From Candidatus Agathobaculum stercoravium (GTDB lineage Bacteria; Bacillota; Clostridia; Oscillospirales; Butyricicoccaceae), in contig DXIC01000178.1 of assembly GCA_019113065.1 (NCBI GenBank), forward strand, positions 1 to 34,396: a DNA stretch of 34,396 nt, read 5' to 3'. Of the stretch, positions 1 through 34,396 are shown piece by piece. The stretch's first letter is position 1. Every line of letters begins with the position of its first letter. The position numbers and the translations under genes were made by a program. The notes beneath the pieces are model-generated. The model made no database searches. It was not told where the DNA came from and was given only the letters and a program-made list of their open reading frames with translations.

Positions 1-255
1 GTCATGGATGAGCGAATAGGTGTGGATCATCTCAAGCGCGCAGGCAAACGGCAGCGCCTTTTGCACATCCCCGCCGCACATGCGGCAGAATTCCAGCACG
101 ATCACCGGGCGCAGGCGCTTGCCGCCCGCCATCGCCGAATATTTCGCGGCTTCAAAAATGCGGTCGTAGCCTTCGCCCGTCTCGCGCGACAGGTATTTCT
201 CGAGCGCAGGCTCGATCAGCGCAATATCCGCCTTCAGCTGTTCCGCAAAGGTCAT
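1..255 (-). CDS. ispA: Polyprenyl (farnesyl/geranyl) diphosphate synthase, N-terminal part, runs off the left edge
   Basis: Reverse-strand translation from the ATG at 255: MTFAEQLKADIALIEPALEKYLSRETGEGYDRIFEAAKYSAMAGGKRLRPVIVLEFCRMCGG...ALEMIHTYSLIHD. GGKRLRP and EMIHTYSLIHD are trans-prenyltransferase motifs. It directly follows xseB, a common gene order. Confidence 0.9.
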   Translation of the reverse strand, partial: MTFAEQLKADIALIEPALEKYLSRETGEGYDRIFEAAKYSAMAGGKRLRPVIVLEFCRMCGGDVQKALPFACALEMIHTYSLIHD

Positions 256-488
256 TTTTCTCCCTCCTCCGCATCAAACGGCTGCTCAAGCAGCTCGCCC
301 TGCATGTTCTCCTGCATGACGGTCACCTTCTGCTCCGCCTTGTCGAGCAGCTTGCCGAGCGCGGCGGACAGCCGGGTGCCCTCCTCGAACAGCTTCATGC
401 TCTCGTTCAGCGGCGCTTCGCCCTTTTCCAGCAGGCGGACGATCTCCTCGAGCCGCTCCATCTGGCTTTCAAACGTCTTTTCGGCCAT
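252..488 (-). CDS. xseB: Exodeoxyribonuclease VII small subunit
   Basis: 78 aa, MAEKTFESQMERLEEIVRLLEKGEAPLNESMKLFEEGTRL: typical XseB; adjacent to xseA. Confidence 0.95.
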   Translation of the reverse strand: MAEKTFESQMERLEEIVRLLEKGEAPLNESMKLFEEGTRLSAALGKLLDKAEQKVTVMQENMQGELLEQPFDAEEGEK

Positions 489-1763
489 TTATGCTTCCTC
501 CTCGGTATCGGTCACGCGGCAGTTTGCCGCGCCTTTGGCAAATCGGATGTGCAGCGTGTCGCCCGCTTTCAGCGCCGCCGCATCGGTCACCACCGCGCCG
601 CGTTTTCCCTTCGTGGCTACCGCGTAGCCACGGGCGAGCACGCGCAGCGGGCTGATGGCGTCGAGCGTCGCGACGGTCTGCGCAAAGCGCAGGTGGCGCC
701 TGTGCAGGCCGCCCTGCCCTGCCGCGAGCAGGCGCTGGCGCAGCACGGTCAGCTTCTGTTCCTCGCGTGTCAAACGTGCGGGCAGCGCGGCGCACAGCCG
801 GTCGGCCATCTGGTCAAGCAGCAACCGCTTTTCCGCGATATACTTCACAGGCGTGCGCAGTTCCAATCGTTCCTGCAAGGCCGTCAAGCGTTGACGACGG
901 ATTTGCAGCTGCTTATGCGCCGCCGTGCGCAGACGGGTATCCAGTGTGCGCACGGAAAGCGCGTATTCCGCCCGGTCGGGCACGGCGAGCTCGGCTGCGC
1001 CCGAGGGCGTCGGCGCGCGCAGGTCTGCGGCAAAGTCCGCGATGGTCACGTCCGGCTCATGGCCGACCGCCGAAATCACCGGGATGGCCGAATCGTAGAT
1101 CGCCCGCGCAACAACTTCCTCGTTAAACGCCCATAAATCCTCCATCGAGCCGCCGCCGCGGCCGCACAGGATGACGTCCGCCTCGCCGATGGCGTTTGCC
1201 AGCATGAGCGCGCGGGCGATGCTCTCCGCCGCGCCCTGCCCCTGCACCTGCGCGGGGTACAGCGTAACCTTGGCGAGCGGCCAGCGCCGCCCCAGGATGC
1301 GGATCATATCGCGCACCGCCGCGCCGGTCGGCGAGGTGACGAGCGCAATGCGCTGCGGACAGGACGGGATGGGCTTTTTATGCGCCGGGTCGAACAGGCC
1401 CTCGGCCTGCAATTTCTTTTTGAGCTGCTCAAACGCGAGGTTGAGCGCACCCGCGCCATCCGGTATAACCTCGGAAATGTAGAGCTGCACCTGCCCGGTG
1501 CGCGGGAACGAGCTGACGCGTGCCCGCACGATCACCTTCATGCCGTTTTCCAGCCGGAATTTGAGCCGCATGGCATCCGACCGGAACATGACCGCGTTGA
1601 TCGACGCGCCCTCGTCCTTGAGCGTCATATAATGGTGGCCGGACGAGTGCGCCTTATAGTTCGAGATCTCGCCCTGCACCAGCAGGTTGCGGTAGCCGGG
1701 CACTGCGTCCAGCAGATCCTTGATCTCGTTGTTCAGCCTGGTAACAGAATATACCGTACTCAC
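489..1763 (-). CDS. xseA: Exodeoxyribonuclease VII large subunit
   Basis: 424 aa, YSVTRLNNEIKDLLD..., ALVTSPTGAAVRDMI, GRGGGSMEDLWAFNEE: XseA motifs. Confidence 0.97.
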   Translation of the reverse strand: MSTVYSVTRLNNEIKDLLDAVPGYRNLLVQGEISNYKAHSSGHHYMTLKDEGASINAVMFRSDAMRLKFRLENGMKVIVRARVSSFPRTGQVQLYISEVIPDGAGALNLAFEQLKKKLQAEGLFDPAHKKPIPSCPQRIALVTSPTGAAVRDMIRILGRRWPLAKVTLYPAQVQGQGAAESIARALMLANAIGEADVILCGRGGGSMEDLWAFNEEVVARAIYDSAIPVISAVGHEPDVTIADFAADLRAPTPSGAAELAVPDRAEYALSVRTLDTRLRTAAHKQLQIRRQRLTALQERLELRTPVKYIAEKRLLLDQMADRLCAALPARLTREEQKLTVLRQRLLAAGQGGLHRRHLRFAQTVATLDAISPLRVLARGYAVATKGKRGAVVTDAAALKAGDTLHIRFAKGAANCRVTDTEEEA

Positions 1764-2698
1764 TGCTTTTCCCTTTCATAAAGCCGCGCGGCGAGCACCG
1801 CCACGCCGACTGCATTATCGCCCGACAGCACCGGCTCGGCAAACGATACCGCATCCCCGAACGCCGCGCGCATGCGCGCGCGGATGACCTCGCTCGCCAT
1901 CACGCCACCCGCGCACAGGATGGGGCAGTCGTACTGCTGCCTGGCTTGTTCGGTCGCCTTGACGATTGCGTTTGCGACCGTTTCAAGCGTAAACCGCGCC
2001 ATCTGCGCGGGAGCCGCTGTTTTAAACTTGCTTTCCACCTGGTTCTGCATGCCGGAGAGCGAAAAACGGCAGTCCGCTACCTTGGGGCGGTAGCCCTTTT
2101 CCGGCCCGGCCTCGAGCGCGAGCCTGTCCAGCGCCGCGCCCGACGGGAACGGCAGGCCGAGCAGCGCGCCCGCCCGGTCGATCAGCTGGCCCGCGGCGAG
2201 GTCGGTCGTCCCGCCGATGCAGGTGCAGTCCGGCAGGCCGTCCGCGCCCGCCTGCACGAGCAGCAGCTCGCTTGTGCCGCCCGACAGGTGCCATGCGAGG
2301 AACGTCCCGTCCAGCAGTTCCAGCTTCCCTGCGCTCAGCGCCGCCGCCGCGATATGCCCCTGCTGGTGCGACACCGCATAAAGCGGCACAGATAGCAAAT
2401 GCGCCGCGCTGCGCGCGACGCTCTCCCCCGCCAAAAAGCAGGGCATATACGAGCCCTCGACTGCGCGCGGGCGGGTGCTCACGCCAATGGCGCGCACCTC
2501 CCCCTGCGGCAGGGCTTCGATTTTCTCATGCAGACGAACCGTATGCTGGAACAGCGCATCCGACTGGCGCAGGCCGATCGTCCCCTCGGGCACGGCCAGC
2601 AGACCGCCCTCATTGCGCCAAGCGCCGCTCTCCGCGTCGTATACCGCAGCAGAGGTTCGGTAGTTAGAGGTGTCGATCCCCAGAAAGCGCTCAGGCAT
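1760..2698 (-). CDS. TsaD/Kae1/Gcp-like ASKHA-fold protein (probable paralogue of TsaD)
   Basis: MPERFLGIDTSNYRTSAAVYD..., SHQQGHIAAA (HxxxH metal motif), GGTTDLAAGQLIDRAGALLGLPFPSG. About 312 aa, short for a housekeeping TsaD. Start ATG at 2698 preferred over the longer ORF. Confidence 0.75.
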   Translation of the reverse strand: MPERFLGIDTSNYRTSAAVYDAESGAWRNEGGLLAVPEGTIGLRQSDALFQHTVRLHEKIEALPQGEVRAIGVSTRPRAVEGSYMPCFLAGESVARSAAHLLSVPLYAVSHQQGHIAAAALSAGKLELLDGTFLAWHLSGGTSELLLVQAGADGLPDCTCIGGTTDLAAGQLIDRAGALLGLPFPSGAALDRLALEAGPEKGYRPKVADCRFSLSGMQNQVESKFKTAAPAQMARFTLETVANAIVKATEQARQQYDCPILCAGGVMASEVIRARMRAAFGDAVSFAEPVLSGDNAVGVAVLAARLYEREKQ

Positions 2699-3197
2699 TG
2701 CCTTCCTCCGCCTTCGGCTCATCCTTCTTTGCGGCAGGCGCCGCCTTCGGGAACTCCGCGCGCACGACCGCACCCAGCACGCCGTTGATAAACGACGCTG
2801 CTTCGTCCGTATCGTATACCTTGGCAAGCGAAACCGCTTCGTTGATCGCTACACTGACCGGCACGTCATCCACATGGCGCATCTCGTAGATCGCCAGACG
2901 CAGCACCGCCGTCGTCATGCGGGACAGGCGGCTGAGCTTCCAGCCTTTCGCATAGGTCTCGATAGTCCGGTCGAGTTCATCCAGATGCCCGGCGACGCCC
3001 TTTACCACCGAGCGGATGTACCGGGTCTGCTGCTCGGACAGCTTGCCCGCATACAGCGCGATATCGCCGCTGATCGAAGCCATAATGCTTTCGTCCAGAC
3101 GGTCGTCCAGGTTCTCGTCCTCAAACTGCTGAAACCCCATCTCGAAGATCAGGTGCAGGGCGATCTCTCTTGCTTTTGTTCTGCTCATCACACTCAC
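2691..3197 (-). CDS. nusB: Transcription antitermination factor NusB
   Basis: 168 aa, SRTKAREIALHLIFEM...; C-terminal VPVSVAINEAVSLAKVYDTDEAASFINGVLGAV is typical NusB. GTG start 9 nt after a GGGAGGAA SD. Confidence 0.95.
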   Translation of the reverse strand: MSVMSRTKAREIALHLIFEMGFQQFEDENLDDRLDESIMASISGDIALYAGKLSEQQTRYIRSVVKGVAGHLDELDRTIETYAKGWKLSRLSRMTTAVLRLAIYEMRHVDDVPVSVAINEAVSLAKVYDTDEAASFINGVLGAVVRAEFPKAAPAAKKDEPKAEEGNA

Positions 3198-3295
3198 GGC
3201 GGCAGATTCCTCCCATTATCTATGAATACGATTTATTTTATCCTATTTTCGCCAAAAGCGCAAGCGGATATTCGACCGAAAGCGCCTTTGCACCA

Positions 3296-3331
3296 AAGAA
3301 AAACGGCACGAATGCAGCATCGTGCCGTTTT
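3296..3331 (-). terminator. Intrinsic terminator downstream of the Asp23 gene
   Basis: 11-bp stem AAACGGCACGA (3301-3311)/TCGTGCCGTTT (3320-3330); on the minus strand followed by TTTTTCTTT. Confidence 0.75.
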
Positions 3332-3342
3332 GTCTGTGAATT

Positions 3343-3774
3343 TTATTCCTCTGCGGTTTCCGCCGGCTCCTTTGCGGCCGGTGCAGGCTCCTCCGCCGCC
3401 GGGGCGGGCGCGAAGGTCACGCCGCCGACATGGATATTGACTTCGGTCACCTTGAGGCCTGTCATGGACTCGACCGAACTCTTAACGTTCCCCTGCACCT
3501 GCTTTGCGACCTCGCAGATGTTATGGCCGAACAGGGCAAGGAAGCCGATCTCGATCTTGACCGTGTCCCCATCGCCCAGCTCGATACGGACGCCCTTGGA
3601 CAGGTTCTTCTTGCTCAAAAAGTTGACAATATCGCTCGTCAGCGTGGAATACAGGCCGCTGACGCCTGCCGTTTCCGATGTGGCAAGCGCGGCGATCGAT
3701 GCGACAACGTCCTCCGAGATCCGGATGGAACCCTGGTCGCTCTCGGTCGACCAATACTCTTTATGATCCGCCAT
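3343..3774 (-). CDS. Asp23/Gls24 family envelope stress response protein
   Basis: MADHKEYWSTESDQGSIRISEDVVASIAALATSETAGVSGLYS...VTEVNIHVGGVTF: Asp23 family signature. ATG at 3774 preferred by SD spacing. Confidence 0.9.
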   Translation of the reverse strand: MADHKEYWSTESDQGSIRISEDVVASIAALATSETAGVSGLYSTLTSDIVNFLSKKNLSKGVRIELGDGDTVKIEIGFLALFGHNICEVAKQVQGNVKSSVESMTGLKVTEVNIHVGGVTFAPAPAAEEPAPAAKEPAETAEE

Positions 3775-3843
3775 AGTGCTCACTCTCCTTTATATATACG
3801 GATTATAGCACAGTTTCGGCAAAAAGCAAAGCAAAAATACGTA

Positions 3844-4371
3844 TCAGGACGCTTCCACGATCTTGATCTGCCCCGCGGTCACGCCGGTCTCCGCCACCAC
3901 GATATCCTTGATAACCGTCACGTCGGTCGCCTGCAGGCCGCCGTCCGGCGGCGCGACGACCACGTTGACGCTCTCGTCACCAATCATCACGACCGCGTCC
4001 TCATAGCCCTTGGCGCGGATCATGCTCTCGATATTCGCCTCCGCGACCGAGTCCTCAGCCAGCGCGGAGATCTGCGCTGCGGCCTCGTCTTTCGCCGTCT
4101 GGTCGGCGTCCTCGCTCTCGGAAATCTCCTTGAGTGTGCTGACCGCTTCGTCGCGCGCCTGCTCACGCGTCAGGCGCGAGGTGGCAAAGTAGTCGTCCCC
4201 TTCCGCGTTGCCGGACGCATCCGCGCCGGTTTCCGCGCTGTCCGGGTCTGTCTGCTCCGCAACCAGCAGTTCGTCCGGCGCATCGACATAGCTCCAGTTG
4301 AGATAGACTGCGGCGCAGAGCAGCAATGCGATCACGCCGTATACCGCCCCGCGTTTCTTGATTTTTTTCAT
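3844..4371 (-). CDS. spoIIIAH: Stage III sporulation protein AH
   Basis: 175 aa, N-terminal TM helix, SRLTREQARDEAVSTLKEISE..., C-terminal VVVAPPDGGLQATDVTVIKDIVVAETGVTAGQIKIVE; last gene of the spoIIIA operon. Confidence 0.93.
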   Translation of the reverse strand: MKKIKKRGAVYGVIALLLCAAVYLNWSYVDAPDELLVAEQTDPDSAETGADASGNAEGDDYFATSRLTREQARDEAVSTLKEISESEDADQTAKDEAAAQISALAEDSVAEANIESMIRAKGYEDAVVMIGDESVNVVVAPPDGGLQATDVTVIKDIVVAETGVTAGQIKIVEAS

Positions 4372-4405
4372 CTCTGCTCGCCCTCCTGTATATGGTTATT
4401 ATGTT

Positions 4406-4966
4406 TTATGAACCGACTGCCATTTTCAGAACCGTAACTTTGTCCGAACCGATGCCGCACACCGTGCTCACCGCCTGCGTCACCGCAAGCCGTACCCCGG
4501 CGTCGTCCGCGCCGTCGCACAGCACGACCGCCCCGCGGAAGGTGGGCAGCAGGTTTTTGACCGTCACCGGCGTTTCCCCGTAGCTGCCGTCCGAAACCAC
4601 GGTCAGGTCGCTTTCAAAGCTCTGCCCGCCGGCATCGCTGTTGGTTTGCCTCGTGTTGACCGCATAAACGGCTTCCTCGGTCTGGTCGAGCGAGAGCATC
4701 AGCTCCACGCGCCCCACCCCCTCGATTGCCGCGAGTTTGTCGTTTAAGTCCGCTTCAAATGCGGGCAGGGAAAAGCCTTCTTCCTCCGCGGCTTCTGTAC
4801 CCGCCGCGGCAGCCGCCTGCGGCTCCGGCCTGCCGCCGAACAGCCCGCCCGAGGCGAGCAGCAGCACGCCCGCGAGCAGTACGATCAGCAGCGCGCGGTA
4901 TTTGCGCACCAGCGGCAGGATTTTCTCCCCCATCTGGTTGAGCCATTCCGCATCCGTTTTTTTCAT
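4406..4966 (-). CDS. spoIIIAG: Stage III sporulation protein AG
   Basis: MKKTDAEWLNQMGEKILPLVRKYRALLIVLLAGVLLL..., VEVMLSLDQTEEAVYAVNT-like ring-building region; syntenic position. Confidence 0.9.
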   Translation of the reverse strand: MKKTDAEWLNQMGEKILPLVRKYRALLIVLLAGVLLLASGGLFGGRPEPQAAAAAGTEAAEEEGFSLPAFEADLNDKLAAIEGVGRVELMLSLDQTEEAVYAVNTRQTNSDAGGQSFESDLTVVSDGSYGETPVTVKNLLPTFRGAVVLCDGADDAGVRLAVTQAVSTVCGIGSDKVTVLKMAVGS

Positions 4967-5439
4967 TTTGCAATCAACTCCTGTCTTTCTGCGGGCACGC
5001 CGCACTCCTCGGTCAGCAGCGTTTGCAGCTCGCCCAGCCGCGCCGCGTCCGACCCGCCATAATACACGGTCACGCGTCCGATCTGCAAAATGCCGTCCGC
5101 GTCGTTTTCCATCGTGACCTCCACCGAGCAGTCGAACCCCTCCTGCTCAGCGCGCTGCTCGAGCGAGCGCGCAATTGTCGCTGCGACCGTACTCATGGTT
5201 GTCTGGGCGTTGCGCGCCCCGATCGCGTCGATCTCCTCCTGCGACGTGCCCGTCCAGCCCTCCCAGGAAAGCAGGTGCAGCCCGGAAAGCGGCTGCAAAA
5301 GTGCCAGCAGCATCAGCAGCCCTGCCGCCATCTTGACGATCTCGCGCAGCGCCCCGCCGCCTGCCACGCGCAGTGCGACCGCAGACGCTACGCCTGCTAC
5401 TGTGACGCGCAGCAATATTGTCTGGAATAATTCGGTCAT
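4963..5439 (-). CDS. spoIIIAF: Stage III sporulation protein AF
   Basis: 158 aa from the ATG at 5439 (MTELFQTILLRVTVAGVASAVALRVAGGGALREIVKMAAGLLMLLALLQPL). Two TM segments, syntenic position, 4-bp overlaps with both neighbours. Confidence 0.88.
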   Translation of the reverse strand: MTELFQTILLRVTVAGVASAVALRVAGGGALREIVKMAAGLLMLLALLQPLSGLHLLSWEGWTGTSQEEIDAIGARNAQTTMSTVAATIARSLEQRAEQEGFDCSVEVTMENDADGILQIGRVTVYYGGSDAARLGELQTLLTEECGVPAERQELIAK

Positions 5440-6539
5440 ATCGGCTTCACCATCGCAACCACATAAACAAGCTCCAGATATAAGATCAAGCAGCAGGTGC
5501 CGAGCATGCCGAGCAGCAGGCCGAACCCTGTCCCGACGCCTTCCAGCAGCTGCCTGAGGCTGCCTGAACACAGCGGCGACAGCACCGCCGCCCCCGCCTT
5601 GTAGCACAGGTAGCTCGCACCCGCGCGCACAAACGGCACCAGGCAGATCGCCGTGACGCACAGCATCCCGAAAATGCCGATCGAGTTTTTGAGCAGGGAC
5701 GCGCCGGACAGAACCGTCTCGGCCGCGTCCGAAATCACCCCGCCGACCACGGGCACCGCACCCGATACCGCGAATTTTGCGGTCTTGAGCGCCATGCGAT
5801 CCACGCTGCCCGATACGCCACCCGCTATGGTAAGATATGCGGTAAACAGCGTCAAAATGAGCTTGAGCGCACCCGAAGTCAGCCCCTTGATGCCGTCCGC
5901 GATGCCACGCAGCATCCCGTTCCCGGTCGCCGCGTCCACCGCGACGATCCCCAGATACGCACACGCCGCCGGCACCAGCAGTGCATTCACCAGCCGGATG
6001 ACCAGGTCGAACACGATCATGGTCGCAACCTGCAGCACGGTCGCGGTCGCGGCGTTGCCGCCCACCGACAACGCGGTCGCGAGCACCGGCTGCAACACGC
6101 CCGAGAACACACTGATCTGCTCGAGCGTATCCCGGCAAAGCGCCAAAACGCCCGAAAAATCCCGCAGCAGCACCGCCGCACAGCCGAGCGCGCCCGCCAT
6201 GTCGATCAGTGCATCTGCTTCGCCGCCCGCCGCGGCGGAAAACCCGCGCGCCGCCGCTGTGATGACCACGACGACCGCCACCTGCGCGAGGCTTTGTACC
6301 GCGCTGTGCAAAGCGCTGCGGCTGTCCTCAGACACGTTTTCCAGCAGCTGCGCGAACGATCCCGCCAGCTCGTCCGCGGTCTCCGGCCGGATGCCCTCCA
6401 GATAGTCCCGCTGCCCGGCAGGCACAGCATCAGCCAGCGCATCGCCCCCCACGTTATGTATGTCCTCTTCGGTCACCGCCGCCCCGGCGGGTATGATGCA
6501 TACCATGAGCGCCAACAGCAGCCAAGCCAGCTTTTTCAT
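5436..6539 (-). CDS. spoIIIAE: Stage III sporulation protein AE
   Basis: 367-aa polytopic membrane protein with signal peptide; VDRMALKTAKFAVSGAVPVVGGVISDAAETVLSGASLLKNSIGIFG is SpoIIIAE-like. Confidence 0.95.
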   Translation of the reverse strand: MKKLAWLLLALMVCIIPAGAAVTEEDIHNVGGDALADAVPAGQRDYLEGIRPETADELAGSFAQLLENVSEDSRSALHSAVQSLAQVAVVVVITAAARGFSAAAGGEADALIDMAGALGCAAVLLRDFSGVLALCRDTLEQISVFSGVLQPVLATALSVGGNAATATVLQVATMIVFDLVIRLVNALLVPAACAYLGIVAVDAATGNGMLRGIADGIKGLTSGALKLILTLFTAYLTIAGGVSGSVDRMALKTAKFAVSGAVPVVGGVISDAAETVLSGASLLKNSIGIFGMLCVTAICLVPFVRAGASYLCYKAGAAVLSPLCSGSLRQLLEGVGTGFGLLLGMLGTCCLILYLELVYVVAMVKPI

Positions 6540-6552
6540 GCTTCCTTCCCCT

Positions 6553-6942
6553 TCACGCCGTCCAGTCTGCCATCAGGCTGAGCACCTGCTCGAGCAGCGG
6601 CAGGCACGCCGAAAGCGCAAGCACCGCGCCAACGATCTCGATCTTGGCCGCGAGCGCGGACTGCCCCGCGTCCTTGCACAGCGCGCTCATAATGCGCACC
6701 ACCACCGCAATGCCCACCGCGCGCAGCACGGGCAGATACAGGCTGTCCGTAATGCCGCCCTGCGCCAGCAGGGCGGAGAACCGCTGCGCCGCGCTGCCTG
6801 CCATGCCGAATGCATACAGCAGGATCAGCACGCCCGCCGTCAGCGTCAGCAGGAACGCAATGACGGGCGCATCCCGTTTGAGCACAAGCGACAGTACCAG
6901 AGCGAGCAGGATCAGCCCGCAGATAGCAGCCAGCCCGCTCAA
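6553..6942 (-). CDS. spoIIIAD: Stage III sporulation protein AD
   Basis: 129-aa hydrophobic protein in syntenic position. Confidence 0.92.
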   Translation of the reverse strand: MSGLAAICGLILLALVLSLVLKRDAPVIAFLLTLTAGVLILLYAFGMAGSAAQRFSALLAQGGITDSLYLPVLRAVGIAVVVRIMSALCKDAGQSALAAKIEIVGAVLALSACLPLLEQVLSLMADWTA

Positions 6943-7133
6943 AACCCGAACACGCTCCGCATCATCGAGAACAGGTCGCTGATCTCCTGCACGATCAGCA
7001 TCAGCACAACAATAAGGCCTGCGAGCGTGGTCATGAGCGCCTGCTCGTCGCGCCCGGAGCGCGTCAGCAGCTGCCCCAGCACCGCCACAAGGATACCAAC
7101 GGCCGCAATGCGGAAAATCAAATCAACGTCCAT
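6939..7133 (-). CDS. spoIIIAC: Stage III sporulation protein AC
   Basis: 64 aa, MDVDLIFRIAAVGILVAVLGQLLTRSGRDEQALMTTLAGLIVVLMLIVQEISDLF: typical SpoIIIAC. Confidence 0.95.
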   Translation of the reverse strand: MDVDLIFRIAAVGILVAVLGQLLTRSGRDEQALMTTLAGLIVVLMLIVQEISDLFSMMRSVFGF

Positions 7134-7148
7134 ACGTCCCTCCGCTTT

Positions 7149-7667
7149 TCAGATCAGCACCAGGATCACCAGTATCCCCAGCGCAATGCCGCAGGTGCGA
7201 TACAGGTTGCCTTTGTTCTGCAATTCCTCCGCCGCGGCTTCGCGCGCCGCAGACAGGCGGCGGCCGACCTGTTCCAGCCCTGCGATCTGCTCTGCCGCGT
7301 CATACCGTCCGAGATAATTCGCCGCTTCGCACAGGATGTCGCACTCCGCCTTCCCGAGCCCGGTTTCCGTGCGGTTATCGCGCAGGTTGGCGCGCCATAA
7401 GTAGCTGAGCGACAGCCCGTTCTGCTCGCGCAGGCGGCGACGCAGGCCGCTGAATACCAGCCGGATGGTCGGGTTCTCGTTCTCCGCCAGCTCCCCGATG
7501 ATCTCAGGCAGGGGCGCGCGGCGGCAGGAGATTTCACTGCCGATCAGCGACAGCGCCAGCAGCATGGCGTCCGCTGCCGCGACCCGCCGCCTGAGGGTCT
7601 GCCGCGCAGAAAGCCCGAGCGCCGCGCATGAGCCGAAAATCATCACCGCACCTAACAGCTTGAGCAT
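7149..7667 (-). CDS. spoIIIAB: Stage III sporulation protein AB
   Basis: MLKLLGAVMIFGSCAALGLSARQTLRRRVAAADAMLLALSLIGSEISCRRAPLPEI...; overlaps the 3' end of spoIIIAA. Confidence 0.92.
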   Translation of the reverse strand: MLKLLGAVMIFGSCAALGLSARQTLRRRVAAADAMLLALSLIGSEISCRRAPLPEIIGELAENENPTIRLVFSGLRRRLREQNGLSLSYLWRANLRDNRTETGLGKAECDILCEAANYLGRYDAAEQIAGLEQVGRRLSAAREAAAEELQNKGNLYRTCGIALGILVILVLI

Positions 7668-8560
7668 GTCCTCTCCTCCAATCGTTCCATGCGGTAGCAC
7701 CGCTTGTTGTTTTTCCGTTCGATCACGACCGCGTGCCGGAACACACCGAGTGCAAGCAGCGCCCGGTAAAGCGGCCTTCGCCGCAGGTCGTCCACGTCCG
7801 CGGCATGTGCGCTCGCAAGAACCGCCGTGCCGCAGTGCGCGCAGAGCGAGACTGCCTCCACGTCCTCGGGCGCGGTGATCTCGTCAAACGCCAGCAGCGC
7901 GGGCGACATGGTCTTGAGCAGCATGAGCGCGGCCTGCTTTTTCGAGCAGTTTTCCAGCACGTCCGTGCAGCGGCCGACCTCAAACTGCGGCACACCGTCC
8001 GACAGCGCCGCGATCTCGCTGCGCTCGTCCGCGACCGCGACCGTGTATCCCTTGTCCGAAACGAGGCGCACCCATTCGCGCAGCAGCGTGGTCTTGCCAA
8101 GCCCGGGCGGCGACACCAACAGCACGGACTGCGGCGCGCCATCGCCGATCCACGGTGCGATCTGCGCATCCACGCCCGTGATCTGCCGCGCGATGCGCAG
8201 GTTGACCGAGGACAGGCCGCGCACACCGATGACCTGTCCGTTTTCCTCCGCTGCTGTGCCGCAGACGCCCAGGCGGTGCCCACCCACAAGCGTGACGAAC
8301 CCGTGCCGCAGGCTTTCCGCATAGCTGTGCACTGAATAACGCGCCGCACGGCTGAGCACCTCGCGCAGCTCCTGGGCGGTAACCGCCGCCATCTCGAGCG
8401 GCCGCTCACCGCCCAGGCCCTTGACGGAGGGCGGGCGCCCGGCCCGCAGGCGTATTTCCTCGATCCCCCCCTGCCCGTCAAGCGACGCCATCTGTGCCGC
8501 CCGCAACGGCGGCAGGCAGCCGATCGCCTGCCGCCAGGCTTTGTCCTGTTTGACTTCCAT
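7652..8560 (-). CDS. spoIIIAA: Stage III sporulation protein AA (ATPase)
   Basis: 302 aa, EIRLRAGRPPSV..., Walker A VSPPGLGKTTLLRE, ADERSEIAA: SpoIIIAA. Confidence 0.96.
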   Translation of the reverse strand: MEVKQDKAWRQAIGCLPPLRAAQMASLDGQGGIEEIRLRAGRPPSVKGLGGERPLEMAAVTAQELREVLSRAARYSVHSYAESLRHGFVTLVGGHRLGVCGTAAEENGQVIGVRGLSSVNLRIARQITGVDAQIAPWIGDGAPQSVLLVSPPGLGKTTLLREWVRLVSDKGYTVAVADERSEIAALSDGVPQFEVGRCTDVLENCSKKQAALMLLKTMSPALLAFDEITAPEDVEAVSLCAHCGTAVLASAHAADVDDLRRRPLYRALLALGVFRHAVVIERKNNKRCYRMERLEERTCSSC

Positions 8561-8577
8561 ATTGCATCACCTGTCCT

Positions 8578-8606
8578 ACTCTATGATTGGGATGGGTGGG
8601 ATATGA
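8578..8606 (-). promoter_or_regulatory. Putative sigma-E-type promoter of the spoIIIA operon
   Basis: Minus strand TCATATC (-35) - 14 nt - CATAGAGT (-10), then GGACAGGTGATGCAATATG. Compared by eye with the B. subtilis SigE consensus KMATATT-N14-CATACAhT. Confidence 0.6.
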
Positions 8607-8685
8607 CTGCTGTTTTCCGCGGCGCACACCGCCCGTTTTTATTCCCGCGAGAAACAGATGAAATAAAAACGTAACAATTTTTGCA

Positions 8686-8714
8686 TTGACAATTGAGGAC
8701 ACCGGTAATATAAT
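8686..8714 (+). promoter_or_regulatory. Sigma-A promoter of the aromatic operon
   Basis: TTGACA (8686-8691) - 17 nt - TATAAT (8709-8714): perfect consensus hexamers and spacing. Confidence 0.9.
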
Positions 8715-8724
8715 AAATACAAAT

Positions 8725-9012
8725 ATTGCACAAAGCGATGACAGAGGAAAGTAATCGTTCCAAAAGCGGCTTACAGGGAGTGTCCGGCCTGACTGGAAAC
8801 GGACGCAGACGCCGGTACGATGAAGTTCCCTCTTGAGCTGCGGCGCTGAAAAACTTCGCATCAGTAGGCGCCGACGGGACTCCTCCGTTACTGGGATAGG
8901 ATATAATTTTCTGTATCCGAAAAAAGTGCGGCATAATTCTGTGCCGAATGTGGGTGGTACCGCGGAACTGTTTGTCTTTCGTCCCTCTTTGTGGATGAAA
9001 GGCTTTTTTTAT
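8725..9012 (+). promoter_or_regulatory. T-box leader (tRNA-sensing), predicted tyrosine specifier UAC
   Basis: Stem I opening CGATGACAGAGGAAAGTAATCG, GAGCTGC...CTGAA...AGTAGGCGCCGACGGGA, T-box sequence GGGTGGTACCGCGG (8952-8965), then terminator CTTTCGTCC...GGATGAAAG + T7. UAC at 8816-8818 sits where the specifier is expected. Confidence 0.93.
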
Positions 9013-9071
9013 GCTTTTTCTCCGCCGGACAAACGCAAATCCACCCTCATTATCCAAAGGAGAGAAAAACT

Positions 9072-10088
9072 ATGATCATCATTATGAAACAGGGCACGAC
9101 CCGCGAGCATGTCGAAGAGCTGTCCCGGCATATCGAGCGCTGGAACGTCAAGGCAAACCCGATTTACGGTGCGGGTACGATCGTCATCGGCCTGGTCGGC
9201 GACACCGGCGCGGTCGACAAGGACGCGCTGCTGCGCGACCCGCAGGTCGAAAACATCCTCAAGGTACAGGAGCCGTTCAAGCTGGCAAACCGCAAGTTCC
9301 ATCCGGACAACACGCAGGTCGAAATCGCGCCGGGCGTTGTCGTGGGCGGCAAAAAGCTGGTCGTGATGGCCGGCCCCTGCTCGGTCGAGAGCGAGGAGCA
9401 GATCATCGACGTTGCCAAGCATGTGCAGGCGGACGGCGCGGCAGTCCTGCGCGGCGGCGCATGGAAGCCCCGTTCTTCCCCGTACTCCTTCCAGGGCCTC
9501 AAGGCCGAGGGTCTCGAGCTGCTGCACAAGGCGCACGAAGCGACCGGCCTGCCGGTTGTCACCGAGATCACCAATCCTGCGCACATCGACCTGTTCATGG
9601 ACAAGTGCGACTGCTTCCAGGTCGGCGCGCGCAACATGCAGAACTTCGAGCTGCTCAAGGAGCTGGGTGAGACGGATAAGCCTGTCCTGCTCAAGCGCGG
9701 CTTCGCAAACACCATGGAGGAATTCCTGATGTCCGCCGAGTACATCATGGCGGGCGGCAACGAAAAGGTCATCCTGTGCGAGCGCGGCATCCGCACCTAT
9801 GAGAAGTACACGCGCAACACGCTCGACATCTCCGCCGTGCCGGTGCTCAAGCGCATGAGCCACCTGCCGGTCATCGTCGACCCGAGCCACGCGGGCGGCA
9901 TCTACTGGATGGTCGAGCCGCTGGCCAAGGCGGCGGTCGCTGCGGGAGCGGACGGCCTGATGATCGAGGTACACAACGATCCGGCGCACGCGCTGTCGGA
10001 CGGCGCGCAGTCGCTCACCTATGATTCCTTCCACGAGACCATGAACAACCTGCGTGCAGTCGCGCAGGCGGTAGGCAGAGAAATCTGA
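9072..10088 (+). CDS. aroF: 3-deoxy-7-phosphoheptulonate (DAHP) synthase with N-terminal ferredoxin-like regulatory domain
   Basis: 338 aa from the ATG at 9072 (MIIIMKQGTTREHVEEL...); catalytic core VMAGPCSVESEEQ, RGGAWKPRSSPYSFQGL, PVIVDPSHAGG. Confidence 0.96.
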   Translation: MIIIMKQGTTREHVEELSRHIERWNVKANPIYGAGTIVIGLVGDTGAVDKDALLRDPQVENILKVQEPFKLANRKFHPDNTQVEIAPGVVVGGKKLVVMAGPCSVESEEQIIDVAKHVQADGAAVLRGGAWKPRSSPYSFQGLKAEGLELLHKAHEATGLPVVTEITNPAHIDLFMDKCDCFQVGARNMQNFELLKELGETDKPVLLKRGFANTMEEFLMSAEYIMAGGNEKVILCERGIRTYEKYTRNTLDISAVPVLKRMSHLPVIVDPSHAGGIYWMVEPLAKAAVAAGADGLMIEVHNDPAHALSDGAQSLTYDSFHETMNNLRAVAQAVGREI

Positions 10089-10090
10089 TA

Positions 10091-10125
10091 TATTCAGGTT
10101 GGGGCATACAGCCCCAACCTGAATA
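10091..10125 (+). other. Perfect 15-bp intercistronic stem-loop between aroF and aroB
   Basis: TATTCAGGTTGGGGC (10091-10105) - ATACA - GCCCCAACCTGAATA (10111-10125); no downstream T-tract. Confidence 0.85.
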
Positions 10126-10157
10126 CACATTTTATCATCAAAGGAGTGTTTCCAGCA

Positions 10158-11198
10158 GTGCAGACCCTGAGCCTGACGGGCGCGAACGGCGTGTCCGACA
10201 TCCTGATTGAAACCGGCCTGCTCGCCCGTGCGGGGGCGGCCATCCTCGACACCTTTTCGCCCAGCCGCGTGCACATCGTCACGGATTCGACGGTCGCGCC
10301 GCTGTACCTCGAAAAACTGGAGGGCCAGCTCGCCCTTCCGGTTTCACACACGGTCATTTCTGCGGGCGAGGAGCACAAGCGGCTGACAACGGTCGAAACC
10401 ATCTACCACGATATGCTCGCCGCGGGCATGACACGCAAGGATCTTGTCATTGCACTCGGCGGCGGCGTGGTGGGCGACATCACGGGCTTTGCTGCCGCGA
10501 CTTTCCTGCGCGGCGTGTCGCTCTGCCAGATCCCGACCACCCTGCTCGCGCAGGTGGATTCCTCGGTCGGCGGCAAGACGGGCGTCGACCTCGCCGAGGG
10601 CAAAAACCTTGTCGGCGCATTCTACCAGCCCCGGCTGGTGCTGATCGACCCGGCGGTGCTTTCTACCCTGCCGGACGCGACCTTTGCCGACGGCATGGCT
10701 GAGGTTGTCAAATACGGCTACATCGCGAACAGGGACATTCTGGACATGGTATCCCAGCCGGACTACAAGGCGCATATCGAGGACATCATCTATGAATGCG
10801 TCAAGATCAAGCGCGATGTGGTCGCGATCGACGAGCACGACACCGGCCTGCGCATGATTTTGAATTTCGGCCACACGATCGGCCATGCGGCGGAAAAACT
10901 CGGCAACTACACCGACCTGACCCACGGGCAGGCAGTCGCGATCGGCATGGTGGCCGCGATGCGGCTGTCCGCCCTGCTCGGGAACGACGACCTGACCGCG
11001 CCGCTCGTGTCGATCTTGCAGCACATCGGCCTGCCGACCGGACTCACCTACGACCGCGAGGCGATCTTTAACGCCCTGCTGTCGGACAAGAAAAAGTTCG
11101 GCGCGACGGTCAATTTCATTCTGGTCCGCGAGCCGGGCCGCGCCGAGATTACGCCGATCGAAGCGGAAAAGCTGCACGAATACATCTTGAAACTGTGA
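10158..11198 (+). CDS. aroB: 3-dehydroquinate synthase
   Basis: ALGGGVVGDITGFAAATFLRGV, PTTLLAQVDSSVGGKTGVDL, LNFGHTIGHAAE. GTG at 10158 preferred, 11 nt after AAGGAG; alternative GTG at 10146. Confidence 0.95.
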   Translation: MQTLSLTGANGVSDILIETGLLARAGAAILDTFSPSRVHIVTDSTVAPLYLEKLEGQLALPVSHTVISAGEEHKRLTTVETIYHDMLAAGMTRKDLVIALGGGVVGDITGFAAATFLRGVSLCQIPTTLLAQVDSSVGGKTGVDLAEGKNLVGAFYQPRLVLIDPAVLSTLPDATFADGMAEVVKYGYIANRDILDMVSQPDYKAHIEDIIYECVKIKRDVVAIDEHDTGLRMILNFGHTIGHAAEKLGNYTDLTHGQAVAIGMVAAMRLSALLGNDDLTAPLVSILQHIGLPTGLTYDREAIFNALLSDKKKFGATVNFILVREPGRAEITPIEAEKLHEYILKL

Positions 11199-11212
11199 GG
11201 AGGCAATGCCCA

Positions 11213-12304
11213 ATGGGTTCCACTTGGGGAAACGCCATCAAAATATCGATTTTCGGCGAGTCGCATGGCACGGGTATCGGCGTGGTGATCGACGGCTTCC
11301 CGTCCGGCGTCGACTATGACGAAGCCTTTGTACTGCGTGAGATGGAGCGCCGCGCGCCGGGCCGCAACAAACAGTCCACCCAGCGCAGGGAAGCCGACCT
11401 GCCGGCCATCCAGTCGGGTATTTATAACGGCAAGACCACCGGCACGCCCATCTGTGCGCTCATCCAGAACTTGAACCAGCGTTCTGGTGACTATGCCGAA
11501 CTCGCCGTGCAGCCCCGCCCGGGCCACGCGGATTATACCGGCATGGTGCGCTACAAATCCTGCAACGACCCGCGCGGCGGCGGCCATTTTTCCGGCCGGC
11601 TGACCGCGCCGCTCGTGTTTGCGGGGGCGATGTGCAAGCTGTGGCTCAAAACGCAGGGCGTGCTGGTCGGCTCGCACATCCAGTCCATCGCGCAGATCCA
11701 GGACATGCCGTTTGACGATGTGGACATCCAGCCGGGGCAGCTTGAAACCCTGCGGAATGCGGACTATCCGGTCAATAACGCGCGTGCGCTGGACGCGATG
11801 CTCGCCGCCATTGAAGAGGCGCGCGAAGAGCAGGACTCGGTCGGCGGCGTGATCGAATGCGCGGCCATCGGCCTGCCCGCGGGCATCGGCAGCCCGATGC
11901 TGGACACCGTGGAGGGCCGCCTGTCCTCCCTGCTGTTTGGTGTGCCCGCGGTCAAGGGCGTGGAGTTCGGTGCAGGCTTTGCCTTCGCCGCGCTGCGCGG
12001 CTCGCATGCGAACGACACCTTCTATCAGGACGGCGGCGCGGTCAAGACCGAGACCAACAACAACGGCGGCGTCAACGGCGGCATCACGAACGGCATGCCG
12101 CTCGTGTTCCGCGTGTGCATCAAGCCGACCCCCTCCATCTCGTCCGTGCAGCAGACGCTCAACATCCGGACCGGCAGGGTCGAGCCGCTGTCCATCCACG
12201 GGCGGCACGATCCCTGCATCGTCACGCGCGCGGCGCCGGTCGTGGAAGCGGCCTGTGCCATTGCGCTGGCAGACCTCTTAAGGGAGGCGAACGGCTATGC
12301 GTGA
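11213..12304 (+). CDS. aroC: Chorismate synthase
   Basis: MGSTWGNAIKISIFGESHGTGIGVVIDGFPSG..., RPGHADYTGMVRY, GGGHFSGRLTAPLVFAG. Confidence 0.97.
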   Translation: MGSTWGNAIKISIFGESHGTGIGVVIDGFPSGVDYDEAFVLREMERRAPGRNKQSTQRREADLPAIQSGIYNGKTTGTPICALIQNLNQRSGDYAELAVQPRPGHADYTGMVRYKSCNDPRGGGHFSGRLTAPLVFAGAMCKLWLKTQGVLVGSHIQSIAQIQDMPFDDVDIQPGQLETLRNADYPVNNARALDAMLAAIEEAREEQDSVGGVIECAAIGLPAGIGSPMLDTVEGRLSSLLFGVPAVKGVEFGAGFAFAALRGSHANDTFYQDGGAVKTETNNNGGVNGGITNGMPLVFRVCIKPTPSISSVQQTLNIRTGRVEPLSIHGRHDPCIVTRAAPVVEAACAIALADLLREANGYA

Positions 12305-13436
12305 ATTACCCGCCATCCGGCAGGACATCAACGACGTGGACGAGCAGATCCGCGCGCTGTTCCTCAAACGGATGTCGCTCGCGCTCGAGGTCGCGCAGAC
12401 CAAGGCCGAGCATGACGACAAAATCTACAAGCCCGACCGCGAGGCTGAGATCCTCCAAAAGCGCACCGCGGGTATGGATGACGAACTGCGGCTCAAATAC
12501 GCGGCGCTTTTGCAGAGCATGATCCGCGCGAGCCGCGAATACCAGTACAGCGAGCTGCTGCGGCAGAAGCCGGAGCGCTTCCCCTTCCACCCTGCCGAAA
12601 CCGCGCTCGACCCGAAAACCGTCTACTATCAGGGCGTGCCGGGCGCGTATCAGGAGCTTGCGGCGCGCGCGCTGTTCCCGCAGTGCGAGCCGCAGAACGT
12701 GCCGACCTGGGAGCAGGTGTTCCAGTCCGTGCGCGACGGCAAGGCGGATGTGGGCGTGGTCCCGGTCGAAAACACAACTGCGGGCACGGTCAGCGAGGTC
12801 TACGACCTGCTGCTCGAATACGACCTGTGCATCAACCGCTCGTACATCAAGAAGATCTCGCACTGTCTGGCCGCCGTGCCGGGCGCGCAGCTTTCGGATA
12901 TCAAAAGCGTCTGCTCGCACCCGCATGCCCTGCCCCAGTGCCATGCGTTCATTTCCGAGCACGACCTTGAGGCGATCGAGGTCGCCAACACCGCCATCGC
13001 GGCGCAGAACGTGCAGAAAAAGGGCGACAAGCACCTTGCGGCGATCTGCTCGCGCGAAGCGGCAGAGCGGTACGGCCTGACGATCCTTGCCGAGGGCATC
13101 AACGATATGAAGCACAACGAGACCCGCTTCATCGCGGTCAGCCGCACGCTGACCGCCCAGCCCGCGGACAACCGCATCGAGATCGCCTTCCACATCCCGA
13201 ATGTGGCGGGTTCGCTCAATACCGTGCTGGACACGTTTGCGCATTACGACATCGACATGACCAGCATCTATTCCCGCCCACTGAGGGACAGCCCGTGGTG
13301 CTATGTGTTCTATATCGACTTCACCGGCAATATGAAAGACCATGCGGTGCAGTCGCTGCTGTACCAGCTCCATGAGGAGCTTCCCTACATCAAGGTCATC
13401 GGCAGCTATCAGGTTACCGATACGACGGAGGAGTAA
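12297..13436 (+). CDS. pheA: Bifunctional chorismate mutase / prephenate dehydratase
   Basis: 379 aa: chorismate mutase domain (RQDINDVDEQIRALFLKRMSLALEVAQTK), prephenate dehydratase (YYQGVPGAYQELAA, VPVENTTAGTV), C-terminal ACT domain. Overlaps aroC by 8 nt. Confidence 0.95.
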   Translation: MRELPAIRQDINDVDEQIRALFLKRMSLALEVAQTKAEHDDKIYKPDREAEILQKRTAGMDDELRLKYAALLQSMIRASREYQYSELLRQKPERFPFHPAETALDPKTVYYQGVPGAYQELAARALFPQCEPQNVPTWEQVFQSVRDGKADVGVVPVENTTAGTVSEVYDLLLEYDLCINRSYIKKISHCLAAVPGAQLSDIKSVCSHPHALPQCHAFISEHDLEAIEVANTAIAAQNVQKKGDKHLAAICSREAAERYGLTILAEGINDMKHNETRFIAVSRTLTAQPADNRIEIAFHIPNVAGSLNTVLDTFAHYDIDMTSIYSRPLRDSPWCYVFYIDFTGNMKDHAVQSLLYQLHEELPYIKVIGSYQVTDTTEE

Positions 13437-13441
13437 AACAA

Positions 13442-14713
13442 ATGCAAATCCAACCCTGCGGCCCGCTGCGCGGTGAGCTTACCGTGCCGGGCGACAAATC
13501 CATTTCGCACCGCGCCGTCATGCTGGGCGCGCTGGCAAACGGCACAACCCATATCACCGGCTTCCTGATGGGAGAGGACTGCCTGTCCACCATCGACTGC
13601 TTCCGCAAGATGGGTGTGGAGATCGAGATCACGGACAAGGAGGTCATCGTCGAGGGCGTCGGCCTGCACGGCCTGTGCGAACCCGAGGAGGAGCTGTACA
13701 CCGGCAACTCGGGCACCACCACCCGCCTGCTGTGCGGCATCCTGGCCGGGCAGCCGTTCACCGCGACCTTAAACGGCGACGCTTCCATCCAGAAGCGCCC
13801 GATGGGCCGCGTCATCAAGCCGCTGCGCGAGATGGGCGCTTCCATCGAGGGCAAAAACGACAATTACTGCCCGCTCACCCTGTACCCCAGCGAGCTGTAC
13901 GGCATCGAATACCGCCTGCCGGTCGCGTCCGCGCAGCTCAAAAGCGCCATCCTGCTCGCGGGCCTGTATGCCGAGGGGCAGACCACGGTCATCGAACCGG
14001 CGCCCTCGCGCGACCACACTGAACGCATGTTCCGCGCGCTGGGCGTGGAGATCGATACGGACGGCAACACCATCACGCTCGACCCGCCCGAGGATCTGCA
14101 CGCGGTGGACATCGCCGTACCCGGCGATATTTCGTCCGCGGCGTTCTTCCTTGTCGCGGGCGCGATCGTTAAGGACAGCGAGCTGACGATCAAAAACGTC
14201 GGCGTCAACCCGACGCGCACGGGCATTCTGGACGTGCTGCACGACATGGGTGCAGAGATTTCCATCTCGAATTTCCGCGACGATGCGGAACCGGTCTGCG
14301 ACCTGACCGTCAAATACAGTGCGCTGCACGGCGTCGAGATCGGCGGATCGATCATCCCCCGCCTGATCGACGAACTGCCGGTCATCGCGGTCGCGGCGGC
14401 CTTCGCGGAGGGCGAAACCGTCATCCGCGACGCGCAGGAGCTCAAGGTCAAGGAATCCAACCGCATTGCGGCGATGGTGACCGAACTGGCCCGCGCGGGC
14501 GTAAACGTGGAGGAAACCGAGGACGGCATGATCATCCGCGGCGGCAAAACGCCGCACGGCGCTTCGTTCGAGACCTATAAGGATCACCGCATCGCCATGA
14601 GCCTTGCCGTTCTTGCGCTCGCAGCGGAGGGCGCGAGCCGCATCGACGACCCCGAGGTCGTTTCGATCTCCTATCCCGGTTTCTTCCATACGCTCGAACA
14701 GTTGGGGGGCTGA
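13442..14713 (+). CDS. aroA: 3-phosphoshikimate 1-carboxyvinyltransferase (EPSP synthase)
   Basis: 423 aa, LTVPGDKSISHRAVMLGALANG, YTGNSGTTTRLLCGIL, KESNRIAAM, YKDHRIAMSLAVLAL. Confidence 0.97.
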   Translation: MQIQPCGPLRGELTVPGDKSISHRAVMLGALANGTTHITGFLMGEDCLSTIDCFRKMGVEIEITDKEVIVEGVGLHGLCEPEEELYTGNSGTTTRLLCGILAGQPFTATLNGDASIQKRPMGRVIKPLREMGASIEGKNDNYCPLTLYPSELYGIEYRLPVASAQLKSAILLAGLYAEGQTTVIEPAPSRDHTERMFRALGVEIDTDGNTITLDPPEDLHAVDIAVPGDISSAAFFLVAGAIVKDSELTIKNVGVNPTRTGILDVLHDMGAEISISNFRDDAEPVCDLTVKYSALHGVEIGGSIIPRLIDELPVIAVAAAFAEGETVIRDAQELKVKESNRIAAMVTELARAGVNVEETEDGMIIRGGKTPHGASFETYKDHRIAMSLAVLALAAEGASRIDDPEVVSISYPGFFHTLEQLGG

Positions 14714-14718
14714 GGACC

Positions 14719-16104
14719 ATGCTGCTTACCATGGAGGAGTTCCGCGCGTTCGAGCCGCAGAAGCCGACCTATGCGCTGATTGGCTGGCCGCTCGGCCACA
14801 CCATGAGCCCGGAACTGCATGCGCAGCTGTTCGAGGTTTCCGGGCAGGACGCGGACTACATCGGCATCTCTGTGCCGCCGGAGGAGCTGGAAGAAGCCTT
14901 CGAGCTGGCAAAGCGCAAACTGCGCGGCATCAACTGCACCATCCCGCACAAAAAAGCGGTCATCCCGCTGCTTGACGAGATCGATACCGCCGCGCGCGAC
15001 CTGCATTCGGTCAACACCGTGGCCTTCCGCGGCAGCAAGGCAGTTGGCTACAACACGGATATCCTCGGTTTTGCTGAATCCCTTACGCGGGACGGCGTCA
15101 GCCTGCGCGGCAAGAAGGTGCTGCTTCTGGGGTACGGCGGCGCGGCGTCGGTCATGGCGTACCACTGCGTCACACAGGGCGCATACCTGACCATCACCGG
15201 CCGCAACTTGGAGAAGGCCGCAGCGCTGCAAAAACAGCTCTGCGAAGCCGTCCCCGGCGCGCATGTCGCGGTGTACAGCCGCCGCCACATCCCGCGCGAC
15301 ATCCAGATCGTGTTAAACTCCACCCCGGTCGGCATGTACCCCAGGGAGAGCACCGCTCCCCTGCATTACCTGCCACACAAGACCGAATATGTGTTTGACG
15401 CGATCTATAACCCACCGGTCACCTCGACCATGAAACTGGCAAACCCCAAGAAAACCAGGACGCGCGACGGCCTGTTCATGCTGGTCATGCAGGCGGCGCA
15501 CGCGCAGACCATCTGGTCGGGCGTACGGTTTGAGCCGCAGGCCTGCGAGACTATCCTGCGCCGCACCTACGGCAAAATGGCGGTCAAGCGCCTGCACGAA
15601 AAGCATGGCAAGCGCAACATCGTGCTGTGCGGCTTCATGGGCAGCGGCAAGACCACCATCGGCCGCAAGCTCGCCCGTCTGACCGGGCTGGACTTTGTCG
15701 ACGCGGACCAGTATCTTGAAGCGCAGGAGGGCAAAAAGATCTCGGATATCTTCGCGGACGAGGGCGAAGCCTATTTCCGCGACCGGGAGACCGCTTACAT
15801 TCAGGAACTGTCCCGGCGCGAGGGCGTTGTGCTGTCGCTGGGCGGCGGCGCGGTACTGCGGCCGGAAAATGTGAAAGCCGTCCGGGAAACCGGGCTGCTC
15901 ATCCATCTGGACACGCCGTTTTACCGTATTCTGAAAAACCTTTCCTATTCCAACACGCGCCCGCTGCTGGATAAGCCGGATAAGCAGGCGGAGACAAGGC
16001 GGCTGTACAACGCGCGCAAGGCGATCTACCATCGCGTTTCCGACGTTTCAGTGCGCAGCCCGAAGATCTCCGAGGTGCTGGAGAAGGTTGTCAAAAGCAT
16101 ATAA
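14719..16104 (+). CDS. Shikimate dehydrogenase - shikimate kinase fusion
   Basis: 461 aa: AroE part (IGWPLGHTMSPELHAQLF, INCTIPHKKAVIPLLDEID, GYNTDILGF, LLLGYGGAASV) followed in frame by AroK (NIVLCGFMGSGKTTIGRKLARLTGLDFVDADQYLE, SLGGGAVLRPENV). Confidence 0.93.
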   Translation: MLLTMEEFRAFEPQKPTYALIGWPLGHTMSPELHAQLFEVSGQDADYIGISVPPEELEEAFELAKRKLRGINCTIPHKKAVIPLLDEIDTAARDLHSVNTVAFRGSKAVGYNTDILGFAESLTRDGVSLRGKKVLLLGYGGAASVMAYHCVTQGAYLTITGRNLEKAAALQKQLCEAVPGAHVAVYSRRHIPRDIQIVLNSTPVGMYPRESTAPLHYLPHKTEYVFDAIYNPPVTSTMKLANPKKTRTRDGLFMLVMQAAHAQTIWSGVRFEPQACETILRRTYGKMAVKRLHEKHGKRNIVLCGFMGSGKTTIGRKLARLTGLDFVDADQYLEAQEGKKISDIFADEGEAYFRDRETAYIQELSRREGVVLSLGGGAVLRPENVKAVRETGLLIHLDTPFYRILKNLSYSNTRPLLDKPDKQAETRRLYNARKAIYHRVSDVSVRSPKISEVLEKVVKSI

Positions 16105-16113
16105 AAAACATTT

Positions 16114-16359
16114 CGTTCCAAACATACAGTTTGGAACGAGGGGGATGTGCCGCGCGGGGCGCGGACAAATCCCGAGCGCCATTTTGCGCGCCGCTCTGCG
16201 GCACACAAAATGGCTTCCCTGTATCAAAAGTCAGGCGCATGTCCTGACTTTTGATGGATGGACGCGGCACTGCCGCGTCCATCCAGTTAAATTGGCCCTG
16301 CGGGCAGGATAGAGTCCCATGGGGCGATGCGCTGCGTGCGGAGTGGGGGCGCGGCGCAG
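16114..16359. repeat. Tandem palindromic/hairpin-rich intergenic element
   Basis: Consecutive inverted repeats: 16114-16138, 16142-16173, 16178-16214, 16223-16255, 16256-16284, plus weaker ones at 16297-16308 and 16330-16359. No supported CDS. Confidence 0.75.
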
Positions 16360-16396
16360 CAGCAGGTTTCCACTGATTTACGAAACGAGGAGGAAC

Positions 16397-19396
16397 ATGA
16401 AACATTTCGCAAAACGATCCTGCCGCATGCTGGCGGCGTCGCTTGCGGCTGTGCAGCTTTTGACTGCGGCAGCCGGAGCGGCATTCAGCAATGGCTTTTC
16501 CTACTCCTATCCGGTTGGGGAAGGCATTTCCTATACCCGTTCGGAGGGCCGGAACAGCGCCGGCAACCAGCAGGCCAACATCCTGACCTATCAGCCGAAC
16601 ACCGGCGTAACGCCCATCATGGTATACGCGGATGAGCAGCTTTACGGCAGCCAGGCAACCATTACGAACGCGGTAAATTATCTCGAAAGCCAGGGTATGA
16701 AGGTCATCGGCGGCACGAACGCCGACTTCTTCGTCATGTCAAGCGGTATCCCGATCGGCCTTGTTATCGATGAGGGCGAGCTCATCTCATCCGATGCCTG
16801 GCAATATGCGGTCGGCTTCAAAGCGGACGGCACCGCAGTCATGGGCCGCCCGACCATGGGCATGACGGTCTCCGGCACGAGCGGCACGGTTTCGGTCTCC
16901 TACTTCAACAAGACCCGCACCACCGCAGGCGCGTACCTGCTCGACCGCAATTATGACGACGCGACCAATTTCTCCGCGAACGGCACCTATATTGTCCTCG
17001 AACGCGTGGACGACACCCCGGTCACGGTAAACGGTTCGGTCAAGCTGAAGGTGGTCAGCAAGGGCACGGGCAACTCCTCGTTTGCCATTGCGGACAATCA
17101 GATGGTACTGACCAAGTCGGACGGCGCCAACGTCCCGACCTGGACCGACTTTGCAGTCGGCGAAGAAGTGACGCTCACGGTCACGGCAAACGACAGCAAC
17201 TGGGCGGACGTGGATTATGCGGTCGGCGGCAAGCTGCTGATCGATAACGGGACGGTCACCACGACAGGCATCGACGGCGCTTCCTCCACCCGCGCGCGCA
17301 GTGCGATTGGCGTCAAGGCGGACGGCACGGTCGTGCTGTACGAAATCGACGGCAACCAGTCCTCGAGCGCCGGCCTGACTGCCGCGCAGCTCGGGCAGGA
17401 ACTGCTCGAACTGGGCTGCGTCCGCGCGATCTGCCTGGACGGCGGCGGCTCGTCCGCCATGGCGCTGCGCCAGCCGGGCGAAGACACGGCTTCGCTGATC
17501 TCCAGCCCGTCGGACGGCTCGCAGCGCGCATGCGCCAACTATATCTTCTTCATCAACAATGTTGCATCCGACGGCGTGACCGCTCACGCGGTGCTGACGC
17601 CGAGCTACCGTTATGTGATGCCCGGCGCATCGACGCCGTTCACGGTCACGGGCGCGGATGCCTCCTACGGGCCTGCCTCTGCGCCTTCCGACCTCACCTA
17701 TACGGTGTCGAATGAGCTTGGCACGGTGCAGGGAGAGACCTTCACCGCGGGCACGACCACGGGTACCGCCACGATCACCGGTTCCAACGGTGTGGTGTCC
17801 GGCTCGATGGCTGTATGCATTACAGGCGACATCCAGTCGATCGGCCTGCAAAGCGGCGGTGAGACGCTGTCATCGATCTCGCTTGAGCCGGGCGAAAGCA
17901 TCGATGTCGATGGCATTGCCTACCACCTTGGCCAGCGGATGGGGTCGGCTGATACCTCGTTTAGCTGGAGTGTTTCGGGCGATGTCGGCACGGTGGACGC
18001 AAACGGTGTGCTCACCGCAGGCGACCGCATGGCGAGCGGCACGCTCACCTGCTCTTACGGTGCGACCAGCCAGTCCATTACGGTCAACGTCGGCATGGGC
18101 GACCCGCAGGATGCGGAGACTGTTGCCGGCTTTGAGGACGGTACGGACGGCCTCACCGCTACTTCCGGCGTGACCCTGTCCCGTGTGACCGATTACACCG
18201 AGGTCGCGCGCGGCACCGGTTCGCTCCGCGCTGCGTTTGACGGCTCCAGTGTCATCACAGCGACCATCTCCGTCCCGCGCACGGATGTTTCCAATATGGG
18301 TTATCTGACGCTGTGGGCACGCGGCGAAGGCACGCAGGGCACACTGACCGCGGTATTCACCGATGCGGAGGGCAGCGAGCTGACCGCTCCCCTGTCCGCT
18401 GCAACCACGGAAAGCTGGAAGCAGCTCACCGCTGCTGTCCCGGACGGCGCGGTTTCGTTCACCGGCCTCCGCTTCGACCGCAGCGCTGCGGGTGCGGCGG
18501 ATTCCGCACTTTATCTCGACCAGATCGTCGTCTCGGCGGACCATGCGGTCACCAACACGGACGCACCGAAGGTAACGCTGAACAGCACCTCCCTGACCGT
18601 GAATGCGAATGCCGCCGCCACGATCACCGGCACCGCGACCATGGAAAGCGGCGAGTATCCGGCGCGCGCTTCCAATATTGTTGTGAAGGTGGACGGTGAA
18701 CCCGTGTCCGGCGCAGCCTCTATGAGCGGCTCGACGCTGACCGTCACCACCGGCGCGCTGGCTGAGGGAACGCACTGCGTCACCATCGACGTTTCGGACG
18801 ATGCCGGCAACCGCACGCGTGTGACCGCCACCGTGACCGCCGGCAGCGCGGGCAATGTGTTTGCGGATACGGCTTCCCACTGGGCGCGCGGCTATGCTTC
18901 CCTGCTGTACGCGAACGGCATCATGCAGGGCGAGACCGGCAGCAACGGCCAGACCTACTTCAACCCTGACCGCAACCTGACGCGGCAGGAATTCGCGGTT
19001 ACGATCGCCCGCCTGCTCGGCCTGGACACGTCGGATACCAGCGCGACCAGCTTTGCAGACGACAGCAGCATTGCCAGCTGGGCACGCGGCGCAGTCCGCG
19101 CAGTTTCGGAAGCGGGCATCATGCAGGGCTCGTCCAGCGGCGGCCAGCTGTACTTCTCCCCCACTGCGGAAATGACCCGCGCTGAGGTTATGACGGTTAT
19201 CGGCCGCTGCCTGCCGCGCGGCTATGCGTCGGCAACGCTCGGTTACAGCGACGCTTCCTCGATCCCTTCCTGGGCACGCGAGCAGGTGCAGATCTGTGTG
19301 TCTGCGGGAATCATCAGCGGCTATGAGGACAACACGCTCCGTCCGCTCGGCAATATCACCCGCGGCGAGATCGCCAAGATCCTTGCGCTGTTCTGA
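16397..19396 (+). CDS. Secreted SLH-domain protein with phosphodiester glycosidase (NAGPA-like) domain
   Basis: 999 aa from the ATG at 16397; signal peptide; STRARSAIGVKADGTVVLYEIDG...ICLDGGGSSAMALRQPGE is NAGPA-like; Ig-like region; three SLH repeats at the C-terminus (FADTASHWARGYASLLYANGIMQG...). Confidence 0.92.
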   Translation: MKHFAKRSCRMLAASLAAVQLLTAAAGAAFSNGFSYSYPVGEGISYTRSEGRNSAGNQQANILTYQPNTGVTPIMVYADEQLYGSQATITNAVNYLESQGMKVIGGTNADFFVMSSGIPIGLVIDEGELISSDAWQYAVGFKADGTAVMGRPTMGMTVSGTSGTVSVSYFNKTRTTAGAYLLDRNYDDATNFSANGTYIVLERVDDTPVTVNGSVKLKVVSKGTGNSSFAIADNQMVLTKSDGANVPTWTDFAVGEEVTLTVTANDSNWADVDYAVGGKLLIDNGTVTTTGIDGASSTRARSAIGVKADGTVVLYEIDGNQSSSAGLTAAQLGQELLELGCVRAICLDGGGSSAMALRQPGEDTASLISSPSDGSQRACANYIFFINNVASDGVTAHAVLTPSYRYVMPGASTPFTVTGADASYGPASAPSDLTYTVSNELGTVQGETFTAGTTTGTATITGSNGVVSGSMAVCITGDIQSIGLQSGGETLSSISLEPGESIDVDGIAYHLGQRMGSADTSFSWSVSGDVGTVDANGVLTAGDRMASGTLTCSYGATSQSITVNVGMGDPQDAETVAGFEDGTDGLTATSGVTLSRVTDYTEVARGTGSLRAAFDGSSVITATISVPRTDVSNMGYLTLWARGEGTQGTLTAVFTDAEGSELTAPLSAATTESWKQLTAAVPDGAVSFTGLRFDRSAAGAADSALYLDQIVVSADHAVTNTDAPKVTLNSTSLTVNANAAATITGTATMESGEYPARASNIVVKVDGEPVSGAASMSGSTLTVTTGALAEGTHCVTIDVSDDAGNRTRVTATVTAGSAGNVFADTASHWARGYASLLYANGIMQGETGSNGQTYFNPDRNLTRQEFAVTIARLLGLDTSDTSATSFADDSSIASWARGAVRAVSEAGIMQGSSSGGQLYFSPTAEMTRAEVMTVIGRCLPRGYASATLGYSDASSIPSWAREQVQICVSAGIISGYEDNTLRPLGNITRGEIAKILALF

Positions 19397-19415
19397 TCAC
19401 GCGGAAATTATCAAT

Positions 19416-19448
19416 AAAAAGGCTTGGACACATTGTCCAAGCCTTTTT
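19416..19448. terminator. Bidirectional intrinsic terminator between convergent genes
   Basis: AAAAAGGCTTGGACA (19416-19430) - CAT - TGTCCAAGCCTTTTT (19434-19448): perfect 15-bp stem with A/T flanks. Confidence 0.93.
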
Positions 19449-19463
19449 CTTATGCGTTTTCCG

Positions 19464-20387
19464 TTATGTGATCGAAAGGATTTGCTCCGGATACCACGCG
19501 GCAGCTTCCCTGACGCGCTTTTTGACCGGCATGCCCGCGCCGGACAGCACCACCAGATGCCCAATCTTGTCTGCAGGGACTTCGCCGGTATATGGGGTCA
19601 GCGACACGACGTTACCCACGCAGTCCGCGAGGAACAGCCCCTCGCTTGTCTGTATGAACCCCTTGACGCGGAAGGTCACCTCGATAAACATCTCAATGAA
19701 CTTTTGCAGCGCATAGGGCGTGATATCGGGCGAAACCGTGACCATCAGCTTACGCAGCGTCAGGTCGGCGGTCAGCGGCATATCCGCCTCCGGGAGCGTG
19801 TGCGCCCGGGTCAGCGTCTCCAGAATATCCGCCTCCACCGCGCCGAATGTGGTCTGGATGACCGGCATATCCGGCCGCTGGCCGCGGATCAGGGACAGGG
19901 TATGCTCGAGCTGCTCGGGGCTTGCGCGGTCGACCTTGTTGACCACCGCAACATCGCTTGAGGCGAGCTGTTTGACGCTTGTGCGCGCGGTAGCGTACAG
20001 CTTGGGGAAGCGCACCGCATCCACCAGACAGACCGCGCCCTGATAATCGATGTGCGGGAAGCGGCCGGTCTGGGAAAACAGCTTTCGCACCCCTGTCGGG
20101 TCGGACAGGCCGCTCGCTTCAACCAGGATCACGTCCGCGTTGATGTCCGCAGACTTACGCAGCACATTCTCAAACTGATCCAGGCGGCAGGAGCAGAACA
20201 CCGAGCCGCCCGCTATCTCGTTCAAATACGCCCCAAGATCAGAGAGGAGGACGCCGTCGACGCCCTCCTGTCCGAATTCATTGATGATGAGCTGGATCTT
20301 CTGTCCCGCGAACAGGCGGATGAAGTTCTTGAGGAACGTGGTCTTGCCCGCGCCGAGGAAACCGGTAATCAGATACAGCTTGCCCAT
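19464..20387 (-). CDS. CobW/COG0523 family G3E GTPase
   Basis: 307 aa, LITGFLGAGKTTFLKN (Walker A), IINEFGQEGVDG, VEASGLSDPTG, VVNKVD; metal motif region is GGSVFCSCRLDQF. Confidence 0.9.
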   Translation of the reverse strand: MGKLYLITGFLGAGKTTFLKNFIRLFAGQKIQLIINEFGQEGVDGVLLSDLGAYLNEIAGGSVFCSCRLDQFENVLRKSADINADVILVEASGLSDPTGVRKLFSQTGRFPHIDYQGAVCLVDAVRFPKLYATARTSVKQLASSDVAVVNKVDRASPEQLEHTLSLIRGQRPDMPVIQTTFGAVEADILETLTRAHTLPEADMPLTADLTLRKLMVTVSPDITPYALQKFIEMFIEVTFRVKGFIQTSEGLFLADCVGNVVSLTPYTGEVPADKIGHLVVLSGAGMPVKKRVREAAAWYPEQILSIT

Positions 20388-20390
20388 TGC

Positions 20391-21770
20391 TTAGCCCTTG
20401 CAGGCCTCGATCGCTTCGCGGATCGACGCTTCCAGCTCGGCCTTGGTCGGGATGATGGAGCGGTACTTCAGCTCGCCGTTGATGTACATGGACGGCAGGT
20501 TGGGCACGCCCATCTTGACGCAGCGGGCGACGTTTTCCTTGTAGATGTACTTGTACTCGACCATATCGATCGCGTCGCCGAAGGTCTCCTTGGCCGCGTT
20601 CGCCGCGCCCATCATGTAGCCGCAGGCTGCGCACTGCGCGGAATCCAGCGTAAATACCTCGACGAGCGGCTTCTTGAGGTTCGCGTAGTCGGGCAGGACG
20701 ACATTCGAGGTGTCGATCTCCTCGGCCTGGTAGTTCTTGACCATCTCGCGGACCGCGTCCGGCTCGATGGCAGCCTGCGCGATGCCGATGCAGTTCTCGA
20801 CCGGTACGTCGTACGGCATGTCGCAGCCCGGCGCGAGGATGAAGTTTTTCTTGACCGGGATGGAATCGAGCAGGTCGATGGCGAACTTCATGTTGTCCTG
20901 CTGGTTGCCGAGCAGCATGATGGAGGTCAGCGGGATGTTGCCGCCGATGACAACATTGTACTTGTCCGAAATCGCCTTGGCCGCCAGCAGGTCGACGTTC
21001 TCGTCCACCGAGATGGAGTCCGGGCCGGTCTGGCACATGACTTCGATGTTGCGGGTCGCGTCGCCGCAGACAAAGAAGGAGGAGAATGCGCCCTTCTCGC
21101 GGATGAACGTAAACAGCTCGGTGTACGGCTCGGTCATGTACTGCTCAAAGTGCGCAGTGGAGATCTGGGAGATCAGCGGGTCGACGATTGCAATAACGTC
21201 CATGCCTGCCTCGATGTAGTACTCGGCCATCTTCATGCAGACGCGGTTGCAGAAGCCGAACAGGGACTCGACCTCTTCCTCGAAGTCGAACATGTCGGTG
21301 AACAGGTTGTTGCCGCGCAGGTGGGAGGCCAGCGTGAACGGGCCGCAGATCAGGCCGTACAGCGCGGTGGTCTCGCCAACCGCTTCCTTCATGCGCTTCA
21401 TCACGTCCAGCACATACGGGATGCGGCCGGATTCCCTGGTCGGGATGGTGCAGTCGCAAGGAGTTTCAGGCGGCTCCTCGTCGCTGCCGTCCAGCGGATG
21501 GCTGGAAACGGACGGCGGGCAGTCGTCAGCCCACGTCAGACCGCAGCCAAGGCACTCTGCCTCGATCTGAAGGTCAAAAATCACCGGCTGGCCGTCCGGC
21601 TTATACAGGCGGTTGACTTCCATCAGCGACTCAAACGCCTTGTCGGCATCGGTCAGCATTTCGGTCGCAGTGTAGCCCTTGAGCTTGCCTGCATGTACGC
21701 CCGCGAACGGTACCCACGGCGCGCGCTCGGTCTCTTCATGGCGCAGAGTGCGGAATAACAGGTCTTTCAT
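20391..21770 (-). CDS. Uroporphyrinogen decarboxylase-family (MtaA-like methyltransferase) protein with C-terminal thioredoxin-like domain
   Basis: 459 aa from the ATG at 21770. UroD-like: LFRTLRHEETERAPWVPFAGVHAGKLKGY..., CGDATRNIEVMCQTGPDSISVDENVDL, APGCDMPYDVPVENCI. Trx-like tail: VEVFTLDSAQCAACGYMMGAAN...GVPNLPSMYINGELKYRS. Confidence 0.85.
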   Translation of the reverse strand: MKDLLFRTLRHEETERAPWVPFAGVHAGKLKGYTATEMLTDADKAFESLMEVNRLYKPDGQPVIFDLQIEAECLGCGLTWADDCPPSVSSHPLDGSDEEPPETPCDCTIPTRESGRIPYVLDVMKRMKEAVGETTALYGLICGPFTLASHLRGNNLFTDMFDFEEEVESLFGFCNRVCMKMAEYYIEAGMDVIAIVDPLISQISTAHFEQYMTEPYTELFTFIREKGAFSSFFVCGDATRNIEVMCQTGPDSISVDENVDLLAAKAISDKYNVVIGGNIPLTSIMLLGNQQDNMKFAIDLLDSIPVKKNFILAPGCDMPYDVPVENCIGIAQAAIEPDAVREMVKNYQAEEIDTSNVVLPDYANLKKPLVEVFTLDSAQCAACGYMMGAANAAKETFGDAIDMVEYKYIYKENVARCVKMGVPNLPSMYINGELKYRSIIPTKAELEASIREAIEACKG

Positions 21771-21810
21771 AGTGGTTGAATCCTCCTTAATAATAATTAA
21801 AATCCAATTG

Positions 21811-22257
21811 TTAATTGCCGGCGGCTGGTTTGCCGCAGCAGCAGGAAGCCTGATTGGGGCTTTCCGATGCTTGTGCAACCGGCTGGCCGTCCAGCGCTTC
21901 GCGCAGGCAGTCAATCACCTGGTCGATGCCGCGGCGGTAAACCTCCAGCGTATCGACCCAATGGCGCATGCAGGCAAGGCCATCTTCCGTAATGCGGAAC
22001 ACGCGCTTTTCCCGCGCAGCCTTGGAATCCGGATCGATATGGGAGCTGACCAGCCCGCGCTTCTCCATGTCGCGCAGCACGCGGTAAACCCCGGCGGCGT
22101 CGGGCGGCGTATCCTTCCACAGCTCGGTCTTTGCAATCTTTTGCAGCAGATTATAGCCGTGGTCGGGCGTTTCCGCCAGGCAGAACAGCAGGATCGGTTG
22201 GATAAACCGTGTCAGCGTAGCCCCCTGACAAGCGCATTTTGCGTTTTCTTCTATCAT
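21811..22257 (-). CDS. PadR family transcriptional regulator
   Basis: 148 aa, TLTRFIQPILLFCLAETPDHGYNLLQKI...AGVYRVLRDMEKRGLVSS...KRVFRITEDGLACM: PadR winged helix. Cys-containing tails CAC (N-term) and SCCCGKP (C-term). Confidence 0.88.
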   Translation of the reverse strand: MIEENAKCACQGATLTRFIQPILLFCLAETPDHGYNLLQKIAKTELWKDTPPDAAGVYRVLRDMEKRGLVSSHIDPDSKAAREKRVFRITEDGLACMRHWVDTLEVYRRGIDQVIDCLREALDGQPVAQASESPNQASCCCGKPAAGN

Positions 22258-22490
22258 CCAATCCCTCCTGACAGCTTGGATCGTATGCCCTGTACGATTT
22301 GATTGTAGTATAACACATTCGCTTTCCCCGCTCTTGCACTATGTTCGTATCTTTGGAAATATTTTATTTTTCCGCCTTGCTGTCCGAAACTTTTTTGTGG
22401 AATATGGCGGATTCATCCTGTTCGCCTGAACCCGCTGTTTGCACCCGATTGCTATTTTTTTCAGTATTGTCTCGGGTTGTCCCATCCGCG

Positions 22491-22519
22491 TTGACATTTC
22501 CGGGCAGCCTCCGTATACT
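22491..22519 (+). promoter_or_regulatory. Sigma-A promoter of the radical SAM/ABC transporter operon
   Basis: TTGACA (22491-22496) - 17 nt - TATACT (22514-22519). Confidence 0.8.
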
Positions 22520-22522
22520 GGA

Positions 22523-22539
22523 AACACAATAGGTGTGTT
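22523..22539. promoter_or_regulatory. Putative operator overlapping the transcription start
   Basis: Inverted repeat AACACA-ATAGG-TGTGTT just downstream of the -10. The half-site AACACA recurs at 22312-22317, overlapping a minus-strand TATACT upstream of padR. Confidence 0.5.
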
Positions 22540-22577
22540 ACTCAATTATTTTGCAAAACAAGGGAGCGTTTTCGATT

Positions 22578-23579
22578 ATGACGGATCTGGAACTCATCGC
22601 ATACGCGGAACAGCACGCGCAGCAGGACGCCCTGCTGCCCCACGAGCACATCATACAGCTGCTTTCTATCGAGCCGGGCAGCGACGCATGGCGGGAATTG
22701 GGTGCGGCGGCGCGCCGCGTTTCCCACAAGCTGACCGGGGACCGCGCATATCTCTGGGGCGCGATCGGCGTGGATTTTGCGCCGTGCTCGATGAACTGCG
22801 ACTTCTGCTCGCTCGGCGAAAAGTGGGGCATCGCGACCGAGACCCGCGAGTATGACGAGGAGGAAACCATCCGGCAGGTGCGCGAATACGCGGAAAACGG
22901 CGTGCGCTGGATCGTGCTGCGCACCACCGAGTTCTACTCTAAGGAGCGGCTGGGCGATATGATCCGCACCATCCGCACGCGCGTGCCGGGCCGCTACGAA
23001 ATCGGCCTCAATATCGGGGAATTCGATCTCACGACCGCCAACTGGCTGCACCAGTGCGGCGTGGACTTCATTTACCACTCTCTCCGCCTCGGTGAGGGCA
23101 GGGACACCCGGTTTGAGCCGCAGGTGCGCATGGACACCCTGCGCGCGGTGCAGCAGTCGCCGCTCAAGCTGGTGTTCCTGGTCGAGCCGGTCGGCATCGA
23201 GCACACCAACGAGGAGATCGCGGATATCTGCCTGCTCACCGCGGACTGCAACGCGATCGTTTCGGGCGCGATGGCGCGTATCCCTGTGCCGGGCACGCCG
23301 CTCGGCAATCATCCGCAGATCAGCGACGAGCGTCTGGCGCAGATCATCGCGGTCACGCGTCTGGCGTGTGGTGCGCACGTCCCGGACATCTGCGTGCATC
23401 CCGGCACCCAGCTCGCCATGGAGTTCGGCGCAAACGTCACCGTGATCGAGACCGGCTCGATCCCGCGCGACGTGTGCTGCTGCTCAGGCGGCAAGTGGAA
23501 CCAGTTCGACGCACCCAAGGCGAAACAGCTGTTCGCTGCCGCAGGCTACACCGTACACCAGACCGCAGAAGGAGACTGA
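22578..23579 (+). CDS. Radical SAM protein, biotin synthase (BioB)-like
   Basis: FAPCSMNCDFCSLGEKWG (CxxxCxxC cluster motif), (beta/alpha) barrel with RYEIGLNIGEFDLTTANWLHQCGVDFIYHSLRLGEG; C-terminal VCCCSGGKW. Confidence 0.85.
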   Translation: MTDLELIAYAEQHAQQDALLPHEHIIQLLSIEPGSDAWRELGAAARRVSHKLTGDRAYLWGAIGVDFAPCSMNCDFCSLGEKWGIATETREYDEEETIRQVREYAENGVRWIVLRTTEFYSKERLGDMIRTIRTRVPGRYEIGLNIGEFDLTTANWLHQCGVDFIYHSLRLGEGRDTRFEPQVRMDTLRAVQQSPLKLVFLVEPVGIEHTNEEIADICLLTADCNAIVSGAMARIPVPGTPLGNHPQISDERLAQIIAVTRLACGAHVPDICVHPGTQLAMEFGANVTVIETGSIPRDVCCCSGGKWNQFDAPKAKQLFAAAGYTVHQTAEGD

Positions 23580-23583
23580 CCGC

Positions 23584-24576
23584 ATGAAAAAGAGGATTTG
23601 CGCCGCCCTGCTTGCCGCAGCAGGCATTTTGGGTGCGCTGACCGGCTGCGGCGGCCAGACGGCTGACACCCAGGCCGAAGGCGCGGCGGCCGGCGCCGCG
23701 GTACAGGCCACCGTCGGCACCTGGAAAACCGCGCAGACGCTGACCCCTTACTTTTATGAAGACTTCCTGGAAGCGGACGGCTCGGTCGAGGTCATGCCCT
23801 TCACCAACCCGGGCGACCAGAAAACCGCCCTGCTCGCGGGCAGCCTCGACATGACCGGCACGACCATCCCGACTGCGATCGCAGCCGCGGCGGCCGGGGA
23901 ACCGGTCAAGATCGTGGCCTCGCTGTGCAACAAGTGCTCGGCGCTCGCGGTCGCCACAGACTCGGATATCCAAAGCCCGGAGGATCTCAAGGGCAAAACC
24001 ATTGCCTATGTGCCGGGCACCATGCACCATGTGCTGCTGCTCGACGTGCTGCGCCGCGCGGGGCTGAACCCGGACAAGGACGTCACCCTCACCCGCATCG
24101 ACTTTTTCGATATGGGGCAGGCGCTGGCCGGCGGGCAGATCGACGCCTTCCTGAGCGGCGAGCCTTACCCCTCGCAGGTCGAGCTGGACGGCTACGGCCG
24201 CATCCTGAGCTATCCCTACTTTGACGACAGCATCGGCACGATCAACGCGGCCATGATCGTCACCGAGGAGACCATTGCGCAAAACCCGGAGCTGGTGCAG
24301 GAGCTGGTAAACGCGCATATCGCCGCGACCGAGTACGAGAACGAAAACCCGGATGCATGGCTGGATCTGGCCGCTTCCTTCGGCACGGACCGCGAGCTGC
24401 TCGAATTTTCCGCGGACAACATCGAGCTGTGCTGGGATATTGACGAGCAGTACATCCGGAACTGCGAAAACCTCGCCGAGCAGATGATGGAACTTGGCAT
24501 GATCGACCATGTGCCGGATATTGAGGCCATGTTCGACCTGTCCTTCCTCGAAAACGCGAAAGCAGAGATGGAGTAA
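23584..24576 (+). CDS. ABC transporter substrate-binding lipoprotein (SsuA/TauA/THI5-like)
   Basis: 330 aa, lipobox LTGCGG; GSLDMTGTTIPTAIAAAAAGEPVKIVASLCNKCSALAVATDSDIQSPEDLKGKTIAY. Confidence 0.9.
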   Translation: MKKRICAALLAAAGILGALTGCGGQTADTQAEGAAAGAAVQATVGTWKTAQTLTPYFYEDFLEADGSVEVMPFTNPGDQKTALLAGSLDMTGTTIPTAIAAAAAGEPVKIVASLCNKCSALAVATDSDIQSPEDLKGKTIAYVPGTMHHVLLLDVLRRAGLNPDKDVTLTRIDFFDMGQALAGGQIDAFLSGEPYPSQVELDGYGRILSYPYFDDSIGTINAAMIVTEETIAQNPELVQELVNAHIAATEYENENPDAWLDLAASFGTDRELLEFSADNIELCWDIDEQYIRNCENLAEQMMELGMIDHVPDIEAMFDLSFLENAKAEME

Positions 24577-24581
24577 TCCCC

Positions 24582-25376
24582 TTGAAACGATGGAAATTCG
24601 ACCCATTGGCGCTGGTGCTTCCAGCGCTGATGGTGGTTTTATGGTATTTTGCAAGCGCAAGCGGCCTGCTGCCCGCATACAAACTGCCCTCGCCGGGCGG
24701 CTTGCTCCGTGTATTGGCGGATTTTGCGACCGGCGTGCTGGGCATCACGCCGTATTCCGGCACCATGCTGCCGCACCTGCTTTGCAGCCTGCGGCGCGTG
24801 GTCTGCGGGTTTGTGATCGCAACCGCCTGCGGCCTGACGCTGGGCTTTGCGACCGGGCTTTCCCCGCTGCTGCGCCGCCTTTTTGACCCGCTGATCCATG
24901 TGATCCGCGCGGTGCCGGGCGTGGGCTGGCTGCCGGTCGCAATCGTGTGGTTCGGCGTGGGCGAGGGCAACACACTCTTCCTGATCTCGCTGGCCGCGTT
25001 CTTCCCGATCTATGTCAATACCGCGCACGCGGCGGCGACCGTCCCCGAACAGCTTATCAAGGCGGGGAAAATGATGGACGCACACGGGCTGACGCTGTTC
25101 CGCACGGTGATTTTCCCGGCCTCGTTCCCCGAGGTGGCGGTCGGCCTGCGGCTGGGGCTCGGCGTAGCGTGGGCGTATCTGGTACTGGGCGAGGTCACCG
25201 GCGTGGCGACCGGGCTGGGCGCGGTAATGAACGACGGGCGCATGCTCGGCCATGTGGATATTGTGTTGGCGGCCATGATTGTAATTGCGGCCGCGGGCAA
25301 GCTGACCGACCTGCTGCTGCTCGCGGCCTGCCGCGCGTATTGCCCGCAGATGCGCAAAAGGAGGGGCAGGAAATGA
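24582..25376 (+). CDS. ABC transporter permease (SsuC/TauC-like)
   Basis: 264 aa; HVIRAVPGVGWLPVAIVWFGVGEGNTLFLISLAAFFPIYVNT is the EAA-type permease region; TTG start with an upstream GGAG. Confidence 0.9.
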   Translation: MKRWKFDPLALVLPALMVVLWYFASASGLLPAYKLPSPGGLLRVLADFATGVLGITPYSGTMLPHLLCSLRRVVCGFVIATACGLTLGFATGLSPLLRRLFDPLIHVIRAVPGVGWLPVAIVWFGVGEGNTLFLISLAAFFPIYVNTAHAAATVPEQLIKAGKMMDAHGLTLFRTVIFPASFPEVAVGLRLGLGVAWAYLVLGEVTGVATGLGAVMNDGRMLGHVDIVLAAMIVIAAAGKLTDLLLLAACRAYCPQMRKRRGRK

Positions 25377-26113
25377 ACCGTGGACTGGAAATTCATGCAG
25401 TCAGCAGGACCTTTTACACGGAAAACGGCACGGTCGTGCCCGCGCTGGATGGGGTGTCATTCGACGCACCCGCCGGGCAGATCACCGCGCTTCTCGGCCC
25501 ATCGGGCTGCGGCAAAAGCTCCCTGCTGAATATCATTGCGGGGTTTGATGCCCCGGATGCGGGTGAGGTTCGTTTCGCAGGTGTGCCGATGGGACGCGCG
25601 GACAGCCACTGCAGCATGGTATTCCAGACACCCGCGCTGTTTGCATGGTTGACGGTTGCGCAGAATGTGGAATTCGGCCTCAAGCGGAAAAAACTGCCGC
25701 GCACTGAACGGGAAAAGGCGGTATCGGGCATGCTGCGTCTGGTCGGCCTTGACGGTTTTGCGCTTGCCTATCCGGATGAGCTGTCCGGCGGGATGCAGCA
25801 GCGCGCCGCGCTCGCGCGGGCGCTCGTGCTCCGGCCGGAGCTCCTGCTGATGGACGAGCCGTTTGCCGCGCTCGACGCACAGATGCGTGAAAAAATGCAG
25901 GACCTGCTGCTGGAGTTGCAGCGCACCCTCGGACAGACCATCCTGTTTGTGACGCATGACATTGAGGAAGCGCTGCGCATCTCGTCGCAGGTCGTTGTGC
26001 TGTCGTCACGGCCGGGGCGGGTGGCGGATACGATCCCGCTGCCGCCTGCTATGGATGATGCAGCGCGCACCGCCTGCCGCGCGCGTATCCGCGCCGCTTT
26101 GGCCGAATCCTGA
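25373..26113 (+). CDS. ABC transporter ATP-binding protein (SsuB/TauB-like)
   Basis: ATG at 25373 (MNRGLEIHAVSRTFYTENG...); Walker A GPSGCGKSSL, signature LSGGMQQRAALARAL, Walker B LLLMDEPFAALD. Confidence 0.95.
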   Translation: MNRGLEIHAVSRTFYTENGTVVPALDGVSFDAPAGQITALLGPSGCGKSSLLNIIAGFDAPDAGEVRFAGVPMGRADSHCSMVFQTPALFAWLTVAQNVEFGLKRKKLPRTEREKAVSGMLRLVGLDGFALAYPDELSGGMQQRAALARALVLRPELLLMDEPFAALDAQMREKMQDLLLELQRTLGQTILFVTHDIEEALRISSQVVVLSSRPGRVADTIPLPPAMDDAARTACRARIRAALAES

Positions 26114-26143
26114 ATACGCTGCATCTCCCTTTCCCATACGACA

Positions 26144-26178
26144 GTGGCCGCCCTTGCGTGAAGCGCAAAGGCGGCCAC
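26144..26178 (+). terminator. Strong intergenic hairpin, possible terminator of the ABC operon
   Basis: GTGGCCGCCCTTGCG / CGCAAAGGCGGCCAC with short loop (one internal mismatch). No canonical T-tract, so function uncertain. Confidence 0.45.
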
Positions 26179-26256
26179 CGTTCCGGTTGACGAACCTTAT
26201 ATAATAGAATACAATAAAAAAATAAGACAACCTCTATTCAGAAAAGGGAGAGCGAT

Positions 26257-28035
26257 ATGAAAAAAAGAATATATGCCCTGCTGCTGACGTTTACATTGCT
26301 GTCCGCTGTGTTTTCTCCAGGCGCCGCAGCAATTGCCGCGCCTGTTGCATCGGACGCCACCTCTGTGAAGGCGGCAAATACGGATGCAAAGCTCATTGCA
26401 TTCACCTTTGACGATGGTCCATCCGCCTATACCGCCCAGCTGCTGGACGGGTTGAAAGCCCGCGGCGCGGTCGCTACCTTCTTTATGAACGGCGTCAACG
26501 GGGCAAGCGGCATTGTCAATTATTCCTCCCTGCTGACGCGCATGCGGGATGAGGGGCATCAGCTGGCCAACCATACTTACAGCCACATTGTCCCCTTCAA
26601 CACGCAGTCCGCATCCACCGTCAGCAGCGAGGTCAGCCGGGTCGAGAGCCTGTTATTTGCGCGCATGGGCGGCAGCTACACGGATATGGTGCGCACCCCC
26701 GGCGGTGCGCTCGGCACCACTGTGCAGAACAATGTCCCCGCCCCGATTATCCTCTGGAGCGTGGACACGCTGGACTGGCGGTACCGCTATGCGGACACGG
26801 TTTACAACAACATCCTTTCCGGCGCACAGGACGGCGCAATTGTACTGCTGCACGACCTCTACCAGACCAGCGTGCAGGGTGCGCTGCGGGCGATCGACAC
26901 TTTGCAGGCGCAGGGCTATGAATTTGTCACGGTTGCGGAGCTTCTGCGCCGCCGCGGCATCACGCCGGCAGGCGGTAAAGTGTATTACAGTGCGCCGAAC
27001 AACGGTACCAACCTCCCTGCCTATACCGCGCCTGCTATTTCCGCTGCATCCGGGCCGGACGGCGTGCAGGTAACCTTTTCCACAACCGAAACCGGCGTAA
27101 CGCTGTATTACACAACGGATGGCACGGTCCCGCATCCGGGCAGCAGTAAGTATTCCGGCCCCATTACCATCACAAAAGACACAACCTTTACCGTCGCAGG
27201 GATCGACCGGTACGGCACCCGTACACCGGCTGCCGTCCAAACCGTAGCCGGTATGCCGGCAACAGCGGCGCCCGACATTCACTATGAAAACGGCATGCTG
27301 ACCCTGTCCTGCCCCACACCCGGGGCGTCGGTCTATTACACGACCGATGGTTCGATGCCTACAATCGCAAGCACCCTTTATACGGGCAGCTTTACCCCCT
27401 CGACCACCACCCGCTGCATTGCTGTCAAAGAGGGATATCTGAACAGCCCGGCAGTGACCTGCACCCTGACCGAATACGGCAGGATGTTCACCGATGTACC
27501 GGCGGATGCATGGTATTATGATGCTGTCGGCGAGGCAGTGGAACGGGGGCAGATGTCGGGAACCGGCATATATACCTTTTCACCAGACGTTACGATGACC
27601 CGTGCGATGGCGGCCTCGGTACTGTACAGCATGGCCGGGCAGCCGGAAACCGTGGAACACACCGCCTTCACTGATGTCACTGAGAATGCGTGGTACTGCG
27701 ATGCCGTGCAGTGGGCGGCTACATGCGGTATCATGACCGGATACGAAAGCAGCTTCCGTCCGGATGACGCCATTACCCGCGAACAGCTGGCTGCGATCCT
27801 GTACCGCTATGCACAGTACCAGAGCCATGATGTGACTGCCCGGGCCGACATAGCTGGTTTTACGGATTTTTCCCAAATCAGCGGTTATGCAGTGGCCGCA
27901 ATGCAATGGGCCAACGCTGAAGGGCTGGTCACAGGAGTCACTGCCACTGAGCTTGACCCGCAAGGCAGCGCAACCCGGGCACAGATGGCAGTCATCCTTC
28001 AGCGGTTCTCCGCGCGGTTTGGCTCCGCAGAATGA
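26257..28035 (+). CDS. Secreted polysaccharide deacetylase (NodB-type) with chitobiase-like C-terminal domains and SLH repeats
   Basis: 592 aa: signal peptide; LIAFTFDDGPSAYTAQLLDGL, NHTYSH, WSVDTLDW; two CHB_HEX-like repeats (GVTLYYTTDGTVPHPGSSKYSGPI / GASVYYTTDGSMPTIASTLYTGSF); C-terminal SLH repeats. Confidence 0.93.
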   Translation: MKKRIYALLLTFTLLSAVFSPGAAAIAAPVASDATSVKAANTDAKLIAFTFDDGPSAYTAQLLDGLKARGAVATFFMNGVNGASGIVNYSSLLTRMRDEGHQLANHTYSHIVPFNTQSASTVSSEVSRVESLLFARMGGSYTDMVRTPGGALGTTVQNNVPAPIILWSVDTLDWRYRYADTVYNNILSGAQDGAIVLLHDLYQTSVQGALRAIDTLQAQGYEFVTVAELLRRRGITPAGGKVYYSAPNNGTNLPAYTAPAISAASGPDGVQVTFSTTETGVTLYYTTDGTVPHPGSSKYSGPITITKDTTFTVAGIDRYGTRTPAAVQTVAGMPATAAPDIHYENGMLTLSCPTPGASVYYTTDGSMPTIASTLYTGSFTPSTTTRCIAVKEGYLNSPAVTCTLTEYGRMFTDVPADAWYYDAVGEAVERGQMSGTGIYTFSPDVTMTRAMAASVLYSMAGQPETVEHTAFTDVTENAWYCDAVQWAATCGIMTGYESSFRPDDAITREQLAAILYRYAQYQSHDVTARADIAGFTDFSQISGYAVAAMQWANAEGLVTGVTATELDPQGSATRAQMAVILQRFSARFGSAE

Positions 28036-28070
28036 TACACGCAAAACTGTAAACCGTACTTGCAATTGTG

Positions 28071-28104
28071 AAAGCTCCCCTGGCCAAAGCCGGGGGAGCT
28101 TTTT
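28071..28104. terminator. Intrinsic terminator between convergent deacetylase and hydF
   Basis: AAAGCTCCCC (28071-28080) ... GGGGAGCTTT (28093-28102) then TT. Confidence 0.85.
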
Positions 28105-28105
28105 G

Positions 28106-29308
28106 TCAAACCAGCTCTCCGTAAACCGCCGGGAATGGCTCGAGCGAACGCGCCAGAATGCCGTGCATCTGCGCAATCGCAATCCCGTAGTTGGTCATCG
28201 GCACGCCGCACTCTGCGGCACGGCGTGCGCGCGACTGCATCTCGCGCCCGTTCAGCATGCAGCCGCCGCAGTGCACCACCAGCGCATAGGGGGACAAATC
28301 CTCCGGAAACTCCCTGCCGGAGGTAAAGGCAAACTGCGGCTCCTTCCCCGTATACTGCCGGATCCAGCTCGGCAGTTTGACTGTCCCGATATCTCCGCAC
28401 TGCCGGTGGTGGGTGCAGCCTTCGGAGATGAGCACCCTGTCGCCGTCCCGCAGGCGGCTGAGCGCCGCCGCGCCCTGCACAGCGCGCTGCAAGCTGCCTT
28501 TATACCGGGCCATCAAAATGGAAAACGAGGTCAGCTGGATATCCGGCGGCACAAGACGGTTTACCTGCCCAAAGGCCTGCGAGTCCGTGATGACCAGCCG
28601 CGGTTTTTCTCTGAGCGTACCGAGCGTATGCGGCAGCCCCTCCACCCCGGTCACGACCGAGACCGCGCCCGCATCCAGAATATCCCGGACGGCCTGCTGC
28701 TGCGGCAGGATCAGCCGCCCTTTGGGGGCAGCCGAATCGACCGGCACCACCAACACCACAAAATCACCGGGAGCAAGCAGGTCGGCGACCAGCGGCTTTG
28801 CATTGGCATCGCGGTTGGCGAGCTGCGCGATGCGCTCCTTGAGCGCATGGATATTCGTCCCATCCGCCGCGCTGACATATATTTCGTTCTCCGCAGTCTG
28901 CGGGCATGCAGCGAGCAGGTCGGCTTTGTTGTACGCGATGATATACGGAACCTTCCGCTCGTCAAACAGGCCGATCAGTTCGCGGTTGGCAGGCTGCAAT
29001 CCAATGGTGCCATCCACTACCAGCACCGCAACATCCGTCCGGTCAAGCACGCGCAGTGCGCGCCGCACGCGCTCCTCCCCCAGGCTGCCCGTATCGTCCA
29101 TGCCGGGCGTATCGATGACCACGACCGGCCCCGCGGGCAGCAATTCCATCGCTTTCTGCACCGGGTCGGTGGTAGTGCCCTTAACCGCGGAAACAACGGA
29201 CAGGTTCTGCCCTGTTACTGCGTTTACCACGCTGGATTTGCCCGCGTTGCGCAGGCCGAAGAAGCCAATGTGCGGCCGCTCGGCGGACACCGTATCATTC
29301 AGTCCCAT
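28106..29308 (-). CDS. hydF: [FeFe] hydrogenase H-cluster maturation GTPase HydF
   Basis: 400 aa, PHIGFFGLRNAGKSSVVNAVTGQNLSVVS..., DTPGMDD; C-terminal HCGGCMLNGREM. Adjacent to hydG and hydE. Confidence 0.96.
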   Translation of the reverse strand: MGLNDTVSAERPHIGFFGLRNAGKSSVVNAVTGQNLSVVSAVKGTTTDPVQKAMELLPAGPVVVIDTPGMDDTGSLGEERVRRALRVLDRTDVAVLVVDGTIGLQPANRELIGLFDERKVPYIIAYNKADLLAACPQTAENEIYVSAADGTNIHALKERIAQLANRDANAKPLVADLLAPGDFVVLVVPVDSAAPKGRLILPQQQAVRDILDAGAVSVVTGVEGLPHTLGTLREKPRLVITDSQAFGQVNRLVPPDIQLTSFSILMARYKGSLQRAVQGAAALSRLRDGDRVLISEGCTHHRQCGDIGTVKLPSWIRQYTGKEPQFAFTSGREFPEDLSPYALVVHCGGCMLNGREMQSRARRAAECGVPMTNYGIAIAQMHGILARSLEPFPAVYGELV

Positions 29309-29320
29309 AGATGCGCCCCC

Positions 29321-30769
29321 TCAGAACCGGAAATCGCGCCGGTTGGAGCTGTAAATATCCGCGATATGCTCCCGCGCCAGCGCGCGCACCCTGTCGTTCG
29401 GGATTTTCTCCAGCTCGCGCCCGATCAGCGCCATGCCGTTCTGCTTTGTGCCCTCCGAGGCGTAGTCGACCAGATATTCCGCCAGCGTCATCAGGGCATT
29501 CGGATGGCAGCAGTTTAGGATCTGCCCGCTTTTACACAGGCTCATAAACCGGTCGCCCGTGCGCCCCTCGCGGTAACAGGCTGTGCAGAAGGATGGGATG
29601 TAGCCCAGCTCCATCAGCCAGTTTACCACCTCGTCCAGCGTGCGCTGGTCAGCCACATCGAACTGCTCGGAGTCATGCGGCCGCTCCTCCTCGGTGTAGC
29701 CGCCGACCGAGGTACGCGAGGCGCCGCTGATCTGTGAAATCCCCAGAGTGAGCGCCTTTTCACGCACCTGCTGGCTCTCCCGCGTGGAGATGATCATGCC
29801 GGTATAGGGCACTGCAATGCGGATGCACGCAATGATCTTTTCAAACAGCCCGTCGCTCAGGCTGTTATCAAACACGTCCGGATCGATGTCGTCCGCATGC
29901 TTGACGCGCGGCACGCTGATCGTGTGCGGGCCGACGCCGTGCACTGCCTCCAGATGCTCGGCATGCATCAGCAGGCCGGCAAACTCGTACTGGTATCCTT
30001 CCAGCCCGAACAGCACACCCAGGCCCACGTCATCGATGCCGCCCTCCATTGCGCGGTCCATCGCCTCGGTATGGTAGGCATAGTCATGCTTGGGACCGGT
30101 CGGGTGCAGCTCGAGATAGCTCTGCTTGTGGTAGGTCTCCTGAAACAGGATATAGGTGCCGATCCCCGCTTCTTTCAGCTTTCGGTAATTTTCCACTGTG
30201 GTCGCTGCAATGTTCACATTGACGCGGCGGATGGCGCCGTTTTTGTGCTTGATGCTGTAAATCGTGTTGATGCATTCCAGAATATATTCGATCGGGTTGT
30301 TGACCGGGTCCTCGCCCGCTTCGATCGCAAGGCGCTTATGCCCGAGGTCCTGCAACGCGATGACCTCGCGCCGCACCCCCTCCTGCGTGAGTTTTTTGCG
30401 CGTAATATGCTTGTTTTTTGCGTGGTACGGGCAGTAAACGCAGCCGTTGATACAGTAGTTGGACAGGTACAGCGGCGCAAACATGACAATACGGTTGCCG
30501 TAAAATGCGAGCTTGATCTCCTCCGCAAGGCGGTACATCTCCTCCACCTTTTCCGGGATGTCGCACGCCAGCAGGACGGACGCCTCGCGGTGCGTCAGCC
30601 CTGCGCAGCGCACGCCGCCTGCGGTCTGTTTTGGCCGCGCCTTTTCCAGAATGCTGTCAATGAGCGGCAGGTTATGCTTGTTCTCTTCTGCGTAACGGAT
30701 GGTTTCGAGGATCTCCTCATGGTTAATGAATTCCTCAGCACGGAGGGATTTGGGGTTGTAGGTTTCCAT
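29321..30769 (-). CDS. hydG: [FeFe] hydrogenase H-cluster radical SAM maturase HydG
   Basis: METYNPKSLRAEEFINHEEILETIRYAEENK..., LYLSNYCINGCVYCPYH (CxxxCxxC), C-terminal CTACYREGRTGDRFM. ATG 30769 preferred over TTG 30778. Confidence 0.97.
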   Translation of the reverse strand: METYNPKSLRAEEFINHEEILETIRYAEENKHNLPLIDSILEKARPKQTAGGVRCAGLTHREASVLLACDIPEKVEEMYRLAEEIKLAFYGNRIVMFAPLYLSNYCINGCVYCPYHAKNKHITRKKLTQEGVRREVIALQDLGHKRLAIEAGEDPVNNPIEYILECINTIYSIKHKNGAIRRVNVNIAATTVENYRKLKEAGIGTYILFQETYHKQSYLELHPTGPKHDYAYHTEAMDRAMEGGIDDVGLGVLFGLEGYQYEFAGLLMHAEHLEAVHGVGPHTISVPRVKHADDIDPDVFDNSLSDGLFEKIIACIRIAVPYTGMIISTRESQQVREKALTLGISQISGASRTSVGGYTEEERPHDSEQFDVADQRTLDEVVNWLMELGYIPSFCTACYREGRTGDRFMSLCKSGQILNCCHPNALMTLAEYLVDYASEGTKQNGMALIGRELEKIPNDRVRALAREHIADIYSSNRRDFRF

Positions 30770-30828
30770 TGGTGTCAATCTTCCTTTCTCTTGCGGTCAG
30801 AATGCTCTTTCCGTCAGATTACTCTATT

Positions 30829-31881
30829 TCAGCCGGCCGCAGCGTCGCCCCGGCCGGTGACGACGCGCAGCCCGATTGCCGACATACGTTGTTCCAGCTC
30901 CGCCACATGCTGCGCGGACTCCGCGCCGCTGTGGATTTTGCCGTTATACAGGCTGTACTTCTCCCGCGCCGCGGGCGGGGACAGGTTGGGCATGACCACG
31001 TTTGCGCCCGCCAGCATCCCCTGCTCCCGGCCATCCGGCCGGAGGGTGCCGAGCGCGGTCGTCGCGGGCAGCAGCAGCGTGGGCTGGATCAGCCGGAGGA
31101 GTGAGAGCAGATACAGCGTCAATTCCACGCTGCCTGCCGGTTCGTTTCCAAACGGCGTATCTTTATGCGGGATGAACGGGCCGATACCGCACATTGCCGG
31201 TGCAAACTGCTCGACATATTTCAAATCCTCTGCCAGCATCTGCGCGGTCTGGCCGGGCGAGCCGACCATAAAACCGCATCCAACCTGAAACCCGATTGCT
31301 TTCAGGTCGCGCAGGCAGCGCATCCGGTTATCAAATGACATTTCCGGCGGATGCAGGCTCGCATAATGCGCCCTGTCCGCGGTCTCGTGCCGCAGCAGGT
31401 AGCGGTCTGCACCTGCGTCGAACATCGCCTGATACGCCTCCGTCGGATATTCCCCAAGCGAAAGCGTGACCGCGCAGTCCGGGAATTCATCTTTGATCGA
31501 CCGCACCAGCGCGCACACAGCGTCTGCCGGGAATGCGCTGTCCTCCCCGCCCTGCAACACAAAGGTGCGGAATCCGAGGCCGTATCCCTCGCGGCAGCAG
31601 GACAGGATCTGCTCCGGCGTCAGCCGGTAGCGCACGCACTGCCGGTTGGTGCGGCGGATGCCGCAGTACAGGCAGTCGTTCCGGCAGATGTTGCTGATCT
31701 CGATCAGCCCGCGGATATACACCGCGTCCCCATAGACGTGCCGCCGCGCGCGCATCGCCTTTTCCGCCGCATAAGCCGCCGCCTGTTGCGTGCGGTTTAG
31801 CAGCAGCTCTGCATATTCCTCCAAGGCAAGTGCATGTTCCTGCTCCAGCCGGTCAAGCAGCTGTTTTGTGCGCTCATTCAT
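30829..31881 (-). CDS. hydE: [FeFe] hydrogenase H-cluster radical SAM maturase HydE
   Basis: 350 aa, RGLIEISNICRNDCLYCGIRRTNRQCVRYRLTPEQI, TFVLQGGEDSAF. Confidence 0.96.
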   Translation of the reverse strand: MNERTKQLLDRLEQEHALALEEYAELLLNRTQQAAAYAAEKAMRARRHVYGDAVYIRGLIEISNICRNDCLYCGIRRTNRQCVRYRLTPEQILSCCREGYGLGFRTFVLQGGEDSAFPADAVCALVRSIKDEFPDCAVTLSLGEYPTEAYQAMFDAGADRYLLRHETADRAHYASLHPPEMSFDNRMRCLRDLKAIGFQVGCGFMVGSPGQTAQMLAEDLKYVEQFAPAMCGIGPFIPHKDTPFGNEPAGSVELTLYLLSLLRLIQPTLLLPATTALGTLRPDGREQGMLAGANVVMPNLSPPAAREKYSLYNGKIHSGAESAQHVAELEQRMSAIGLRVVTGRGDAAAG

Positions 31882-32131
31882 CGCCGGTCACATTGGAATA
31901 CGCGGTTTTGACGCTGATCCCGTGCAGATTGCCGATCTTGCCGGAGAGCGCGGAAATCGTATCCTGCGGCGCGTCAATCGCAATCGATACGATATTGATC
32001 CCCTTCTCCCGGTAAGGGATACCCATTCTGCCGATGATGTACTGCCCATAGGTATGGAGCAGGGCGTTGAGCTGCTCGACGGAATCCATATCCTCTACAA
32101 TGATCCCCATGACTGCTACCCGTGTTTTCAT
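31874..32131 (-). CDS. TM1266-type iron-only hydrogenase system regulator-like protein
   Basis: 85 aa, MKTRVAVMGIIVEDMDSVEQLNALLHTYGQYIIGRMGIPYREKGINIVSIAIDAPQDTISALSGKIGNLHGISVKTAYSN; first gene of the hyd maturation cluster. Confidence 0.9.
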   Translation of the reverse strand: MKTRVAVMGIIVEDMDSVEQLNALLHTYGQYIIGRMGIPYREKGINIVSIAIDAPQDTISALSGKIGNLHGISVKTAYSNVTGDE

Positions 32132-32158
32132 ATCCTCACCTGCCGTATTATTTTCATA

Positions 32159-32203
32159 TTCAAAAATAAAAACTGGCTGCACCCAAAAACGGTGCAGCCA
32201 GTT
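32159..32203 (-). terminator. Leader terminator (attenuator) upstream of the hyd maturation operon
   Basis: Minus strand AACTGGCTGCACC-GTTTTTG-GGTGCAGCCAGTT followed by TTTATTTTTG; 13-bp perfect stem, 28 nt before the TM1266-like ATG. Confidence 0.85.
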
Positions 32204-32283
32204 CGTGGTATTTCCTGCTTTTGGCGGCACCTTCCACGCAGATCCCGCCGGAGCAAAATCTTAGTGTCAGGATGCTTTCCTGC
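32204..32283 (-). promoter_or_regulatory. Candidate cis-regulatory RNA (aptamer-like leader) for the hyd maturation operon
   Basis: Sequence between predicted TSS and terminator. It contains GGCGG/CCGCC, UCCUG with two alternative CAGGA partners, a possible CGUGG/CCACG pseudoknot, and GGUGCCGCC able to pair with terminator strand GGCUGCACC (8 of 9 bp). Confidence 0.5.
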
Positions 32284-32288
32284 TTTTT

Positions 32289-32317
32289 ATTATACGCGGG
32301 AAAGGCCGCAAAATCAA
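32289..32317 (-). promoter_or_regulatory. Sigma-A promoter of the hyd maturation operon
   Basis: Minus strand TTGATT (32317-32312) - 17 nt - TATAAT (32294-32289), 29 bp after the MATE stop codon. Confidence 0.75.
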
Positions 32318-32345
32318 GACGCCATTCCGCCCTGTGCTCCCTATC

Positions 32346-33752
32346 TCAGGCGGGCTGTTTGTCCTTTGCACCGAGCTCTTTATAAGTGCGGAAGATCAGG
32401 AAAACTGCGACAATAAAGGTCAGAATATCCGACACCGGCATGGAAATCAGTACGCCGTCAAGCCCGAAGAACACCGGTAGCAGCAATGCAAACCCGACGC
32501 CGAACACCACTTCGCGGATCATGGAAAGCGCAGTGGACGCGACCGCCTTGCCCATTGCCTGCAAAAAGATGAAGCACGCTTTGTTGATGCAGGCAAGGAT
32601 GATCATGCACAGATAGGTGCGGAACGCTGTGATGGCAAATTCCGTGTAATAGCTGCTCTCATTGGCAGCGCCGAAAATGGAAATCAGCTGCTGCGGGAAG
32701 AATTCAGCCAGCACAAAGGCCACTGCGCCCACGGCCGCTTCTGCGAGCAGCAGGCGGGTGAAAACAGATTTGACACGGCTGTTTTTCCCTGCGCCCATGT
32801 TGAAGCCGACAATCGGGATGCACCCGGCAGCCATACCGACAACCATGGAAATAACGATCTGGAAAAATTTCATCACGATCCCGACTACCGCCATTGGGAT
32901 CTGGGCATACTGTGCCTGCCCGAAAACCGGATTCAGCGCACCGTACTTGCGCAGCATGTTGTTGATTGCCGCCATTGCCGCAACCAGCGAGAGCTGGGAC
33001 AGAAGGCTTGTGATGCCGAAAAGCAGCGTCCTTCCGCAGACTGCACGGTTGATGCGGAAATCCTTTTTGGACGGCTTGATAATCTTCATGTGCAGGATAT
33101 ACCAGACCGCAAGCGCGGCCGTGATAATCTGTCCAATCACGGTTGCAACCGCGGCGCCCATCATGCCCCAATGGAATCCGAAGATGAAAACCGGATCCAA
33201 AATGATGTTTGCAACCGCACCGGCCAGCGTGGAGGCCATTGCAAATTTCGGGCTTCCATCCGCACGGATAACGGGATTCATCGCCTGTCCAAACATATAA
33301 AACGGGATGCCCAGGCTGATATAGAAGAAATATTCTTTGGAATAAGCAAAGGTTTCTTCGTTGACCGTACCGCCGAACAGGGCAAGGATCTGCGATTGAA
33401 ATGCCAAGTAGATAATGGTCAATACAATACTGCTGGCCACGCTCATCATGACTGCATTGCCGACGCTTGTTTTGGCGGCGTCCCGGTCTCCCTGTCCAAG
33501 ATTGAGGCTGACAAAGGCACAACAGCCGTCCCCGATCATCACCGCGATTGCCAGTGCCACGACCGTAAGCGGGAACACAACCGTATTGGCCGCATTGCCG
33601 TAGGAACCGAGATAACTGGCATTGGCAATAAAGATCTGGTCAACAATGTTATACAGCGCTCCGACCAGCAGCGAAATGATGCACGGAACCGCATACTGCC
33701 GCATCAGCTTGCCAACGCGCTCGGTTCCCAGAAATTGATTGGTCTGTTCCAT
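32346..33752 (-). CDS. MATE family multidrug/cation efflux transporter
   Basis: Multi-TM protein, MEQTNQFLGTERVGKLMRQYAVPCIISLLVGALYNIVDQIFIANASYLGSYGNAANTVVFPLTV...; ATG 33752 with upstream AAAGGTGG. Confidence 0.95.
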   Translation of the reverse strand: MEQTNQFLGTERVGKLMRQYAVPCIISLLVGALYNIVDQIFIANASYLGSYGNAANTVVFPLTVVALAIAVMIGDGCCAFVSLNLGQGDRDAAKTSVGNAVMMSVASSIVLTIIYLAFQSQILALFGGTVNEETFAYSKEYFFYISLGIPFYMFGQAMNPVIRADGSPKFAMASTLAGAVANIILDPVFIFGFHWGMMGAAVATVIGQIITAALAVWYILHMKIIKPSKKDFRINRAVCGRTLLFGITSLLSQLSLVAAMAAINNMLRKYGALNPVFGQAQYAQIPMAVVGIVMKFFQIVISMVVGMAAGCIPIVGFNMGAGKNSRVKSVFTRLLLAEAAVGAVAFVLAEFFPQQLISIFGAANESSYYTEFAITAFRTYLCMIILACINKACFIFLQAMGKAVASTALSMIREVVFGVGFALLLPVFFGLDGVLISMPVSDILTFIVAVFLIFRTYKELGAKDKQPA

Positions 33753-33785
33753 GAAATCCACCTTTTTCCGTCTGATTTTTCGTAC

Positions 33786-33838
33786 AAAAAAACGTGCAGC
33801 TCCTTACGCAACCGGAATTACGCAACAAGCTACACGTT
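33786..33838 (-). terminator. Leader terminator upstream of the MATE gene
   Basis: Minus strand AACGTGTAGCT ... AGCTGCACGTT + T-tract; 11-bp stem with one U-G wobble. The 26-nt loop contains the direct repeat GTTGCGTAA-TTCCG-GTTGCGTAA. Confidence 0.8.
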
Positions 33839-33846
33839 GTGAATTT

Positions 33847-33875
33847 ATTATATCGGGCAACAAAATAATTTGCAA
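33847..33875 (-). promoter_or_regulatory. Promoter of the MATE gene
   Basis: Minus strand TTGCAA (33875-33870) - 17 nt - TATAAT (33852-33847). Confidence 0.7.
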
Positions 33876-34059
33876 AGGTGGTTTTGTACAAAAATCAGAT
33901 ACACATTCGTCATTTTTTGCGATACGACATCATTGTTGCATGGTCTTTTTTCACATTTCCGCCTCTACTTCTTGCCCCGTATCGTATGAAGCGCCGCCTG
34001 TTGCAAACAATTATACATAGAAAGGGAGACCCACGGCAAACGGAAGGTGGCTGCGCAGG

Positions 34060-34206
34060 ATGAAAGCTGACAAACGCCAACAGGCAGAAGCGGTCTGGCT
34101 GCATTACTTTAACCGCACCCTGCTGGCAAACGGCCTGATTGATGAAGCCGAATGGAGGAAAATGAATTGGGCCATACAGAAAAGCATGGGAAATATGGAA
34201 AGATAG
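34060..34206 (+). CDS. Small (48 aa) protein resembling short ORFs found next to recombinases in Clostridia mobile elements
   Basis: MKADKRQQAEAVWLHYFNRTLLANGLIDEAEWRKMNWAIQKSMGNMER; the family resemblance is from memory only. No clear SD was established. Confidence 0.5.
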   Translation: MKADKRQQAEAVWLHYFNRTLLANGLIDEAEWRKMNWAIQKSMGNMER

Positions 34207-34280
34207 CAGATAAGGTGTAACCGTCAAATCTCCGGGCGAAAGCAAAAACGCCGCAATCCGGCTCCTGAAGGAGAGGATTG

Positions 34281-34396
34281 ATGATGGGACGGCAGAGCGG
34301 TCAGATAAGTATGTTGGTTCTGGACATAAAGGAACTAATTCCCAAAAATTATTTGCGAGGCTTCTTCAAATTATGTGTAAACCTCCTGAGTGGTGT
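34281..34396 (+). mobile_element. Start of a possible IS1182-family-like transposase, cut by the window edge
   Basis: Open frame to the end: MMGRQSGQISMLVLDIKELIPKNYLRGFFKLCVNLLSG, with GGAGAGG upstream. N-terminal pattern resembles IS1182-type transposases, but the expected LxxI region looks diverged. Confidence 0.45.

Follow-up and report, generated by a model that had tools for sequence, protein, structure and literature searches.

A conserved hairpin as a candidate cis-regulatory RNA of [FeFe]-hydrogenase maturation genes in Clostridia

In the window (the whole 34,396-nt stretch of DNA analysed here), an intrinsic terminator separates a promoter from a set of [FeFe]-hydrogenase maturation genes. 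The minus-strand gene order TM1266-HydE-HydG-HydF, first named by an annotation made from the sequence alone (hereafter the first-pass annotation), is borne out by family-profile scores, every one well over the NCBIfam cut-offs. The closest named relatives of the window's TM1266 protein, at 88-94% identity, are from uncultured Agathobaculum; the window thus belongs to an Agathobaculum-type genome. The operon comprises:

32289-32317, minus strand: sigma-70-type promoter, TTGATT-17-TATAAT (TTGATT at 32317-32312, TATAAT at 32294-32289), with 10/12 consensus matches
32170-32204, minus strand: intrinsic terminator of 14 pairs, with a T tract after the hairpin, to about 32161
31874-32131, minus strand: TM1266-family gene (NikR-sensor fold), candidate regulator, with its ATG at 32131; TIGR03959 and PF21699
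30829-31881, minus strand: hydE; TIGR03956, 539 bits
29321-30769, minus strand: hydG; TIGR03955, 925 bits
28106-29308, minus strand: hydF; TIGR03918, 543 bits

For hydG, comparison with relatives favours the ATG at 30769 over the listed TTG at 30778. The promoter is present on the minus strand as the first-pass annotation had claimed; so are the terminator hairpin and its T tract, with 14 pairs counted in place of the 13 bp reported. From its position between the promoter and TM1266, the terminator would act on the hyd operon, again in agreement with that reading.

The leader hairpin and its relatives

A DNA similarity search with the whole leader returned one plausible relative, at 69% identity. 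Because the whole leader is too divergent for BLAST, Clostridia leaders were gathered through TM1266 protein homologues, and the motif was found in them by eye and by pattern; the homologous loci are mostly from metagenome-assembled genomes. Leaders before TM1266, hydE or hydG carry an element of about 35-45 nt with the consensus YCU-GA-(3-4 bp)-NA-RG...CY-GX-(3-4 bp)-NA-AGR. As read in TM1266 leaders, it is YCU-GA-(C N N)-NA-(A/G)G, a variable hairpin, and C(U/C)-GX-(N N G)-AA-AGG. The stem consists of two G.A-containing 2x2 internal loops, 3-4 bp apart, beneath the variable hairpin. Two covariance models, R1 (built from other species, without the window sequence) and R2 (with both window copies in its training set), were used for searching; their E-values are rough. 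The elements in the window are:

32227-32271, minus strand: hairpin copy 1, in the leader; R1 29.6 bits, E 2.1e-6 (rough)
32271-32269 with 32232-32230, minus strand: P1 of copy 1, CCU/AGG, conserved stem
32266-32264 with 32237-32235, minus strand: middle helix of copy 1, CAC/GUG, conserved stem
32261-32258 with 32243-32240, minus strand: P2 of copy 1, AGAU/AUCU, conserved stem
32223-32231, minus strand: GGUGCCGCC, common to the P1 3' strand and the antiterminator, pairing with its own terminator arm
30786-30818, minus strand: hairpin copy 2, in the hydE-hydG gap, adjoining the hydG Shine-Dalgarno; R1 22.4 bits, E 2.5e-4 (rough)

Since both copies served to train R2, its scores for them (33.2 and 33.1 bits) carry no independent weight; a whole-genome search with R2 yields no further copy. 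Copy 2 is absent from the first-pass annotation. Copies at both places are also carried by the cultured Agathobaculum butyriciproducens DSM 100391 (L051). The gap motif was also read directly in 11 other loci, typically as UCU-GA-CGG-AA-AGA...UCU-GA-CCG-NA-AGA followed by AAAGGA and the hydG start, and R2 gives further gap candidates at equal distance from hydG. An exact 12-base direct repeat, AAAAGCAGGAAA (32287-32276 and 32222-32211, minus strand), flanks the leader motif.

Comparison of the homologues indicates that the hairpin is a conserved structured RNA, covarying beyond its sequence background. When 30 diverse members are aligned by MAFFT blind to structure, 91.8% of cells are paired, double-change cells number 30 against a shuffled mean of 9.6, and the covariation score is 0.267 against 0.109 for shuffled and at most 0.085 for slid versions. 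An alignment of 91 distinct sequences, made by fitting to the model and so biased in its favour, contains 94 double changes (24.9 when shuffled), distributed over 9/10 pairs; over both alignments, the covariation score spans 0.27-0.29, compared with 0.11-0.12 for shuffled and at most 0.086 for slid versions. Compensatory pairs occur at the outer position (C-G/U-A/A-U), in the middle helix (A-U/G-C/U-A), beside it (U.G/C-G/G-C/U-A) and at the base of P2 (A-U/G-C). One stem position is most often occupied by U.G, a pair that speaks for RNA and against a DNA operator. The mismatch positions N and X vary together: a purine at one goes with a purine at the other, and likewise for pyrimidines (Fisher p 8e-4 over 51 cores, kinship ignored). 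Each strand of the stem nearly repeats the other in direct orientation, and the two pair together (7.2/11 positions identical against 3.0 when columns are shuffled, 0/2000), so the two similar G.A loops, 3 or 4 bp apart, make up a two-fold target. Homologous leaders upstream of TM1266/hydE/hydG in related Clostridia, implied by the first-pass proposal, thus exist, and their pairs covary.

Folding energy gives a different picture of the core. Against shuffled sequences, the 118-nt leader is 5.6 sd more stable, an excess due mostly to the terminator; the 80-nt part ahead of the terminator has z = -2.6. The window's minimum-energy fold, at -27.1 kcal/mol, lies 1.8 kcal/mol below the conserved fold (-25.3 kcal/mol) and does contain the nested helices UCCUG/CAGGA and GGCGG/CCGCC described in the first-pass annotation. 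As the conserved core, these helices are rejected: relatives conserve CCU/AGG, CAC/GUG and AGAU/AUCU (32271-32230), and the conserved fold is preferred here because conservation, not energy, decides.

Judged by its matches, the hairpin is conserved across many gut and rumen Clostridia and is not a single-genome feature. Applied to 397 genomes of the order and 392 of the class, R1 returns 40 distinct matches of at least 27 bits, 38 of which precede TM1266, hydE, hydG, aspA-hydF or a HydE-containing operon; of the remaining two, L150 sits at a contig end and L165 looks like chance. For L165, as for L167, that judgement comes from genomic context. The motif stands directly before hydE at L131, L138, L140 and L159, directly before hydG at L161 and L166, and ahead of aspA and then hydF at L188. 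At L187 (G436 contig 18) it precedes TM1266 and then a membrane protein, with no adjacent hyd genes; this membrane protein has no Pfam/NCBIfam match and is transporter-like by eye. At L186 (G374 contig 60, 1000-9500) the operon under the motif encodes a FecCD permease, a FecE-like ATPase with a C-terminal TM1266 domain, HydE (513 bits), a NifH-like protein and two NifD/K-like proteins; by its gene content, this is a nitrogenase-like system coupled to HydE. Genome G1170 has two copies, each with its own terminator, before TM1266 and hydG. In the phylum sample the motif is rare: 3 other genomes out of 399 have it at a rough E<=0.005, and in one of these the match is weak and adjoins masked sequence. 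No copy is detectable in most hydE+ genomes of the order, so the operon can work without the motif.

Terminator and Shine-Dalgarno arrangements

The 3' strand of the stem, GAAAGGNGC, doubles as a pairing partner of the terminator 5' arm. In the window, the duplex between the motif 3' strand and this arm amounts to -14.5 kcal/mol, in line with the first-pass claim that the GGUGCCGCC segment can pair there. A terminator-like hairpin is found in 70/76 leaders, 16-107 nt past the motif, and the 3' strand pairs with the arm of its own terminator at a mean of -11.1 kcal/mol, as against -8.6 kcal/mol with the arms of other leaders (0/5000 permutations as low, kinship ignored). Without the common GGUGC class the values are -10.8 and -7.9 kcal/mol (0/5000), and shuffled strands pair with the arm at -6.1 kcal/mol. 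Stem and antiterminator therefore use the same nucleotides; the permutation results support the mutual exclusion of hairpin and antiterminator, and with it the OFF logic, that the first-pass annotation had put forward.

A second arrangement would act on translation signals: at L166, L168, L217, L218 and L220-L222 the P1 3' strand lies within the hydG Shine-Dalgarno, mostly AAAGGTGG. In either arrangement, holding the stem folded is predicted to repress expression. A TATAAT-like box (at least 5/6) lies upstream in 68/76 leaders, usually 6-22 nt from the motif; shuffled sequence yields such a box in half of cases, and the informative part is the clustering of distances. Because these distances cluster just upstream, the motif is probably the first structure in the transcript. 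A terminator between the promoter and the first gene, combined with an exclusive alternative pairing, gives the locus the sequence hallmarks of a cis-acting transcription attenuator.

Searches of Rfam 15 returned only implausible sub-threshold matches in the window, where the gathering cut-off was not reached, and nothing credible at E<=1 over the motif in 20 homologous loci. Known riboswitch classes are ruled out by these searches, and the leader falls outside known RNA classes, as the first-pass annotation had proposed; given the conserved covarying leaders, its description of an undescribed cis-regulatory RNA of the riboswitch/attenuator type holds.

Proposed mechanism and candidate effectors

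The hairpin very probably represents a new cis-regulatory RNA family that exerts negative control over [FeFe]-hydrogenase H-cluster maturation genes, a rating that concerns the RNA-level mechanism and not the effector. An effector would stabilise the stem and thereby block the antiterminator; the terminator would then form, and transcription would end ahead of TM1266-hydE-hydG-hydF (OFF). Copy 2, when folded, would hide the hydG ribosome-binding site by the same logic. The effector could be a TM1266 dimer seated on the two-fold stem, and its binding might require prior loading with a metal or an H-cluster-related ligand.

Readings in which no stem senses an effector fare poorly. The two similar 11-nt blocks near the -10 box might form a direct-repeat site, downstream of the promoter, that a DNA-binding repressor recognises, with the terminator belonging to the upstream MATE gene, but the blocks are 3 to over 25 nt apart across loci, the intervening hairpin covaries and has common U.G pairs, the terminator arms match the motif 3' strand, and copies occur inside the operon, at hydG; this DNA-operator reading is rejected on pairing grounds and is extremely improbable. 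An intrinsic terminator is indeed present, and the window's minimum-energy fold differs from the conserved one, as would suit unregulated terminator read-through (lower basal expression) or a leader-peptide attenuator with a small ORF sensing translation. The strong covariation and the co-variation with the terminator arms argue against both, no conserved ORF was noticed on looking over the aligned cores, and core length varies freely, which leaves this explanation highly unlikely.

The balance is much closer between a directly bound ligand and a protein. A small-molecule or metal riboswitch, in which the ligand, be it Fe(II), SAM, an H-cluster intermediate or a by-product, docks directly on the stem and its two G.A loops and, by stabilising the stem, brings about termination, has a substantial chance of being right, if less than an even one. 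The 5'-most position, the terminator and Shine-Dalgarno platforms and the conserved purine-rich internal loops are typical of riboswitches; the motif is tied strictly to one biosynthetic pathway, aspA included, and TM1266 is often not adjacent to it (L131, L138, L159, L161). The stem is, however, very simple and nearly two-fold, without a junction, pseudoknot or conserved loop, and TM1266 is always in the genome. This co-occurrence, the pseudo-dyad of the stem and the NikR-sensor fold favour autogenous leader control, in which a TM1266-family dimer would bind the stem and repress its own and other hyd operons. That reading deserves the same credence as the riboswitch: TM1266 is the single likeliest named effector, though short of probable, a directly bound small ligand or metal is its equal in likelihood, and another protein accounts for the rest.

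TM1266 is encoded in every genome with an R1 match of at least 23.5 bits, even where the motif lies elsewhere. R1 matches of 19.6-22.3 bits in six TM1266-less genomes are at chance level. The co-occurrence rests on few informative genomes: 6/86 hydE+ genomes are TM1266-, and the motif is found in 0/6, a small sample. The motif before TM1266 with no adjacent hyd genes (L187) and before the operon with the TM1266-ATPase fusion (L186) speaks for TM1266, and the fusion itself, to a FecE-like ATPase in G374, is as expected of a sensor domain. The length of the middle helix also follows the protein: one TM1266 subtype goes with a 3-bp helix (77 loci), other subtypes with a 4-bp one, a tracking that may reflect shared ancestry. 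The TM1266 model superposes on NikR metal-sensor domains with a TM-score of about 0.75-0.86. Against this stand the wide occurrence of TM1266 in genomes without the motif, its slightly acidic character (net charge about -1, with no excess charge in motif genomes) and the lack of an RNA-binding function on record.

TM1266 domains also occur in long open frames of 353-508 aa (G052:C19:2800-3021, G123:C19:2733-2954, G116:C7:44274-44501, G177:C3:17737-17964 and G227:C10:6177-6404), those of G052 and G123 close to hydE. They are probably further ATPase fusions, the annotated case being that of G374 alone. A second TM1266 paralogue, with 52% identity, is encoded in the same genome as the window (G000 contig 121, 2531-2761), with no copy of the motif found near it; a similarly divergent TM1266 is encoded in most other genomes of that genus.

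In its fullest form, the TM1266 proposal holds that this stand-alone NikR-type sensor domain binds the two-fold RNA stem rather than DNA, and that loading with a metal or an H-cluster precursor shuts its own operon at two points, the terminator and the hydG ribosome-binding site. So spelled out, it is offered tentatively, as a somewhat worse than even prospect suggested by the sequences. Of comparable novelty would be, alternatively, a riboswitch sensing an organometallic intermediate of the H-cluster directly.

Significance and known systems

The regulation of [FeFe]-hydrogenase maturation is little known; in the open-access literature, no paper was found on RNA-level control of hydE/hydG/hydF or on TM1266 function. 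The hairpin may have been listed earlier, unnamed, among 3161 human-microbiome RNA candidates (PMC8040213). Its defined size (about 35-45 nt), its presence twice in the operon, a predicted OFF mechanism and a sensor protein as candidate effector make it a concrete handle on this regulation. The identity of the effector would show what cells monitor in H-cluster assembly, be it iron, an intermediate or a loaded sensor, and would aid the control of biological hydrogen production.

Several known systems bear a likeness to the hyd leader. Terminator-type riboswitches, with SAM-I as the textbook case, resemble it in that a regulatory stem in the leader shares a strand with the antiterminator, with an OFF logic that is inferred here; the hyd hairpin differs in having one symmetric stem, free of junctions and pseudoknots, and no Rfam match. 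The RAT of the BglG/LicT systems is a short stem with two internal loops that acts on a neighbouring terminator and is bound by a dimeric protein. The hyd stem is also short, with two internal loops and a terminator nearby, but whereas the RAT stem overlaps and blocks its own terminator (ON), the hyd stem would compete with the antiterminator (OFF). RAT membership is rejected, the motif and the terminator being 16-107 nt apart with no overlap with the 5' arm, and no BglG/LicT-type protein gene was seen beside the hyd operon. HutP is a small ligand-dependent protein that acts on the hut mRNA leader; TM1266 would be its analogue, although the RNA signals are different and HutP antiterminates. 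Finally, the C-terminal sensor domain of NikR is the fold on which the TM1266 model superposes (via TM1266, PDB 2nzc); unlike NikR, TM1266 comes without a DNA-binding domain.
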